64,000 bases of DNA from Sphingobacteriales bacterium 44-61 (GTDB lineage Bacteria; Bacteroidota; Bacteroidia; Chitinophagales; Chitinophagaceae). Positions 1 to 64,000 of the stretch are shown here, one piece after another. Numbering within the stretch: position 1 is the stretch's first letter; every line of letters starts with the position of its first letter. The notes below the pieces were generated by a model. That model was not told the origin of the DNA and did no database searches. It saw only the letters and a list, made by a program, of their open reading frames with translations. Made by a program: the position numbers and the translations under genes. The stretch covers positions 170,405 to 234,404 of the forward strand of contig MKTW01000010.1 in assembly GCA_001898405.1 (NCBI GenBank). The letters run 5' to 3'.

Positions 1-1079
1 ATGCCGTATTTGAGGTGACCAACCGTCAATGGCTCGCAGAGACGGTCAATACAGATGAATTCCTGAAACAGGATGGCCGCGTAATGGAGATGTTGAGTGA
101 ACATCAGTGTGAAGGCTGGTTGGAAGGATACATACTTACGGGAAGGCATGGCCTTTTCAATTGCTATGAAGCGTTCATCCATATTGTAGACTCTATGTTT
201 AACCAGCACGCAAAATGGTTAAAGATGACAGCCCATCTCAACTGGCGGAAAAAATTACCTTCTTTAAATATCCTGCTTGCATCTCATGTATGGCGGCAAG
301 ATCATAATGGCTTCACTCACCAGGACCCAGGATTCCTGGATGTGGTGTTGAATAAAAAAGCATCCGTAGTAAGGATATATTTGCCACCTGATGCCAATTG
401 CCTTTTATCAGTGATGGATCATTGCCTGCAAAGCCGGCATTATGTAAACGTGGTAGTGGCAGGTAAGCATCCTTCTCCTCAATGGCTGTCTATGGATGAG
501 ACGGTAGTACATTGCACCAAAGGTATCGGCATCTGGACCTGGGCCAGCAATGATGCTGGCGCGGAACCCGATGTGGTGATGGCTTGTGCGGGTGATGTGC
601 CTACATTGGAAACACTGGCTGCAGTTTCCATTTTGCGTGATAACCTGCCGGAATTGAAAATACGTGTGGTGAATGTAGTAGACCTTATGAAACTGCAGCC
701 CAACACCGAACATCCGCATGGCTTAAATGATAAAGACTTTGATACACTGTTTACAAAAGATAAGCCAGTGATCTTTGCCTTTCATGGTTACCCCTGGCTT
801 ATTCACCGGCTTACTTACAAACGCACCAATCATGATAACATTCATGTAAGAGGATACAAAGAGGAAGGTACCATCACTACTCCTTTTGATATGACCGTAT
901 TGAATGATATGGACCGTTTTCACCTGGTAGAAGATGTAATAGATCGTTTGCCTGCCCTTGGGAGCAATGCTTCCTATCTGAAGCAGGAAATGCAGGACAA
1001 ACTGATCAAACATCGTAATTATATCAATGAAAACGGAATGGATATGCCCGAGATCAGGGAATGGAAATGGAAATACTGA
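1..1079 (+). CDS. xfp: Phosphoketolase, C-terminal part (cut by window edge)
   Basis: The reading frame is open from the left edge (first full codon at base 3) to the TGA at 1077, giving about 358 residues of a family that is normally near 790. Phosphoketolase is a thiamine diphosphate enzyme that splits xylulose 5-phosphate (and often fructose 6-phosphate) with phosphate into acetyl phosphate and a shorter sugar phosphate. The visible part matches the family's transketolase-like C-terminal regions, for example [18 protein letters not shown] and [16 protein letters not shown]. Acetate kinase follows 14 bases downstream, so acetyl phosphate made here can be turned directly into acetate and ATP. 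The true start lies outside the window. Assignment is firm; preference for X5P or F6P cannot be told. Confidence 0.95.
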
Positions 1080-1093
1080 ATAATAAGAATAGT

Positions 1094-2269
1094 ATGAAAA
1101 TTCTGGTGATCAATGCGGGTAGCAGCTCCGTAAAATTCAGGCTTTACAAAATGCCTGAAGAAACCCAGCTTTGCTCAGGAGTGGCAGAAAGGATCGGCGA
1201 TGAAAAATCGTATATCCATTTTACTATCGGAGATAAGCCTGAAGTGAATGAGTTGAATGTGCCGGTGGCTGATCATGCAGAGGCGGTGAGGCAGGTGGTA
1301 TTGTTGCTTAGCAACCCCGACCATGAGATCATTAAAGATCCTTTGGAAGTAAAAATAATAGGTCACCGGGTAGTGCATGGAGGGGAATATTTTTCAACAG
1401 CAGTTGAAATTACTAAAGAGGTAAAGGAAAAGATCAGGCAGTTATTTTCATTTGCTCCGCTTCATAATCCTGTCAACTTACGCTGTATAGAAGTAACAGA
1501 AGCTTTTTTTCCTTCGGCAAAGCAGGTAGCTGTTTTTGACACGGCTTTTCACCATCAACTTCCACAGGTTGCTGCGCAATATGCCCTTCCTCTTACTTAT
1601 TACAGAAATGATAAGATACGGGTTTATGGGTTTCATGGCATCAGCCATAAGTATGTGACCCGGAAAGCCAGTGAATATCTTAATAAACCGGATGCAAAAC
1701 TGGTCAGTATACATTTGGGAAACGGCTGCAGCATTGTGGCCGTGCAGGGAGGTAGGTCAATGGACACAAGCATGGGGTTCAGCCCCCTGAGCGGATTGAT
1801 AATGGGCTCCAGGGTTGGAGATATCGATGCCTCAGTGGTACTGCACTTGCAAACGCAATGCGGACTGAATGCAGATTATGTAGACACTTTGCTCAATAAG
1901 CAATCGGGACTCTTGGGGCTTACAGGGCATAGCGATATGCGTGAAGTACGTAAAGCTATTGCAAATGGAGATAAGGAAGCCCGCTTTGCATGTGAACTGT
2001 ACACTTACCGGATAAAAAAATATATCGGCGCCTATGCTGCTGTATTAAATGGCCTTGATGCATTGATCTTTACTGCGGGCGTAGGGGAGAATGATGCGCA
2101 GATCAGGGAAATGGTTTGCAGTGGTATGAAGTTCTTAGCTATTGGTCTTGATAAGGAAAAAAATAAAATGAATGCCACGGAGATCAATACTGAAAATTCG
2201 AAAGTTAAGATACTGGTTATTCCTACAAACGAAGAACTGGAAATTGCAAGGCAGGCATTTTTTGAGTGA
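1094..2269 (+). CDS. ackA: Acetate kinase
   Basis: A 391-residue protein of the usual length for acetate kinase, which interconverts acetyl phosphate plus ADP with acetate plus ATP in the cytoplasm. Family motifs are the N-terminal MKILVINAGSSSVKFRLY, the phosphate-binding GFHGISHKYV and HLGNGCSIVA segments, and FTAGVGEN near the C-terminus. I chose ATG 1094 because the family begins at this MKILVINAG segment; an in-frame ATG at 1061 would overlap the phosphoketolase gene and add 11 residues foreign to the family. Being directly behind phosphoketolase, it completes a phosphoketolase-acetate kinase shunt. No phosphotransacetylase is adjacent. Confidence 0.95.
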   Translation: MKILVINAGSSSVKFRLYKMPEETQLCSGVAERIGDEKSYIHFTIGDKPEVNELNVPVADHAEAVRQVVLLLSNPDHEIIKDPLEVKIIGHRVVHGGEYFSTAVEITKEVKEKIRQLFSFAPLHNPVNLRCIEVTEAFFPSAKQVAVFDTAFHHQLPQVAAQYALPLTYYRNDKIRVYGFHGISHKYVTRKASEYLNKPDAKLVSIHLGNGCSIVAVQGGRSMDTSMGFSPLSGLIMGSRVGDIDASVVLHLQTQCGLNADYVDTLLNKQSGLLGLTGHSDMREVRKAIANGDKEARFACELYTYRIKKYIGAYAAVLNGLDALIFTAGVGENDAQIREMVCSGMKFLAIGLDKEKNKMNATEINTENSKVKILVIPTNEELEIARQAFFE

Positions 2270-2296
2270 CCGATAACATAAGTGCAGTCAAAATCC

Positions 2297-3493
2297 TCAG
2301 CTTTTCTTTTTTATCACCAGTACTTCCACTTCTCTTTCAGCTTTCTCGTAATATAATCCCAGGGAGGCAAATGCTTCTTTTAAAGAATCTTTTTTCTCCG
2401 GTTGCCATTGGAAAAAGATATCATAACGGCCATCCAGCCCGGTTTCGTTGATCACTTTTCCGGGAAACAATCCAAATCCTTCCATGTATTCTGCCAAGGC
2501 ATCCAGTTTTACTCCGTTCCCTTCGAAATGACCACCGCCCGCATTGAAATTGTCATTCTTTTCAGATGATGGCTTCAGGCGGCTGATCGCATCCTTATTT
2601 GCTTTGATAAGCAGAACGGGTTGTTTCCGTTTTTCGAGTACCGCTTCTACGTCTACAAAATGCTTCTTGAGCTGTTGTTGGATGAATAGCATCAGTTTTG
2701 CTTTATCAGGTTGTTCGATCCATGCATCAAGGGAGAATTTCTCCATATCGGCATAGCTGCGCTTCACTGTATCATATTCGTTGATCACAAGGTGGAATGT
2801 TTTTTCATACGCAAGGCGGAAAAGACCATCGAGCGTCATGTTAATGATGCTTAATCTCCTGTCTTTAAAAATGCCGGTATTGTACCTTTTTGACATGGAG
2901 CCCGCTCCTTCAACCGATGGCAGCAGGCTGAAGTATTCAGGTTTGGTGGAGTCTGCTTTCAAATATTCATCAATGTCAAAATCGACCCGGTCTTTTTTGA
3001 ATGGAAGATTGACAGCTACGCCCTGCAAAGCCAGTTTTAAGATATCAAGGGAAATATTATCTGCACTGGTAATAGCATACACTTTTCCTTCCGGCCCTAT
3101 TAACACGGTGTGTGGAATGGTCCTGTGGGGAAAATAGGATTTAAGCATACCAGATGTATCGCTTGTCAGTGTGAGTGTACTGGGCCTGGCTTTATTGAAC
3201 CTGACCAATCGCTCTGCCGGTTCTTCGGAGATAGCAACTACCTCCAACTTGTCACCAAGAGCGGATTTATATCCCTCCAACTCTTTCATTGAACTGATGC
3301 AGGGGCTGCACCAGGTAGCCCAGAAATCAATGATCAATAATTTCCCCCGGAATTTTTTTACCGGCCTGGAAGGTTCTCCGGCCAGGGTTGCCGGTAGAGA
3401 GATATCCGGCATTTGATCACCGGGAGAGAGTGCCTGTGAAAAACAATCTCCGCTAAAAAGAATAACTAACAGGCAGATGATTATTTTTTTCAT
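2297..3493 (-). CDS. TlpA-type thioredoxin domain fused to DUF3738 (exported)
   Basis: A 398-residue exported protein. The start at 3493 gives a clean signal peptide (MKKIIICLLVILFSGDCFS); a second ATG lies two codons upstream. Residues roughly 25-165 are a TlpA/AhpC-type thioredoxin domain with the redox motif WATWCSPC and a cis-Pro region TIPHTVLI. The C-terminal 200 residues look like DUF3738, the soil-associated TIGR03435 domain, with its conserved end pattern INETGLDGRYDIFFQW and LGLYYEKAEREVEVLVI. TlpA proteins act as thiol-disulfide reductants outside the cytoplasm; the role of DUF3738 is unknown. It is divergent from the histidine kinase at 3646, which might share its regulation. Confidence 0.85.
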   Translation of the reverse strand: MKKIIICLLVILFSGDCFSQALSPGDQMPDISLPATLAGEPSRPVKKFRGKLLIIDFWATWCSPCISSMKELEGYKSALGDKLEVVAISEEPAERLVRFNKARPSTLTLTSDTSGMLKSYFPHRTIPHTVLIGPEGKVYAITSADNISLDILKLALQGVAVNLPFKKDRVDFDIDEYLKADSTKPEYFSLLPSVEGAGSMSKRYNTGIFKDRRLSIINMTLDGLFRLAYEKTFHLVINEYDTVKRSYADMEKFSLDAWIEQPDKAKLMLFIQQQLKKHFVDVEAVLEKRKQPVLLIKANKDAISRLKPSSEKNDNFNAGGGHFEGNGVKLDALAEYMEGFGLFPGKVINETGLDGRYDIFFQWQPEKKDSLKEAFASLGLYYEKAEREVEVLVIKKKS

Positions 3494-3645
3494 GCGCATA
3501 TTTTTAATTAAGGGAATGGCAGTATGATTAACCAGGCAAACATAAAGCTGCCTTTTCCCAAACCCGGTTAACCGCTTACGAATCATTGTTAATGTTTGTT
3601 AATTGATTTTCCCCGTCCCGTACAAACCCGATACATTTGCCTGGC

Positions 3646-5127
3646 ATGAAGCACCGATTAAAGCAATTATTTATCCTTTCTGTTATGGCGTCTGTCGGAC
3701 TGCTGTGTTTACAGATCTATTGGATAAATGAAGGGTGGAACAGCGGGAAAGATATTTTAAAAAGACAGGTGGATTATTCATTTCAGCAGGCTATTGAAAA
3801 AGAATGGAACAAGCGGAAGGATACATTGTCTGCCTACCTGGAAGAATTCCTTTCAGATACGAGTTTTATCGGTATCGGTACAAAATATAATGAGAAAGAG
3901 AAGGTATGGATGATCACCATGTATGACCCCGAAAATCCTTCTGATTATTCTTCCTGGTCAAGCAAAACAATACAAGTTGGAGAAAAGCTTCTTCCCGGCC
4001 AGAAAGAACAGATCATTGAGAAATATATATCGGATAATATCCGGAGGAATGTGCTGAATGATGTGATCTTTTTTTATACTCAGCGGTTCGGAAAGGTCTG
4101 GACAAAAAAGCATGCAGAGATGAATATAGATACAGTGCTGGTGAGTAAACTGTTTTCAGATGAACTGAGTAAGAACAACATTACTACTGGTTTCAGGATT
4201 CGTTACCGGGATACTACGGTGCAAAAGGAACCGGCAAAAGAACAATTCAGCGCCGTGCGTAGCACCGAATTGCCGGTCAATTACCTTACATTGAATGATT
4301 ATGACAGGAAATATAAAGCCGTCGCCCTGGTTGAGTCCCCCGGCTTTGTATTGCTGAAGCGGATGTGGCTGGCCATTCTTTCATCCATGGTCTTACTGGG
4401 GCTTACCCTGTTTTGCCTTTTCCGCATGTACAGAACGATCATCAGGCAAAAGCAACTGGATGAATTGAAGAACGACTTTATCAGCAGTATGACACATGAA
4501 TTGAAAACGCCGATCGCAACTGTAGCAGCAGCTGTTGACGGGCTTCAGTATTACGATGCTTTGGAAGATAGGCAAAGGACCCAACGCTATCTAAATACTT
4601 CCCGGAAGGAATTAAAGAAGCTCGATGAAATGGTGTCTAAAGTGCTATCGCTTTCAGTGGCAGAGAACCTCAATGAAAATTTGAAAAAGGAAAGCTTCTA
4701 TTTGAAAGAATTCCTGGAAGAATTGCTCTCATCTTTTACAGTCCAGGCTTCCTTTTCCTGGCAACTTGAAATAGAATCATTGCTGAAAATATACGGCGAC
4801 AGGGAAAAACTGGCCAGCGTGTTTCAGAATATTATTGAAAATTCGATCAAGTACGGCAGGGATAATATTGTAGTGTATGTCAAAGCCAGCTCAACAGGAG
4901 ATAGGCTGTTGATGGAGATAAGTGACAACGGCCCTGGAATAGACAATGACCATTTACCATATATTTTTAATAAATTTTATCGAACTTCTTTCGAAAATGC
5001 CGGGATCAAAGGGTTTGGGCTTGGGTTGTATTATGTAGCCCGGATCATCTCGGCCCATGGCGGACGCATTGAAGCAATCAATAAAAACGGTTTGAGTTTC
5101 CTGATCCAATTACCCATAAAAGATTGA
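3646..5127 (+). CDS. Membrane sensor histidine kinase (RprX-like)
   Basis: A 493-residue two-TM sensor kinase. TM1 spans about residues 7-25, an extracytoplasmic sensor of about 200 residues follows with no recognised fold, and TM2 is near residue 250. The HisKA motif MTHELKTPIATVAAAV carries the phospho-acceptor His284. ATP-binding boxes are QNIIENSIKYG (N), DNGPGID (G1) and GFGLGLYYV (G2). ATG 3646 was chosen over an upstream TTG at 3637. A TAnnTTTG-like box (TACATTTG, 3632-3639) sits just before the start. The gene overlaps its response regulator by 4 bases, so they form one operon resembling the Bacteroides RprX/RprY pair. The signal sensed is unknown. Confidence 0.92.
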   Translation: MKHRLKQLFILSVMASVGLLCLQIYWINEGWNSGKDILKRQVDYSFQQAIEKEWNKRKDTLSAYLEEFLSDTSFIGIGTKYNEKEKVWMITMYDPENPSDYSSWSSKTIQVGEKLLPGQKEQIIEKYISDNIRRNVLNDVIFFYTQRFGKVWTKKHAEMNIDTVLVSKLFSDELSKNNITTGFRIRYRDTTVQKEPAKEQFSAVRSTELPVNYLTLNDYDRKYKAVALVESPGFVLLKRMWLAILSSMVLLGLTLFCLFRMYRTIIRQKQLDELKNDFISSMTHELKTPIATVAAAVDGLQYYDALEDRQRTQRYLNTSRKELKKLDEMVSKVLSLSVAENLNENLKKESFYLKEFLEELLSSFTVQASFSWQLEIESLLKIYGDREKLASVFQNIIENSIKYGRDNIVVYVKASSTGDRLLMEISDNGPGIDNDHLPYIFNKFYRTSFENAGIKGFGLGLYYVARIISAHGGRIEAINKNGLSFLIQLPIKD

Positions 5128-5813
5128 AAAACGGTTATTCCATATTGCTATCCGAAGATGAGCAGTCGCTGGGTTCTATTATTGCAGAGAACCTTGAATC
5201 GGCTGGCTTTTCCGTAATGCATGTGCTTTCAGGCTATGATGCACTGGCCGCATTAAAGACGCAGGCTTTTTCCATCATTGTCCTGGATGTGATGATGCCC
5301 GGCCTCAATGGATTTGAACTGGCCCGTGAGATCAGGAAGTCTGATTCACTGGTCCCCATCCTTTTCCTGACCAGCAAAACCATGCCCCAGGATGTGGTGG
5401 ATGGTTTTGAAAGCGGCGGTAATGATTACCTCCGGAAACCGTTTGCAATGCAGGAACTGGTGATACGGATCAAGGTATTGCTGAGCGACGGGCGCTTATT
5501 GAAAAAGCAAGAACAAAGAGGACCGGTCAATATCGGGCTTTACCAATTTGACCCCGTAAAGCAAGAACTTGTATTTAATCTTCGCCGGCAAACACTCACA
5601 GCCCGTGAAGCTGAATTACTGTGGTTATTGTATGAAAACCGGCAGGAGCTCAACAGTAAGAAGAAAATACTGGAAGCGATCTGGGGTGATGATAATTTTT
5701 TTAATTCAAGAACACTTGATGTGTTTATTACCAAATTGAGGAAACATTTGCGGGAAGATGCAGGTGTGCAGATCATTAATATAAGAGGGGTGGGGTATAA
5801 GTTGGTTTGGTAA
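5124..5813 (+). CDS. OmpR-family response regulator (RprY-like)
   Basis: A 229-residue response regulator. The receiver domain has the acidic pocket in LLSEDE, the phospho-acceptor Asp55 in VLDVMMPGLNGFE, the switch Thr/Ser in FLTSKT and the conserved Lys in YLRKPF. The C-terminal winged helix ends in the hallmark IRGVGYKLVW. The likely start is TTG 5124, overlapping the kinase stop codon (TTGA); no ATG lies close enough to keep the first beta strand. Partner of the kinase upstream; target genes are not visible. The neighbouring TlpA gene is one possible target by proximity only. Confidence 0.92.
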   Translation: MKNGYSILLSEDEQSLGSIIAENLESAGFSVMHVLSGYDALAALKTQAFSIIVLDVMMPGLNGFELAREIRKSDSLVPILFLTSKTMPQDVVDGFESGGNDYLRKPFAMQELVIRIKVLLSDGRLLKKQEQRGPVNIGLYQFDPVKQELVFNLRRQTLTAREAELLWLLYENRQELNSKKKILEAIWGDDNFFNSRTLDVFITKLRKHLREDAGVQIINIRGVGYKLVW

Positions 5814-5849
5814 TTTCTTTTTAATGCGCTTATTTTTCAATAAAACTTC

Positions 5850-5866
5850 TTTACAAAATCTGTAAA
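5850..5866. promoter_or_regulatory. Palindromic candidate operator before GNAT/HTH cassette
   Basis: TTTACA-AAATC-TGTAAA is a perfect inverted repeat (6-bp arms, 5-base spacer) ending 19 bases before the ATG at 5886. A degenerate -7 box (TAACTTTA, 5875-5882) follows it. The site would suit autorepression by the downstream HTH protein; that link is inferred. Confidence 0.45.
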
Positions 5867-5885
5867 CTTTTTAGTAACTTTATAG

Positions 5886-6350
5886 ATGAAATTGCTAAAG
5901 GTTGGATCAAAGATCGAGAAGCGAGTTGTAATTGGACTGGCAGAGCCGGATGATTTCAAAATGCTCACTAAAAAGCGTTTTTCTTTTGTTTGGAAAACAG
6001 TTAAGAAGGTCGCAACAGTTTATAAACTACAAATTGAAGGAGAAAAAGACATTCTGGGAGTGATGGGGCTGGTTGATTGGCAGGAGGAGAAAAGAATAGA
6101 GATAAAATTGCTGGCAAGTTCAGTGGAAAATATTGGAAAGAATAAAATCTATAAAAATATTGCTGGTTGCCTGATAGCTTTTGCCTGCCGTTTAGCTGTT
6201 ATCCGGTATGGAATTGAGGCTTGTGTATCATTGGTGCCTAAGACTGAATTGATCGAACATTATATGCAAAAATATTATATGCAATATGCTGGGAGGCAGC
6301 TTTATCTTGATGGGAATAATTTGATTAAACTGATGGAGGAATATTTATGA
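5886..6350 (+). CDS. GNAT-like acetyltransferase, possible toxin
   Basis: A 154-residue protein that I read as a divergent GCN5-related N-acetyltransferase. Evidence is a central beta strand GVMGLVDWQ, a strand and turn IEIKLLASSVENIG, a helix at the acetyl-CoA loop position (KNKIYKNIAGCLIAFA), and a C-terminal pattern PKTELIEHYMQKYY...GRQLYLDG like the fY-kkyGF end of GNATs. The canonical Q/RxxGxG/A pyrophosphate loop is not clear. It overlaps the HTH gene by 4 bases (ATGA). Toxin first and HTH antitoxin second is the order of HigBA-type modules, and GNAT toxins such as TacT/AtaT are known with other antitoxin types. The toxin role is inference from context; a small metabolic acetyltransferase is the alternative. 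Confidence 0.5.
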   Translation: MKLLKVGSKIEKRVVIGLAEPDDFKMLTKKRFSFVWKTVKKVATVYKLQIEGEKDILGVMGLVDWQEEKRIEIKLLASSVENIGKNKIYKNIAGCLIAFACRLAVIRYGIEACVSLVPKTELIEHYMQKYYMQYAGRQLYLDGNNLIKLMEEYL

Positions 6351-6880
6351 AAAATAAAGGGATATCTTCAAAGTATACGGATAAAGAGTTGGCTGAGGCG
6401 CTTATTTTTCCGGTTAAGCTTACTGCAGCTCAAAAAAAGGAAGCTGCCAGGCAACTGGCTATTGCAAGGAAAACGACACAAAGGACCCTCTCTGAAAAAG
6501 ACAGGCTGATTTTGGGCCTTTCGCAACTAAAGTTCAAAATGGAAGATTATATCCGGAATAAAGAATTCGATCCGAATTTTACCTTCAGTTATTTTCTTAA
6601 ACAGTACGTGGAATTGTTGCGGGTAAAAAGAAAAGAATTTGCCAGTGAGATCGGCATCGACGAAACCCTATTGAGCCAGTTTATTAACCAGCACCGCATG
6701 CTTCCCGAATACATGGCAATAAGATTAGAGATTCATTCAAGCAACTCAATCCCTGCCGCATATTGGTTTAAAATTGTTGAGAAGCAAAAGGAGCACCAGC
6801 TTAGCACCAACACTGCAATAAGAAAGAAAGAGCGCAAGCATGTACGCCGGAGACTCGCTATCGGAGATGATCAGCAATAG
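6347..6880 (+). CDS. HTH protein, HigA-like candidate antitoxin
   Basis: A 177-residue protein. Residues about 85-140 form an XRE/HigA-type helix-turn-helix: a helix VKRKEFASEIGI, a turn, a recognition helix TLLSQFINQHRM, then PEYMAIRLEIHSSNSIPAAYW, which parallels the HigA pattern of a MALRL helix followed by a tryptophan-containing helix. The first 80 residues are a charged helical region that could bind a partner. The basic tail (KKERKHVRRR) could contact DNA. The gene is translationally coupled to the GNAT-like gene. It probably represses its own operon through the 5850-5866 palindrome and, if the pair is a toxin-antitoxin system, neutralises the upstream protein. Function not demonstrated. 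Confidence 0.6.
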   Translation: MKNKGISSKYTDKELAEALIFPVKLTAAQKKEAARQLAIARKTTQRTLSEKDRLILGLSQLKFKMEDYIRNKEFDPNFTFSYFLKQYVELLRVKRKEFASEIGIDETLLSQFINQHRMLPEYMAIRLEIHSSNSIPAAYWFKIVEKQKEHQLSTNTAIRKKERKHVRRRLAIGDDQQ

Positions 6881-7489
6881 CTAATCGGAGGCAGGGACAC
6901 GCATCAATTTTATAAACACCTCACTCCTCATCCTTTTTTCAATAGAATTATAACAAGGCTCCATTTCAATCAAAAACTTTTCCTGGAAAAGCTCCTTGTA
7001 TTCTTCAACTGTTCCGCCGAATGGTGGGCCGGCTTCTTCAAACAACCGGTTGAACAGCACTCCCACCAGTTTACCGCCCGGCTTTAGCAGCTTATACATT
7101 TGCTGCACATAGGCAGGCCTGCTTGAAGGAGGTAAGGCACAGAAAAATGTTTGCTCCAGTATGAGATCGTATTGTCCCTTCTGTTCAAAAAAATCGCCGG
7201 TAATGATCTGTAATTGTTTGCCGAGGTAGTGTTTGAATTTCTCTTGGAGTGAGGATGTCAGCGACGGCGAGATATCAATAAGTGTAAGATCAGTGAAACC
7301 CTTAGCCAGTATATACCCCGCTTCATAGCTGTTGCCGCAGCCGGGTATAAGAATGGATTGTTGTTTATCTTTAAGCTGATCAATATATTCCTTTAGCGGG
7401 GGAGAAGGATAACCAATATCCCAACGCGTTTCCCTGCTTTGGTATAACTGATCCCAGTATTGTTGTCCGGCTTTATTTTCCATGATCAT
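6881..7489 (-). CDS. TPMT-family SAM-dependent methyltransferase
   Basis: A 202-residue class I methyltransferase. It has the thiopurine-methyltransferase-like N-terminus YWDQLYQSRETRWDIGYPSP, the SAM-binding motif ILIPGCGNSYEAGYIL, the acidic strand end LTLIDISP, and a motif IV-like LILEQTFFCALPP. Such proteins methylate small thiols, selenium or halide compounds; the substrate here is unknown. The start at 7489 overlaps the upstream rhodanese stop codon in an ATGA arrangement (next ATG at 7483), so both genes are one operon. A sulfur-transfer enzyme beside a thiol-type methyltransferase suggests linked sulfur chemistry, but this is only suggestive. Confidence 0.88.
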   Translation of the reverse strand: MIMENKAGQQYWDQLYQSRETRWDIGYPSPPLKEYIDQLKDKQQSILIPGCGNSYEAGYILAKGFTDLTLIDISPSLTSSLQEKFKHYLGKQLQIITGDFFEQKGQYDLILEQTFFCALPPSSRPAYVQQMYKLLKPGGKLVGVLFNRLFEEAGPPFGGTVEEYKELFQEKFLIEMEPCYNSIEKRMRSEVFIKLMRVPASD

Positions 7490-7866
7490 TCAACCGGCAT
7501 TCCGGCTTCTTTCCAGGCTTTGATACCACCGTCCATATGGGCAACGTTTTCATAACCCATTTCCTTCAGCGTTTTAGCAGCCAATGCTGATCTGCCTCCG
7601 GAGGCGCAATGCAGGATGATCCTTTTGTTTTTATCGAATTCTGGTTTATGATAAGGGAGTGATGCATCAGCGTAAAATTCCAGCATGCCGCGCGGTGCAT
7701 GAGTGGAGCCGGGGATTTTACCTGTGACAGTTAGCTCTTCTGCTTCGCGGATATCAATAAGCTGTGCTTTCCCATTGTTTATCTCTTCCTTTACCTGGGC
7801 GGGAGTGAGGTTTTCAATTTGTTGCTTGGCCTCCTTTACAAGGTCCATTGCAGATTTTGCTGACAT
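7486..7866 (-). CDS. Single-domain rhodanese
   Basis: A 126-residue protein with one rhodanese domain. The conserved early motif is QLIDIREAEE and the active-site loop is HCASGGRSALAA with catalytic Cys87. The C-terminal strand HMDGGIKAWKEAGMPVE is typical. Rhodaneses carry a persulfide on this cysteine and pass sulfur to acceptors. I chose ATG 7866; a longer frame reaches 7935 and would add a short hydrophobic N-terminus, so an exported or anchored form cannot be wholly excluded. It is first in an operon with the methyltransferase. Confidence 0.9.
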   Translation of the reverse strand: MSAKSAMDLVKEAKQQIENLTPAQVKEEINNGKAQLIDIREAEELTVTGKIPGSTHAPRGMLEFYADASLPYHKPEFDKNKRIILHCASGGRSALAAKTLKEMGYENVAHMDGGIKAWKEAGMPVE

Positions 7867-7989
7867 ATAATAAGGTTTAGGCTGAATGAATACCAGCAGT
7901 ATGCTGACTGCCAGGTTACTAAAAATACAAAACAAAAGCTAAGCTCTTTGAGAAATGACCCGGGTTTATTTTCCCACAAAAGCGCTGAA

Positions 7990-8661
7990 TTACAGCCTCA
8001 GGTGAGAAGGTTGTTTGCCTTTCAATAAGAAGATATCAGGATTGATCATTTCCCTCTTTATAGAAGTTGCTGTGTAAGTGGAGCTTCCCGATTTATAGTT
8101 GTAGGTATATTCGAGTGCAAGGCCAGGCAGGCTGGCAAAAGCAGGTTCACAAATGGCCCGGAGCGGTTTGATCGCTTCAGTGTAATAAACGGTGATGGTG
8201 CGCCCGTCTTTCAGATAAATAATGGCTTTTTTGCAATTGTAGCCGAGTATCTTTTTGCTTTCACCGGCAACGGGTTTATAGTAAGCGCTATCATATTTAA
8301 GATTCAGCTTCTGCCAGTTGGATAAGGATACCTTCCTGGGATTGGCTTTGGCTGCTGATTCCTTTTCCTGGTAAATATGAATGGTTGAATCAGCGCCGGG
8401 AAGAAAGAACAGGCTTTCAATACGCATCAAGCTTAATAAACGTATCCGCGTTTTGTTTTTTGAAATAAAAACCGTTTTGTTGCCGCCATTATATGTTTCA
8501 GCGATACTTGTCCGGTTTAAGCCTGTTTTTATTTCAATGTTATAGGATATAACCATGTCTTCCGCGGAAGTATCGCCTGCTGCAAGACTTTGCGCATTGC
8601 TGCGCGTGGGTAATTGTAAAAGGAGAATGAGCAATAATATTTTGAAAAACTTTTGCAGCAT
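7990..8661 (-). CDS. Exported GLPGLI-like protein
   Basis: A 223-residue protein with a signal peptide (FFKILLLILLLQLPTRSNA, cleavage after about residue 23). The C-terminal half resembles the GLPGLI family found only in Bacteroidota: KILGYNCKKAIIYLKDGRT, a strand TVYYTEAI, and then FASLPGLALEYTYNY, where LPGLALEY corresponds to the name-giving motif. Function of the family is unknown; members are periplasmic or outer-membrane associated. It lies 17 bases downstream of the anti-sigma gene and is probably the third gene of that operon, so it may be linked to the envelope signal handled by the sigma/anti-sigma pair. Confidence 0.65.
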   Translation of the reverse strand: MLQKFFKILLLILLLQLPTRSNAQSLAAGDTSAEDMVISYNIEIKTGLNRTSIAETYNGGNKTVFISKNKTRIRLLSLMRIESLFFLPGADSTIHIYQEKESAAKANPRKVSLSNWQKLNLKYDSAYYKPVAGESKKILGYNCKKAIIYLKDGRTITVYYTEAIKPLRAICEPAFASLPGLALEYTYNYKSGSSTYTATSIKREMINPDIFLLKGKQPSHLRL

Positions 8662-8678
8662 GACTATATGCGGGAAAA

Positions 8679-9482
8679 TTACTTTTTATTGTTATTGATC
8701 AGGAATTCGGTAAGGTCCAGGGGATCTAATGCCGTTCTGGATGATTCATTATCAAAATAGGCGGCATCCGCTTTTTGCCATCTTACCAGTATCCTTTTTG
8801 TTTTTCTCGACTTATGCGTTGATTTGCCTCTCCGGTTAGTTGTATATAATGCTTTCATGAATAAACGCATCTTGTCGCTGACGGTTACGGCAGAGTACTG
8901 ATCAATATCCAGGATGATCCTTTTCTTTTCCATAAAGTAAGCTGCAAAATTGCAGTTGGTACATTCCATCAGTGAAGAGAGCAGATCATTGTTTACAAAA
9001 GGGATTTCCTGGGTACCCGAGCTCTGCAAGGCAGGGGTGCTTCTTTTTTTGGTATTGACTTGCTTTGCTGTGCTATCGGTATTAGCGTTGAATGTTGCTG
9101 AATCAGGCTTCTGGACGCTGTTAATCGATTGACCGGCAGGGACTGGTTTTTTTTCCGCCAGCGGCTCAGCTGTTCTTTTTGCAGGGAACAACAGGTAAAT
9201 AGCTACAGATAGCATACCTGCCAGGAGGATGGCAGCGATTGCCCGGTATTTCCGGATAAAAAAGACAGGGGACCTTTTTTGTGATCTTTCCTGCATCCAT
9301 TTTTGCCTGATATGTTTGTATAACTCAGGAGGTGGGATGAGGGAATGTTCTTTCAAGTCATGCCATCCGTTTTCCTTAGGTCCATGACGGACTTCCCCGA
9401 GTATCTTCTCAAACAGAAACTCGGGTGGCTTCTCCTCGTGTTGGGACAGGCGCTTGAATATATCGTTCTGACTATCGGGCAT
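8679..9482 (-). CDS. Probable membrane anti-sigma partner
   Basis: A 267-residue protein with one TM helix near residues 78-95 (AIAAILLAGMLSVAIYLLF). The N-terminal cytoplasmic part is about 75 residues of charged sequence, and the C-terminal part is a Ser/Thr/Lys-rich periplasmic region. This architecture and the 11-base overlap with the upstream ECF sigma gene suggest a membrane anti-sigma factor, although I do not see a ZAS zinc motif. The C-terminal domain contains two cysteines in CTNCNF that might be redox or metal sensitive. Function is inferred from position. Confidence 0.55.
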   Translation of the reverse strand: MPDSQNDIFKRLSQHEEKPPEFLFEKILGEVRHGPKENGWHDLKEHSLIPPPELYKHIRQKWMQERSQKRSPVFFIRKYRAIAAILLAGMLSVAIYLLFPAKRTAEPLAEKKPVPAGQSINSVQKPDSATFNANTDSTAKQVNTKKRSTPALQSSGTQEIPFVNNDLLSSLMECTNCNFAAYFMEKKRIILDIDQYSAVTVSDKMRLFMKALYTTNRRGKSTHKSRKTKRILVRWQKADAAYFDNESSRTALDPLDLTEFLINNNKK

Positions 9483-10056
9483 TTTGCTTTAAAATGATCT
9501 CCTGTAATTTTGCTCTTGCTTTTGAAAGCTGCGATTTACTGGTGCCTTCATTGATCTTAAGCATTTCTGAGATTTCTTTATGGCTGTATCCTTCGATGAG
9601 GTAAAGATTCACAATCGTTCTGTAGCCATCCGGCATACCCTGGATTATTTTTAATAAATCATCACTCGACAGGGTAATAGAATTTTCAGCTTCAACAGAA
9701 GGATGAATCGCTTCTTCTTCTTCCATATTTTCCAGGAAAACCATTTTGTTTTCCTTTTTAAGAAAATCCAGGCAGGTATTTACAAAGATCTTTCTTATCC
9801 ATCCTTCAAATGACCCCAGTCCTTTATAATTGGCAAGGCTCCGGAAAACTTTGATAGACGCTTCCTGGAACAGGTCATCAGCATCCACTACGCCGGCATA
9901 CCGCCTGCATAGACTGTACATTTTCCCGGAATAAAAATTATAGATATATCGGAAAGCGTTATCATCTCCTTCCAGGGTCTTTTTAATAAAGACTCCAATA
10001 TCGCTATCTCCGTTGCCCTCTGCAGAAGTTCCGCTATTTAGCCCGATGGGATTCAT
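9472..10056 (-). CDS. ECF RNA polymerase sigma factor
   Basis: A 194-residue ECF sigma-70 factor. Region 2 is visible in FRYIYNFYSGKMYSLCRRY, DADDLFQEASIKVFRSL and the -10 recognition helix FEGWIRKIFVNTCLDFLKK. Region 4 is visible in GYRTIVNLYLIEGYSHKEIS followed by the recognition helix INEGTSKSQLSKARAKL. It directs RNA polymerase to a small regulon and is likely held inactive by the product of the overlapping downstream gene. Its own promoter region carries an 11-bp perfect inverted repeat around a TAnnTTTG box (10066-10102), which suggests tight control. Confidence 0.92.
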   Translation of the reverse strand: MNPIGLNSGTSAEGNGDSDIGVFIKKTLEGDDNAFRYIYNFYSGKMYSLCRRYAGVVDADDLFQEASIKVFRSLANYKGLGSFEGWIRKIFVNTCLDFLKKENKMVFLENMEEEEAIHPSVEAENSITLSSDDLLKIIQGMPDGYRTIVNLYLIEGYSHKEISEMLKINEGTSKSQLSKARAKLQEIILKQNAR

Positions 10057-10065
10057 TTAATGTTT

Positions 10066-10102
10066 CTAGTAATTTTTGGGAATGCAAAAGTAAAATTACT
10101 AG
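10066..10102 (-). promoter_or_regulatory. Inverted repeat enclosing the sigma-gene promoter
   Basis: CTAGTAATTTT (10066-10076) and AAAATTACTAG (10092-10102) are perfect 11-bp inverted arms around a 15-base spacer. On the minus strand TACTTTTG (10092 down to 10085) fits the Bacteroidota -7 box TAnnTTTG, so the core promoter of the ECF gene overlaps the palindrome. The near arm ends 10 bases before the start codon. A repressor site or a 5'UTR hairpin are both possible. Confidence 0.6.
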
Positions 10103-10407
10103 ATATAATAAAAAATTTACATGTAGGGCAACCTTTTTGGTTTTTATTCGTCAGGCCGATAAAATGATAATCCTCTGCTCTTTTTTATTTCCTCAGGCAA
10201 CCCCGGTACTGTCCGGTCGTCTACATAGTATAAATCGCAGCCAGCAGCCGTTCCGTTTGGGATTGAATGGTGGCGGAAGACGATACAATTTTTCCCTTAT
10301 GAAAATTCAGGAAAATTGGAAACCTGCAAGAGATAAAATAGCAGCGTGTTTTTCATAAAAGCCGGTACTGCAGATTTTAAAAACGGATCTCAAGTAGGGT
10401 TTACTCT
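10103..10407. other. Gap without recognised gene
   Basis: No convincing gene, RNA or repeat is seen in these 305 bases. Short open frames (for example around 10137-10358) have low-complexity or non-protein-like translations. This gap must hold the promoter of the ORF at 10408 if that ORF is real. Confidence 0.6.
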
Positions 10408-10740
10408 ATGAAAGCTTTGAGACCATTCCTAATACAGACACAGGATTCCCTGTTGCTAACCTGTGAAGGAATGGTCTCTGCTTTTATGCCACCTGAAGTT
10501 TGTAACCGATTTAAAAAAACTTCTTTGGAGAATATCTTGGTTAATAATGAACTGATCGAGCTTTTAAAAAAGATCCCTGATACCACTATCTGGGGAATCG
10601 GGATCCAGATTGCTTTTTGCACTAACTATGATCCTTCACTGTTGGTAAATGATTTAAGAAGCCAGGCTAAAGACAGCCCCGAAGTTTTGCAAAGTATAAT
10701 CGGGCAAAAAGCATTTGATCTGCTAATGGCAAATGCATGA
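10408..10740 (+). CDS. Hypothetical protein, 110 aa
   Basis: I do not recognise this protein. From about residue 33 onward it looks like a normal soluble protein (NRFKKTSLENILVNNELIEL, then TIWGIGIQIAF and a helical C-terminus), and codon choice resembles its neighbours. The first 25 codons coincide with a large hairpin (10419-10478), which makes the annotated start doubtful. The next in-frame ATGs fall at 10471 and 10486, within or just past that hairpin. No membrane segment or signal peptide is seen. It stands alone between an ECF operon and a convergent nitronate monooxygenase gene. It may be a small orphan gene or a remnant. Confidence 0.4.
   Translation: MKALRPFLIQTQDSLLLTCEGMVSAFMPPEVCNRFKKTSLENILVNNELIELLKKIPDTTIWGIGIQIAFCTNYDPSLLVNDLRSQAKDSPEVLQSIIGQKAFDLLMANA
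10419..10478. repeat. Two-part hairpin at start of the 110-aa ORF
   Basis: GAGACCATTCCT (10419-10430) pairs perfectly with AGGAATGGTCTC (10467-10478). Inside it CACAGG (10439-10444) pairs with CCTGTG (10460-10465). The combined 18 bp of stem, with a 15-base terminal loop, could be an RNA switch in the mRNA or an unrelated palindromic insertion. Confidence 0.6.
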
Positions 10741-10766
10741 TAGCTGTAGCGGATCCACGCAACCTT

Positions 10767-11840
10767 TTACTTCTGGAGAGTATTTGTTTCCTCAACAAGC
10801 GACTGCATCAGTTCTGACACTTTTGTATGATGAAGTACCGGTGCTATCTGGCCGCTCCAGAATAACAGCAAATCCCATTTCTGTTGTTCGATCGCAGCTT
10901 TTCTTAAAGAAGACATGAAGGAGCCCTGTAAAGGGAACGGCAAAAAATGATCTTCTTTTCCTGCCAGGTCTTTTGCCAGTTGAGTAGCAATTCCGCGGCC
11001 CAATCGCCCTGTAAACGCTCTTGTCAGGCTTGTATTTTTTGCTGCGCCGGATAATAGCATTTGCCTGTGGGCAGGTAATGCCCCTGATTCTTCCGTAGCG
11101 AGAAAAGCAGTACCTATTTGCACACCATCTGCCCCCAAAGTGAGTGCTGCTGCAATACCACGGCCATCAGCAATTCCACCTGCAGCTACAACAGGTGCTT
11201 TTATTTTTTCCCTGATCAATTGCAATAACACAAAGGTCCCGATAGTCGAATGTTCTGCTGGTGCCAAAAATGATGGGCGATGCCCACCTGCTTCAAAACC
11301 GGCAGCAATGACCAGGTCCACGCCAGCATTTTCCAACGCAATGGCTTCATCCAATGTTGTAGCTGCTCCCGCTGTTTTAATACCGAGTTTACGGCATTGT
11401 TCCAGAACATCGGCAGAAGGCATACCGAACACAAAACTGAACAGCTTTGGACGGATATCGAATATCACCTGCAATTGATTCTCAAATCTTGATTTGAAGG
11501 GAGCAGGTTTTTCAGGCACGGGTATACCGGCCTGATCAAAATAAGGCTTGAATACTTTTTTAGCCGCTTCGTATTGTTCATCAGTGGCAGTTCCGCCCGG
11601 CACATCATTATCTGATACCCATAGATTGATATTGTATGGTCTGCTGGTCGCGGCTTTGATCTTGCTATTTACATCAATGATCTCCTGCGGGCTTAAAGTG
11701 TAAGCACCATAACCACCGATTCCCCCGCTGTTGGATACAGCAGCTGTCAACTCAACTGTTGAAAAATTTCCGCCAAAAGGGCCTTGCATGATAGGGTATT
11801 CGATGCCTAATAATTCAGTGACTTTGGTGTTGTACCACAT
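10767..11840 (-). CDS. Nitronate monooxygenase
   Basis: A 357-residue FMN enzyme of the nitronate monooxygenase (2-nitropropane dioxygenase-like) family, close to the usual length. It oxidises alkyl nitronates, such as toxic propionate 3-nitronate, to carbonyl compounds and nitrite. Family features are the N-terminal LLGIEYPIMQGPFGG, the GFEAGGHRPS segment with the conserved histidine, and the FMN phosphate-binding part VVAAGGIADGRGIAAAL followed by GADGVQIGTAFLAT. I chose ATG 11840 since the family motif begins six residues later; the frame extends to 11897 without matching the family. Gene stands alone. Confidence 0.9.
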   Translation of the reverse strand: MWYNTKVTELLGIEYPIMQGPFGGNFSTVELTAAVSNSGGIGGYGAYTLSPQEIIDVNSKIKAATSRPYNINLWVSDNDVPGGTATDEQYEAAKKVFKPYFDQAGIPVPEKPAPFKSRFENQLQVIFDIRPKLFSFVFGMPSADVLEQCRKLGIKTAGAATTLDEAIALENAGVDLVIAAGFEAGGHRPSFLAPAEHSTIGTFVLLQLIREKIKAPVVAAGGIADGRGIAAALTLGADGVQIGTAFLATEESGALPAHRQMLLSGAAKNTSLTRAFTGRLGRGIATQLAKDLAGKEDHFLPFPLQGSFMSSLRKAAIEQQKWDLLLFWSGQIAPVLHHTKVSELMQSLVEETNTLQK

Positions 11841-11934
11841 AATTAATGATTTTAGTCGGGGATGATAAATCGCGGCAGGCAATAGTGATTGGCTCACAAG
11901 TTAATGCATGCCTGGCAATACATGATGTACTATA

Positions 11935-12243
11935 ATGGATGCACCCTCGAACCGCTTAACTACGATTTATAATAATAAATCGGCTAATTCTTCAGAACTT
12001 CGCAACCTGGATATTCTTGCATCGCCTATAGACCTGAAACATTGGCCTAAAGGCAGCACATTGACAAATAATGGGAAAAAAACAATTAACTGGCGGGTGT
12101 CTTTTCATGGGCGCCTGTCTTTTATCCAGGTAGATGGTAAAAAGATAAGAGCTATCCCCCAAACAGGCACGATGGGCAATACGTGTTCTTATGTGGATGT
12201 GAAGGTCTTGCCCGGCAAAACAATAATGACTATTTTGCCCTGA
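11935..12243 (+). CDS. Unrecognised ORF, possibly a decayed gene
   Basis: The 102-residue translation matches no family I know and shows no signal peptide, membrane segment or motif. A second frame, read from about 12150 to the TAA at 12330, gives a protein-like tail (CGCEGLARQNNNDYFALMG, then a helix MAAEAILKKEK). Two successive frames that both look partly protein-like suggest one older gene broken by a frameshift near 12150-12240. It lies 30 bases upstream of the glycosidase gene at 12363. It could equally be non-coding. Confidence 0.25.
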   Translation: MDAPSNRLTTIYNNKSANSSELRNLDILASPIDLKHWPKGSTLTNNGKKTINWRVSFHGRLSFIQVDGKKIRAIPQTGTMGNTCSYVDVKVLPGKTIMTILP

Positions 12244-12362
12244 TGGGAACCATGGCTGCTGAAGCTATACTCAAAAAGGAAAAAATACAAATAACCATAC
12301 CTACTACGCTGGCAAGAAGAAGCATGCTTTAATCAGGTAGAACAAAACAAACGAAGAACAGG

Positions 12363-14336
12363 ATGAAAAAAATAATTCTGCCGGTGTTATTACTGGTTGG
12401 GATTTCTTTATTTGCCCAACAGAAATACTGGCATCTTAAAAATGATGGAAGCATCCAATGGACCGTACAGCCGGGGCAAATACATACTGATCATATAGAA
12501 ATGAGCGGCAAGCAGATCTCTGCGATCGTCCGGTATGGACTCAGTTCACCAGGAACGATGCATATCAGCAGGAAACTTGTTTTCCCTATGCTGCGTACAA
12601 TCCCAAATGATACCAGGGGGAATCTTATCCGGGAATTTGACGGCAACCTGGTGGATGCAATTATGATCGGGGATGAAAAAGCAAGTGAAGTTCCCCAGTC
12701 ATTTTCTATCAGGGGTGCATTGCAATCCAGGAGTCTCCTGAAACAGGGATTCAGTTTAGAAAGGAAGATATTTCCCTCTACCGATAAGCCGGCCTACCTG
12801 GAGTCCTATATTATCCGGAACAACACCACTGCTCCTGTATCAGTTTACATTCCATCGATCGACAGCAATATCATCACCGACGAAAACAAAGGAGTGTATG
12901 GTTCGTATGTTATCAATTACAAGGTATATAATGGAGGGCGCCAGCTTATCCCGGCAAGGGGTGCTTATCATTTCTGGTTGGTGATCTCTGCCAGGAAAAA
13001 ATCAGATGAGCCTTTTTATTGCGCTGACGGATATGAATGGGAAAAAAGACAGGAACTGGTGAATGAACTCCAGGAAAAATTGTTGCTTCAAACTCCTAAT
13101 GATACAATTAACCGCATGTTTGCTTTTGCCAAGATCAGGGCAGCAGAAAGCATCTATGAAACAAAGCAAGGCTTAATGCACGGCCCGGGGGGCGGTGAAT
13201 ATTACGCCGCTATATGGGCTAATGACCAGGCTGAATATATCAATCCTTTTTTTGCCTATCTCGGAAATGCCGCAGGGCTTGAATCGGCCCGTAATAGCTT
13301 CCGTCATTTTGCGAAATATATCAATGATTCCCTCAGGCCAATTCCCAGTTCGATCATTGCTGAAGGAACTGGCTATTGGAATGGTGCCGGCGACAGGGGT
13401 GACCAGGCCATGATAGCTTATGGGGCATCGGTATTCGCGCTAACCTGTGCCGATACACTCGAAGCTTATTCGCTTTGGCCACTGATAGAATGGTGTAATC
13501 GGTTTTTACTGCATAAGAAATCTCCGGAAGGTGTTATCTTTTCCGACTCTGATGAGTTGGAGGGACGGTTCCCTGCCGGGAAATACAATTTATCTACAAA
13601 TGTGTTGGCTTATGCATCCTTCCTGTATGGCTCAAAATTAGCAGCAGCACTGAGCAAAACAGACCTGGCAAAGGAATGGAAAAAGGAAGCACAGAAATTG
13701 AAGAATAATATTGAACGCTATTTCGGAGCATCGGTGGAAGGGTATAATACGTATCGTTACTACGATGGCAATAATAAACTTCGTTCCTGGATCTGTTTGC
13801 CACTGGTGATGGGTATCAATGACCGTAAAGAACAAACACAGGCGGCATTGCTATCGCCTAAATTATGGACCCCGAATGGCCTGTTGACCGAATCAGGTTC
13901 CACTACATTCTGGGACAGGTCTACGCTGTATGCCTTCCGGGGATTGTTAAAAGCTGGTGCCACTGATACAGCGCTTTCTTATCTATCTTATTATTCTGCT
14001 CAGCGCCTTTTAGGCGAGCATGTACCGTATGCAATTGAGGCATGGCCCGAAGGCAATCAGCGGCATCTTTCAGCAGAAAGCGGGCTTTACTGCCGTGCCC
14101 TTGTGGAAGGCGCTTTTGGATTTGAGCCGGTAGGGTTTAAAGAATTTATGATCTGCCCTAAACTGCCCAGGGGATGGGATCATATGTCGTTGAAAAATAT
14201 TTATGCTTTCAATACAAGGTTTGATATTAACGTTCGGCGGGCTGGAGGCAAATACCAGGTTACTGTAAAAGAAGAAAATAAACCTGCGAAAGTGGTTAAC
14301 TGGAATGGGGAAAAAGCATTTGCCGTTCAGCTGTGA
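12363..14336 (+). CDS. Exported six-hairpin glycosidase-like protein
   Basis: A 657-residue protein with a signal peptide (MKKIILPVLLLVGISLFAQ). An N-terminal beta-sandwich of about 250 residues is followed by an (alpha/alpha)6 barrel, seen as repeated helices with aromatic and acidic turn residues: YYAAIWANDQAEYINPFFAY, AEGTGYWNGAGDRGDQAMI, SDELEGRFPAGKYNLSTN and the C-terminal SAESGLYCRALVEGAFGFEP. This order is shared by debranching, rhamnosidase-like and GH15/GH65/GH94-type enzymes; the exact family cannot be fixed by eye. Candidate general acid/base residues are the Asp/Glu in WANDQAEY and SDSDELEG. Gene order places it with the SusCD locus downstream, so it probably acts on the same glycan in the periplasm. 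Confidence 0.75.
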   Translation: MKKIILPVLLLVGISLFAQQKYWHLKNDGSIQWTVQPGQIHTDHIEMSGKQISAIVRYGLSSPGTMHISRKLVFPMLRTIPNDTRGNLIREFDGNLVDAIMIGDEKASEVPQSFSIRGALQSRSLLKQGFSLERKIFPSTDKPAYLESYIIRNNTTAPVSVYIPSIDSNIITDENKGVYGSYVINYKVYNGGRQLIPARGAYHFWLVISARKKSDEPFYCADGYEWEKRQELVNELQEKLLLQTPNDTINRMFAFAKIRAAESIYETKQGLMHGPGGGEYYAAIWANDQAEYINPFFAYLGNAAGLESARNSFRHFAKYINDSLRPIPSSIIAEGTGYWNGAGDRGDQAMIAYGASVFALTCADTLEAYSLWPLIEWCNRFLLHKKSPEGVIFSDSDELEGRFPAGKYNLSTNVLAYASFLYGSKLAAALSKTDLAKEWKKEAQKLKNNIERYFGASVEGYNTYRYYDGNNKLRSWICLPLVMGINDRKEQTQAALLSPKLWTPNGLLTESGSTTFWDRSTLYAFRGLLKAGATDTALSYLSYYSAQRLLGEHVPYAIEAWPEGNQRHLSAESGLYCRALVEGAFGFEPVGFKEFMICPKLPRGWDHMSLKNIYAFNTRFDINVRRAGGKYQVTVKEENKPAKVVNWNGEKAFAVQL

Positions 14337-14429
14337 TTGTAACATACAGTCTTACTCAACTCTTGCTTTTTTAACTTAACTTGTGTCACATGACTGCTTG
14401 CCCGGATCGATAACCTGACACAACTTAAA

Positions 14430-16067
14430 ATGCCACCTCTCAAAATACGCCCCCTTGTTTTTTTATTGCTTTTCATCTCTCATTATTCAAAGGGACAGGC
14501 CAATGTTGATTCTCTTTTAAATGTGCTGGATTATACCCTGAAAAATAAGGGGCACTACCAAAAAAAGAAAGATCAGAAGATCGATTTATTAAAGGAGCAG
14601 CTTCCCGGCAAATCCGCCAAAGAGCAATTTGATCTGAATAAATCGATTATCGATGAATACCAGTATTACATTAGCGATTCGGCCTTTGAATATCTTGATC
14701 GTAACAAGATCATTGCGATTGACAACAGGAATAGCAAATGGAAATTTGAAACTCAAATTCAACAAGCCCGGTTACTTTCATCCGTAGGTATATTTAGTGA
14801 ATCCCAGAAATTATTGGATTCGATTCCTTCAGGCGCATTAGACGACAGCTTAAAACTACTTTATTACACTGCACAGGAAGAGCTTTATGTTCATTTACTG
14901 GATTTTATAAACGACAGCCGGTTTAAAACTATTTACAATTCACAATTAATAAAATACAGGGATTCAGCGCTGGCATACCTGCAACCCAACTCAGCAGAGT
15001 TTTATTTCTGGAAGTTTAAAGATTATTATGTCAAACATGATAATAGCAATGCGGAAAAAGCACTCAGGGCCTGCCTGGCAAAAGTGGACACTTCAATGCA
15101 TATGTATGCCGGGGCACAGCTTTGCATGTCATTATTCTACAACGAATTTAATGGAGGGCGCGAAAGGGATGAGAAACTCAAATACATGATCATCGCGGCC
15201 ATTTCGGATATACAGAGTGCCACTATGGAAAACCTTGCTTTAACTTCTTTGTCGAATACGCTGTTTATTACCGGTGACATTAAGAGAGCCTATAAATACA
15301 CCCATTACGCGCTGGATGATGCAAATTTTTACAATGCCCGGTACAGGAATTTCCAGATCGGGAAAATGCTACCCATTATTGAAAAGGCTTACGAAGAAGA
15401 AAGTGTTAAGCAACGCAACAGGATGAGAGCAGCCCTGGTGATCATCAGCTGTCTTGTTGTGGGCCTGTTAATTACCGTGTTCCTGATCAGGAAACAGATG
15501 ATCTCACTGGCACAAGCCAGGAAGAAACTGGACATGATGAATGAAGACCTGAAAAATGCCAACCAGCAACTGAATAATATTAATACCGAACTTTCGGATG
15601 CTAACCGGATTAAGGAGTTCTATGTTGGTCATTTCTTCGATCTCTGTTCCACTTATATTGGGAAAATCGAGGATTATCAAAAATCATTGAAAAAAAGGAC
15701 TATCCTGAAAAAAGGACTTCAGGAGAGTTCTCCAGACATAATCCAGGAAGCTGTTGTTGAAACAGAGCTGAAAGACTTCTACCATAGCTTTGATAAGGCG
15801 TTTTTGACCATATTCCCTGATTTTGTTGAAAAATTCAATGAGCTGATGCCGGAGAAAGAAAAAATTCTGCCCAAACCCAATGAAGGACTGTCAACGGAAC
15901 TAAGAATATTTGCCCTTATCCGGTTGGGAATATCGGATAGTAACAGGATTGCTTCACTGCTCCGCTATTCGTTGACCACTATTTATACCTACAGATCAAG
16001 GATCAAAAACAAATCGGGTTATCCCAACGATTTCGAAAAAAGAATTATGCAAATCGGCACTTTCTGA
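14430..16067 (+). CDS. SusR-like TPR/coiled-coil regulator (DUF6377)
   Basis: A 545-residue protein with signal peptide, a periplasmic helical-repeat region (about residues 25-330), one TM helix (AALVIISCLVVGLLITVFLI, near 335-355), a coiled coil of about 50 residues rich in Asn/Asp/Leu, and a cytoplasmic C-terminal domain. The end, TELRIFALIRLGISDSNRIA then LLRYSLTTIYTYRSRIKNKS, is a LuxR-like HTH. This architecture is that of DUF6377 and SusR-type regulators, which bind a sugar outside and activate susCD genes from the membrane. It lies 280 bases before susC and is the likely activator of this locus. Confidence 0.8.
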   Translation: MPPLKIRPLVFLLLFISHYSKGQANVDSLLNVLDYTLKNKGHYQKKKDQKIDLLKEQLPGKSAKEQFDLNKSIIDEYQYYISDSAFEYLDRNKIIAIDNRNSKWKFETQIQQARLLSSVGIFSESQKLLDSIPSGALDDSLKLLYYTAQEELYVHLLDFINDSRFKTIYNSQLIKYRDSALAYLQPNSAEFYFWKFKDYYVKHDNSNAEKALRACLAKVDTSMHMYAGAQLCMSLFYNEFNGGRERDEKLKYMIIAAISDIQSATMENLALTSLSNTLFITGDIKRAYKYTHYALDDANFYNARYRNFQIGKMLPIIEKAYEEESVKQRNRMRAALVIISCLVVGLLITVFLIRKQMISLAQARKKLDMMNEDLKNANQQLNNINTELSDANRIKEFYVGHFFDLCSTYIGKIEDYQKSLKKRTILKKGLQESSPDIIQEAVVETELKDFYHSFDKAFLTIFPDFVEKFNELMPEKEKILPKPNEGLSTELRIFALIRLGISDSNRIASLLRYSLTTIYTYRSRIKNKSGYPNDFEKRIMQIGTF

Positions 16068-16347
16068 AAAGACCTGGTACTGCTTCTGAACTCTTCCTCC
16101 CCGGAAAAATGCGAAACCACGACTTTATATAGCTGGTCAACCTGTCCGGAACTCCCCTTTAACCATATTCACGGTTTAGATTTTAAGGCATTAGCTGCAA
16201 ATGTAATAAGTTGATTATCAGTTTATAGCTTGGATGTGCCGTTTAGTTTTTTCCTTGATGTTGAATCCAGCTTGCCCTGTCGCGAGTAATTTGGCTGGTA
16301 TTGATTTGCTATTGCGAACATTTTTAATTCAAACTAAAACTGGCTAT

Positions 16348-19281
16348 ATGAAAGAAAGAATCAACCATTGCTTTCGCCTTGTCTTGCTTTTTACCCTCGG
16401 CAATTTCTTTAGCGTGGCGGCCATTTCACAAAATCTCGATTTGAAGGGCAACGTAAAAGATGACAAAGGAACTCCCCTTAACAGCGTGAATGTAACCATC
16501 GAGGGAAGCAATCTCGGAACAACTACAGATAACGAAGGAAATTTCTCACTGGGTAACTTAAAGCCGGGCTCCCTTTTGGTATTCACCCATGCCGGGTATC
16601 AGCGCCAGGAGATAAAAGTTGTAAAAGATACCTACCTGAGTATAATTCTGCTGACTGACAATCAGTCGCTTGGTGACGTAGTAGTGATCGGATACGGAAC
16701 CGTTGCCAAAAAAGAGGTTACCAATGCTGTCGCTCATTTAACGCCGGGCGACCTCAACAAGGGTGCTATCAACAATCCGGCTCAACTGCTTCAAGGCAAG
16801 GTAGCAGGATTAAGCATTGTGGCGCCGCAGGGAAATCCCAATGGCAACTATAATATCAGGTTGAGGGGGTTATCGACGCTTGGAGCCAGTTCGCAGCCCC
16901 TGATCATTGTTGACGGGATCATTGGTGTTGATTTGAACAGTATCGACCCGAATGATATCGCTTCTATCGATGTTTTGAAGGATGGAGGCGCCGCGGCAAT
17001 TTATGGCACGAGAGGCTCTTCAGGAGTGATCCTGATTACGACCAAGTCTGGTGCAAAAGGTAAAACCCGGGTAGAATACAATGGATATGTATCGTCAGAA
17101 ATGAAAAACAGGTATCTGCCTGTAATGAATAGCCAAACCTACCTGGCAAACGGAGGAACGGACTATGGAAGTAATATTGACTGGCTCAATGAAATAACCC
17201 GGAATGCTATTTCCCATACCCATAACCTGGCTTTGTCAGGGGGCACCGACAAAACGAAATACATGGCTTCCGTTAATTACAGGAATGTTGAAGGCATATT
17301 GAAGAATACGGGATTCCAGCAGCTTGGTGCAAGACTCAATCTAAGCCAGAAAGCCCTGAACGACCGGCTGACACTTTTATTTAACCTGTCGCTGCAATCA
17401 AGGGATGCTGCATTAGGATTTGAAGACGCATTCAGGGCTGCTGTAGCGATGCCTCCAACGGCGCCCATCCATTCGTCTGACCCGGCCTATTCAAAATATG
17501 GAGGTTACTTTCAATCTGAAGTACACGAGCTATACAACCCGGTTGGCATTATACAGCAGAACATCAACAACCAGGTTACCAGCCGCCTTATGTATAATTT
17601 AAAGGCAGACTATGAAGTAATTAAAAACCTTGTCGGATCTGTTCGCTTCGCAAGGAATAATGATAACATTACTAACGGTCAATACATAAGCAAATACAGC
17701 TATTATGCCAGCGGTGTGGATAGAAACGGGCTGGCCAGCCGTGGTAATAACAACTCCAAAAGTAACCTGTTTGAAGTGACAGGCAACTACAGCAAATCAC
17801 TTAGAGGCCTAACGATGAACTTTCTTGCAGGTTATTCTTACCAGGATTTTACTTCGGAGAATTTCTTTACCCAGGCAGGTAATTTCCTGACTGATGCTTT
17901 CGGGTATAACAATTTTGCCGCGGCCAAGGATTTCGCAGATGGAAAAGCGATCGCTACCAGCGTTAAAGAGAACAATAAACTGGCAGCGTTTTTTGGAAGG
18001 GCAAGTTTTGCTTACAACAACACTTATTTCCTGTCAGCTTCATTAAGGAAGGAAGGTTCATCACGGTTTGGCGCCGGCAATAAGTGGGGATTGTTTCCCG
18101 GCGTTAGCCTGGCTGCAGACCTTAGCCGGATACTCGATCTTTCCAATATCGATCTGCTTAAACTGCGTGGCAGTTATGGTGTGACCGGGGCTTTGCCAGG
18201 ACAAAGTTATTTGTCGCAACAACTTTATGGCCCAGGATCGTCTCCAACCTATTTCTTATATAATGGAGTGTTCACACCCGTTTATTCACCTCAAAGTAAT
18301 CCTAATCCAGATCTGAAATGGGAGACAAAATCAGAAATTGATTTTGGGGTAGACTTCAGCGCATTCGATTCAAGACTTAATGGAACGGTAGATTTTTATA
18401 GCCGCAACACAAAGGATGCGCTTATTACACTCAATGTTCCCGTTCCTCCCAATTTGTTCCCAACAACTGTGCTCAATGCAGGGAAGTTAAAGAATACAGG
18501 TATTGAGGTTTCGCTGGACTATCATGTAATTAAAACCAACCACTTTAATTGGAATACAAAAGCGACTTTTTCTACCTACAACACGAAAGTCGTTTCCCTT
18601 TCCATGGGAGATATTAAATATGGTGTAAGAGAAGTGGGTGGTTTGCCAGCTCCACTTACTGGTAATACGGTGAGGGTGGAAGAAGGAAAGCCCATAGGGC
18701 AAATGTTTGGCTGGATCTATGAAGGCGTAGGCGCAGATGGAAAATATATCATCAGGGATATCGATAAAAACAATACGATAGATGAAAAGGATATGACGAT
18801 CATCGGACGGGGTTTGCCAAAAGGTGAATGGGGCTGGTCAAATACGCTTAACTACAAAAGGTTTGACCTGAACATATTCTTCAGGGGCGTGTATGGCCAC
18901 GATCTTGTGAATTTGAACCGGACGATGTTTGAACAGGTTTCCAGGATAAGCTCATACAATCTTGTGAACACAAAGTATTTCGATCCAAATTATACAGGAC
19001 CCGCCGCTTACAATAGTTATTACCTGGAACATGCTTCGTTTGCAAAACTGGAATACTTGTCGCTTGGCTACAATTTCAAAACTCCGGCGAATGGGGCTAT
19101 TTCAAATCTGCGGTTATTTATTTCGGGGCAAAACCTGTTTTACATCACAAAATACACCGGTGTTGACCCTGAACCACGCTACACCGATAACGACGGAAAT
19201 GTACTGGCCCCTGGCGTTGAGCCGCGCAATAGCTGGCTTACCACAAAGACATTCACACTTGGCTTTAATGTTTCATTCTAA
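16348..19281 (+). CDS. SusC/RagA-type TonB-dependent outer membrane receptor
   Basis: A 977-residue outer membrane transporter, of usual SusC size. ATG 16348 gives a signal peptide ending near AISQ; a longer frame to 16234 adds non-signal sequence. Order of domains: CarboxypepD-like regulatory domain (LDLKGNVKDDKGTPLNSVNV), a TonB-box-like stretch before VVVIGYGTVAKKEVTNAV, plug domain (PLIIVDGIIGVDLNSIDPND, SIDVLKDGGAAAIYGTRGSS) and the beta-barrel ending in aromatic Phe. It imports oligosaccharides using TonB energy with the SusD lid encoded 10 bases downstream. The substrate is not readable from sequence; the neighbouring GH27 gene points to an alpha-linked glycan. Confidence 0.96.
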   Translation: MKERINHCFRLVLLFTLGNFFSVAAISQNLDLKGNVKDDKGTPLNSVNVTIEGSNLGTTTDNEGNFSLGNLKPGSLLVFTHAGYQRQEIKVVKDTYLSIILLTDNQSLGDVVVIGYGTVAKKEVTNAVAHLTPGDLNKGAINNPAQLLQGKVAGLSIVAPQGNPNGNYNIRLRGLSTLGASSQPLIIVDGIIGVDLNSIDPNDIASIDVLKDGGAAAIYGTRGSSGVILITTKSGAKGKTRVEYNGYVSSEMKNRYLPVMNSQTYLANGGTDYGSNIDWLNEITRNAISHTHNLALSGGTDKTKYMASVNYRNVEGILKNTGFQQLGARLNLSQKALNDRLTLLFNLSLQSRDAALGFEDAFRAAVAMPPTAPIHSSDPAYSKYGGYFQSEVHELYNPVGIIQQNINNQVTSRLMYNLKADYEVIKNLVGSVRFARNNDNITNGQYISKYSYYASGVDRNGLASRGNNNSKSNLFEVTGNYSKSLRGLTMNFLAGYSYQDFTSENFFTQAGNFLTDAFGYNNFAAAKDFADGKAIATSVKENNKLAAFFGRASFAYNNTYFLSASLRKEGSSRFGAGNKWGLFPGVSLAADLSRILDLSNIDLLKLRGSYGVTGALPGQSYLSQQLYGPGSSPTYFLYNGVFTPVYSPQSNPNPDLKWETKSEIDFGVDFSAFDSRLNGTVDFYSRNTKDALITLNVPVPPNLFPTTVLNAGKLKNTGIEVSLDYHVIKTNHFNWNTKATFSTYNTKVVSLSMGDIKYGVREVGGLPAPLTGNTVRVEEGKPIGQMFGWIYEGVGADGKYIIRDIDKNNTIDEKDMTIIGRGLPKGEWGWSNTLNYKRFDLNIFFRGVYGHDLVNLNRTMFEQVSRISSYNLVNTKYFDPNYTGPAAYNSYYLEHASFAKLEYLSLGYNFKTPANGAISNLRLFISGQNLFYITKYTGVDPEPRYTDNDGNVLAPGVEPRNSWLTTKTFTLGFNVSF

Positions 19282-19291
19282 AATTTCGATC

Positions 19292-20830
19292 ATGAAAATC
19301 ATTAATATAAAAAACATAGCATTATTTGTTGGGCTGCTTTGCACTATTCCCCTCTTTAACAGCTGCACAAAACTGAAAGAGCCTTTATACAGTCAGCTCG
19401 GAAATGATAATTTTCTGAAAACGGAAGGAGAGATTGTGTCTGCTTTGGGAGCTGCATATAGCGGATTGAGAGAGTTTCAGGGTTTTGGGAACTTATGGAC
19501 AATTTATTGTACCACCGATGAAGTAGCCATCGTTGGAAGAACAGGGGGAGATTGGGCAGGTGATGGACAGGACCAGCAAATGACCGATCACAAATGGATC
19601 TCCAACAATCGTTTTTTCGCCGGCACCTGGCAATCCTTCTACGGACAAATTAATATCTGCAACCGGTTAATTTATCAGCTCGAACAAATAGATGCAGAGA
19701 AATACAAAACTTATATTTCAGAAATAAAAACGGTACGGGCTTTATGGTACTTATGGCTGATCGATGAATGGGGGAACGTTCCGATCGTAGACAAATTTGA
19801 TGTGCCTAAAGATTATCTGCCGAAAACGAGCACAAGGCTCGAAGTTTACAATTTCATTGAAAAGGAGGTCAAAGACAATCTTGCCAACCTGTCAAAAGAT
19901 ATCAACACTAATACCTATGGACGGGCTACCTATTGGATGGCTCAATCAATCCTGGCCAAGCTCTATTTGAATGCCGGCGTATATAGTGGTACGCCCCAGT
20001 GGCAAAAAGCAATAGATGCAACAAATGAGATCATCGGCTCAAATGAGTTCAGTCTTACGGCTAATTACAAGGATAACTTCATTGCGCAGAATCAGAATTC
20101 AACAGAAGCGATATTCGCCATTCCATTCGATGAAACCTATACGCAATGGACCTGGTTTCTGCCATTGATCAGCCTGCATCCTTCCCATGTGCAGACTTTT
20201 TCGCTGACCCAGCAACCATGGAACGGATTATCGGCACAAACAGAGTTCTTTAATTTATATGAAGACAACGATATCCGGAAAACAGATAATCTTCTTTGGG
20301 GGCCGCAATACACTGCAAATGGAGACAAACTGCTGGATCCCGGTTATGAAAAGGATCCGGCAATTGATGGCGACCCATGGGTAAATCTCACACCTACTTT
20401 CATTTCTCTTTATAATACGGCAAGGCAGTCAGGCGCGAGAATAATAAAATGGGAGGTTGAAAAAGGCAGCAACGGATTTCTCAATAGTGATTTCTTTGTT
20501 TTCCGCTATTCAGATATTCTGCTGATGAAAGCTGAAGCAATGTGGAGATTAGACCCGACAAATACGACGTCGCTGCAAATTGTAAACCAGTTCAGACAAA
20601 GGGCCGGCGTTGCTCCATTTAACAGTCTCGATGCAGAAAAGATAATGAATGAAAGAGGCCGGGAGCTTTTTATGGAAGGATGGCGCAGGTCTGATAAAAT
20701 AAGATTCGGAAGGTATAACGATCCCACTATTTTCAAGCCTTATACCGACGAAGCTTTCCGTCAGCTTTATCCCATTCCAAAAGAACAACTGGACGCCAAT
20801 CCAAACCTGATTCAAAATCCCGGCTATTAG
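19292..20830 (+). CDS. SusD/RagB-type glycan-binding lipoprotein
   Basis: A 512-residue surface lipoprotein. Signal peptide with lipobox LFNSC (Cys near residue 25). SusD-family helical (TPR-like) features are seen in SEIKTVRALWYLWLIDEWGN and AMWRLD with the C-terminal FMEGWRRSDKIRFGRY and YPIPKEQLDANPNLIQNPGY, a nearly universal SusD ending. It caps the SusC barrel and binds the glycan at the cell surface. Start ATG 19292 lies 10 bases after the susC stop; the longer frame from 19031 overlaps susC and is a shadow. Co-transcribed with susC and the GH27 gene. Confidence 0.96.
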   Translation: MKIINIKNIALFVGLLCTIPLFNSCTKLKEPLYSQLGNDNFLKTEGEIVSALGAAYSGLREFQGFGNLWTIYCTTDEVAIVGRTGGDWAGDGQDQQMTDHKWISNNRFFAGTWQSFYGQINICNRLIYQLEQIDAEKYKTYISEIKTVRALWYLWLIDEWGNVPIVDKFDVPKDYLPKTSTRLEVYNFIEKEVKDNLANLSKDINTNTYGRATYWMAQSILAKLYLNAGVYSGTPQWQKAIDATNEIIGSNEFSLTANYKDNFIAQNQNSTEAIFAIPFDETYTQWTWFLPLISLHPSHVQTFSLTQQPWNGLSAQTEFFNLYEDNDIRKTDNLLWGPQYTANGDKLLDPGYEKDPAIDGDPWVNLTPTFISLYNTARQSGARIIKWEVEKGSNGFLNSDFFVFRYSDILLMKAEAMWRLDPTNTTSLQIVNQFRQRAGVAPFNSLDAEKIMNERGRELFMEGWRRSDKIRFGRYNDPTIFKPYTDEAFRQLYPIPKEQLDANPNLIQNPGY

Positions 20831-20868
20831 AAAACCTTATCATTAATAACAAGAATTAATATTACCAG

Positions 20869-22611
20869 ATGAGACGTAACTCACTTCCCATTCTGCTATT
20901 TATAATGCTATTCGCCGATGCATTATTGTTGAATGCCCAGCCTTATGATCAACGCGCTTCCAAAAAAACATACCAGGATATTCCTCTTTCCAGGAAAAAG
21001 GGTAGCGGTCCCCGCTATTGGATAGCTTATGAATATTGCTGGGTTAACAACAAACCTATACCCGAAGAACTCTGGAAAAAAAATATCGACTGGGTCAATG
21101 ATAATTTTAAAGCGTTCGGTTATGATATGGTGAGTAATGACGGCTGGATTGAAGGCGCCCAGACTTTAAATGAAAACGGGTTCATAACAAAGTATAATAG
21201 CAACTGGCAATTCGGTTTTGATTATTGGGCTAAATACATCGCCGATAAAGGAATGAAAATGGGTGTTTATTACAATCCTTTATGGTTAACTAAAACCGCT
21301 TATCACGACAATCTGCCTGTTAAGGGAACCAACTATACAAGCAGAGATATTACAGGCCCTGTTTCTTTTAATAGCGAATTATACTGGGTTGATGTTGATA
21401 AGCCTGGTGCAAAAGAATGGATCCAGGGGTATATCCGATATTTTAAGGAAATGGGAGTGAATTTCCTTAGGATCGATTTCCTGGAGAATTACGAGAACAA
21501 TTATGGCCTGGAGAAATACAATAAGGCCCTTCGCTGGATGAGAGAAGCTGCTGACAGCACCATGATGCTCAGTTTAGTTATGCCAAATTGTTTTAATCAT
21601 GGAACAACTGAATTGAAATATGGCGACATGATCCGCATAAGCGACGACTGTTTCAACGGCGGCTGGGAATTTACGAGTAGCAGACGCAGAGGCCAGTCCA
21701 AACATAACTGGCCCCAATTTGCCAATGCCTTCGATGGGTTTGTAAGTTTTGCAGACATTGGTGGCAGGGACCAGATGGTGCTGGACGGAGATTTCACAAG
21801 GATCAATACTTTACCAACTGAAAACGAAAAGAAATTCCAGATCTCATTGCTGGCGATGACGGGTTCTCCCATTGCTATCGCAGATCAGTTCAATACTATT
21901 GGCAATGATGCCTGGCTTTATCAAAATGAAGAACTTCTTTCCCTGAATGACGAGGGGTTTGCCGGGAAGCCCATTAGTTATGATATGAATGATGCGGCAA
22001 ATAGTTCGAGATGGATAGGGCAGATGCCGAATGGGGATTGGATCGTAGGATTGTTTAACCGGGAGGAAACTGAGCAGGAGCGTGGGATAGATTTTGTAAA
22101 AGAGCTGGGGCTGAAAAAGGATGGGAAGTACCAGGTGCGCGATCTTTGGCTGCATAAGGAACTGGGCGGGTATGCAAACGCTTTCCCTGTTAAGTTGCTT
22201 CCGCATGAATGCAGAGTGATAAGGATAACTAATAATTCATCTAAATATGAGGCGGAGGTTGCATCATTGATAAACGGTTCGAAAAAGCAGTCGGATGAAG
22301 AAAAAGCGAGTGGTATCGGTTACGTGAATATGAGTAAGGATAGTTCTACTGTTCTTATTGCTGTTGATGTTGCAAAACCGAAGGTATACCGGTTAAGGGT
22401 GAACTATAAAAACGAAGATAATTCTGGAAGTACTTCCAGGATTGAGATAAAGAGCAATGATAGGAGTATTTCGCTGATACCCGGCTCGCATCCGGATTGG
22501 AAATTGATGAATTGCGATGTGTATCTGGAAGCAGGGACTAACTACATTTATATTACGCGATATGGTAAAAACGGTATAGATTTTAAGCTGGATTATGTTG
22601 AAATACGATAA
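20869..22611 (+). CDS. GH27-like alpha-glycosidase with C-terminal CBM-like domain
   Basis: A 580-residue exported enzyme; signal peptide ends near LLNAQ. The TIM barrel matches glycoside hydrolase family 27 style: YDMVSNDGWIEG, KGMKMGVYYNPLW, the nucleophile strand VNFLRIDFLENYE (Asp203) and the acid/base region IRISDDCF (Asp259/260), then a beta-sandwich. The last 130 residues resemble a CBM35/CBM6-type carbohydrate-binding module (VYRLRVNYKN...NCDVYLEAGTNYIYI). GH27 includes alpha-galactosidases, N-acetylgalactosaminidases, beta-L-arabinopyranosidases and isomalto-dextranases; specificity cannot be told. It is the last gene of the susCD operon, followed by a strong terminator. Confidence 0.8.
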   Translation: MRRNSLPILLFIMLFADALLLNAQPYDQRASKKTYQDIPLSRKKGSGPRYWIAYEYCWVNNKPIPEELWKKNIDWVNDNFKAFGYDMVSNDGWIEGAQTLNENGFITKYNSNWQFGFDYWAKYIADKGMKMGVYYNPLWLTKTAYHDNLPVKGTNYTSRDITGPVSFNSELYWVDVDKPGAKEWIQGYIRYFKEMGVNFLRIDFLENYENNYGLEKYNKALRWMREAADSTMMLSLVMPNCFNHGTTELKYGDMIRISDDCFNGGWEFTSSRRRGQSKHNWPQFANAFDGFVSFADIGGRDQMVLDGDFTRINTLPTENEKKFQISLLAMTGSPIAIADQFNTIGNDAWLYQNEELLSLNDEGFAGKPISYDMNDAANSSRWIGQMPNGDWIVGLFNREETEQERGIDFVKELGLKKDGKYQVRDLWLHKELGGYANAFPVKLLPHECRVIRITNNSSKYEAEVASLINGSKKQSDEEKASGIGYVNMSKDSSTVLIAVDVAKPKVYRLRVNYKNEDNSGSTSRIEIKSNDRSISLIPGSHPDWKLMNCDVYLEAGTNYIYITRYGKNGIDFKLDYVEIR

Positions 22612-22632
22612 GCGATAAATTTTTCGATAAGG

Positions 22633-22660
22633 GGCCCTCGATTTACCGGGGGCCTTTTTT
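22633..22660 (+). terminator. Rho-independent terminator of the SusCD operon
   Basis: GGCCCTCG (22633-22640) pairs with CGGGGGCC (22647-22654), with one G-U pair and a 6-base loop, then six T. It closes the susC-susD-GH27 unit 22 bases after the stop codon. Confidence 0.85.
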
Positions 22661-22893
22661 ATGCTGGTTATGCTCCAGGATGGCAAGAAAAGAGGCTATT
22701 TGCCAGATGACCTCTTTTGCAAATCTTCAGGCTGCTTATTTTACTCCAATGGGGTATTGAATAGGATTTAGGGAGAGCCAATCTTTATCCGAACAAAAAT
22801 CATGATATCATGAAAAAGTTCTGCCGGCTTTTTATATATAAGTATGTATTATATTATCTTCAATCAAATTTGAAAACGCTATTAGACGGGGAG

Positions 22894-24924
22894 ATGACAA
22901 CGTTAAAAAAAATATATCCCGGAAAAATCGTTTTTCCCCTCCAGTATTGGCGTCAGAGCCTGGCTTTTTTAATTTCTATAATAACATTTTCACTGAATTG
23001 CGTTGCGCAGAGATCTCCTATGGATTCACTGATGAATATCATTATTCAGAATCGGGGAGATAGTACTACAGTTAATGCTTTGCTTGGGATTGCCGGCACT
23101 CCTTCCGGGCAAAAAGATTCGATGGCGATCCATTATGCTGAAAAAGCATATATGCTTGCAGAGAGAATTCAATATAAAAGAGGGATTGCAGCAGCATTGA
23201 TAGCAATTGGAAAGATCGAAGATGATTTCAAAAATTCTTTTGCTGCACTTGCAAAAGCAGTGGATATCTTAGGAAAGATAGGCGATCCTAAAGGTATTGC
23301 CGATTGTTATGCTTTGATAGCCAATAAATATTTTTACCAGGAGTTTAATGCTGCTGAGGCTATTAATTATGCTTTAAAAGCAATTGCTGTTTTAGAAAAG
23401 AATAATGATATCAAAGGACAGGCTCCCATGTTAATGCTTATTGGGAATGCTTACATTGAACTGGGAAATGAAGAAAAGGCGTTGGAAAGCTTAATAAAAT
23501 CAAAAGAAGCTTACCTGTTGCTCAATGACCGGGCGGGGCTTGCTTATAGTTATAACAATATCGGGCTTGTATATGCCGGGAAAAGACAATACGGATATGC
23601 ATATGAACAACATTGTCAGGCCCTGACTATCTACAAGAAGCTTGACACCCTGGCCCCGGCATTTGGGATAGCATATACCTTAGGGTTGATTGGATCAGTG
23701 CAACAGAATATGGGGGATTCTGCGCTTGATGCAGCCAATCCGCAAGAGGCATTAAAAAGATTTGACAGTGCTTTGTATTATTTCAGGGAACAATATAAAA
23801 TGGAGACCCAGCGAAATGCATCGCACAGGATTTCCAGTATCTCCCTTGCCCGATCATTTTTATCTCTTGCCAGGCTTAAATCACCAGCTGAAAGAAAGGA
23901 ATTATTGAATAAATCCTACCGGTATATTAACGAAGCCTTGACAATTGCAGAGTCCGAAGGTTTCACACCCGGGCGAACGAATGCTTATTCAGTCCTTCAC
24001 GAAGTTGATGAGCTGTCAGGTAATTATAAGGCTGCGTATGATCATTACCGACTTTATGTCTCCTATAAAGACAGCCTCGTTACTCAGGAAAATATTGATA
24101 ATGCAAATTCATATAAAACGCAATATGAGTATGGAAAAAAGGAAGATCAGATTAAACTACTGGCTACCGAGAATGAATTGAAAACAGCACTGGCGCAAAA
24201 AGAAAATCAGCGTAAAAATTTTGCACTGGCAGGCATTGGGATCATCATACTAATTGGAGGCTACGGTTTTTACTGGTTCAGAAAAAAGAAACGGCTCCAG
24301 AATGAACAAACCCTGATGACTGAGCGTCTCCGCATCAGCCGGGAGCTGCATGACGAAGTAGGTGCAACGCTTAGTGGGGTTGCCATGTACAGCCATCTTA
24401 CTAAAACACAACTTCAGTCGCAAGATCTCGCAGGTGTTGAAAACTCCCTCAATATCATGCAGGATTCATCTGCGCAAATGGTGAACAAGCTCAACGATAT
24501 TGTATGGTTGATCAATCCTGTCAAAAGCAGCCTGGCTGATCTTATGCAACGGCTGGAAGAATACACCAGGAATATGGCAGCCGCTAAAAATATGGAAGTA
24601 GAAGTGAATATTACAGGTGTAGTACAACAACTACAACTCAATATGGAGCAGCGCCGCAATATTTACCTGTTTTGCAAAGAAGCCATCAATAATGCGGCGA
24701 AATATAGTGGAGGAACAATGCTGGGGTTGAGTGTAAGAGAAGAAGAAAAAATACTTAAATTTTCCATAAAAGACAATGGGAATGGTTTTGATCCGGAAGC
24801 GGTGAGGCGGGGTAATGGCTCTGACAACCTGCAGCAGAGAGCGGATGCAATAGGCGCTGAATATATACTACATACTTCTGAAGGCAAAGGCTGTGAGGTC
24901 TCCCTTCAATTGAAAATCACCTGA
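22894..24924 (+). CDS. TPR-containing NarL-type sensor histidine kinase
   Basis: A 676-residue kinase from ATG 22894 (an in-frame ATG at 22810 would add 28 residues without changing domains). A signal/TM segment (LAFLISIITFSLNCVAQ) leads into a periplasmic TPR array of about 400 residues (for example ALESLIKSKEAYLLLNDRAG, YSYNNIGLVYAGKRQYGYAY), one TM helix (LAGIGIIILIGGYGFYWF), then HisKA_3 with RELHDEVGATLSG (His486) and HATPase_c (CKEAINNAAKYSGG, DNGNGFD, GNGSDNLQQRADAIGAEY). It phosphorylates the LuxR-type regulator encoded 49 bases downstream. The signal is unknown; TPR sensors of this type are common in Bacteroidota. Confidence 0.93.
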   Translation: MTTLKKIYPGKIVFPLQYWRQSLAFLISIITFSLNCVAQRSPMDSLMNIIIQNRGDSTTVNALLGIAGTPSGQKDSMAIHYAEKAYMLAERIQYKRGIAAALIAIGKIEDDFKNSFAALAKAVDILGKIGDPKGIADCYALIANKYFYQEFNAAEAINYALKAIAVLEKNNDIKGQAPMLMLIGNAYIELGNEEKALESLIKSKEAYLLLNDRAGLAYSYNNIGLVYAGKRQYGYAYEQHCQALTIYKKLDTLAPAFGIAYTLGLIGSVQQNMGDSALDAANPQEALKRFDSALYYFREQYKMETQRNASHRISSISLARSFLSLARLKSPAERKELLNKSYRYINEALTIAESEGFTPGRTNAYSVLHEVDELSGNYKAAYDHYRLYVSYKDSLVTQENIDNANSYKTQYEYGKKEDQIKLLATENELKTALAQKENQRKNFALAGIGIIILIGGYGFYWFRKKKRLQNEQTLMTERLRISRELHDEVGATLSGVAMYSHLTKTQLQSQDLAGVENSLNIMQDSSAQMVNKLNDIVWLINPVKSSLADLMQRLEEYTRNMAAAKNMEVEVNITGVVQQLQLNMEQRRNIYLFCKEAINNAAKYSGGTMLGLSVREEEKILKFSIKDNGNGFDPEAVRRGNGSDNLQQRADAIGAEYILHTSEGKGCEVSLQLKIT

Positions 24925-24973
24925 TGAGGTATGCAGTACTACTTATTTAAATTATATCATTGCATTTAAACTT

Positions 24974-25627
24974 ATGGTTATGGAAATTCGGGTTATAATC
25001 TTTGAAGATAACAAGTTGGTCCGTGATGCTATGCAGGCTATTTTAAACGGCACACCGGGATACCATTGCCCTGGAGCTTATCCCGACGGTAACCGATGGG
25101 AACTTGCCATACAAAGAAGCAATCCGGATGTGGTATTGATGGATATTGAAATGCCGGGGCTGAATGGTATCGAAATTACAGGATTGATCGCCGAAAAATT
25201 TCCTGACGTAAAAGTGCTGATACAAACGGTATTCAACGATAGTGAACGTATATTCCAGGCATTGTGTGCCGGTGCTTCCGGTTATATCCTTAAAAACGAT
25301 CCACCAGGTAAATATCTTGAAGCTATTAAAGAAGTCTGGGATGGGGGAGCTCCCATGAATACTACTGTTGCTAAAAAAATACTTGGCTTTTTCTCCAATA
25401 AGAATGTAATACTGGTAACCCCTTCCAGCCATGATTACCAGTTGAGCGACCGCGAAAAGGAATTGCTTAAATGCATGATCGATGGTGATGATTTTAAAAG
25501 AATTGCGGATAAGTTGTTCATTAGCTATGAAACTGTACGGACGCATGTAAAGCATATCTATAAAAAATTACACGTAGCCAGCCGCAGCGAGGCCGTGATG
25601 AAGGCGGTGCAGCAGGGGCTGATATAA
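24974..25627 (+). CDS. NarL/LuxR-family response regulator
   Basis: A 217-residue regulator. Receiver domain: acidic pocket in VIIFEDN, phospho-acceptor Asp57 in LMDIEMPGLNGIE, and GYILKND with the conserved Lys. C-terminal LuxR HTH: LSDREKELLKCMIDGDDFK followed by the recognition helix YETVRTHVKHIYKKLHV. ATG 24974 is used; ATG 24980 (MEIRV) is an equally good start. It pairs with the upstream TPR kinase. Targets are unknown; the SusCD locus before it and the DUF418 gene after it are candidates by proximity only. Confidence 0.92.
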   Translation: MVMEIRVIIFEDNKLVRDAMQAILNGTPGYHCPGAYPDGNRWELAIQRSNPDVVLMDIEMPGLNGIEITGLIAEKFPDVKVLIQTVFNDSERIFQALCAGASGYILKNDPPGKYLEAIKEVWDGGAPMNTTVAKKILGFFSNKNVILVTPSSHDYQLSDREKELLKCMIDGDDFKRIADKLFISYETVRTHVKHIYKKLHVASRSEAVMKAVQQGLI

Positions 25628-25699
25628 ACTGTTGCAAAATCCCCCATTGTGGTATTGATCCAAAGTTTTCTGTTACTGAGATTTGGAAAAAATATTACA

Positions 25700-25858
25700 A
25701 TGAAAAAACAAGCACTCTCTTTCCAACTGGCATCAATTCCCATGATGCTGCTATTGTTGACTTCGTTTTTGATGCTATTTATTTTTGCAACTGAGTCAAT
25801 TAACCTGGTAAAAATAAAATTGAACAACTTACCGGCAGGTATTACTGCAGGCAGGTAA
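25700..25858 (+). CDS. Small membrane protein, 52 aa (tentative)
   Basis: The frame from ATG 25700 encodes a short basic N-terminus (MKKQALSFQLA) followed by one strongly hydrophobic helix (IPMMLLLLTSFLMLFIF) and a polar tail. It fits a single-pass small membrane protein, or an uncleaved signal. It lies between the response regulator and the DUF418 gene, in the same direction. No family recognised; at this length chance cannot be excluded. Confidence 0.35.
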   Translation: MKKQALSFQLASIPMMLLLLTSFLMLFIFATESINLVKIKLNNLPAGITAGR

Positions 25859-25892
25859 TGCTTTAACCAATCATTTCCTCAAAACAGGTATC

Positions 25893-27230
25893 ATGAAAAT
25901 TAATTTCAACTTAACTTCATCACAGGAGGCGTTCCCCGTTGCCGCCAACAATAGGATCCGCTCGCTTGATGTGCTAAGAGGTGTAGCTGTACTGGGTATA
26001 TTGCTAATGAATATCCCTGAGTTCTCCATGCCAGGCCGCTATTCGGAGCCGTTTCGCACCGATATGCATACGGTTGATTTTTGGATACGTGCAGTAATAA
26101 TGATCTTTTGGGAAGGTAAAATGCGGGCATTGTTTTCATTATTGTTTGGCGCAGGCATTCTTCTATTTATATTGAACAAAAAAACTGCTGCCGGAACCAG
26201 CACCCGTTTATTTTACCAACGAATGTTCTGGCTCGTATTATTGGGGCTTGCCGATGCACATCTTTTATTATGGGATGGCGATATATTATATTATTATGGT
26301 ATAATTGGAATGATCGCCTTTTTGTTTCGCAAACTAAAACCCCAATACCTGGTATTAGGTATTCCGCTGGTAGCTGCTGTGGAGTTTATTATTCAAACCT
26401 CCTATTACCAGGGCATGCGAGAAAAACGCATAGCTTATGTGAAGGTAACAAAAGCATTATCCCCGGGGCAAAAACCTGATGCGAAACAACAGGAGGTATT
26501 GACCCAGTGGCGGGAACTGGAGCAAACATTTATACCCAATGATCAGGATATAGCGGATAACACCCGCATTATGAAAAGCGACTATTCAACCATTGCTGCC
26601 CACAAAAGAAAGCAGACATGGATACTTCAAACCTCCTATCTTATTTATGGCTTGTGGGACCCTTTGGCTTTGATGTTGTTGGGTATGGCATTATTCAAAT
26701 GGGGATTTTTAACCGGTGAGTGGACACGAAGAAAATACTTGTGGACTGCCATAGTGGGATATGGCCTTGGGCTGCCTTTGGTGATCTGGGATTTTTGCTA
26801 CTCCTTTATTTACTATCCTGACCTTTCAGTCTACTTTTTACAAATGGAGCAGCACCCGATCGTATGGATGAATCTTATTTACCCCGTTCAGCGCATTTTA
26901 CTGGTGATGGCAGATGCTGCGATAATCATGCTTATTCTACGATCAGAAAAATGCAAACAGGTTATTGACCGGCTGTCTGCTGTTGGTCAAATGGCGCTTA
27001 CCAATTATGTGATGCAGAGCGTTATTTGCACACTGCTGTTTTTTGGATACGGTCTTAATCTATATGCAACATTGCAATACAGCCAGATTTTTTATGTAGT
27101 GGCTGGTATCTGGCTAATACAATTATTCATCAGCCGGCTATGGTTAAAATATTTCCATTTTGGACCGTTGGAATGGCTGTGGCGAACACTTACATACTGG
27201 AAAATACAACCTATGCGAAAACGGGGATGA
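25893..27230 (+). CDS. DUF418 multi-pass membrane protein (YeiB-like)
   Basis: A 445-residue integral membrane protein with about nine or ten hydrophobic segments. The start motif RIRSLDVLRGVAVLGILLMN is the family's N-terminal signature, and the second signature is FWEGKMRALFSLLFGAGILL. The C-terminal half matches DUF418: AVGQMALTNYVMQSVICTLL, FFGYGLNLYA and the ending FHFGPLEWLWRTLTYW. Function of DUF418/YeiB proteins is unknown, with proposed transport or acyl-transfer roles. Starts 35 bases after the small membrane ORF. Confidence 0.92.
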   Translation: MKINFNLTSSQEAFPVAANNRIRSLDVLRGVAVLGILLMNIPEFSMPGRYSEPFRTDMHTVDFWIRAVIMIFWEGKMRALFSLLFGAGILLFILNKKTAAGTSTRLFYQRMFWLVLLGLADAHLLLWDGDILYYYGIIGMIAFLFRKLKPQYLVLGIPLVAAVEFIIQTSYYQGMREKRIAYVKVTKALSPGQKPDAKQQEVLTQWRELEQTFIPNDQDIADNTRIMKSDYSTIAAHKRKQTWILQTSYLIYGLWDPLALMLLGMALFKWGFLTGEWTRRKYLWTAIVGYGLGLPLVIWDFCYSFIYYPDLSVYFLQMEQHPIVWMNLIYPVQRILLVMADAAIIMLILRSEKCKQVIDRLSAVGQMALTNYVMQSVICTLLFFGYGLNLYATLQYSQIFYVVAGIWLIQLFISRLWLKYFHFGPLEWLWRTLTYWKIQPMRKRG

Positions 27231-27301
27231 TCCTGTCGTGTCTCTTTGGGAGGCCCGGCAATGAAATATCGACTTTATAAATTGATGATAACTTATTTAT
27301 T

Positions 27302-27331
27302 AATGCGATATTGTCAATACAATATCGCATT
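27302..27331. terminator. Hairpin between convergent genes
   Basis: AATGCGATATTGT (27302-27314) and ACAATATCGCATT (27319-27331) are perfect 13-bp arms with a 4-base loop, placed between the convergent DUF418 and methyltransferase genes. A short T-rich tract follows on the plus strand. Terminator role is likely but the T-run is weak. Confidence 0.5.
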
Positions 27332-27418
27332 TGTTATATTATGTATGGATTCTACTACTAAAATATTTGATTCAAGTCAAAAATCTGCTATAAAATGTAA
27401 AACGAGTGACCGACGAAT

Positions 27419-28186
27419 CTACTCCTTCTTGCCGTAAAGCAACAGGCGTTTGAACGCATATATAGCAGGAAACTTTTTAAATGCTTTTTCAATGCGACCT
27501 TTATACTCAGCAACAAATATTTCCTGCTCATTTTCTGACATTCTTTCCATGTAAGGAATTAATGATGAGCCTGAAATAAAATCAAATAGCTTTTGCGGGC
27601 TATCTGCAATGATCGGATACACTTTTTGAATAATCTGCAATTCACCCAAACCACCGTCAAACATAATCTGCGCGTATTTATCAATGCTTAATACCGGCGA
27701 CACCCTTTTCCAGCCTTGCAAAAAATCAACAAAGGGTTTTTCCTGCACAAGTTGCATCAATAATTGATTCAGCAGGTTCTCATTTTGTACCGGCATCTGT
27801 ATTGCCAATTGACCATCTGGATTGAGCTTTGTGATGAGCGCCGAAAAAAGCCCGTAATGATTATCTGTCCACTGCAAAGCTGCATTGCTGAAAACCAGAT
27901 CCCATTTTGAGCCATCGGCTATAAACTTTTCAATAGTTGAATTTTTAAATTGTAGTTTCTCACTTATATATTTTCCTGAACCCAGGAGCATTTCATCAGA
28001 AGAATCAATACCTAAGAAAGAAGCAGCTTCAAATTTTTCTGACAGGATAGAGGTTTGCTCACCTGTGCCGCATCCTATATCTACAGCATGCTTTATTCCT
28101 TCGCCGGAAATCATTTCCATCAGGTCAAAGAAAGGCTGATATCTTATGTTTTTAAACTGGTTATATTTTTCGGGGTTCCACGGCAT
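27419..28186 (-). CDS. tam: Trans-aconitate 2-methyltransferase-like protein
   Basis: A 255-residue class I SAM methyltransferase of the Tam type. The N-terminus MPWNPEKYNQFKNIRYQPFF parallels the W-P-x-Y-x-x-F...R-P start of Tam. SAM motif I is VDIGCGTGEQTSIL, motif II FLGIDSSDEM, and the post-II strand WDLVFSNAALQWTDNH carries the typical N-A-A-L-Q-W. Tam esterifies trans-aconitate, a by-product that inhibits aconitase. The length fits. Gene overlaps the MBL remnant by 26 bases. Confidence 0.8.
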   Translation of the reverse strand: MPWNPEKYNQFKNIRYQPFFDLMEMISGEGIKHAVDIGCGTGEQTSILSEKFEAASFLGIDSSDEMLLGSGKYISEKLQFKNSTIEKFIADGSKWDLVFSNAALQWTDNHYGLFSALITKLNPDGQLAIQMPVQNENLLNQLLMQLVQEKPFVDFLQGWKRVSPVLSIDKYAQIMFDGGLGELQIIQKVYPIIADSPQKLFDFISGSSLIPYMERMSENEQEIFVAEYKGRIEKAFKKFPAIYAFKRLLLYGKKE

Positions 28187-28511
28187 ACACTGTATTTATG
28201 AATGGTAAAGTTACTTTTATACAGAAAAAATCTCCCAACCATACAATTTTATCTGCCAGGTCATTCAACCGGTCTTCATCGGTACGGACAACAATACGCC
28301 ATCTATCCGCATTCTTTTCCTGTCGTTGCGGATTTCTCTGGAGCATATATTTCAGTACGTCCCTGAAACTGAGCATCGTTGGGCTTTCCTCGTAAATGAG
28401 CAGCCCGTTTTGATCCAGCGGGGAACCTGCCCAGCCCGGTTTAATGGTGACCAATCCGGGATTTGAAGTATAGCTTTTAACTACAGGCTTTGTATTCTTT
28501 TTAAAAACCAT
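28161..28511 (-). pseudogene. N-terminal remnant of an MBL-fold hydrolase
   Basis: The 116-residue frame resembles only the start of UlaG-like metallo-beta-lactamase-fold hydrolases: NPGLVTIKPGWAGSPLDQNG, then FRDVLKYMLQRNPQRQEK, DRWRIVV and DKIVWLG. In intact members WLG is followed by a histidine and the metal-binding core (HxHxDH). Here the sequence turns into DFFCIKVTLPFINTVYAVEP and stops. About two thirds of the normal protein and all metal ligands are missing. A deletion that joined it to the tam region is the simplest reading; a new function for the fragment is less likely. Confidence 0.6.
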
Positions 28512-28569
28512 TTTAGTATCAATAATATGGTGAGCATTTTATCCAGGTTGTAAACGTTCTATCAATAAA

Positions 28570-29379
28570 TCAGCCATTCCCGACCAACTGGCTGGGGGCT
28601 AATCCAAACTGCTTTTTAAAAGCAAACGAAAAATGTGATAGGTTTTCAAAGCCTACTTCATAGCATACATCCAGTGGTTTTTTCTTCTTTTCCGTAAGCT
28701 GGTAGTACGCCAGTTCCAACCGCTTTTGGGTAAGCCATCTCTGTGGAGTAGTACAGAAGGCCTTTTTAAAATCTCGCTTAAAAGTGGTAAGGCTTCTGCC
28801 AGTGAGATAACCGAATTTTTCCATCGGCAGGTTGAACATGAAGTTCTTTTCCATATAATCAACCAGGTTGATCTTGCCCGGCTCCTCAAAATTGGCAAGC
28901 ACATTATCAATGTCTCTATTCAGCGTTCGGAGAATGCTAATGGCTTCTGTGATCTTGATCGCAGCAATATCTTCCGGTATATCCTTCATGTCAAAATAGG
29001 GGATCAGCGAAGCGAGGCAGCTTTCCAGCAAGGGGTGACTGCTGAAACTGAAAATTTTCGCCGACTTCAAAGGTTGAGACTTTATATGCTTGCCGGCATA
29101 AAAACCCCGGAGCCTTTCCACCGATAAATGCATCACTACTGTTTTATGCGGCTGGCCATCTTTGGGATAGTTAATGATGGTTGCCAGTTGATTTCTTGGA
29201 ATCAGGAAAATATCCCCCTGTTTGAAAAAGTAAGTCGCATCCGCCAGTACGATCTTGGTTTCGCCGGAAAGAAACCATACCAGCATGTGATGGTCAAACA
29301 TGATGTCTGACTTAAAAAATTTATCCTCATAGCTGGAGAGCTTAATATCTTCTGTAATATACCGGGCTTGATAGTCCAT
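28570..29379 (-). CDS. AraC-family transcriptional regulator
   Basis: A 269-residue regulator. The N-terminal cupin-like sensing domain is seen in FDHHMLVWFLSGETKIVLAD and QGDIFLIPRNQLATI. The C-terminal double HTH is AraC type: LTGRSLTTFKRDFKKAF, PQRWLTQKRLELAYYQL, then CYEVGFENLSHFSFAFKKQF and the last motif GLAPSQL. ATG 29379 was chosen; the frame to 29427 adds a short basic/hydrophobic stretch. The motif TTTGTTTAAAAGGCC stands 58 bases upstream and recurs before the SDR gene, so this regulator probably controls both itself and the SDR. Confidence 0.92.
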   Translation of the reverse strand: MDYQARYITEDIKLSSYEDKFFKSDIMFDHHMLVWFLSGETKIVLADATYFFKQGDIFLIPRNQLATIINYPKDGQPHKTVVMHLSVERLRGFYAGKHIKSQPLKSAKIFSFSSHPLLESCLASLIPYFDMKDIPEDIAAIKITEAISILRTLNRDIDNVLANFEEPGKINLVDYMEKNFMFNLPMEKFGYLTGRSLTTFKRDFKKAFCTTPQRWLTQKRLELAYYQLTEKKKKPLDVCYEVGFENLSHFSFAFKKQFGLAPSQLVGNG

Positions 29380-29436
29380 GATTTTGCTTTTTAAAGAAGT
29401 CAATAATGCAAAGATAAAAACTTGCATATAGTTTAG

Positions 29437-29453
29437 TTTGTTTAAAAGGCCAG
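29437..29453. promoter_or_regulatory. Copy of the AraC-linked motif before the araC-type gene
   Basis: TTTGTTTAAAAGGCCAG lies 58 bases upstream of ATG 29379. It differs at one base from the two tandem copies before the SDR gene, in the same orientation. Likely binding site of the AraC-type protein (autoregulation); inferred. Confidence 0.5.
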
Positions 29454-29545
29454 GTCTTCGGTCATACTGGCTATTTCATCGGCTTTGCCCATCCTGCTTA
29501 TGTTAATAGGAAGAAAAGCTATACGCTTATGAGCTGAAGCGAGGG

Positions 29546-30538
29546 TTACAGATTGAATTTCAAACCCGTCATTTCTTCAGTAAGTGTCCAGAGTTTTTTT
29601 GCGCTGGCTTTATCAAGCGAATAAGGGTTTACTCCTTTGCTTTTAGAAATATCTGCACATAACGGGGCAATATCTGCGTCTTCACAATACACGCCGCCAA
29701 TATTGCTTAATAAGGGAGATGTTGCACACCACACGGTTGTCGCAGCACCCTGCGGAACTGTTTTTAAGGATGCAGCTACTTCCGGAAGCATGTTACCATT
29801 GGCATCTACAAACCCCATTTTCTGAAATAGTTCCAGCGGGGCTTCCCTTCCGAGTTCTGTTCCGCCAATCGAACCGGGATGCACTGCATATACCCTTACA
29901 TTAGAATCACGGGCACGGCTGTCCAGTTCCATTGAAAAAAGGTTGACCGCCGTTTTGGATTGCCCGTATCCCTGTAAAGTTTCATATTCCCTGTGCAGAA
30001 AATTGGGGTCTTCGAAATTGAAAGGGGCAAAATGGTGACCCTGAGAGGAAACATTGATAACCCTTGCACCATTTGCTTTTTTAAGTGCAGGCCATAACCT
30101 TGTTATCAATTGAAACTGCGCGAGGTAATTGGTAGCTAATTGCGATTCAATGCCACGTTCGTCCCTGCGGAGCGGTACCCACATAATACCGGCGTTGTTG
30201 ATGAGCAAATGAAGCGGCCTGCCGGTAGCAAGAAACTTTTCCGCAAACGCATCAATAGATGCCGGAAACATTAAGTCCATTGCCGCTATCTCTACGTGGG
30301 TAATTCCGGCCAAATTTTTCTTTGCCTTTTCGATGTCCCGTGCAGGCACAATTACAGTCGCACCGGCAGCCGCAAGCGTGCGGGTAGTTTCCAATCCGAT
30401 ACCCGTGTTACCTCCTGTTACGATGGCAATTTTGCCTGTGAGGTCAATGTCTTTGATAACATCTGTTGTCGTTGAATTTGCGTTGAAGCCGGAACCGGTT
30501 GGTTGTTGTAAGGCTCCCTGGTAATTGTTCTGTTCCAT
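29546..30538 (-). CDS. Short-chain dehydrogenase/reductase
   Basis: A 330-residue SDR. The Rossmann motif is IAIVTGGNTGIGLETTRTL, the structural motif LLINNAGIMW, a catalytic serine lies in INVSSQGH, and the catalytic pair Y/K lies in YGQSKTA. Length and the WPALKKANG segment resemble the retinol-dehydrogenase/WW-domain-oxidoreductase-like SDRs, so NADP(H)-dependent reduction of a carbonyl is expected; the substrate is unknown. ATG 30538 chosen (MEQNNYQ), since the frame to 30580 adds no conserved sequence. The araC-type regulator lies downstream in the same direction and two tandem copies of its putative site precede this gene. Confidence 0.9.
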   Translation of the reverse strand: MEQNNYQGALQQPTGSGFNANSTTTDVIKDIDLTGKIAIVTGGNTGIGLETTRTLAAAGATVIVPARDIEKAKKNLAGITHVEIAAMDLMFPASIDAFAEKFLATGRPLHLLINNAGIMWVPLRRDERGIESQLATNYLAQFQLITRLWPALKKANGARVINVSSQGHHFAPFNFEDPNFLHREYETLQGYGQSKTAVNLFSMELDSRARDSNVRVYAVHPGSIGGTELGREAPLELFQKMGFVDANGNMLPEVAASLKTVPQGAATTVWCATSPLLSNIGGVYCEDADIAPLCADISKSKGVNPYSLDKASAKKLWTLTEEMTGLKFNL

Positions 30539-30588
30539 TTTTAATTTGTTTTGTTGGAACGAAAGTAGAAAGCATTGCACCCGTTGAC

Positions 30589-30626
30589 TTTGTTTAAAAG
30601 ACCTAATTTGTTTTGTTTAAAAGACC
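30589..30626. promoter_or_regulatory. Tandem AraC-type sites before the SDR gene
   Basis: TTTGTTTAAAAGACC occurs at 30589-30603 and again at 30612-30626. The starts are 23 bases apart, about two helical turns, as is typical of AraC-family half-site pairs. They stand 51-88 bases upstream of the SDR start codon. Confidence 0.6.
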
Positions 30627-30911
30627 AGCGATTTGGCAGCATTAACGTGAGTTTGGTGTTTTTCAACTGTCCCATCACATTGGGTCATACGAAGAGTAAA
30701 CTGTTTATTAAAATGTAATTGAATCCAGAGAATTTATCCGTTTATCCTTATTGGAAGGTATGGTCAGGTTAAGGTGAAAGAAAGTATGCGAAGTGACTCC
30801 GAAGTCCCCGATAGGAAAAGCATTGTTGTATTACATGAATCGGTGGGAAGAACTAACCCTTTTTCTCAGACAAGTATCAACAAGTTCGAGCCATCATCTC
30901 ACTATAACGAC
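30627..30911. other. Gap without recognised gene
   Basis: Nothing gene-like is visible between the SDR control region and the old tRNA terminator. Small frames here translate to unlikely protein. This is the chromosomal side flanking the left end of the integrated element. Confidence 0.6.
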
Positions 30912-30936
30912 AAAGACGCTGATAAACAGCGTCTTT
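30912..30936 (-). terminator. Original tRNA-Asp terminator left outside the element
   Basis: AAAGACGCTG (30912-30921) and CAGCGTCTTT (30927-30936) form a perfect 10-bp hairpin with a 5-base loop. It sits 6 bases from the left copy of the tRNA 3' end, the distance expected of the terminator that served tRNA-Asp before the insertion. Its role is inferred from the att structure. Confidence 0.65.
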
Positions 30937-30942
30937 GAAACT

Positions 30943-30957
30943 TGCGGACCGGACGGG
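30943..30957. repeat. attL-like copy of tRNA-Asp 3' end
   Basis: TGCGGACCGGACGGG is identical to bases 35928-35942, which overlap the 3' end of tRNA-Asp. It marks the left junction of the integrated element. Confidence 0.8.
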
Positions 30958-30998
30958 GGGCTGACCTATTTTACATCTTTCCATCATTTTACACATCC

Positions 30999-31106
30999 TT
31001 ACATGACAATTTAATTTTTAAGTAATTGGATGATTTATCCACTTACACGACATTTTATCTTCACATGACTTGATAGGCCCGACATAGAGGGATTGATAGA
31101 GTAAAA
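30999..31106. repeat. Integrase arm-site-like repeats, left end
   Basis: TTACATGAC (30999-31007), TTACACGAC (31043-31051) and TCACATGAC (31061-31069) share the pattern TYACAYGAC. The 14-mer TCTTCACATGACTT (31058-31071) recurs inverted at 35819-35832. GATAGAGTAAAA (31095-31106) recurs directly at 35864-35875, and ATAGAGTAAAA again at 35877-35887. Sites present at both ends fit integrase or excisionase binding. Confidence 0.5.
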
Positions 31107-31115
31107 CGTCAAGTT

Positions 31116-32435
31116 ATGATATATGCACTCAAACCGGTCTGCAAGAAAGACTGGAAAAGAAAAGATGGTACCAGTAAAATTTTTATCCAATACTGCCGGG
31201 GCACCAATCAGCGGGTACTGATCGACACCGGAATGGCGATCCCGCCGGAGTATTGGAACAGAAAGACAGGAAAAGTCCATAATAATCTTCCTTCGCCGTT
31301 TGGCGATGCCGATGATCTAAATGAACGCCTGCACAAAATGCTGCGGATAGCAGAGGACATTATTTCCTTTTGTTTGAAGCATACGAGAGATAATCCGTTA
31401 ACTTATCTGAAGAAAACCTTTATACCGGACCTTGATGTATCAATACTGGAACAGCGCAAGGAGGTTAGTGGTAACCTTGATGTTTATTTCCAGTTTGACA
31501 ACTACATCGAATCAAAGAAAAGAAGGATTGCAGCTTCTACCGTTCATATCTATATGGAAGTAAAGCGTTATCTGCAGGCTTTTGAAAAATTCAGGGGAAG
31601 AAAGATAACGTTCAAATCATTTGATGTCGACTTCTATCATGACTTTGTAGACTTCATGACCTTCGATTACCAATCTTACCGGTACACCAAAACCGGGTCA
31701 AAAGGTTTGAAGAGAAATACAATGGGCAAGGCCATTAAGCATCTGCGGTTATTTCTTAAAGACAGGATCCGCCGCAAGATCATTTCGCCTATTGATCTCA
31801 CCGAGTATAAAGTATTCGAAGAAATAGCGGATGCTACCTATCTCACCAATTACGAGATCGAAGAAATCTATAAGCTCGATCTATCGCTAACCCCCAAACT
31901 GCAAACAGCAAGAGATTTATTGGTGTTAGGTTGTTTTACCGGATTACGATTTTCCGATTTCAGCAGCATCAAACCGGAAGACATCCGGAATGGCAAGTTG
32001 CATATCAAACAACAAAAATCGGATCACTGGGTGGTGATACCCCTTCGTCCTGTTGCACATGAGATCCTTATTACAAAGTTTAAAGGACAAATACCCCGTA
32101 CATCCAATGCCGATTTTAATGGAGATATCAAAAAGGTCTACCAGGTCGCAGGGATCGATGAATCCATTAAGTTCTCATACAAGAAAGGCAATCGCGATAT
32201 CGAGGAAGTAAAGCCAAAGTATAAATGGGTCACTTCTCATTCCTGCCGGAGATCATTTTGCACCAATGAGTTTTTAGCCGGTACCCCTGTTGAGTTGATC
32301 ATGAAGATCAGTGGGCATAGAAGCCTGAAGGACTTCTATCGGTATATCAAGGTGACGCCTAACCAGGCCGCTTACCAGATTGAGAAGATCTGGAAGGCGA
32401 GGGAAGTAATGGCACCAGCGCATCTTGTTGAATAA
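31116..32435 (+). CDS. Tyrosine recombinase (integrase)
   Basis: A 439-residue site-specific recombinase of the Bacteroidota type. An N-terminal arm-binding domain of about 100 residues is followed by a SAM-like core-binding domain (about 115-230, NLDVYFQFDNYIESKKRRIA) and the catalytic domain. Catalytic residues: Arg278 in FTGLRFSDFSSI, Lys in IKQQKSDHWVV, the HxxR box SHSCRRSF, GHRS and the nucleophile Tyr410 in DFYRYIKV. It most likely integrates and excises the 30943-35942 element at tRNA-Asp. A TATA-like inverted repeat (TTCGCTATA, 32447 / TATAGCGAA, 32484) follows the gene without a T-run. Confidence 0.94.
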   Translation: MIYALKPVCKKDWKRKDGTSKIFIQYCRGTNQRVLIDTGMAIPPEYWNRKTGKVHNNLPSPFGDADDLNERLHKMLRIAEDIISFCLKHTRDNPLTYLKKTFIPDLDVSILEQRKEVSGNLDVYFQFDNYIESKKRRIAASTVHIYMEVKRYLQAFEKFRGRKITFKSFDVDFYHDFVDFMTFDYQSYRYTKTGSKGLKRNTMGKAIKHLRLFLKDRIRRKIISPIDLTEYKVFEEIADATYLTNYEIEEIYKLDLSLTPKLQTARDLLVLGCFTGLRFSDFSSIKPEDIRNGKLHIKQQKSDHWVVIPLRPVAHEILITKFKGQIPRTSNADFNGDIKKVYQVAGIDESIKFSYKKGNRDIEEVKPKYKWVTSHSCRRSFCTNEFLAGTPVELIMKISGHRSLKDFYRYIKVTPNQAAYQIEKIWKAREVMAPAHLVE

Positions 32436-32551
32436 ATCCCGTAACGTTCGCTATAGTGGACATTTATGGCGGAGATTGCTTGTTATAGCGAATATTAAGC
32501 TGAATTGGAGGAATTAGCTTTGGGTAGACTCTCATTTGCGAAGTCCAGCGT

Positions 32552-32640
32552 AATCGGATAATAATCAGCCCAAATCAGATAAAATCGGATAAAATAATCG
32601 GATAAAAATCGACTACAATCGGATAAAACCGGATATTTTA
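32552..32640 (+). repeat. Tandem ATCGGATAAAA repeats before fic
   Basis: ATCGGATAAAA occurs exactly at 32584, 32597 and 32618. Variants lie at 32553 (ATCGGATAA), 32574 (ATCAGATAAA) and 32630 (CGGATATTTTA). Five or six copies in 90 bases end 15 bases before the fic start, next to a TATCTTCG box (32643-32650). They look like operator sites for a multimeric regulator; the Fic protein's own C-terminal winged helix is one candidate. Confidence 0.65.
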
Positions 32641-32654
32641 CTTATCTTCGCCTC

Positions 32655-33692
32655 ATGGCCGACATGGTACACACATTTAAGCTTTCACCAGACTGGAAAC
32701 TGATCCAGGCAATCAGCAGTCTTGACCGTTTTGACGGCTCCTGGGCTGCCATAGAGAAGAGAGAAGGGAAAGCCCTTAAACAACTTAAATCAATAGCTAC
32801 TGTCCGTAGTGTAGGAGCCTCCACAAGGATTGAAGGTTCCGCTATGTCAGATGAAGAAGTTAAAGCCTTAATCGAGAAATTGGCAATTTCTAAACTAGAG
32901 GATAGAGATTCCCAGGAAGTAGCTGGGTATTTTGAAGCGTTGGATCTGATCTCGGAAGTATTCCCCGACATGGAAATTTCCGAAGGAGCTATTAAAAATC
33001 TGCACAATCTGATGCTAAAGCATAGCCAGAAGGATGAATGGCATAGAGGAAATTATAAGCAGCATAGCAATGCAGTAGAAGCAACCCGGCCAGATGGAAG
33101 CAAGCAGGTAATCTTTGAGACTACACCTCCAGGTATTGCAACAGAAGAAGCGATGATGGCGCTTATTGATTGGTGGCATACAGAAAGCGAAACACATCCT
33201 ATAGTAAAGTGCGCATTATTTTGCTATGATTTTGTAAGTATTCATCCTTTCCAGGATGGAAACGGACGATTGAGCAGGTTAATAGCGACACTGGTTTTAT
33301 TAAAGAATGGCTACAATTGGATTCAATATGTAAGCTTCGAACATGAAATAGAAAACAGGAAGAGTGAATACTACCAGCAACTAATGGAAAGCCAGAGGCA
33401 AAGACCGGGAGAGGATGTATATAATTGGGTGCTGTTTTTCGTCGATTGTCTGAATAACATCGGCGGCCAACTAATGGCAAAATTAACAACGCAAGGAACC
33501 GTTGCAAGTCTGGGACCCAAGGAAAAAAGCATTTATCTGTTTATAGAAAATCATCCCGGTAGCCGGTCAGGTGATATTTCTGAAAAGCTGAGTATAGGAT
33601 TACCGACAGTCAAAAAAATACTAACGGCACTTGTGCAACAAAAGCTAATAATCAAACATGGCGCAGGGGCTGGTACAAATTATTCTTTATAG
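32655..33692 (+). CDS. Fic-domain protein with N-terminal inhibitory motif and C-terminal winged helix
   Basis: A 345-residue Fic protein. The catalytic loop is HPFQDGNGRLSR (His197), a complete HxFx(D/E)GNGRxxR motif, so AMP transfer is expected. The N-terminal STRIEG (Ser56-Glu60) fits the inhibitory (S/T)xxxE(G/N) helix of class II Fic proteins, whose glutamate blocks ATP binding. Residues about 275-345 form a winged helix (KEKSIYLFIENHPGSRSGDI, LSIGLPTVKKILTALVQQKL). Fic proteins AMPylate target proteins; class II members are often bifunctional or part of toxin modules. The target is unknown. It sits in the mobile element, behind tandem repeats, and is followed by a terminator. Confidence 0.93.
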   Translation: MADMVHTFKLSPDWKLIQAISSLDRFDGSWAAIEKREGKALKQLKSIATVRSVGASTRIEGSAMSDEEVKALIEKLAISKLEDRDSQEVAGYFEALDLISEVFPDMEISEGAIKNLHNLMLKHSQKDEWHRGNYKQHSNAVEATRPDGSKQVIFETTPPGIATEEAMMALIDWWHTESETHPIVKCALFCYDFVSIHPFQDGNGRLSRLIATLVLLKNGYNWIQYVSFEHEIENRKSEYYQQLMESQRQRPGEDVYNWVLFFVDCLNNIGGQLMAKLTTQGTVASLGPKEKSIYLFIENHPGSRSGDISEKLSIGLPTVKKILTALVQQKLIIKHGAGAGTNYSL

Positions 33693-33703
33693 AATCATAA
33701 ATA

Positions 33704-33727
33704 AGCCGCTCTTCTGAGCGGTTTTTT
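33704..33727 (+). terminator. Terminator after fic
   Basis: CCGCTC (33706-33711) pairs with GAGCGG (33716-33721) around a TTCT loop, then TTTTTT. It ends the plus-strand half of the element. Confidence 0.8.
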
Positions 33728-33849
33728 ATGATGTGATCTAAATATTGAAAAGTTATATTTCGTAGTAAGATAAACAGGTTAAACCTGATTTAAATGATAC
33801 AAAACATAAATCCCCTGCCTTTTTTGATTTCAGTAAGGTGTGTTAGCTG

Positions 33850-34887
33850 TTAGAGATATTTTTCAATAGACTCAGTTGATTTTGATAAAAGTTTCTGAAA
33901 CCAATTGTCGATCAATAAATCTGTTCGCAGAGGGTTGGTCAGGTCGTAAAAAACTGAATTGTTTTTATCTCGAAATAAAATTGGAATTTCTTTGTTAGTG
34001 GGGTGTTCACAAACATTGGGTTGAGCCCAGCCCTGCATCTCTGGTGTATAGTAAAATACTCGCTCTTCAGAATCAATGGATTTTTCTTCTTCCCCATTTT
34101 TAGACAACTTAATAAGTTCCAAACTAATAGCAAGATCTTGGGTTGTTACTATTTGCATGTAAAATTCATCCTGAAAAAGAAACCCACACTTTAGAAGATA
34201 ATCGCCATACCCAAAGTAAGAGCGATTTCGAAAAGGGCCAAACTCATTTAAGAAAACCTTGTCAACTATGTTTCGCTGTAAGACTTTACATTTATTGTTG
34301 AAGCAATCTTTAAATATTCCCATCTCCTCTTTTGCCCGCTGAACGGCAACTTGCTCGTGCTGTAAATTGATAATAGATCGCTTTTGTTCCACCCTGTCGA
34401 TGAAATTTTGATATCTTTCTTTGACCGTTAGCGGCTTAACGATACCACCTTCCTCTGTTACTTTAAATTCTATAAAATGAGCAATTTCCTCAATGGAGAA
34501 TCTAAACGGACTTGCATAAATTTGAGTAGAGGGGTACCAAGGTGGAATTTCGCTTTGTACCATCGGAATTACCATTAAGAAATGATATCCTTCGTTTTTT
34601 ACCGCTGTCCTGTCAATGATAGCGTTTCGTTCAATTTCGGTATAATATGAATTGCTCCATTCGTCCCTGGAGAGAATTACGACTACCCTGCTCTCTTCTT
34701 TAAATATTTTGGAAAATTCTTCGGGCCCTGATTTACTGATAAGATCCTCTTGCCTGTTCTCATAAAAGAACACATTGAGATTCGGATTGAGAGCTTTTAC
34801 AAGCTTTCTTGCAAAGTCGACATCCTGCTTGCAGAGCGAGATTGCGACGTCCCATTTGTAGGGTTTTAAAGATGAAAAATTTGCCAT
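33850..34887 (-). CDS. TIR-domain protein, candidate NADase effector
   Basis: A 345-residue protein. Residues about 10-150 are a TIR domain: first strand KWDVAISLCKQDVDFARKLV (Box 1-like), FFYENRQED at the BB loop, VVVILSRDEWSNSYYTEIE with Glu84 at the place of the NADase catalytic glutamate, and FLMVIPMV later. The C-terminal 190 residues match nothing I know; they begin with a charged helix (residues about 165-200), then an alpha/beta region. Bacterial TIR proteins commonly hydrolyse NAD+ or make signal nucleotides in antiphage systems. The start at 34887 is fixed by a stop two codons upstream. It is the last gene of a three-gene opposite-strand operon in the element. Confidence 0.8.
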   Translation of the reverse strand: MANFSSLKPYKWDVAISLCKQDVDFARKLVKALNPNLNVFFYENRQEDLISKSGPEEFSKIFKEESRVVVILSRDEWSNSYYTEIERNAIIDRTAVKNEGYHFLMVIPMVQSEIPPWYPSTQIYASPFRFSIEEIAHFIEFKVTEEGGIVKPLTVKERYQNFIDRVEQKRSIINLQHEQVAVQRAKEEMGIFKDCFNNKCKVLQRNIVDKVFLNEFGPFRNRSYFGYGDYLLKCGFLFQDEFYMQIVTTQDLAISLELIKLSKNGEEEKSIDSEERVFYYTPEMQGWAQPNVCEHPTNKEIPILFRDKNNSVFYDLTNPLRTDLLIDNWFQKLLSKSTESIEKYL

Positions 34888-35230
34888 TTTCTATTTCCTT
34901 CAATGTTGCTATTATTTCGCTTCTAGCTTTCAAACCACTTTTGTTAACATTAAAGTTATTACCAATTATTAGTTTTCCCACTCTGCGAAATGGATTAAAT
35001 TTTAAATGATCAATCTTTCTCCTTTCAAACCATTCGTCTAAAGTTTCAAAATACTTCTGAACACCCGGATATTCATAGAGAATTTGGAATTCATATTTAA
35101 TGAAATCCAGATCTTCTTTCTTAATTATTTTCATTTCAAAAAGCTGACTAATATTCGAAAATAGGCCAAGGAGTTTATCTAATTTCCTTTCATCTTCAGA
35201 CTGCGGCAGCATTAACTGTCGTGTACTCAT
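34760..35230 (-). CDS. Unknown protein upstream of TIR gene
   Basis: From ATG 35230 this frame encodes 156 residues (ATG 35212 is a second choice; a longer start at 35335 would overlap the upstream gene by 140 bases). The first 85 residues are helical and polar (DERKLDKLLGLFSNISQLFE, IKKEDLDFIKYEFQILYEYP), loosely like DUF4760 proteins, without membrane segments. The last 43 codons overlap the TIR gene in another frame, and their translation is rich in Cys/Arg/Lys and not protein-like. The natural protein may therefore once have ended near 34890, or the overlap is real and couples translation. Function unknown; position suggests a partner of the TIR protein. Confidence 0.55.
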   Translation of the reverse strand: MSTRQLMLPQSEDERKLDKLLGLFSNISQLFEMKIIKKEDLDFIKYEFQILYEYPGVQKYFETLDEWFERRKIDHLKFNPFRRVGKLIIGNNFNVNKSGLKARSEIIATLKEIENGKFFIFKTLQMGRRNLALQAGCRLCKKACKSSQSESQCVLL

Positions 35231-35795
35231 TAAAATAATGGGTGTTGTTATGATAACTATTGAATTCATTTTGGGTTTGTAAAATAACAGCCGATTGTTT
35301 AACATGTAAAAGTGCATTCGCGGATTTCTTGCCAAATTCCGGTGACATGATCTGTCCTACAGCCTGGGATAATGCTTCTTCAAAATTATTATCTGCTTCG
35401 GTTAGGAATGCCTGCAAAATGCTCGCATATTCATTAACCAGTAGCTTATTGATCCCTTCCATTTGCAAAGGGTAGTAAGGTTTGCCAAACGAGCCCAGGT
35501 AATACACAATGCCGGTAACCCGGGAAAGCAAGTATTTAAACCCGTGGGAGGCCCGGTAATTTAAAATGTAGGCCATTGGCTGAGCCAACCCGGTCCCTGT
35601 CTTACGTTCCTTCTTAAATAGCTGGTAAAGCCTGTAATGACCCAATAGTCGCTGGTAAATATCCTGATTATACCAACCTGTCCATTCGAGGAACCGGCAA
35701 TCCAGGTGACCGGTTAAACAATTCAATTTGTCTTTCCAGAAATAATCCCTGTCCGGCAGTGGATGCCGGTGCAATACACTCAAATCCATACTCAC
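35196..35795 (-). CDS. Unknown protein at head of the TIR operon
   Basis: A 199-residue protein I do not recognise. It is rich in Tyr and Leu, with segments WTGWYNQDIYQRLLGHYRLY and GFKYLLSRVTGIVYYLGSFG, and a polar C-terminal tail with many Asn/His/Thr. No signal peptide or clear TM helix. It starts 134 bases from the tRNA-Asp 3' end (ATG 35795; ATG 35789 also possible) and overlaps the next gene by 17-35 bases. As first gene of the element's opposite-strand operon it could be a control, sensing or mobility protein. No function is proposed. Confidence 0.6.
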   Translation of the reverse strand: MSMDLSVLHRHPLPDRDYFWKDKLNCLTGHLDCRFLEWTGWYNQDIYQRLLGHYRLYQLFKKERKTGTGLAQPMAYILNYRASHGFKYLLSRVTGIVYYLGSFGKPYYPLQMEGINKLLVNEYASILQAFLTEADNNFEEALSQAVGQIMSPEFGKKSANALLHVKQSAVILQTQNEFNSYHNNTHYFNEYTTVNAAAV

Positions 35796-35818
35796 AATTT
35801 TCTACTTAAATTTACGGT

Positions 35819-35887
35819 AAGTCATGTGAAGACGAGTAAGGAAATGCCAATAAAACGATGGCAGATAGAGTAAAAAATAGAGTAAAA
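35819..35887. repeat. Integrase arm-site-like repeats, right end
   Basis: AAGTCATGTGAAGA (35819-35832) is the inverse of the left-end 14-mer. GATAGAGTAAAA (35864-35875) and ATAGAGTAAAA (35877-35887) repeat a left-end sequence directly. They lie 40-110 bases inside the right att copy. Confidence 0.5.
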
Positions 35888-35892
35888 ACAAG

Positions 35893-35915
35893 AAACCCGC
35901 GACTAGCGCGGGTTT
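35893..35915 (-). terminator. Terminator of tRNA-Asp, brought by the element
   Basis: AAACCCGCG (35893-35901) and CGCGGGTTT (35907-35915) form a perfect 9-bp hairpin with a 5-base loop. Read on the minus strand it is followed by TTTCTTGTTTTT, giving a good terminator 15 bases after the tRNA. Confidence 0.8.
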
Positions 35916-35927
35916 GAGGTCGATTTC

Positions 35928-35942
35928 TGCGGACCGGACGGG
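35928..35942. repeat. attR-like site within tRNA-Asp 3' end
   Basis: TGCGGACCGGACGGG covers the last 13 bases of tRNA-Asp (35930-35942) and two flanking bases; identical copy at 30943-30957. Confidence 0.8.
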
Positions 35943-36003
35943 ACTCGAACCCGCGACCTCCGCCGTGACAGGGCGGCATTCTAACCAACTGAACTACCGA
36001 TCC
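35930..36003 (-). tRNA. tRNA-Asp (GTC)
   Basis: A complete 74-base cloverleaf without encoded CCA. Acceptor stem GGATCGG pairs with CCGGTCC (one T-G pair), discriminator G. The anticodon stem CCGCC/GGCGG encloses CTGTCAC, giving anticodon GTC for aspartate. The T-loop is GGTTCGAGTCC-like. The gene serves as the attachment site of the neighbouring element and remains intact after the insertion. Confidence 0.95.
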
Positions 36004-36093
36004 GTACCCGTTGTTTTCGGGACGGCAAAGATAGGAGTGCACACCCTTCTTTCCAAAACTTTTTGACCAGTTTTTATTTTTTATCCTGCCAAT

Positions 36094-38046
36094 TTATTGA
36101 CGCAAAACAAATTTCCTGCTGAACGCCTCCTCTTCCGTTTGAACCACTACCACATAAGTTCCTGCAGGCTTCCCCTGAAGCCCGGGTACTTTAAGCTGGT
36201 TGCTTCCTTTTTGCAGACTGGCCCGAGTGCTGTACACCAACCTTCCCTCTGCATTATAAATACTGATCTTTGCAGCCGAAGCCCGGTTTACTGTCAATTG
36301 CATTTGCAGCCATTCAGTCGTCGGGTTAGGATATATTTTCAACTGTTCACTGGAAGAAGCTGATAATTGAATAGCCGGACTTACCTGCCGGGATCCATCT
36401 TTATTTATCAGCACGACCCGGTAATAAACAACAGAAGGATCATTGGCCAGGGTTTCGTTAAAAGAGTATGAACCTGCAAGTGAAGAAGACGATACCATGT
36501 CCATCCGGCCAGCCAGCGTAAAGAACTTGCCATCAGAGCTCCGCTCTATTTCAAAATGCCCGACAAAAGAATTATTCCGGACCTTCCAGTGCAACAAAGT
36601 GGTTGGTCCTGCAAGCGATCCTTTGAGATCATAAAGTTCATTTGCTGCCAGCACTGTACAGCCTGTCATTGGCACTATATCGATCGTATCGCTTGCATAA
36701 GGTGTGCAACCGGCATGCAGCATTTGCTTTACAATGTAAGTGCCCGGCTGGTCCACATACACTGAACTGGCATCAGGCGGGGTTACAATGTTACCATTTG
36801 CTGTGGACCATTCATAGAGGGAACCATCAACAGGATTGATGACCGATAGCTCTGCTACCGAACCATCACATAAGAGGGGTGTTTGTGTAGCTACCTCGGC
36901 ACGGGAAGCCAGGAAAAAATCGAACGGCCCTATAAAATCTTTTAATTCTGCCGTAAAAGAACTGGAAGACCTGGTTTTAGTCAGGATCCGGCGAAAAGGC
37001 ATGTTGCAGTTATTACTGCCAAGAATGCCTGAACCATCGAGGCCGAGTTTGCTCAGGTTCACGGAAAATTCAACATATTGATTGACGGCGTAGTCAGTTA
37101 CAAACGATTGGTCCCTCAATATAATACCAAATGGGCCACCCCATGTGCCGGCGCTGCTCGCCAGTCCTGTAAAATAAGTACCTGCCTGTTTGGGAACAAT
37201 GCCGGCATATCCGAAAGTTGCTCCCATAGAAGCACCATCAAATGAACCGCTCCAGTCAAACGAAGCCGGGATAGTTAAGAGCGAAGCTCTGTTGATCCAT
37301 ATGCGGGCATCAATGGCTGTGAGCGCAGAGTTTTGATATTCTGCACTGAAAATGATATCCCCTGCTTTTAGCACATTGCCGGCTGCATCGAATTCCCAGC
37401 TGGTATGCCCGGCGTCAGGGCCGTAGCCGGAAAACTTACGGGTGCTGCGGTCAAAGAAGATATCTGTCTGGTACATTTCAAAATCGAAATAGCGGTTACC
37501 ATTGTTATTGTCCATTGAAAGGCCTCCGAACATCCAGAGAGAATCGGTGGGCAGGGTGCCGTCCCGGCGGATATGCATCATCATGTCCAGGATATCGTTT
37601 TTATCGGGGATGGATTGCGCCTGAGGGCTGTTCCAGTTGGCCGGGCTATCACCGTTTTTATTTGACCCCGAAGCATATACAGTAGAGTCACTATCATGAT
37701 AATCACGAATGAACACAGCGTCGATCCAGACCTTGTTATCTACAACTGTAAAGGGATTCACGCTCATAGGCCTGAAGAAGGGCAGGCGGCGGAAAGCCAT
37801 GTCTGAAGCGTAACGGGCCATAATGCCAGCTGCGCCTGTGGTATCGATCACCGACTTGCCATTACCCATACTTCCGGGATGGGTGAACCAATCATCATTA
37901 TCCAGCAGGGGAGCTCCTTCCTTGAAATTGGAACGGAGGTCGGCATCCACACCGAAATTGGCGCGAAGTACCGGCGTAGTGATCTGAGTATGAGCATCAA
38001 TGGAGAAAAGCACCATTAATAGAAGAGCTGGTAGAAGTGTCTTCAT
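36094..38046 (-). CDS. T9SS-exported surface or secreted protein
   Basis: A 650-residue protein starting with a signal peptide (MKTLLPALLLMVLFSIDAHT; ATG 38046). The C-terminal 80 residues are a type A T9SS sorting domain: LKIYPNPTTEWLQMQL, KISIYNAEGRLVYST, LQGKPAGTYVVVVQT and the ending FSRKFVLRQ. The middle holds long beta-rich stretches, including an immunoglobulin-like segment around residues 430-475 (LCDGSVAELSVINPVDGSLY, WSTANGNIVTPPDASSVYVD). No catalytic domain is recognised. It would cross the outer membrane by the type IX system. It lies 90 bases from tRNA-Asp and is not part of the element. Confidence 0.85.
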   Translation of the reverse strand: MKTLLPALLLMVLFSIDAHTQITTPVLRANFGVDADLRSNFKEGAPLLDNDDWFTHPGSMGNGKSVIDTTGAAGIMARYASDMAFRRLPFFRPMSVNPFTVVDNKVWIDAVFIRDYHDSDSTVYASGSNKNGDSPANWNSPQAQSIPDKNDILDMMMHIRRDGTLPTDSLWMFGGLSMDNNNGNRYFDFEMYQTDIFFDRSTRKFSGYGPDAGHTSWEFDAAGNVLKAGDIIFSAEYQNSALTAIDARIWINRASLLTIPASFDWSGSFDGASMGATFGYAGIVPKQAGTYFTGLASSAGTWGGPFGIILRDQSFVTDYAVNQYVEFSVNLSKLGLDGSGILGSNNCNMPFRRILTKTRSSSSFTAELKDFIGPFDFFLASRAEVATQTPLLCDGSVAELSVINPVDGSLYEWSTANGNIVTPPDASSVYVDQPGTYIVKQMLHAGCTPYASDTIDIVPMTGCTVLAANELYDLKGSLAGPTTLLHWKVRNNSFVGHFEIERSSDGKFFTLAGRMDMVSSSSLAGSYSFNETLANDPSVVYYRVVLINKDGSRQVSPAIQLSASSSEQLKIYPNPTTEWLQMQLTVNRASAAKISIYNAEGRLVYSTRASLQKGSNQLKVPGLQGKPAGTYVVVVQTEEEAFSRKFVLRQ

Positions 38047-38351
38047 GGGTATCAGTTTTTGAAAAACGGCAATGCCGGTCTTTCGAAGGACTGGATTTGC
38101 CACAAGATAAAAAAGGGTTCAGGGTTGCTATAGTATTGGTGGATAAAAGGGATAAAAAAATACTCCTGTTCAAAAACTTACTGGTAATCTTCCCCAAACT
38201 CCGGGTAGTATGTTTCCCATCCATACCCGTTTGAGTTCTAGCCGGGTGCATGCTTTTTATTCCCTATACCCGGTTTAATTCAAACCCGTTCATAACCCAT
38301 TCGCGCTCATTCGCATTTAATCCCTTAATTTTAGCCCCACATTTTTAGACT

Positions 38352-39323
38352 ATGCCATCAAACGCCAATAGACAATTTTTGGATTTTGAAAAACCGGTTA
38401 AGGACCTGATCGACGAAATTGAGAATACGAAGAACCGCCAGGAGAAGACGCATATTGATATGAGCGATATGATCCAGCGGTTAGAGCAAAACATCATTGA
38501 GAAACGGAAGGAGATCACTAAAAACCTCAGTAGCTGGCAACGTGTGCAGCTTAGCCGTCATCCGGACAGGCCTTATACCACGAAATACATTACCAAAATG
38601 ACCGAAAACTTCGTGGAGCTTTTCGGTGACCGGAATGTAAAGGATGATAAAGCCATGGTAGGTGGCTTTGCTTCACTGAACGGGGAAACGGTAATGATCA
38701 TCGGCCAGCAGAAAGGAAGCAATACCAAAATGCGTCAGCTGCGCAATTTTGGTATGGCCAACCCGGAAGGTTACCGCAAGGCGCTTCGCCTGATGAAACT
38801 GGCAGAAAAGTTCAACAAACCGATCATTACACTGATCGATACTCCCGGAGCTTATCCCGGTCTGGAAGCAGAAGAAAGAGGACAGGGGGAAGCTATCGCC
38901 CGCAATATTTATGAAATGATCCGCCTCAAAGTTCCGGTCATTTGCGTGATCATTGGGGAAGGCGCCAGTGGCGGCGCACTCGGCATCGGTGTAGGTGATA
39001 AAGTGTTCATGATGGAAAATACCTGGTACACCGTGATCAGCCCTGAAAGCTGCTCCTCCATTCTCTGGCGAAGCTGGGATAAAAAGGAAGTGGCTGCCGA
39101 ACAACTTCGACTCACTGCCGACAAAATGCTCGGCTTCGGACTTATAGACGGCATCATCCCTGAACCAATCGGCGGCGCCCACTGGGACTATGACCAGGCT
39201 GCTCAATTGCTCAAAGATTACCTGCTGCCCATTCTCCAGGAACTAAAGCAAAAAACACCCGAGCAACGGATCAATGACCGCATCGAGAAATTCGGCAAAA
39301 TGGGATTCTGGGAAGAAGATTGA
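38352..39323 (+). CDS. accA: Acetyl-CoA carboxylase carboxyltransferase subunit alpha
   Basis: A 323-residue protein, the normal length for AccA. It forms, with AccD, the carboxyltransferase that moves CO2 from biotin to acetyl-CoA, giving malonyl-CoA for fatty acid synthesis. Motifs: an N-terminal helical part ([20 protein letters not shown]), [29 protein letters not shown] and the oxyanion region [19 protein letters not shown], followed by [15 protein letters not shown]. accB and accC are at 61500-63434 in this window; accD is not seen. A TAATTTTAG box stands near 38327. Confidence 0.97.
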
Positions 39324-39419
39324 GCCGGGAGTCGATAGTAAGAACTCAATCAGGCAGAACCTCTAAATCAAGGACTCGATTATCAATTTTTAAAATAGAA
39401 ATTCTAAAATCAGACTAGT

Positions 39420-39491
39420 TCAATTCGCGTAATTCGCGGCAATCTCATATCCTTCGCGCAATTCGTGTTTATTAGTGTAATTCGTATTTAA
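39420..39491. repeat. Degenerate AATTCG-rich intergenic repeat
   Basis: AATTCG recurs at short intervals (AATTCGCGTAATTCGCGG, CGCAATTCGTG, GTGTAATTCGTA). This kind of AATTCGnG repeat is a dispersed intergenic sequence in Bacteroidota and usually codes for nothing. It occupies the promoter region of dapA. Confidence 0.6.
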
Positions 39492-39494
39492 GTT

Positions 39495-40376
39495 ATGGTA
39501 CTTCAGCAAAAATTCACCGGCACCGGCATCGCCATCGTAACACCTTTTCATGCAGACGGATCCATTGATTGGGACAGCTATAAAAAGCTGATCGAATTCT
39601 GGATCGCTGGTAAGGTGGACTACCTCGTGGTATTGGGTACTACTGGTGAAAGTGCTACCGTACATGGTGAAGAAAAGCAACAGGTATTCTCTTTCGTTGC
39701 CAAAACAGTGAATGGCCGTTTGCCCCTTGTGGCCGGTATTGGCGGTTATGATACGAAAGAAGTGCTCGATGGTTTTGCTAAATTCGATTTACAGGGTTAT
39801 GATGCGATATTGTCTGTATCGCCTTATTATAACAAACCTAACCAGGAAGGTTTATTCCAGCACTATAAAGCGCTGAATGACAAAGCGCCATTGCCGATCA
39901 TGATGTATAATGTGCCTTCCCGTACAGGGCAGAACATGACTGCAGCAACACAGCTTCGCATTGCACATGAATGCAAAAAGATCTTTGCTACCAAGGAAGC
40001 CAGCGGCAATATGGAGCAGATCATGCAGATCATTAAATACAAACCAGCCGATTTTATGGTGATCAGCGGTGATGATGCATTGACCCTGCCCATGATCGCA
40101 TTAGGTGCTGCCGGTGTTACTTCGGTTGTAGCCAATGCTTATCCCAAAGAGTTCGCTGATATGGTAAGGCTTTGCCTGGCGGATAATTTTGCTGAGGCTC
40201 GCGAACTGCATTATAAATACACAGATATTATCAACTCCATGTTTGCAGAGGGCAGCCCCAGCGGCGTCAAAGCTTATCTTTCTGAAATGGGATTATGTCA
40301 GAATACTTTCCGTCAACCTGTTTGGCCGGTAAGCGCTTCTTTACATGCAAGTATCAAGGAGCTAATGAAGAAATAA
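39495..40376 (+). CDS. dapA: 4-Hydroxy-tetrahydrodipicolinate synthase
   Basis: A 293-residue class I aldolase of the DapA family. It condenses pyruvate with aspartate semialdehyde, the first step to lysine and diaminopimelate. Motifs: GTGIAIVTPFHADGSIDWDS, the substrate loop VVLGTTGESATV, catalytic Tyr in YYNKPNQEGLFQHY, YNVPSRTGQNM, and the Schiff-base lysine in IFATKEASGNMEQ; VISGDDALTLP follows. Length and order are typical. It stands 4 bases before the esterase gene, with which it may be co-transcribed. Confidence 0.96.
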   Translation: MVLQQKFTGTGIAIVTPFHADGSIDWDSYKKLIEFWIAGKVDYLVVLGTTGESATVHGEEKQQVFSFVAKTVNGRLPLVAGIGGYDTKEVLDGFAKFDLQGYDAILSVSPYYNKPNQEGLFQHYKALNDKAPLPIMMYNVPSRTGQNMTAATQLRIAHECKKIFATKEASGNMEQIMQIIKYKPADFMVISGDDALTLPMIALGAAGVTSVVANAYPKEFADMVRLCLADNFAEARELHYKYTDIINSMFAEGSPSGVKAYLSEMGLCQNTFRQPVWPVSASLHASIKELMKK

Positions 40377-40380
40377 TTTT

Positions 40381-41511
40381 ATGGTACGGATATACTTTTG
40401 CTTGCTGCTACTCTCAGCTCATTTAACAACAATGGCTCAGAACACTGTTCGTATTGAAATAAGTAAACTCCCGGAATATCATCCGTCGGGCAGTGATATT
40501 TTTGCCGCCGGTTCTTTCAATGGCTGGAACCCTGCCGACACGAATTACCGGTTTAAGAAAACCGGTAAAGGCGCTTACTATCTTGACCTGTCATTGCCCG
40601 ATACTTCTTACGAATTCAAACTTACCCGCGGTGCATGGGACAAGGCTGAATGCCAGAAAAACGGAACACATTCACCCAACCGGACCCTTAAAACAACCGG
40701 CAGCAAGACCATAGAGCTGGAAGTACAGGAATGGGCTGACCGTTTTCCTGCCCAATCTAAAAAAAGCTCGGCAACAGCGCAGGTACATATTATTGATACG
40801 GCATTCCTGATACCTCAATTAAAACGTACCCGTCGTGTATGGATCTATCTTCCCAAAAACTACTCAACGGATGTAGCAAAGCGTTACCCCGTGCTGTACA
40901 TGCACGATGGTCAAAACGTTTTTGATAATGCCACTTCTTACTCCGGCGAATGGGGTGTAGACGAATTCCTGGACTCAACCAAACTTGCTCAAAGCATTGT
41001 AGTGGCAACAGACCATGGCGGCAGTAAACGGCTGAACGAGTATAACCCTTACGACAATGAACGTTTCGGGGAAGGAGAGGGCGGCGCTTATGCCGACTTC
41101 CTGGTAAAAACCCTGAAGCCCTATATCGATAAGCATTACCGCACACTAAAAGATAAAAGGAATACGGCTGTAGCCGGCAGCTCAATGGGGGGATTGATCT
41201 CCCTTTATGCAGTATTGAAATACCCTGCAGTATTTGGCGGAGCCGGTGTATTCTCTCCTGCATTCTGGATCAGCGGAACACAGATCTTTGATGATATAAA
41301 GAAATATGGCGGGAAAATGAATTCCCGGATCTATTTCTACGGTGGCAAACTGGAAGGTGAAACAATGGTACCCGATATGCAAAGGGCTTACAATGATCTC
41401 AAATCCGTTTCCCGATCTGAAATGACCATTCATATTCTCGATGACGGAAAACACAATGAACCAACATGGAGAAAAGAATTCCCCCTGTTTTATGAGTGGC
41501 TACATCAATAA
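40381..41511 (+). CDS. Exported esterase (enterochelin esterase-like) with N-terminal CBM48-like domain
   Basis: A 376-residue exported protein (signal peptide ends at TTMAQ). Residues about 20-120 look like an early-set/CBM48-type sandwich (IFAAGSFNGWNPADTNYRFK, DTSYEFKLTRGAWDKAEC). The C-terminal alpha/beta hydrolase shows YPVLYMHDGQNVFDN, the nucleophile elbow AGSSMGGLISLY (catalytic Ser), and the final histidine region DGKHNEPTWRKEF. Such proteins cleave ferric-siderophore, feruloyl or other esters; the substrate is not known. It starts 4 bases after dapA and ends before a 54-bp palindrome. Confidence 0.85.
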   Translation: MVRIYFCLLLLSAHLTTMAQNTVRIEISKLPEYHPSGSDIFAAGSFNGWNPADTNYRFKKTGKGAYYLDLSLPDTSYEFKLTRGAWDKAECQKNGTHSPNRTLKTTGSKTIELEVQEWADRFPAQSKKSSATAQVHIIDTAFLIPQLKRTRRVWIYLPKNYSTDVAKRYPVLYMHDGQNVFDNATSYSGEWGVDEFLDSTKLAQSIVVATDHGGSKRLNEYNPYDNERFGEGEGGAYADFLVKTLKPYIDKHYRTLKDKRNTAVAGSSMGGLISLYAVLKYPAVFGGAGVFSPAFWISGTQIFDDIKKYGGKMNSRIYFYGGKLEGETMVPDMQRAYNDLKSVSRSEMTIHILDDGKHNEPTWRKEFPLFYEWLHQ

Positions 41512-41549
41512 CCTTCACTGGCAAGCAAAACAAGAATATATTTAAAATG

Positions 41550-41603
41550 ATTCCTTCCCGTTCTTCCCGCCTTACCGGTAAGGCGGGAAGAACGGGAAGG
41601 AAT
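41550..41603. terminator. 54-bp perfect palindrome between convergent genes
   Basis: Bases 41550-41576 are the exact reverse complement of 41577-41603, centred on ACCGGT. A GC-rich 27-bp stem between the esterase (plus) and RNase Z (minus) ends most simply works as a two-way transcription stop. Confidence 0.8.
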
Positions 41604-41606
41604 ACC

Positions 41607-42509
41607 TTAAACCCGGTAAGTAACTCCTTCCTGTGCTATATCTGTATTGGGGAACACATCCCTTGCTTCGCGCTCAAACTCCTCCAGTGTATCGTACTTA
41701 CTACTGAAATGCCCGATCAATAATTTTTTGACGTTGGCTTTCTGTGCTATCAACGCGGCTTGTTTGGTAGTGGAATGAAACCGTTCGTAGGCGCGGTCGC
41801 GCAGGTTATCGAGATAAGTGGTTTCATGATAGATCATGTCCATATCCCTGATATGATCAATAATAGGTTCAAAATAACGGGTGTCTGCACAAAAAGCATA
41901 GCTTTTCCCTTTTGGTGCAGCGATGGTCAGCCATTCGTTACGGATCACTTCACCGGCCGTGGTCACAAAATCTTCCCCGTTTTTCAGGTTCTCATAAAAA
42001 TGCAGCGGGATATTGTTTTCTTTCACGCTCTCCAGGATCAGTCTTCTCGGTTTCCTTTTTTCCCGGAAAGAAAAACCATAGCACTCAATGCGGTGCTGAG
42101 TAGGAAAACAGCGGATCTCGATCTTATCATTGTCTACCAGCACTGCTTCACCACTGATGACATGAAAATGTAAAGGATAACAAAGCCTGGTATCTGCCAC
42201 CCGCAATTGCATTTCGATGATCTCCTGCAAAGGGGCCGGAGCATACACATGCAATTCCTGTTGATGACTAAGCAGGCCAAAGGAATTGAGCAGACCGACC
42301 AAACCAAAATAATGGTCGCCATGCAGGTGTGAAATAAAAATATGGGAAATCTTACTCCGGCGGATCTTATAGTTGATCATCTGGATCTGTGTACCTTCTC
42401 CACAGTCCACCAAATAATTAGTACCATCCTGGGTAACTACCTGGCTGGTGGGATGGCGGTCGAAGGCCGGTACGGCAGAGTTATTTCCAAGAATCGTTAC
42501 AGCGAGCAT
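41607..42509 (-). CDS. rnz: Ribonuclease Z
   Basis: A 300-residue metallo-beta-lactamase-fold endonuclease that trims tRNA 3' ends. The start MLAVTILGNNSAVPAFDRHP and DCGEGTQIQM are family features. The zinc motif HLHGDHYFGL covers His61-His66, and further ligands lie in YAFCADTRY, IYHETTYL and LLIGHFSSKY. The length fits the short bacterial form. Because CCA is not encoded in the tRNA-Asp gene of this window, such trimming before CCA addition is required. The gene is 79 bases downstream of the STAS gene. Confidence 0.95.
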   Translation of the reverse strand: MLAVTILGNNSAVPAFDRHPTSQVVTQDGTNYLVDCGEGTQIQMINYKIRRSKISHIFISHLHGDHYFGLVGLLNSFGLLSHQQELHVYAPAPLQEIIEMQLRVADTRLCYPLHFHVISGEAVLVDNDKIEIRCFPTQHRIECYGFSFREKRKPRRLILESVKENNIPLHFYENLKNGEDFVTTAGEVIRNEWLTIAAPKGKSYAFCADTRYFEPIIDHIRDMDMIYHETTYLDNLRDRAYERFHSTTKQAALIAQKANVKKLLIGHFSSKYDTLEEFEREARDVFPNTDIAQEGVTYRV

Positions 42510-42588
42510 GAGCTAAAATACAAAGGAAATATTACATCAAAATTTTTCATACTACGGCCACCCGGCCACCCGGCTACCGGCTATGGAT

Positions 42589-42984
42589 TCACTCTCCATC
42601 CAGCAACTCCCGCTCAATCTCCTCCATCTGCACAATATCCCAGGCTTCACTTTCGGTGGGGGTAACATTCATCAACTCCAAAAGTTCATTTTTATCGAGA
42701 AATTCCTCCACTTGTTTCTGTAACGAACAAACCACAAAAGAGGCGTTATTTTCATAAAACCTTTGCTGGATATCTACCAGTTTGCCAGCCGCAGCATAAT
42801 CCATATTTTGAATGTCTTGGAGTATCAGTACCACATTTTTGACCTGCCCATCGGGTTGCCGCGCGTCATTTTGGAGGTAAGGGAGTAGGATATTTTCCAG
42901 TTCTTCTGTCATTGTAGCAGAAAGTATTGGGCCCGGCACCGTGATGGCATGAAATTTCTCTTTGGTATCTATTTTGACCTGCAT
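42589..42984 (-). CDS. STAS-domain protein without the phospho-serine
   Basis: A 131-residue protein with one STAS domain: VKIDTKEKFHAITVPG, NVVLILQDIQNMDYAAAGKL and helix LVDIQQRFYENNASFVVCSL, then VEEFLDKNELLELMNV. In anti-sigma antagonists the loop after the central strand is D-S-S/T-G-L with a phosphorylated serine; here it is MDYAAAGK, so there is no serine to phosphorylate. It ends in an acidic tail. It neighbours rnz in the same direction. It is likely a protein-interaction module rather than a classic SpoIIAA switch. Confidence 0.75.
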   Translation of the reverse strand: MQVKIDTKEKFHAITVPGPILSATMTEELENILLPYLQNDARQPDGQVKNVVLILQDIQNMDYAAAGKLVDIQQRFYENNASFVVCSLQKQVEEFLDKNELLELMNVTPTESEAWDIVQMEEIERELLDGE

Positions 42985-43130
42985 ACAGTAAATTTAGATT
43001 CTTGTCCAGGCAAATAGCAAAAATTTAGCATCCCCTGACAACTTAAATTATCAACATTCCGTTTATAAATAGGGGGGATCAGGAATCCGAATTAATTTGT
43101 TAATATTGTATAACAACCAATTACCTAAAA

Positions 43131-45656
43131 ATGGATAATAATTTTTCAGCCCAGGTAAAGGAGATCATTTCGTTCAGCAGGGAGGAAGCACTGAGATTGG
43201 GAAATGATTTTATTGGTACCGAACATCTCCTGCTCGGTTTGATCCGGGAGGGAGATAACACAGCCGTCCGTATTCTTAAAAGTTTTAATGTTGACCTATA
43301 CGAGCTACGAAAAGAAATTGAGTTGGCCGTCAAGGATAAAACAGGAAAGAATATCGCGAACATCAACAGCCTGCCTTTAACCAAACAGGCCGAGAAAGTG
43401 ATCAGGGTGACTGTTCTGGAAGCAAAAGCCCTTAAAAGCACTACTGTTGAAACAGAGCACCTGATGCTTTCCATCTTGAAGAACAAGGAAAATATTGCAA
43501 CACAAATCTTAAATCAGTTTGACGTGGACTACGATCTGTTCAGGCAGGAACTGGGCATTGTAAAATCCAATGACCCCCGTGCCGAATTTACCGATGAGAA
43601 CGAAGACGATTTTGAAGATGAGAAAAAGTATTCCCAACAGAAAGGTTCCAAGCAAAGTGGTAATGCCAAAAGTAAAACACCTGTACTGGACAATTTCGGC
43701 CGCGATATCACCAAACTTGCGGAAATGGGGACCCTTGATCCCATTGTAGGAAGAGAATCAGAAATTGAAAGGGTATCGCAAATACTTTCCCGCCGGAAAA
43801 AGAATAACCCGATCCTGATCGGTGAACCCGGCGTGGGTAAAACAGCGATCGTGGAAGGACTGGCCTTGCGCATCGTGCAACGCAAAGTTTCCCGTGTACT
43901 GTTTGATAAAAGAGTGATCTCGCTCGACCTGGCTGCTTTAGTGGCCGGCACCAAATACCGCGGACAGTTTGAAGAACGCATGAAAGCGATCATGAACGAA
44001 CTGGAAAAGAACCGCGACGTGATCCTGTTCATCGATGAGCTGCACACCATTGTTGGTGCAGGCGGAGCCAGTGGCTCACTCGATGCCAGCAATATCTTCA
44101 AACCTGCACTTGCCCGTGGTGAACTGCAATGCATCGGCGCTTCCACCCTGGATGAGTACCGTATGTACATTGAAAAGGATGGAGCACTGGACCGCCGCTT
44201 CCAGAAAGTGATGGTCGATCCCCCAAGCGTGGATGAAACCATACAGATCCTGAACAATATCAAATCCAAATACGAGGATTATCATAACGTAACGTATAAC
44301 GACGAAGCAATTGAAGCCTGTGTTAAACTGAGCGACCGTTATATCACAGATCGTTTGCTGCCTGATAAAGCCATCGATGTGATGGATGAAGTAGGTGCAA
44401 GGGTACACCTGAAAAATATCAACGTTCCCCAAAACATCGTTGATCTCGAAAAGAAGATCGAAGATGTGAAGAACGAAAAGAATAAAGTGGTAAAAAGCCA
44501 GAAGTTTGAAGAAGCCGCTTCATTGCGCGACACGGAGAAACGACTGGCTGAAGACCTCGAAAAAGCAAAAGCCGATTGGGAAGAAGAAAGCAAACATAAA
44601 CGCTACCCTATCGATGAAGAAGCGATTGCTGAAGTGGTAAGTATGATGACCGGTATTCCTGTTAAACGCATGGTTCAGGCAGAAACAGAGAAGCTGCGTA
44701 AGATGACAGACGATATGCGCGGTATGGTGATCGGTCAGGACGAGGCAATTACCAAAGTGGTTAAAGCCATCCAGCGTAACCGTGTCGGTTTGAAAGACCC
44801 TAAGAAACCGATCGGCACCTTTATCTTCCTCGGCCCCACTGGTGTGGGTAAAACCGAGCTGGCACGTGCACTCGCCCGTTATATGTTCGATTCAGAAGAT
44901 GCGCTGGTGCGTATCGATATGAGTGAATACATGGAGAAATTCACCGTGAGCCGGTTGATCGGCGCACCTCCCGGATATGTAGGATATGAAGAAGGTGGAC
45001 AACTCACCGAAAGGGTACGCCGTAAACCTTATAGCGTGATCCTCCTGGATGAAATTGAAAAAGCTCACCCGGATATCTACAATATCCTGTTGCAGGTGCT
45101 GGACGATGGACAGCTTACCGATGGCCTGGGACGTAAAGTGGATTTTAAGAATACGCTGATCATCATGACATCCAATATCGGTGTAAGGCAATTGAAAGAC
45201 TTTGGGGCAGGAGTTGGTTTCACTACCAGTTCCAAAATGGAGCAGGAAGATGAAGCGAACAAAGCAGTGATTGAAAAAGCACTGAAACGTACATTTTCCC
45301 CAGAGTTCCTCAACCGTATCGATGATGTGGTGATCTTCAACAGCCTCAGCAAGGAAAATATCTTCAGCATCATCGATATCCTGATGAAAGGTGTGATGAA
45401 GCGCCTTACCAGCCTTGGATTCAGCCTGTCGCTGACAGAAGATGCAAAATCTTTCCTGGCAGACAAAGGCTACGATGTTCAGTTTGGCGCCCGTCCGTTG
45501 CACAGGGCTATCCAGAAATACCTGGAAGACCCGCTGGCAGAAGAAATCCTGAACATGAATGTAAAAGCAGGAGATGTGCTGGAAGCAGACCTGGATAAAG
45601 AGAATAACAAATTGAAATTCTCTTTCAAAAAGGTGGAGACTAAATCGAAAGCATAA
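43131..45656 (+). CDS. clpC: ClpC-type ATP-dependent protease ATPase
   Basis: An 841-residue Hsp100 unfoldase of ClpC length and order: two Clp_N repeats (residues about 1-145), AAA1 with Walker A GEPGVGKT (from residue 231) and Walker [11 protein letters not shown], a UVR/M-domain (residues about 430-475, [20 protein letters not shown]), AAA2 with GPTGVGKT (from 568) and [13 protein letters not shown], then the D2-small domain. It feeds unfolded proteins to ClpP. Long acidic linker ([12 protein letters not shown]) follows Clp_N. Strong terminator after it; monocistronic. Confidence 0.96.
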
Positions 45657-45678
45657 GAATTCATATATCAAAAGATAT

Positions 45679-45708
45679 AAGGAGCGTTCATCACAACGCT
45701 CCTTTTTA
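45679..45708 (+). terminator. Terminator after clpC
   Basis: AAGGAGCGTT (45679-45688) and AACGCTCCTT (45695-45704) form a perfect 10-bp stem with a 6-base loop, followed by a T-run to 45707. Confidence 0.88.
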
Positions 45709-45736
45709 TTTCAATCATCATTCTTATTTTTGTCCT

Positions 45737-46414
45737 GTGGCAAAAAAGATCATCATAACTATAGATGGCTGGTCCAGTTGCGGAAAAAGCACTCTGGCCC
45801 GGCAACTTGCAAAGAAACTGGGTTACGTATATGTTGACAGTGGTGCCATGTATCGCGCCATTACACTTTATTTTTTACGTAATCATGTTGACTGGACAAA
45901 TACCAAAGAAGTCAATAAAGCACTCCAGGAGATCCACCTCGATTTTCATTTCAACGAAAAAACACAGACCAGTGAAATATTCCTGAATGATGAAAATGTG
46001 GAATACGTGATCCGCGACCTGGTAGTGGCAGAAAAAGTAAGTGATGTGGCTGCTATCCGGGAAGTACGCTCTTTTGCTGTGGCTCAACAGCAAAAAATGG
46101 GGAATAAAAAAGGCATTGTGATGGACGGCCGTGATATCGGCACTGTCGTATTCCCCAAAGCAGAACTGAAGATCTTCATGACGGCTGATAATGCCGTAAG
46201 AGTGGAGAGAAGGTTCAGGGAATTATATGAAAAGAACCCCAATATCACCATCGAGGAAGTGAAATCCAATCTTGAGATGCGTGATTATATAGATTCACAC
46301 AGGGAAGTAAGCCCGCTGCGCAAAGCGGATGATGCGATTGTGTTGGATAATACTAATCTTACAGAAGAGCAGCAGTTTCATAAGGCGCTGGCCTGGGTCA
46401 ATGAACTTAAGTGA
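45737..46414 (+). CDS. cmk: Cytidylate kinase
   Basis: A 225-residue CMP/dCMP kinase of normal length. P-loop IDGWSSCGKSTLARQLAKKL, then YVYVDSGAMYRAI, the NMP-binding part VMDGRDIGTVVFP and the LID region DYIDSHREVSPLRKADDAI. It converts CMP to CDP with ATP. The start is GTG 45737; no ATG fits the P-loop. A TAnnTTTG box (TATTTTTG, 45725-45732) lies only 5 bases before the GTG, which would give a leaderless or nearly leaderless mRNA if used. Convergent with the FKBP gene. Confidence 0.95.
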   Translation: MAKKIIITIDGWSSCGKSTLARQLAKKLGYVYVDSGAMYRAITLYFLRNHVDWTNTKEVNKALQEIHLDFHFNEKTQTSEIFLNDENVEYVIRDLVVAEKVSDVAAIREVRSFAVAQQQKMGNKKGIVMDGRDIGTVVFPKAELKIFMTADNAVRVERRFRELYEKNPNITIEEVKSNLEMRDYIDSHREVSPLRKADDAIVLDNTNLTEEQQFHKALAWVNELK

Positions 46415-46420
46415 TCAATA

Positions 46421-46496
46421 GCTGAAATTCGAATGGCCGGTGACCGGCCTGTTTGTTTGAATCAGGCATTCGGTGACCGGCCATTCGAATTTCAGC
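46421..46496. terminator. Long inverted repeat between cmk and FKBP gene
   Basis: 26-bp arms 46421-46446 and 46471-46496 pair with a single mismatch. Inside, GCCTG (46447-46451) pairs with CAGGC (46463-46467). It lies between convergent genes, 6 and 9 bases from their ends, and probably stops transcription both ways. Confidence 0.75.
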
Positions 46497-46505
46497 CAAT
46501 CGGTC

Positions 46506-47243
46506 TTAATGGGCTTTCTTCACATCAATCAACTCCACATCAAAGATCAAAGCTGATCCACCCGGGATAGGGCCATTGTCTGATGGGCCATAAGCCAGTG
46601 TGTAAGGAACATAAAGCTTGTATTTGGAACCAACAGTCATCAGTTGCAAACCTTCTGTCCAGCCGGGTATCACCCTGTTCAGCGGGAAAGTAATAGGCTC
46701 ACCGCGTGAGTAAGAGTTATCGAATTCAAAACCATCCACCAATGTTCCCTTGTAGTGACAGGTAACACTGTCGGTAGCTTCAGGTTTGATGCCGGTACCT
46801 TCTGTGATCACTTCGTATTGCAGGCCGCTGGCAGTTGTTTTTACACCGGGCCTGGCTTTATTCTGACGGAGAAAAGCTTCTCCCTTTTCAATATTGGGTT
46901 TTGATTTGGACTGCTGCAGGTCAGTCATCATCTTGTTCATCACATTATTGCAGGTCATTTCATCCAGCGAAGTAGGTTTGCTGCCCATTATATCTGCAAT
47001 AGCTTTGGACACGAGTGCTGTATTGATGCTGGTAACACCTTGTTGTTTATAAAAACTTGCCAGGCTCACTCCCATGGCATAGCTGGCGGAATCATTCAGT
47101 GTTTTCAAAACAGGCTTGGCAGCAGCTACCGGCTGCACTTTTTTAGGGACGGTTTTTACAGGCGTCTTGGGTTTGGCTGTTGTTTGCGCCGACAGGCTTG
47201 TGGCGGCGGCCAGTGCCAGGACGGACAAGGCGATTTGCTTCAT
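46506..47243 (-). CDS. Exported FKBP-type peptidyl-prolyl isomerase
   Basis: A 245-residue protein with signal peptide (ALSVLALAAATSLSAQ), a Lys/Pro/Val-rich linker (residues about 20-45), an FKBP N-terminal dimerisation domain (LNDSASYAMGVSLASFYKQQ), and an FKBP catalytic domain: VTCHYKGTLVDGFEFDNSYS, EPITFPLNRVIPGWTEGLQL and the last strand IPGGSALIFDVELIDV. Like FkpA/Mip proteins, it would catalyse proline isomerisation in periplasmic folding. No other envelope gene is in the same operon. Confidence 0.93.
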   Translation of the reverse strand: MKQIALSVLALAAATSLSAQTTAKPKTPVKTVPKKVQPVAAAKPVLKTLNDSASYAMGVSLASFYKQQGVTSINTALVSKAIADIMGSKPTSLDEMTCNNVMNKMMTDLQQSKSKPNIEKGEAFLRQNKARPGVKTTASGLQYEVITEGTGIKPEATDSVTCHYKGTLVDGFEFDNSYSRGEPITFPLNRVIPGWTEGLQLMTVGSKYKLYVPYTLAYGPSDNGPIPGGSALIFDVELIDVKKAH

Positions 47244-47337
47244 AAGTGTTTTAAATTAAAGAGCAAAAATAAAGGCTGCCATCCGTATTTCGGCAGCCCA
47301 TTCGTTAATTTCGCAACGGTCTAATAATTAATCAGCA

Positions 47338-47775
47338 ATGGAAAATTTTACCCAGGAAGTGCAGGTCCGCTGGTCCGATCTCGACCCTAATTTCCATCTC
47401 CGTCATTCTGTGTATTACGATTGGGGGGCTTTCTGCCGGATCAGTCTGTTGGAGCAACATAACCTCTCAGCAGCCGTAATGCAGCGCCTGCAGATCGGGC
47501 CTATCCTGTTTCGTGAAGAGTGTGTTTTCAAAAAAGAGATCCGCCTTGGTGATAAGGTCACTATTAACCTCGAACTGATCAGGGCCAAACGCGATTTCTC
47601 CCGTTGGTCTATCCGCCACACTGTTGTTAAGAACGGTGATACCGTTTCTGCTCTTATCACTGTTGATGGGGCCTGGCTCGATCTTGCCCGGCGCAAACTG
47701 GCCACACCTCCGCAGGAAGTGCACGCTGTGTTTTCGCAAATGCCAACGAGCGCAGATTTTGAGTGGCTCGATTGA
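47338..47775 (+). CDS. Acyl-CoA thioesterase (4HBT hotdog)
   Basis: A 145-residue single hotdog-fold protein of the YbgC/4HBT kind. The catalytic-type region is VRWSDLDPNFHLRHSVYYDW, where Asp lies in the W-S-D-L-D pattern; the helix is followed by QIGPILFREECVFKKEIRLG and VTINLELIRAKRDFSRWSI. It hydrolyses acyl-CoA thioesters, with unknown chain preference. A TAATTTCG box (47306-47313) precedes it. It converges with the exonuclease gene. Confidence 0.85.
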   Translation: MENFTQEVQVRWSDLDPNFHLRHSVYYDWGAFCRISLLEQHNLSAAVMQRLQIGPILFREECVFKKEIRLGDKVTINLELIRAKRDFSRWSIRHTVVKNGDTVSALITVDGAWLDLARRKLATPPQEVHAVFSQMPTSADFEWLD

Positions 47776-47807
47776 CAGGGGAAAACATTATTGGATTGAA
47801 GCAGAGA

Positions 47808-49178
47808 TCAATCAGGCAGGAATTTCACTTTTTCAGGAAACCTTTCTGCATAAGAAGACACCAGGTTCCGTATAAATAAATTCTCTTTATACGGCGTGAT
47901 CATCTCTTTCAATTCTTCTGCCTGTGTAAAAGGCATATCAGTTGGCAAATATCCCATGCCATAGAACTTCCCGTTCCATACCAGTACACAGGACTTTTCA
48001 GAAGGCCCAAGCCCATGATCAATGATCATATAAGAAGCCTGGGCCTCGGTGAGCGAATGGATGGCTGCCAGCACCCGCTCATTATAAACGGAGGATGGTT
48101 CTTCCTGCTCGCAGGCGCCATGGCAATAGTGCTCGCGTTTGCCTTCACATTCTCCCAGGGTTTGCAGAAAGCATAGCTTGGGACAAAGATTATATTCTTT
48201 GATCAGTTTGCGGAGGATAGCATGCCCGTCTGTAAGATAATGGAAGGTATGAACGGGCCTTAATTGTTTTTTATTTCTTTCAATGGCCAGCCGGTGATAT
48301 CCATTCTGATCTTCATACAGGAAAATGCCATACACGTTCTCTGCATTCTTCTGGGAATAATTAAAAACAGGCCATAGTTTTTTGATCTCGGTCGATTCCA
48401 GGATCTGTGCCATCAATTCTGTTGCGCACGACTGATAACTGATAGCATATGTATGACGCAGGAAATTCTGGCGCTGGCGGGAAGCGGAGTTATTGCTGAA
48501 ATGACTGTTTACCCGGTAACGGATATTCTTTGCTTTACCCACATAAATGATCTTGCCCTTCTCATTGTGGAAATAATATACCCCGGGTGTATAAGGCAAT
48601 TGCTCAAAATGTTCCCTGGGCACATTGGGTGGCAATACCTGCTCTTTGGAACTGCGGCCCAGGCTTTTTACAATGAACTTATCCTTATCATTTTTCAGCA
48701 ATAAATGGAACAGCATTACCGTGGCGGCAGCATCTCCGCTTGCACGGTGCCGGTCATTGATCGTTATGCCCAATGAATGACAGAGATTACCCAGGCTGTA
48801 AGATGAATGCCCGGGGATGATCTTCCGGCTTAAGCGGACAGTACAAAGTTTTTTTGTTTGCAATGAATAACCAGCTGCTTCAAGATGGGCTTTGATAAAA
48901 GAATAGTCAAAATTTACATTATGCGCTACGAAGATTTTATCCTGTAACAGCTCATGCACTTTTTCAGCAACCGTTTCAAATACCGGTGCATCTTCCACCA
49001 TTTCGTCCGTGATGCCGGTCATGGCCTGGATATAGCGGGGAATGGGCTGAAGGGGGTTGATCAGTGAATGAAAAGTGTTCACGATCGTTTCACCATCAAA
49101 AATATGAATACATATTTCAGTGATACCGTTCGCAGAAGCGTATCCACCCGTCGTTTCTATGTCTACAATGGCGTACAT
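47808..49178 (-). CDS. DnaQ-like exonuclease fused to GIY-YIG nuclease domain
   Basis: A 456-residue fusion. Residues 1-165 are a DEDDh 3'-5' exonuclease: ExoI MYAIVDIETTGGYASANGI, ExoII VAHNVNFDYSFIKAHL and ExoIII HRASGDAAAT. Residues about 200-285 are a UvrC-type GIY-YIG domain: TPGVYYFHNEKGKIIYVGKA and NSHFSNNSASRQRQNF. The rest has a UvrC-like helical region and a Cys-rich part (CPKLCFLQ, EHYCHGACEQ) that may bind metal. The pairing is like the Cho/Pol III epsilon hybrid of actinobacteria, with a likely part in DNA repair. ATG 49178 was chosen (an ATG at 49199 adds seven residues). Confidence 0.9.
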   Translation of the reverse strand: MYAIVDIETTGGYASANGITEICIHIFDGETIVNTFHSLINPLQPIPRYIQAMTGITDEMVEDAPVFETVAEKVHELLQDKIFVAHNVNFDYSFIKAHLEAAGYSLQTKKLCTVRLSRKIIPGHSSYSLGNLCHSLGITINDRHRASGDAAATVMLFHLLLKNDKDKFIVKSLGRSSKEQVLPPNVPREHFEQLPYTPGVYYFHNEKGKIIYVGKAKNIRYRVNSHFSNNSASRQRQNFLRHTYAISYQSCATELMAQILESTEIKKLWPVFNYSQKNAENVYGIFLYEDQNGYHRLAIERNKKQLRPVHTFHYLTDGHAILRKLIKEYNLCPKLCFLQTLGECEGKREHYCHGACEQEEPSSVYNERVLAAIHSLTEAQASYMIIDHGLGPSEKSCVLVWNGKFYGMGYLPTDMPFTQAEELKEMITPYKENLFIRNLVSSYAERFPEKVKFLPD

Positions 49179-49237
49179 GGTTGTATGGTCGTGGACCACT
49201 AATTTCGTAAAAAATTAGCAGGGTGGAAGAAGAAAAA

Positions 49238-50170
49238 ATGAGCATGTTCAGGAACAGACTGATTAAGGTTTTCCGTCATTTAAGCAAGCAGGCCAGGCGC
49301 CTGCAATTGAGCTGTTACAGGCTGTATGATCATGACCTGCCTGAATTTCCTTTTTGCATAGAGTTCTATGGTGAAAAATTATATGTAGCGGAATATAAAA
49401 GAAGGCATGGCATGTCGGAAGAAGAACATGACCACTGGATGGAAAAAAGCCTTGAAATCATATCGGAAGTATTATCCATCAACAAAGACAATATTTTCCT
49501 GAAGCTTCGTCAACGCAAGCCGGGAAGGCTCGGACAGTATCAACGCATTAATGAGGAGCAACATGAATTTGCAGTTACTGAAAACGGTTTGCAGTTTATC
49601 ATCAATCTCAGTGATTATCTCGATACGGGTTTGTTTCTTGACCATCGCATTACCAGGCAAATGGTAAAAGAGAAAAGTGCTGGCAAAAAAGTATTGAACC
49701 TGTTTGCCTACACAGGCTCTTTTTCTGTGTACGCTGCTGCGGGAAATGCTGATGAGGTGGTGACAGCTGATCTGTCCAAAACCTATTTGCAATGGGCAGA
49801 GAAGAATATGCGACTGAACGGATTCAATGATCCGGCTAAATATTCATTCGTTCAAACGGATGTGATGCAATATCTCAAGCAATTGCCTGCGGACCATTAC
49901 GATATTATCGTGATGGACCCGCCTACTTTCAGCAACAGTAAGCGGATGGATGATTTCCTGGATATACAAAGGGACCATGCAGGCATGGTCAATGATTGCA
50001 TGAGATCGCTCAGGCCCGGAGGGATACTTTATTTCAGCACCAATTCCAGGAAATTCGTGCTGGATGAAAAATCGATCCAGGCTTCCACGATAAAAGATAT
50101 TACCAAAGCCACTACGCCCTTTGATTTTGAAGGCAGGCTTTTCCGCTGGTGTTATTATTTGGTCAAATAG
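49238..50170 (+). CDS. RlmK-like rRNA (cytosine/guanine) methyltransferase
   Basis: A 310-residue SAM methyltransferase similar to the RlmK half of RlmL/RlmK, which makes m7G2069 in 23S rRNA. An N-terminal RNA-binding type part (FRHLSKQARRLQLSCYRLYD) precedes the catalytic domain: TGLFLDHRITRQMV, VLNLFAYTGSFSVYAA (SAM motif), VVTADLSKTYLQWA and the IVMDPPTFSNS active-site DPPTFS. ATG 49238 is preferred over GTG 49223. Its 3' end overlaps the lipase gene by 16 bases (convergent). Confidence 0.88.
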   Translation: MSMFRNRLIKVFRHLSKQARRLQLSCYRLYDHDLPEFPFCIEFYGEKLYVAEYKRRHGMSEEEHDHWMEKSLEIISEVLSINKDNIFLKLRQRKPGRLGQYQRINEEQHEFAVTENGLQFIINLSDYLDTGLFLDHRITRQMVKEKSAGKKVLNLFAYTGSFSVYAAAGNADEVVTADLSKTYLQWAEKNMRLNGFNDPAKYSFVQTDVMQYLKQLPADHYDIIVMDPPTFSNSKRMDDFLDIQRDHAGMVNDCMRSLRPGGILYFSTNSRKFVLDEKSIQASTIKDITKATTPFDFEGRLFRWCYYLVK

Positions 50171-51252
50171 ATCTTGTTCAGCAAATAATAATAGGGCTGG
50201 AAATGATGATGCATGAAAGTTTTTTCCTTATCGTAAGGATACAGACGGTTGTATTCATCATCCGGCATCAGCACAATAGGAACACCTGCCCGCATGTAAT
50301 TGCTGTTGTGTACATATTTCGGTTCTTTCAATTGCGGCAGCACTTTTCTTATAGCCAGCCTGTACATTTTGCAGCCTAAATATTTTTCCAGCTTACGTTG
50401 TGCTTTGCGGGGTTTCTTTTCCAGTTTATTATACACCATATTCCCTGCCAGCCGGATAAAGAATTTCTGTTTTTTCAGGTAATCTTTGGCATTGACCAAT
50501 GGGTTGGGTAAATGGAGGTCTGCCAGGGTCTGAACAGAGAAAGGCGTTTCAGGCACCCAGTCGGCCGCATTCACCACGGTAAAGGCCCAGCCATTCCGGG
50601 TGATATAATCAAAATCATAAGCGTAGCGCATATCGCCTACCTTGGGTGCAGCGCTGCAATAGGTTTTCAGTACGATATCGTTGGGGATATGCCCTTTTTT
50701 CTTTTCATATTCCAGGTATGAGCGAAGCAGGGTGGCCAGTGCGCCTCCCTGGCTATGGCCGAAAATGAGGAACTCTTTTATTTTTTTATCGCGGTAAAGG
50801 GTATTGATGTTCTTTACGATCTCGGGTGCGAGAAAGCCCAGCGCAATGGTCCAACCCACATGCACGGCGGCCTGAGGGTCTGCAGCCAACTGATAATCGA
50901 ACACGGTGCTGTCGTTAAGTTGCAGGCTGCCTGTGGCCGGGATCATAGCTGCATAAAAATTAGCAAGCCAGCTTGCAGTTTGATTTACCGTTCCCCGCAT
51001 ATCGATAACAGCTACATTATCCTTCCGAAGGTAAAGGGTCCACCGGTTAAGGAGGCCTACTTCCGCCGACTGGAAATCCATTTTGTAAGGGTCTTCTTTG
51101 GTCAGCCGCTCCACCGAATCGGCTATGCTGCTGCGGTAGAAGGCAATGGATAGCAATTCCCCGTATTCTTTCGGGTCAAATCCGGGTTTCAATTTCTGGG
51201 CGCTGGCTTGGATCAACAGGCCTGCCAGGAGCAGGCTCAGGAGATATTTCAT
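50155..51252 (-). CDS. Exported class 3 lipase-like protein
   Basis: A 365-residue exported protein (signal peptide LLSLLLAGLLIQASA). It has the Lipase_3 order: VAVIDMRGTVNQTASWLANF with the oxyanion part, the nucleophile elbow LIFGHSQGGALATLL, and VVNAADWVPETPFSVQ carrying the catalytic Asp region. The C-terminal part is basic (PRKAQRKLEKYLG) with a conserved His near YMRAGVPIVLM. It may hydrolyse lipids; the substrate is unknown. Divergent from the ECF sigma gene. Confidence 0.85.
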   Translation of the reverse strand: MKYLLSLLLAGLLIQASAQKLKPGFDPKEYGELLSIAFYRSSIADSVERLTKEDPYKMDFQSAEVGLLNRWTLYLRKDNVAVIDMRGTVNQTASWLANFYAAMIPATGSLQLNDSTVFDYQLAADPQAAVHVGWTIALGFLAPEIVKNINTLYRDKKIKEFLIFGHSQGGALATLLRSYLEYEKKKGHIPNDIVLKTYCSAAPKVGDMRYAYDFDYITRNGWAFTVVNAADWVPETPFSVQTLADLHLPNPLVNAKDYLKKQKFFIRLAGNMVYNKLEKKPRKAQRKLEKYLGCKMYRLAIRKVLPQLKEPKYVHNSNYMRAGVPIVLMPDDEYNRLYPYDKEKTFMHHHFQPYYYLLNKIYLTK

Positions 51253-51384
51253 AAGCAGGTAAATTATACGTTACAATTTAAGCCATGCTGCCATATTCTT
51301 CAAAATGTATCGTATCAGGTAATAAAAAAATGGAAAAAATTCCAACCTTTTCCCATCTTCATTCTCCTAATTAAGAATACCGTT

Positions 51385-51933
51385 TTGGAGCCTGTAACCA
51401 ACATACTAATTGCAGTGGTAAAACAAGCTGGCGAGGGCGACGAAAAGGCCCAAAACCTGCTTTACCGGCAATATGCCAAAGCGATGTTCAATATCTGCAT
51501 GCGGATGGCAGCCAACCGGCAGGATGCAGAAGATCTTTTACAGGAATCGTTTGTGCTGGCTTTTAAAAACCTGAAGCAATTAAAACAGGAAGTCAATTTC
51601 GGGGGCTGGTTAAAGCGGATCGTAATAAATGAATGTGTCCGCTACAGTAAGAAGAAAGTGCACTGGAAAGAACTGGAAGAACATCATTATGAATTACCCG
51701 AAAATGACCAGGCAGAATGGATCATGGAAATATCTTTTGAACGGGTGAATGAGGAAATAAAAAAACTGCCCCAGGCCTGCCGCACTGTTTTTAACCTGTA
51801 CGCCCTGGAAGATTATTCACATAAAGAAATAGCCGGAACACTGGGGATTTCTGAATCAACATCAAAGAGCCAGTATCACCGTGCCAGGCAATTATTAAAA
51901 GAACGTATTCTGAAACCTCAGATCAATGGATGA
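51385..51933 (+). CDS. ECF RNA polymerase sigma factor
   Basis: A sigma-70 ECF factor of 182 residues from TTG 51385. Longer in-frame starts (to 51208) run through sequence overlapping the lipase gene that does not look like protein, and no ATG lies between. Region 2: NLLYRQYAKAMFNICMRMAA, DAEDLLQESFVLAFKNL, NFGGWLKRIVINECVRYSKK. Region 4: CRTVFNLYALEDYSHKEIAG and ISESTSKSQYHRARQLL. Overlaps the anti-sigma gene by 8 bases. This operon continues with two or three envelope genes, the probable targets. Confidence 0.9.
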   Translation: MEPVTNILIAVVKQAGEGDEKAQNLLYRQYAKAMFNICMRMAANRQDAEDLLQESFVLAFKNLKQLKQEVNFGGWLKRIVINECVRYSKKKVHWKELEEHHYELPENDQAEWIMEISFERVNEEIKKLPQACRTVFNLYALEDYSHKEIAGTLGISESTSKSQYHRARQLLKERILKPQING

Positions 51934-52681
51934 ACTGAAAAAATATTTACAGAACAATCGCGGTCATATTGATACCGATATGCCTGATGAGGAACTCTGG
52001 AAAGGAGTGAAGGACAGCCTTCATCCCCCCGCCACCATTCCCCTGTTCGTGAAATGGATGACAGCTGCCTGCCTGGTGCTCGCGGTGGGAACAGGCATTT
52101 ATTTCTTTACACATCCCGCTAAGAAAATACTGGTGACGGACATATCATCCAGCGATACATCTTCTGCAACTGCTCCTGCCGATACAATTGCAGTTGAAGG
52201 GAAAAATGCTGAAAAACAATCACTACTTCCGGTTGCTGTAGAGAAAGAGCCCGTAATAGTTCATAAGAAAAAACCAGCTCTGAAGAATACTGTTATAGCT
52301 TCCCGAAAGGAGAGGCAAACCAAACCAGTGCCTCTGCCAGCGCCCCTGTATGGGTTTGAGGGAATTGAAGCAAGCTATGCTACCATGCTCGATATTCAAC
52401 TGGAACGTTTACGAACGCAGCCTATTTATGCCGAGGACCCTGCGTATTTCCACCTGTTTAAAAAACAGTTTGCTGACCTGGCCAGGGATGAAGAACAGGT
52501 GAAACGGCAGCTTAAGCTAAACCCATATGATGAAACCCTGCTGGAGGAACTGATCACTATTTACCAGCGGAAAATAGCCGTATTAAAGCAATTGCAATTT
52601 GAAATAAATAAAATGAATAACAAGGTGAAGCAGAGCAATGCCGGCTTGCTGCTGCAGAAGCCTTCTTATATCACCCTTTAA
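51926..52681 (+). CDS. Membrane anti-sigma-type protein
   Basis: A 251-residue protein with a 40-residue cytoplasmic N-terminus (PDEELWKGVKDSLH), one TM helix (FVKWMTAACLVLAVGTGIYF, residues about 42-62), a Ser/Thr/Lys-rich linker and a C-terminal helical part with a coiled-coil-like stretch (LLEELITIYQRKIAVLKQLQ). The overlap with the sigma gene and this architecture suggest the cognate anti-sigma factor. There is no ZAS motif. Structurally similar in layout to the 8679-9482 protein of this window. Confidence 0.6.
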   Translation: MDELKKYLQNNRGHIDTDMPDEELWKGVKDSLHPPATIPLFVKWMTAACLVLAVGTGIYFFTHPAKKILVTDISSSDTSSATAPADTIAVEGKNAEKQSLLPVAVEKEPVIVHKKKPALKNTVIASRKERQTKPVPLPAPLYGFEGIEASYATMLDIQLERLRTQPIYAEDPAYFHLFKKQFADLARDEEQVKRQLKLNPYDETLLEELITIYQRKIAVLKQLQFEINKMNNKVKQSNAGLLLQKPSYITL

Positions 52682-52690
52682 AGTATAGCC

Positions 52691-54097
52691 ATGAATAAAA
52701 AAATCGTATCATTCCTGGTAACAGCAATAATCATGGTATTGGCCCAGCCAATACTGGCACAGCAACAGAGGAACCGGACCAATAAAAATACGGTCGTTAC
52801 AAAGCCATCGTCAGATACTGTCATAGTTGCCAACACCGTGTTGAAGGAGTTGGCGCAGGAATTACCTGCAGACAAGAGCGCTGTCATAAAAATCGTGAAC
52901 ACTACCTGCAACCTGGATATCCGCCCATGGGCCGAAGCCAAAGTGCGAATGGTGACCTCGGTTTACGTAGCAGAAGAAAAAGCCGATAAGATCACCCCGG
53001 AGGAAATGATGGAAAATGCGGGTATTATTTTTAAATCTTTTGGCAATCGCGTGGACATCCAAACACGCGCTTCTTTTGAAAACGAACGCCCCAGCCTCTA
53101 TCAGCGGATACGCAACTCGAGCAGTAATGTATCGCAGGACATGGCGGAGAATCATTCTCTAACGTCATCTCTTTTTAATACCACTCAGGAACCAGTCAGG
53201 TGGAATATAACAGGCCCCAGCACACGGCAGAAAATGACATTATATATTCCTAAAGGATGTAAGCTGGATATTGACAATAGGAACACCAGTGTTATCATCA
53301 ATGATGATATCAATGACGCACGTTTCAAACTCAATCATTCCAACCTTGATGCCAGGAATTTCGGAAAAGTGTATATCACAGCAGAATATTTCGCGATCAA
53401 TATTTCGGATGTACAGGAGGCAGAACTTGAACTGGAGAATGGCAATTTTACCGGTGGTATCCTTCAAACGCTTGACCTTGATTCAAAATCTTCCGAGATA
53501 GATTATGAAAGCGGTATGTCGTTGTACCTGCGCAGCCAGAATGATCGCATAGCTGTGGACCAGATCTTTAAAGTATCCGGGCGGAAATTGTATGGCGATC
53601 TTCGTATCGGAAAACTTCTCAACGAACTGGATGTTGAAGGCCTGAATGCTGATATCAGGATCCGGAGTATTTCTCCGCTTACAGAGAAGATCAAAATTGT
53701 TGACCAGTATGCTGACCTACGGTTGCCTGTAAAAAATATCACGAACTATGCCGTTCTTTTCAAAGGAGAAAAATCTACTGTGTTCACTCCTTTTGAAAAG
53801 GTGGCGGTCCTCGATCCTATTGCGACAAAAGAGGAACAGAAAACTGCAGGAAAACCAGCGACTACCCGGAAATCGCAAATGGAAATCCATCCACTGCCAA
53901 AGGAAGTTGATGGTATGACGCCGGCTGAAAGGCAACGATACCTGTTTGAACTGATAAAAAAAGATTCTCCGAATTCCAATGCATCTTTTTTGGGAGAAAG
54001 GGCTCCGTCCCAGTTCAAAGCATCCAACGGCGATACCACCGGGAAGCATACCAGGTTTGACATCACCTGCAATCAATGCTCTGTTGATTTCAAATAG
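52691..54097 (+). CDS. Exported DUF4097-like beta-helix protein
   Basis: A 468-residue exported protein (signal peptide FLVTAIIMVLAQPILAQ). Residues about 60-350 repeat short beta strands with Asp/Asn turns: CNLDIRPWAEAKVRMVTSVY, CKLDIDNRNTSVIINDDIND, ELELENGNFTGGILQTLDL and DLRIGKLLNELDVEGLNADI. This is the pattern of DUF4097 putative adhesin proteins, which form right-handed beta-helices. The C-terminal end has CNQCSVDF. It is 9 bases downstream of the anti-sigma-type gene and upstream of the receptor gene, so it is probably under that ECF factor. Role unknown. Confidence 0.7.
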   Translation: MNKKIVSFLVTAIIMVLAQPILAQQQRNRTNKNTVVTKPSSDTVIVANTVLKELAQELPADKSAVIKIVNTTCNLDIRPWAEAKVRMVTSVYVAEEKADKITPEEMMENAGIIFKSFGNRVDIQTRASFENERPSLYQRIRNSSSNVSQDMAENHSLTSSLFNTTQEPVRWNITGPSTRQKMTLYIPKGCKLDIDNRNTSVIINDDINDARFKLNHSNLDARNFGKVYITAEYFAINISDVQEAELELENGNFTGGILQTLDLDSKSSEIDYESGMSLYLRSQNDRIAVDQIFKVSGRKLYGDLRIGKLLNELDVEGLNADIRIRSISPLTEKIKIVDQYADLRLPVKNITNYAVLFKGEKSTVFTPFEKVAVLDPIATKEEQKTAGKPATTRKSQMEIHPLPKEVDGMTPAERQRYLFELIKKDSPNSNASFLGERAPSQFKASNGDTTGKHTRFDITCNQCSVDFK

Positions 54098-54187
54098 AGC
54101 TTAATCCCTTTTTTAAGGCTGCAATAACAGACCCTTTCAGGGAAGGGGGCTTTATTGCCCTGCCTGATCACTCCACAACCACACAGC

Positions 54188-56623
54188 ATGGGCAACCTTT
54201 ATCAATATATTCTGAAGCTGGTAACTGTTATCGGGTTACTGGCAGGTGCTTACGACACTAAAGCACAACAAAAAACAAAGATCACCGGATTGCTGCAAGA
54301 CAGTGCCAATGGCAAGCCCGTAGCCTGGGCAACAGTTGGCCTGTATAAAGCTATCAATACACAAAAGCCTTTGCAAAATATATTTTCCAACGGCAAAGGG
54401 AAATTTGAGTTCACAGAAGTTGATACCGGGCATTATGTTGTGATAATTACTTACACTGGTTTTCATGAAAAAGAATACCCGGTAAAGATCGATACCGGAA
54501 AGTTACTGGTTGAACTTGAACCGATCGTCCTTTCCCCTGATGCCCGTCAACTGGGTGCAGTAGTGGTAACGGCTGCTGTGCGCAAGCCATTACTGGAGCA
54601 GGAAGATGAGAAGATGATCTTCAACGCAGAGGCAGATCCTTCTGTGGAAGGGTTAACAGCTGCTGATGTACTAAGAAAAACGCCATTTGTTTCAGTGGAT
54701 GGAGAAGGCAATGTTCAACTGAATGGCCAAACAAATTTTAAGGTATTGTTGAATGGGAAAGAAACAGCCATGTTTACAAAGAACCTGAAGGATGCTATCC
54801 GTTCTTTTCCTGCGAGCCTGATCAAAAAAATAGAAGTGAGCACCACTCCTTCTTCCAAATATGATGGTGAAGGAGTAGGCGGGATTATCAATATCATTAC
54901 TCAGAAAAAAATAGTGGGTTATAATGGCAATGCCGGTATCAGCTATAATACCCTTCGTACCTACAGTGGAAGCGCCAGCCTGAACTTCAAGTATGGAAAG
55001 TTTGGTTTGTCTGCTTATTATGGGGCTTACAACGGGCGGCCTCCGGTCAGTAACCTGTCAAGCGAAACAGAATCATTGAACCCCGTTGCTTTCCACAAGC
55101 GTATTTCCAATGGCGTCAATAAGGGAAAGTATTTTTATAACTACGGTAATATGGAACTAGCCTGGGATATGGACAGTCTTAATGTATTAAGTCTGTATGC
55201 AGGGCTGAGTGGCGGTAATGGAAATTCCACTACAGATACCCGTTATGATATGGTACTTCCAGGCAATGCAGGCACGGAAACAAGTTACCTGTCAAGTAGT
55301 ACCCGGTACGATTACCCGGCTTATTATCTCGGTCTGGACTATGTCAGAAAATTTAAAAAACGGGAAGGAAAGGAATTTTCTTTGAAAGCTTATTACGATG
55401 ATGCGAGGGACAACAATTATTTCTTCAGCGAGCAGAATACACGAAATGGCGACCGCTTTACTGTTAATGACAACCAGGCTCCCAATAAGCAAATCACTTT
55501 GAATGCTGATTTCACACAGCCGTTCAAGAACGGCAGTAAAATGGAAGCCGGGCTTAAATCGATCTTCCGCCAGGCTTCTTCAGATTATCTCAGCCAGATC
55601 AAGTATGATAAAGACCAGGAGTATGCTGAAGACATTGGCAATACCAACAACTTTAAGTATCGCCAAAATGTATACAGCGTTTTCGCTACCTATTCCTTCA
55701 AATGGAAGAACATCAGTTTTAAGCTGGGCAGCCGTTTTGAGCAAACACATATTGTGGGAGATTTCAGCAAAACAACTACAAGGGTATTGCAGGATTATGG
55801 CACATTCATGCCTAATATCTATCTCTCACGCAAGTTCAGCAAAATACATACTGTATCGTTATCCTATACCAAACGGCTGCGGCGCCCGTATATCTGGGAC
55901 CTGAATCCCTTTGTGTCTAATGTAGATTCATTCAATATCAGTTATGGCAACCCCAAACTCGGTCCTGATATCATTCACATTGTTGAAGCAGGATATTCGG
56001 TGTTTAAAGGCAATACGAATATCAATATCCGGTTTTCCCAGAGCTTTAGTAACCGCCAAATTGTGACATATACAGAGTTTAATGAGGCCACAGGCGTAGC
56101 AGCATCTGTAGTCGACAATGCAGGCATTTCCCGTGTAACGGGATTGAACCTGAACGTATCCACTAAATTCAGTAAAAAACTGAGTTTTAGTGTGAATTCA
56201 GGACTGCGTTATACTTTTTTGAAAAACCGTTTCCGGCCTGATCAGCGGAATGATGGAATAGGTGGGTTTAATAGTACTAATCTTACCTACCAGGTTACAA
56301 AGAAATGGACCGGTTATGTTTCTGCATATTACTGGATCTCCGATCCTCAATTGCAGGGACAGGCCGGGAGGAATTTTACTCACTCCATCGGCACTAATTA
56401 CAAGCTTTTCAAGGAAAAAGTTACGGCAGGGATCGTAGCCAATAACCTGTTCAGTAAATATTATAACTGGAGGAGCAATTACCGGGATGAAAATTTTATC
56501 CGTAGTAATTTAAGATGGAATATACAGCGTGCTATTACATTCAGCCTGCGCTGGAATTTTGGAAAACTGACAGAGAATGTATCGAGAAGGAGAGGGGTTT
56601 CGAATGATGATATAACGAAATAA
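54188..56623 (+). CDS. TonB-dependent receptor (outer membrane beta-barrel family)
   Basis: An 811-residue outer membrane protein. Signal peptide with LVTVIGLLAGAYDTKAQQ; ATG 54188. Domains: CarboxypepD-like (TKITGLLQDSANGKPVAWAT, KGKFEFTEVDTGHYVVIITY), plug (AADVLRKTPFVSVDGEGNVQ, LIKKIEVSTTPSSKYDGEGV), and a C-terminal barrel of the OMP_b-brl_3 type with many alternating aromatic strands (WDMDSLNVLSLYAGLSGGNG). This family has no matching SusD. It is the last gene of the sigma operon or a separate unit after a 90-base gap. Substrate unknown. Confidence 0.9.
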   Translation: MGNLYQYILKLVTVIGLLAGAYDTKAQQKTKITGLLQDSANGKPVAWATVGLYKAINTQKPLQNIFSNGKGKFEFTEVDTGHYVVIITYTGFHEKEYPVKIDTGKLLVELEPIVLSPDARQLGAVVVTAAVRKPLLEQEDEKMIFNAEADPSVEGLTAADVLRKTPFVSVDGEGNVQLNGQTNFKVLLNGKETAMFTKNLKDAIRSFPASLIKKIEVSTTPSSKYDGEGVGGIINIITQKKIVGYNGNAGISYNTLRTYSGSASLNFKYGKFGLSAYYGAYNGRPPVSNLSSETESLNPVAFHKRISNGVNKGKYFYNYGNMELAWDMDSLNVLSLYAGLSGGNGNSTTDTRYDMVLPGNAGTETSYLSSSTRYDYPAYYLGLDYVRKFKKREGKEFSLKAYYDDARDNNYFFSEQNTRNGDRFTVNDNQAPNKQITLNADFTQPFKNGSKMEAGLKSIFRQASSDYLSQIKYDKDQEYAEDIGNTNNFKYRQNVYSVFATYSFKWKNISFKLGSRFEQTHIVGDFSKTTTRVLQDYGTFMPNIYLSRKFSKIHTVSLSYTKRLRRPYIWDLNPFVSNVDSFNISYGNPKLGPDIIHIVEAGYSVFKGNTNINIRFSQSFSNRQIVTYTEFNEATGVAASVVDNAGISRVTGLNLNVSTKFSKKLSFSVNSGLRYTFLKNRFRPDQRNDGIGGFNSTNLTYQVTKKWTGYVSAYYWISDPQLQGQAGRNFTHSIGTNYKLFKEKVTAGIVANNLFSKYYNWRSNYRDENFIRSNLRWNIQRAITFSLRWNFGKLTENVSRRRGVSNDDITK

Positions 56624-56643
56624 AAATCATCTTCTACCTGTGT

Positions 56644-56776
56644 TGTCACCCCGGCCCTGGTTCCGGAGAATAGCAGGTATAGTACATTAAGAGCCGGTGT
56701 CTCCTCAACGTTGAGGAGACACCGGCTCTTATATTCTTTAAACTTGTATGTGTCCTGAACCAGGGCCGGGGTGACA
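56644..56776. repeat. Nested palindromic repeat between convergent genes
   Basis: Outer 20-bp arms 56644-56663 and 56757-56776 are perfectly complementary. Between them 56688-56731 is a 44-bp perfect palindrome centred on AACGTT. The whole 133-base unit lies between the TonB receptor and mdh ends. It could be a terminator, a miniature mobile repeat or a cruciform. Confidence 0.7.
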
Positions 56777-56804
56777 GCGGGAAGCAGCACCCGGCCAACG
56801 ACAC

Positions 56805-57734
56805 TTACAGCGTTTTCAGTACATCGTTCATGCTTCTTACTGCTGCAGCGCTCTTATCAAATTCAGCTTGCTCTGCTGCATTCAGCTTGAAGTCGATGAT
56901 CTTTTCCCAGCCGTTTTTACCAATAGTAACCGGTACGCCCAGGCAGATATCTTTTTGTCCGTATTCGCCATCGAGGGCAACGCAGCAGGTAAACAGTTTT
57001 TTCTCATCGCGTACAATAGCTTCAACCAGGGCTGCTCCGGCTGCGCCAGGTGCATACCAGGCAGAAGTGCCGATCAGTTTGGTCAGTGTGGCACCGCCAA
57101 CCATTGTATCGGCAACGATTTGTTTTTGCTGTTCTTCACTCAGGAACTGTGTAACCGGAACTGAATTCCAGGTTGCCAGGCGGATCAGCGGGATCATGGT
57201 GGTATCGCCATGACCACCCACTACTACAGCATTAAGATCAGCAGGGCTGCATCCCAGGTGCTGGCTCAGCTGATATTTAAAGCGGCTGCTGTCGAGCGTG
57301 CCACCCATACCAATGATGCGGTTTTTGGGAAGGCCGGTAGATTGCAGTGCCAGGTAGGTCATGGTATCCATCGGATTGCTGATCACAATAATGATGGCAT
57401 TGGGAGAATGTTTCAGAATGTTTTCTGTTACGCCTTTTACGATACCGGCATTCACACCGATCAGTTCTTCACGCGTCATACCGGGTTTACGGGGCAAACC
57501 GGAAGTGATCACTACCACATCGCTACCGGCTGTTTTGCTATAATCGTTGGTAGATCCGGTGATCTTTGTATCAAATCCCAGCAGGGCCGCAGTCTGCATC
57601 ATATCCTGTGCTTTTCCTTCGGCAATCCCTTCTTTGATGTCGAGCAAAACAAGTTCAGTCGCTAATTCTTTCCGGGCGATATTATCGGCACAAGTGGCTC
57701 CTACTGCTCCTGCACCTACAACAGTTACTTTCAT
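56805..57734 (-). CDS. mdh: Malate dehydrogenase
   Basis: A 309-residue NAD-dependent malate dehydrogenase of the LDH-like type. The start MKVTVVGAGAVGATCADNIA is the Rossmann loop. Other features: ELVLLDIKEG, the active loop region SGLPRKPGMTREEL with substrate arginines, VISNPMDTMTY, the HG catalytic segment VVGGHGDTTMIPL (His) and the adjacent Asp/Arg pair. It oxidises malate to oxaloacetate in the citric acid cycle. Gene alone with its own flanks; downstream is the nested palindrome. Confidence 0.96.
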   Translation of the reverse strand: MKVTVVGAGAVGATCADNIARKELATELVLLDIKEGIAEGKAQDMMQTAALLGFDTKITGSTNDYSKTAGSDVVVITSGLPRKPGMTREELIGVNAGIVKGVTENILKHSPNAIIIVISNPMDTMTYLALQSTGLPKNRIIGMGGTLDSSRFKYQLSQHLGCSPADLNAVVVGGHGDTTMIPLIRLATWNSVPVTQFLSEEQQKQIVADTMVGGATLTKLIGTSAWYAPGAAGAALVEAIVRDEKKLFTCCVALDGEYGQKDICLGVPVTIGKNGWEKIIDFKLNAAEQAEFDKSAAAVRSMNDVLKTL

Positions 57735-57844
57735 GAATGAAGTTTTTAGAGAATGAGGAAATTAGTTCTGCCACCCGCGGGGAAGCGGGACTTGGCGGGG
57801 GCAAAGGTAAAAGAAAGTTTCCCGTTTGGGAGGTCAAAACAAAG

Positions 57845-58369
57845 TTATTTCTTTAGCTCTTCCAGTACTTTGTCCATTGGCATCGACCCTTCAAAAACCG
57901 AGATAAGCTCCTGTTTTTTATTATAAAATGCCAGGAAAGGGAAGGAGCGGATATTGAAAAAAACAGGCAGCATGAAGTTGGAATCCTTGCCCATCTTAAT
58001 ATTCTTGTATTTGCTCAGGCCGTAATGATTATAATACTCCTTCATCTTGTCGAAGGCCATAGGAGTGGCCATGATGATCTGTACATTATTGAAGTCATTA
58101 ATACGCTTGATCAGTTCTTCTGTTTCATGCTTGCAATGATCACAATCGGGGCTGAACAGCATGATCATCGTTGGCTTTTTCTTGCTCAGGTTTTCTTTGG
58201 TGAGAGTTGTGACACTATCTGTCAGTAATAGCTTAAAAGGCGGCACGTTCGGGAATTTCTTATAGGAAGGAATTGCTGAAGCGTCCTGCTGGGCCATTCC
58301 GTTAAAACTTACCAAGAGACCGAGGATTATTACGAGTGTGCTGATGCGGATACGTTTTACTGTTTTCAT
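57845..58369 (-). CDS. Exported thioredoxin-fold protein with CxxC
   Basis: A 174-residue exported protein (signal TLVIILGLLVSFNGMAQ). The thioredoxin-like core contains MIMLFSPDCDHCKHETEELI with the CDHC redox motif, and a cis-Pro-like FNIRSFPFLAFY. It fits a TlpA/DsbE-like periplasmic thiol-disulfide protein. Family assignment beyond the fold is unsure. It lies divergent from the blaI-like gene, with a 28-bp perfect hairpin in between. Confidence 0.82.
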   Translation of the reverse strand: MKTVKRIRISTLVIILGLLVSFNGMAQQDASAIPSYKKFPNVPPFKLLLTDSVTTLTKENLSKKKPTMIMLFSPDCDHCKHETEELIKRINDFNNVQIIMATPMAFDKMKEYYNHYGLSKYKNIKMGKDSNFMLPVFFNIRSFPFLAFYNKKQELISVFEGSMPMDKVLEELKK

Positions 58370-58435
58370 CTCCCGTGATTTTATTCAAAGAAACGAATTT
58401 TATGCCCACCGGGATAACAATATCCCCACTATTCC

Positions 58436-58498
58436 CTTTGTGCTCTTTGTTGTCTTGGTGGGAAGTTGCCTCCCACCAAGACAACAAAGAGCACAAAG
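58436..58498. repeat. 28-bp perfect hairpin repeat (copy 1 of a dispersed family)
   Basis: Arms 58436-58463 and 58471-58498 are perfectly complementary with a 7-base loop. The right arm (CCACCAAGACAACAAAGA...) resembles the repeat at 63492-63538, so a dispersed ACAAAGA-type intergenic repeat is present. It lies in a divergent promoter region, so is not a normal terminator. Confidence 0.7.
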
Positions 58499-58576
58499 AA
58501 TAATGAGTAAAATAAGAGCAGATTTTAGAGGGGTGCAGGCAATTTTAACATTTTCAGGGAAAGAAAATTTGGTTAT

Positions 58577-58613
58577 CTACGAATAATTCGTAAAATTTAC
58601 GAAAATTTCGTAG
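58577..58613. promoter_or_regulatory. Double palindromic BlaI-type operator
   Basis: TACGAATAATTCGTA (58578-58592) and TACGAAAATTTCGTA (58598-58612) are both perfect 7+1+7 palindromes. Their centres (58585, 58605) are exactly 20 bases apart, and the second ends 3 bases before the start codon of the BlaI-like gene. This is the layout expected for a dimeric winged-helix repressor that controls itself and the M56 gene. Confidence 0.75.
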
Positions 58614-58615
58614 AC

Positions 58616-58975
58616 ATGGAGAAGTTAACTTACCAGGAAGAAGAGGCCATGCTGGCTATCTGGAAAGCCGGCGAAGGGAATATCAAATCCTTCATGGAGC
58701 AAATGGATACCTCATTGCCTTATACAACCGTGGCTTCCACGATAAAGAACCTGGAAAAGAAAGGTTATCTCGGCAGCCGCCTTTTGGGCAACACTTATTT
58801 GTATAAGGCCATTATTTCAGAAGAGGAATACAAAAAGAAATTTATGGGAAACGTGGTGAAAGAATACTTTGATAACTCTTATAAAGAGCTGGTGAATTTT
58901 TTTGTGGAGCAGAAAAAATTATCAGCCCGTGAACTGAAAGAGATCATCGAGATGATTGAAAAAGGAAACAAATAA
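58616..58975 (+). CDS. BlaI/MecI-family transcriptional repressor
   Basis: A 119-residue winged-helix repressor of normal BlaI length. The HTH is seen in LTYQEEEAMLAIWKAGEGNI and the recognition part LPYTTVASTIKNLEKKGYLG, the wing in LGNTYLYKAIISEEEY, and the C-terminal dimerisation helices follow. In BlaI/MecI systems the repressor is cleaved after the M56 sensor is triggered, often by beta-lactams. In Bacteroidota the pair occurs at many non-lactamase loci. Two palindromes precede the ATG. It is 9 bases upstream of the M56 gene. Confidence 0.93.
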   Translation: MEKLTYQEEEAMLAIWKAGEGNIKSFMEQMDTSLPYTTVASTIKNLEKKGYLGSRLLGNTYLYKAIISEEEYKKKFMGNVVKEYFDNSYKELVNFFVEQKKLSARELKEIIEMIEKGNK

Positions 58976-58984
58976 ATTCTTCCC

Positions 58985-60559
58985 ATGCCTGTTATGTTTC
59001 AATACCTGCTGAAGTTTTCCCTTAGTTTGGGGATCGTCTATCTTTTTTACCAATTCCTGCTCCGCAGGCTGACCTTTTATAATTGCAACAGGGTTTATCT
59101 GCTTGTATACACTGCTTTATGTTTCTTTCTTCCATTGATCAATATCACTCCTGCGCTTGAAAATAATAACTGGCAAACAGGCAGGATAGCCAATATTATT
59201 CCTGCCTGGCAGATATCAACAGCATCCGTACATAAAATAGGAGAACCGGCCACTGATACGCTCTGGAACTATTGGACCGTGCTGGCTTTATTGTTATTAA
59301 CCGGAACCATCGTATTTCTTTCTGTTTTTATTATCCGTTATATTTCGTTTCTGCGCATCCGCCGGCAGGCAACCCTTTTGTCCGGGGGATCATTGAGCGT
59401 TTACCAGGTGGATAAAAACATTATCCCTTTTTCTTTTGGCAATGCCATTTTTATCAATCATACCCTGCATAATGAGGAAGAACTGCGTGAGATCATCCGG
59501 CATGAATTTGTGCATGTACGGCAAAAGCACAGCATTGATATTATTTGGGCCGAACTGTTATGCATGATCAACTGGTACAATCCATTTGTTTGGCTGCTGC
59601 GCAAAAGCATACGGCAGAACCTGGAATTCATTGCCGACCACCAGGTGATCAAGAGCGGCCTGGATAAAAAGCAATACCAGTATATGCTGTTAAAAGTTAT
59701 CGGTAACAATCATTTTAGTATAGCCAATCAGTTTAATTTTTCTTCATTAAAAAAACGTATAGCCATGATGAACAAAATTCAAACCTCGAAGCGGCAGTTA
59801 TTTCGCCTGCTGTTGTTATTACCTGCAGTTGCTGCGCTGCTGCTTGCTTTCCGTCAAAAGAACATTACACAGGATGCCCGTTTGCCAGAAGCCAGCCGGG
59901 CACAAGCTTCTGCCTTACCTGCACCCTCAACGGTTTCTGCCCCGGAGAATGCTGAAGCCATTTCTATTATGCAGATTAGCGATCCCCTTGATACGATACC
60001 TGTAAATGAAAAAGGTTATCAGGTAAATGTGCATGATAATAACGGGAATTGCACGATCATAATAAAAGATAAAGACAATAAAGTAGTAAAGAAGATATTA
60101 ATGACAGATTGGAATAAGGACCCGGAGCATTATGAAGAACTTTATGGTGAATTGCCTCCTCCACCTCCGCCTGTTCCACCGGTTCCTGTCATTGCTCCTG
60201 CCGGGGCCCCGGCTGCGCCTCCTGTTGCTCCTTCAGCGGAAATACCTGTGCCCCCGGCACCTGCCATGACGGAAGCTGCACCTGCAACTCCTCCTGTGCC
60301 GCCAACACCACCTGTTATTCAGATGCCGGCTGGTGTAAAGAGCATGACCATTAGCAATAACCAGGTTATCCTGATCGATAAGAAAGATAAAAAGGAGACC
60401 TATGATCTGAACGATCCTGCACAGAAAGCAGCATTTGAAAAGAAGTATGGAAAATTTCTCGAACAGGAGCCAGCGCCAAAAGCAAAACCTGCTGCCGTAC
60501 GTAATTTCACTTATCAGTTTATGCCATTCATGTCTTTATCTTCTGATACGGGTTGCTGA
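58985..60559 (+). CDS. BlaR1-like M56 family membrane metallopeptidase
   Basis: A 524-residue membrane protein. Four hydrophobic helices (about residues 5-25, 36-55, 95-115 and 275-292) surround an M56 zinc site HEFVHVRQKHS (His173, Glu174, His177), with a second part CMINWYNPFVWLL and a distal acidic motif EFIADHQVIKSG. The periplasmic C-terminus lacks the penicillin-binding sensor of BlaR1. It has a long Pro/Ala linker (residues about 393-450) and a small lysine-rich tail domain (MTISNNQVILIDKKDKKETY). It likely cleaves the BlaI-type repressor upon an unknown envelope signal. ATG 58985; 58994 also possible. Confidence 0.88.
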   Translation: MPVMFQYLLKFSLSLGIVYLFYQFLLRRLTFYNCNRVYLLVYTALCFFLPLINITPALENNNWQTGRIANIIPAWQISTASVHKIGEPATDTLWNYWTVLALLLLTGTIVFLSVFIIRYISFLRIRRQATLLSGGSLSVYQVDKNIIPFSFGNAIFINHTLHNEEELREIIRHEFVHVRQKHSIDIIWAELLCMINWYNPFVWLLRKSIRQNLEFIADHQVIKSGLDKKQYQYMLLKVIGNNHFSIANQFNFSSLKKRIAMMNKIQTSKRQLFRLLLLLPAVAALLLAFRQKNITQDARLPEASRAQASALPAPSTVSAPENAEAISIMQISDPLDTIPVNEKGYQVNVHDNNGNCTIIIKDKDNKVVKKILMTDWNKDPEHYEELYGELPPPPPPVPPVPVIAPAGAPAAPPVAPSAEIPVPPAPAMTEAAPATPPVPPTPPVIQMPAGVKSMTISNNQVILIDKKDKKETYDLNDPAQKAAFEKKYGKFLEQEPAPKAKPAAVRNFTYQFMPFMSLSSDTGC

Positions 60560-60639
60560 AATACTCAACTCGATTAATACTTTCTTTTACAGCCACTGTC
60601 CTGGCCAAAATTGAATATATCTTTCCAGCCGGCTCCCTC

Positions 60640-60670
60640 TTTGGTTTACGGAGGCCAACCCCTATCTTTG
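60640..60670 (+). promoter_or_regulatory. Canonical Bacteroidota promoter before efp
   Basis: TTTG (60640-60643) and TATCTTTG (60663-60670) are separated by exactly 19 bases, matching the -33/-7 consensus of the main Bacteroidota sigma factor. The start codon follows at 60692. Confidence 0.8.
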
Positions 60671-60691
60671 CCGCCTCAAAAAAGATTTTTT

Positions 60692-61258
60692 ATGGCAAAT
60701 ACTTCAGATATCAGCCGTGGTATGATCATCAAGTTGGATGGCAGTCTTTACTCCGTTGTTGAATTTGGTGAAAACAAAACGGCCCGTGCGGCGGCTAAAG
60801 TGTGGGCAAAACTGAAAGGGGTGGATAATAACCGCTCTATTGAAAAAACCTGGAACTCAGGCGATAACATCTATCCTGTGCGCGTAGAGAAAAGGGCTTA
60901 CCAGTTTCTTTACAAAGATGATACAGGGTATAATTTCATGGACAACGAAACTTTCGAACAGATCGCTCTCCAGGAAAACCTTGTTGATGCCCCTCAGTTC
61001 TTAAAGGATGGCCAGGAAGTTTCTGTATTGATCAATACAGAAACAGAACAGCCGATGAGCGTGGAGCTGCCCGATAAGATCGTAATGCTGGTAACTTACA
61101 CAGAACCAGGCCTTAGAGGCGACACAGCCACCCGTACGCTGAAGCCTGCCACTGTTGAGACCGGCGCTACAGTAAGTGTGCCTCTCTTTGTAAATGAAGG
61201 CGAACTGATCCGCGTCAACACCAAGACCGGTGAGTACGTGGAAAGGGTGAAAGAATAA
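60692..61258 (+). CDS. efp: Elongation factor P with Arg32 at the tip
   Basis: A 188-residue EF-P, the usual length, which helps the ribosome through polyproline stretches. The start at 60692 follows the canonical promoter; a frame to 60611 is not natural. Domain I: MIIKLDGSLYSVVEF. Domain III ends with the EF-P signature LKPATVETGATVSVPLFVNE. Without gaps the loop ENKTARAAAKVWAKLK places Arg32 where E. coli has Lys34 (PGKG). Arginine at the tip is the target of EarP rhamnosylation in some proteobacteria, but no TDP-rhamnose-type enzyme is near. It precedes accB-accC, a common gene order. Confidence 0.95.
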   Translation: MANTSDISRGMIIKLDGSLYSVVEFGENKTARAAAKVWAKLKGVDNNRSIEKTWNSGDNIYPVRVEKRAYQFLYKDDTGYNFMDNETFEQIALQENLVDAPQFLKDGQEVSVLINTETEQPMSVELPDKIVMLVTYTEPGLRGDTATRTLKPATVETGATVSVPLFVNEGELIRVNTKTGEYVERVKE

Positions 61259-61271
61259 AAGGAACTTTATA

Positions 61272-61309
61272 AAAAAAGGCCTGGAATTACTCGATTTCAG
61301 GCCTTTTTT
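61272..61309 (+). terminator. Terminator after efp
   Basis: AAAAAAGGCCTG (61272-61283) and CAGGCCTTTTTT (61298-61309) form a perfect 12-bp stem with a T-run, so it can work in both directions. Confidence 0.85.
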
Positions 61310-61499
61310 CATAGATTTTACCTGATTTTGGGCTGAAAACGGGAAAAAATACTTGATTTGCTGAAATTGATTTCCCTATCTTAGCCGTCCTTTTGATTAA
61401 GTAAATATTAACAAAGTCGTGGATCATAACATTTTCACTATTAAAGGGTAAATGCTATGATCTGTTTAGAAAAATAAAATACCTGTTAAATTGAAAAAC

Positions 61500-61979
61500 A
61501 TGGACTTTAAACAGATCCAGGAGTTGGTCAAGATGATCAACAAATCAAATATCGGAGAGCTGACGATCGAGCAAAAGGACTTCCGGATTACCATCAAGCA
61601 AAAAGAAGAGCAGGTGACACAGGTTGTCCAGGCTGTTTCCGCTGCCCCGGTTTATTCCGCTCCTCCACCGCCTGTTGCCGGCCAGCCGGTAGCCCAGGCT
61701 GCTGAAAAAGCAAAAGCTCCTGAAGCGGCCACTCCTTCCAACCTTATTACTATCAAGAGCCCGATGATCGGTACTTTCTATCGCAAGTCGTCGCCCGACA
61801 AACCCAACTTCGTTGAAGTGGGCGATGAAGTAGCTCCGGGTAAAGTGGTTTGCATCATCGAAGCCATGAAGCTTTTCAATGAGATCGAAAGCGAGATCAG
61901 TGGTAAGATCGTAAAAGTATTGGTAGAAGATGCTTCACCGGTGGAATACGATCAACCTTTGTTCCTTGTAGAACCATAA
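61500..61979 (+). CDS. accB: Biotin carboxyl carrier protein of acetyl-CoA carboxylase
   Basis: A 159-residue BCCP. An N-terminal helical part (MDFKQIQELVKMINKSNIGE), an Ala/Pro/Gln-rich linker (residues about 41-80) and a biotinyl domain with CIIEAMKLFNEIESEIS, where Lys124 is the biotin site. The ATG at 61500 is preferred to the in-frame TTG 61491. It carries carboxybiotin between AccC (next gene, 117 bases away) and the AccA/AccD transferase; accA is at 38352. A structured gap (61985-62053) separates it from accC. Confidence 0.96.
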   Translation: MDFKQIQELVKMINKSNIGELTIEQKDFRITIKQKEEQVTQVVQAVSAAPVYSAPPPPVAGQPVAQAAEKAKAPEAATPSNLITIKSPMIGTFYRKSSPDKPNFVEVGDEVAPGKVVCIIEAMKLFNEIESEISGKIVKVLVEDASPVEYDQPLFLVEP

Positions 61980-61984
61980 TGACC

Positions 61985-62053
61985 AAGGTTTAAAGTGTTT
62001 AATAGTTTAAAAGTTTAAGGCTGGTCCATTAAACTTTTAAGCCTTCAAACCTT
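61985..62053. repeat. Imperfect hairpin between accB and accC
   Basis: TTAAAAGTTTAA (62007-62018) pairs perfectly with TTAAACTTTTAA (62029-62040), and outer arms 61985-61995 and 62043-62053 pair with one mismatch. A folded intergenic RNA may adjust the accB/accC expression ratio or stabilise mRNA; function unknown. Confidence 0.55.
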
Positions 62054-62096
62054 AAATGATGTGGGGCTGTGATTTTTTAATCTTAATTGACTATTC

Positions 62097-63434
62097 GTGT
62101 TTAAAAAAATACTGATCGCAAACCGTGGTGAGATTGCACTCCGTGTAATCAGGACCTGCCGGGAAATGGGCATTAAAACGGTAGCTGTTTATTCTACAGC
62201 CGATCGTGATAGCCTGCATGTAAAATTTGCAGACGAAGCCGTTTGTATCGGCAAACCTCAAAGCAGCGATTCCTATCTCAATATTGCACATATTATGGCA
62301 GCAGTGGAGATCACTAATGCCGACGCTGTGCATCCCGGTTACGGCTTCCTGGCTGAGAATGCCAAGTTTGCCCGGATCTGTAACGACCATGGTATCAAAT
62401 TCATCGGCCCAACAGCTGAGATGATCAATGGAATGGGGGATAAGATCACTGCAAAAGAAACCATGATCAAAGCCGGTGTGCCTGTGGTGCCCGGTGGTGA
62501 AGGTTTATTGCAGAGCCTTGATGAGGCCAAAGGTCTTGCCCGTAATATGGGCTATCCTGTTATTCTCAAAGCTACTGCAGGTGGTGGTGGTAAAGGCATG
62601 CGCATTGTATGGCAGGAGAGTGATATGGAAAAAGCATACGATACAGCCAAAGCTGAAGCAGCAGCTGCTTTCAAGAATGACGGTATCTACATGGAAAAAT
62701 TTGTGGAGGAACCCCGCCACATTGAAATACAGGTAGCCGGAGACCAATACGGCAATGTATGCCATCTCAGTGAAAGGGACTGTTCTATCCAGCGCAGGCA
62801 CCAGAAACTGGTAGAAGAATCGCCTTCTCCATTTATGACAGATGAACTTCGCGCCAGGATGGGAGAAGCAGCCAAGAAAGCTGCTGGCGCTATCAATTAT
62901 GAAAGCGTGGGCACGATAGAGTTCCTGGTTGATAAACACCGGAATTTCTATTTCATGGAAATGAATACCCGTATCCAGGTAGAGCATTGCGTAACAGAAG
63001 AAGTGATCAACTTCGACCTGATCAAGGAACAGATCAAAATTGCCATGGGCGAACGCATTTCCGGAGAAGACTATATTCCCCAGATGTATTCCATCGAATG
63101 CCGTATCAATGCAGAAGATCCCTATAATGATTTTCGCCCTTCACCCGGCCGTATCACCACGCTGCATCAACCAGGTGGCCATGGAGTGAGGGTTGACAGC
63201 CATGTGTATGCAGGCTATGTGATCCCGCCGTACTATGATTCCATGATCGGCAAACTGATCACGGTGGCACGCACCCGCAATGAAGCAATCGATACCATGT
63301 ACCGCGCACTCAGCGAATACGTGATCGAAGGAGTGAAAACAACCATTCCTTTCCATCTTCAACTGATGCAGGATGAAAGGTTCAGAAGCGGTGATTTTAA
63401 TACCAAATTCCTGGAGTCATTTCACCTCAAATAA
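62097..63434 (+). CDS. accC: Acetyl-CoA carboxylase, biotin carboxylase subunit
   Basis: A 445-residue biotin carboxylase of normal length. It carboxylates BCCP-bound biotin with ATP and bicarbonate. Motifs: [34 protein letters not shown], the glycine-rich ATP loop [16 protein letters not shown], and the active site [20 protein letters not shown] and [15 protein letters not shown]. Start codon is GTG 62097 (no ATG fits). It is the third gene in the efp-accB-accC group, with an own terminator at 63442. Confidence 0.96.
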
Positions 63435-63441
63435 AATTCAG

Positions 63442-63467
63442 TCCCGGCAAAAGCCGGGATTTTTTTT
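63442..63467 (+). terminator. Terminator after accC
   Basis: TCCCGGC (63442-63448) pairs with GCCGGGA (63453-63459) around AAAA, followed by eight T. Confidence 0.88.
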
Positions 63468-63491
63468 GCCCACAGCTTTTGGTTTAATGTC

Positions 63492-63538
63492 TCTTTGTGG
63501 GAATAATATCCCACAAAGACGACAAAGAACACAAAGAA
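63492..63538. repeat. Dispersed ACAAAGA-type repeat (copy 2)
   Basis: TCTTTGTGGGA (63492-63502) pairs with TCCCACAAAGA (63509-63519) around ATAATA. The downstream CGACAAAGAACACAAAGAA closely parallels the right arm at 58471-58500, differing by a few bases. Confidence 0.65.
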
Positions 63539-63601
63539 AAAAACTCTTATAGGCATTTTTCATTTTCTTCCCGATCTTTAGGAGAGTAAACTAAACTGCC
63601 A

Positions 63602-64000
63602 ATGAAAAAAGCGTTGGTCCCACTACTCCTGTTTGTATCTTTTATTTCCGCAGCTCAATCAGCGAAAACCATTCATCGGAAAGCTATTGTTGTTGATACC
63701 CACAACGACGTGCTCAGTTCCCTTACACTCAAAGGCATTGATATTTCACATCGGCAAACGCAAGGTCAAAGCGATCTCGACCGCTGGAAAGAAGGTGGAT
63801 TGGATGTTCAGTTCTTCTCCATCTGGACCGGTGAAAAGCCCCGTGGCAAATCTTTCTACCTTGATGCCAATGAAGAAATAGATTCCCTGAAGCGGCTGAT
63901 ACTTCGTAATTACAATCGCATGGCGGAGATCACTTCCTACAGAAGCGTAAAGAGAGCGGTAAAGAAAAACAAACTTGCCTGTCTTATGGGTGTGGAAGGT
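63602..64000 (+). CDS. Membrane dipeptidase (M19), N-terminal part
   Basis: The frame from ATG 63602 is open to the right edge (133 codons). It begins with a signal peptide (MKKALVPLLLFVSFISAAQS), then IVVDTHNDVLSSL with the HxD-type zinc motif of M19 renal-dipeptidase-like enzymes, LDRWKEGGLDVQFFSIW and, at the edge, CLMGVEG with the metal-binding Glu. Such enzymes cleave dipeptides or D-amino acid amides in the periplasm. The rest of the gene lies outside the window. Upstream is copy 2 of the dispersed repeat. Confidence 0.85.
   Translation, partial: MKKALVPLLLFVSFISAAQSAKTIHRKAIVVDTHNDVLSSLTLKGIDISHRQTQGQSDLDRWKEGGLDVQFFSIWTGEKPRGKSFYLDANEEIDSLKRLILRNYNRMAEITSYRSVKRAVKKNKLACLMGVEG

Follow-up and report, generated by a model that had tools for sequence, protein, structure and literature searches.

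The window, by which we mean the whole 64,000-nucleotide stretch of DNA that was analysed, carries an efp gene, followed on the same strand by the genes for biotin carboxyl carrier protein and biotin carboxylase. The features on which the analysis draws are these:

60692..61258, plus strand: efp, elongation factor P (EF-P) with an arginine tip, 188 aa (profile, domain, alignment, and model evidence)
60767..60817, plus strand: codons of residues 26 to 42, the segment to which, at 90% conservation, every fixed difference from the Lys-type relatives is confined (7/7 fixed differences; segment identities)
60776..60796, plus strand: codons of the seven-residue β3-β4 loop, residues 29 to 35, KTARAAA (between predicted strands 18-28 and 36-43)
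60785..60787, plus strand: CGT codon for Arg32, which forms the loop tip at the site of E. coli Lys34 (translation; multiple alignment)
61500..61979, plus strand: accB, biotin carboxyl carrier protein, a conserved neighbor whose start codon is unsettled (Pfam Biotin_lipoyl; flank counts)
62097..63434, plus strand: accC, biotin carboxylase, a conserved neighbor (domain match; flank counts)

The efp product scored 210.3 bits against the NCBIfam model TIGR00038 ("efp"), above the cut-off of 185.8, and contained all three Pfam EF-P domains (PF08207, PF01132, and PF09285). Its AlphaFold2 model, with a mean pLDDT of 88.7, had the three-domain fold of EF-P, and the best Foldseek match to it in the PDB was the Thermus EF-P 1UEB (E 1.3e-20). 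According to this model, the β3-β4 loop would comprise seven residues, 29 to 35, with Arg32 in the center and predicted strands at residues 18 to 28 and 36 to 43 on either side.

Between efp and accB, a strong hairpin with trailing T's (61272-61309) resembles an intrinsic terminator; therefore, the two genes, although neighbors, are perhaps transcribed separately. Immediately upstream of efp is a gene for an M56 (BlaR1-like) protein (58985-60559) that carries GELPPPPPPVPP, and this in turn is preceded by a penicillinase-repressor-like gene (58616-58975). Polyproline occurs in the products on both sides, as PPPP in the accB linker and as PPPPPP in the M56 protein. A polyproline link between efp and its neighbors was rejected as incidental, because PPP is rare in accB (3/47 distinct accB of Arg-type loci versus 2/35 of other loci) and the M56 gene occurs in only 14 of 55 Arg-type flanks.

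A preliminary description of this DNA had placed Arg32 at the site of E. coli Lys34 and had taken lysine to be the usual tip residue in Bacteroidota. To the first point, a multiple alignment of the window EF-P with those of E. coli (L267), Bacteroides (L268), Parabacteroides (L269), Thermus (L151), and Shewanella (L209) put TARAAA (residues 30 to 35) opposite PGKGQA of the E. coli protein without a gap, so that Arg32 stayed opposite Lys34 and no lysine came to lie at the tip. The second point was borne out as well: of 85 near-complete EF-Ps sampled outside the family, which represented 20 further families of the order and 36 from the remainder of the phylum (the partial L101 was dropped and family f11 left out), 64 carried Lys at the tip, 20 Asn, and one Arg. 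The Lys-type loop of the phylum reads HVKPGKG-x-AFVRTKLK.

Within the window's own family, which we take to be Chitinophagaceae, the arginine is fixed. We read 57 EF-P loci from 56 family genomes (one genome was represented twice), selected at the top and the bottom of the similarity list as well as through a phylum-wide draw, and T30, A31, and R32 were present in all of them, with NKTAR[AS][AG]AK[VI]WA[KR]L as the loop consensus; the arginine is thus a trait of the family rather than of a single genome. Consistently, a DNA pattern for the loop matched 35/35 family genomes and 0/163 other genomes of the order. The loop DNA was spelled in 54 different ways in the 57 loci, and five Arg codons were used. 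The presence of Arg32 in every locus under so many spellings excludes chance or sequencing error, and this variation in the DNA indicates that the protein sequence of the loop is held by selection. Eight of the 11 residues from 28 to 38, Arg32 included, were invariant in 56 distinct family sequences, and the loop segment was the most conserved part of the protein within the family, with a mean pairwise identity of 0.949 compared with 0.678 to 0.814 for the other segments.

A single EF-P was found in 140 of 147 family genomes searched, so the family has no lysine-type backup. EF-P was present in 127 of 130 high-quality family genomes, and the search gave no EF-P match in the three others (G056, G117, and G139, which are 97 to 100% complete). 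As a congener of each of the three carries EF-P, these absences are likely assembly gaps.

The glycine-free loop violates the rules given for either known class of EF-P. With Arg32 and Thr30, the window protein has neither the Lys tip nor the Pro at position -2 of the EpmA type. It has the arginine tip and the lack of proline at -2 that mark the EarP type, as do all 57 family loci (T30 and R32), and carries Ala31 in place of Gly at -1, again in every family locus read. The window EF-P is also without the tip lysine of the 5-aminopentanol-type EF-P of Bacillus, for which YmfI, a short-chain dehydrogenase, acts on a modified lysine. As for EfpL (YeiP), the window EF-P reached 98.3 bits with the model TIGR02178 (cut-off 264.05) and has Lys29 where EfpL has a proline three residues before the arginine. 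Of the features of the EarP-less Deinococcota kind, it has the arginine tip, the AKVxAK flank, and a genome in which EarP was not found, with Ala31 instead of Gly at -1.

A different modification or none had been thought likely from the sequence, and the gene content of the family fits that expectation. EarP (PF10093) was found neither in the window's own genome (0/1) nor in the genomes of the phylum (0/395), both profile searches being run without a positive control. It was also missing from 64 further family genomes (0/64) in a search in which all three positive controls responded (Shewanella, E 8e-152; Aeromonas, 1e-146; Fusobacterium, 1.2e-104). As the 64 genomes do not overlap with the 14 family genomes of the phylum search, EarP was detected in 0/78 distinct family genomes. 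Four family genomes gave PF10093 matches at E 0.25 to 0.30, all of them below the cut-off and in short or broken frames. For EpmA, nothing in the window's own genome reached the cut-off, which 2 of 14 control genomes passed; the best match was a 545-residue open frame (246.8 bits versus a cut-off of 286.9), which is probably lysyl-tRNA synthetase. EpmB and EpmC were absent from 7/7 family genomes. Above the cut-off they were also absent from 4/4 other genomes of the order, so these Lys-type neighbors seem to be without the E. coli pathway too.

The surroundings of efp were compared in 18 family and two Lys-type regions of 20 kb together with part of the window, efp itself not being located by motif in L221, L234, and L236. 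In these regions, no conserved gene other than accB and accC was found beside efp, and the next clusters reached 5 of the 21 regions. In Shewanella, earP directly adjoins efp.

To locate where the family protein departs from its relatives, the 56 distinct family sequences were compared with 64 Lys-type sequences. Requiring at least 90% conservation in each group left 41 columns, and seven of them were fixed differences, all of which fell in residues 26 to 42 (Fisher p 5e-6). From Lys-type to family, these are V28N, P30T, G31A, K32R, G33A, F36K, and R38W. When the threshold was lowered to 80%, 10 of 55 columns differed, eight of them in the loop. The loop identity between family and Lys-type proteins was 0.325, compared with 0.836 among the Lys-type proteins themselves; the other segments ranged from 0.307 to 0.594 between the two groups. 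The lowest of these values belongs to residues 43 to 65, where the Lys-type proteins share just 0.488 among themselves and no difference is fixed at 90%.

The gene has also kept its place. The accB gene follows efp in 54/55 Arg-type flanks and 36/48 other flanks, and accC lies near it in 53/55 and 33/48, respectively; these counts are lower bounds, as many flanks span just 1.5 kb, and some of the regions repeat genomes already counted. Given that the fixed differences are confined to the loop and that efp has retained its position beside accB-accC, we conclude that the loop changed in place, by about eight residues, within a gene that kept its neighborhood. Trees built without the loop support the same descent. 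In them, the family formed one clade (support 0.92) inside Bacteroidota, beside the Lys-type L080, L083, and L094; the domain I tree without the loop still grouped the family with L080, and the tree of domains II and III was weak (family clade support 0.633). L080 shares TWNSG and much of the next 30 residues with the window EF-P but has a KPGKG loop; accB is not beside its efp. Transfer, whether of the entire gene or only of domain I, was rejected on the basis of segment identity, trees, and synteny. Because of the shared synteny, the trees, and the likeness to L080 outside the loop, neither a paralogue nor a transferred gene would, on these comparisons, account for the arginine of the family.

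Judged by sequence, the family loop appears closest to that of Deinococcota, which it most resembles in the flank (AKVxAK), alanines replacing the glycines. Both have an arginine tip, no proline at -2, and K-x-x-R-x-x-A-K-V-x-A-K around the loop, and EarP was found in neither. The Deinococcota (Thermus) loop has Gly at -1, +1, and +2 (IGRGGAK), whereas the family has Ala at these positions (TARAAAK), and the remainder of the family protein is like the EF-P of Bacteroidota rather than that of Deinococcota. When 84,980 species genomes were searched with the pattern K-x-G-R-[GA]-[GA]-A-K-[VIM]-x-A-K, which requires Gly at -1 and hence excludes the window's family by design, 61 stretches were obtained; 58 were EF-P, all 58 under Deinococcota titles, and three were not EF-P. 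Among 30 loci of the Thermus phylum retrieved with a Thermus query, 29 had the Deinococcota loop and one a close variant, with Arg in all. EarP was found in 0/111 Deinococcota genomes in a search without a positive control and in 0/4 in the search with controls.

There is nothing unusual in EF-P as such, and EarP-less arginine tips are already known. Borrelia burgdorferi is reported to have Arg32, as the family does, and no EarP homologue (legend of S4 Table, PMC4739656), and the same paper names Thermus and Deinococcus as arginine types. Arginine tips were counted in 14.75% of 1166 EF-Ps in PMC6544042, against 100 EarP proteins, from which we infer that Arg-type EF-Ps without EarP must already occur in those data; arginine without Pro(-2) is argued there to predate EarP. 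Bacteroidota do not appear among the taxa listed with EarP in PMC5615199. The EarP-type EF-Ps of Shewanella, Pseudomonas, and Neisseria share the arginine tip and the lack of proline at -2 with the family, which differs in that EarP was not found in the genome or next to efp, Ala replaces Gly at -1, and identity to the Shewanella protein is 35%. EfpL, too, has an arginine tip, reported from mass spectrometry to be unmodified in E. coli, where the protein acts in that state (PMC11611912), but is a paralogue with a longer loop. The Lys-type EF-Ps of Bacteroidota, such as L080, share descent and the sequence outside the loop with the family, and most of them synteny as well, and differ in the KPGKG loop with its Lys tip. 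A description of Chitinophagaceae EF-P was not found in the literature searched, and the supplementary data of PMC6544042 may contain such sequences. As far as that literature goes, what is new is a whole Bacteroidota family that has an EarP-less arginine tip in a glycine-free loop, exchanged inside an inherited gene.

The explanation we favor, and consider fairly probable, is that the loop was rewritten in place in the ancestor of the family and that Arg32 works unmodified. The sole EF-P of the family would thus have had its ancestral Lys-type loop (HVKPGKG[G/P]AFVRTKLK) turned into NKTARAAAKVWAKLK, which then remained near constant. Such a protein would be expected to retain binding between the E and P sites and its action on proline-stalled ribosomes, and it would be active with its arginine bare. 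For Thermus, a contact of Arg32 with C75 of the CCA end has been described, and the machinery is argued to be able to adapt to a lack of modification (PMC2821294); the Thermus structures may be of recombinant protein, which would limit them as support for a native unmodified Arg32. Two facts speak most strongly against an unmodified Arg32. EarP-type EF-P without its sugar was inhibitory, that is, worse than no EF-P, in an E. coli reporter (PMC6544042), and a bare arginine is therefore not good in itself. Furthermore, Ala at -1, which every family copy read contains, was not tolerated in two other EF-Ps: the Gly-to-Ala exchange abolished the function of E. coli EF-P and left less than 1% of the rhamnosylation of P. 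putida EF-P, in which the glycine is described as crucial to function as well (PMC6544042). Both facts were established in other loop contexts.

The main rival to an unmodified Arg32 is an acquired arginine-modifying enzyme unrelated to EarP, for instance a glycosyltransferase or methyltransferase, with the frozen loop as its recognition site; we regard this as possible, if on the unlikely side. The near-total fixation of the loop, well above that of any other segment, could be the recognition mark of an enzyme other than those searched, as the search covered EarP, EpmA, EpmB, and EpmC only, and the inhibition caused by the sugar-less arginine EF-P in E. coli points in the same direction. Nevertheless, accB and accC are the only conserved genes beside efp in the family, whereas earP adjoins efp in Shewanella, and Deinococcota, whose loop type is the nearest, likewise go without EarP. 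That the family evolved another route of activation, in which the glycine-free TARAAA loop stays frozen because a dedicated enzyme, unrelated to EarP, reads it and modifies its Arg32, is a proposal that we consider doubtful. The need for a modified EF-P tip is still argued, and the family is a natural test of it, as it has lost both Pro at -2 and Gly at -1, which are considered essential near the tip, and shows none of the enzymes searched for. The answer would be either that, given the right loop, a bare arginine is sufficient, or that a new arginine-modifying enzyme awaits finding.

It is very improbable that Arg32 is rhamnosylated by an EarP too diverged for the Pfam model to recognize. The family does have the arginine tip without proline at -2 of EarP-type EF-P (PMC6544042), but PF10093 responds strongly even to the Fusobacterium protein, while nothing exceeded the cut-off in the 64 family genomes and the four weak matches were short or broken frames; moreover, Ala at -1 nearly abolished rhamnosylation in P. 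putida. Equally hard to credit is acquisition of the loop by gene transfer from Deinococcota, either the gene or its first domain having been replaced. Residues 29 to 40 do match the Deinococcota loop, but outside the loop the family is nearer to Lys-type Bacteroidota in every segment (0.456 versus 0.291 for residues 1 to 25), domain I without the loop groups with the Lys-type L080, efp synteny is kept, and at three positions of the loop one has Gly where the other has Ala. Conversion over a very short tract is still conceivable. Least credible of all is that the role of EF-P was lost or changed in the family so that the tip no longer matters, since, despite the three genomes at least 97% complete that gave no EF-P match, 127 of the 130 high-quality genomes have the gene and most of the loop residues are invariant while their DNA varies.

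Some EF-Ps elsewhere in the phylum deserve mention in their own right. The 20 with an Asn tip (L104, L108-L110, L112, L114, L116, L119, L120, L122-L124, L126, L129, L133, L135, L137, L138, L142, and L143) have the loops TPGNLRA, TPGNKRG, TPGNLHA, or NPGNWRA, and asparagine tips with Pro(-2) have been reported (PMC6544042). One genome of the phylum, G336, has two EF-Ps (L128 and L129), one with an Arg tip (VQTGRGGAYYQ) and the other with an Asn tip (TPGNLRA). In the Lys-type genome G227, the EF-P match L071 contains one internal TAA.
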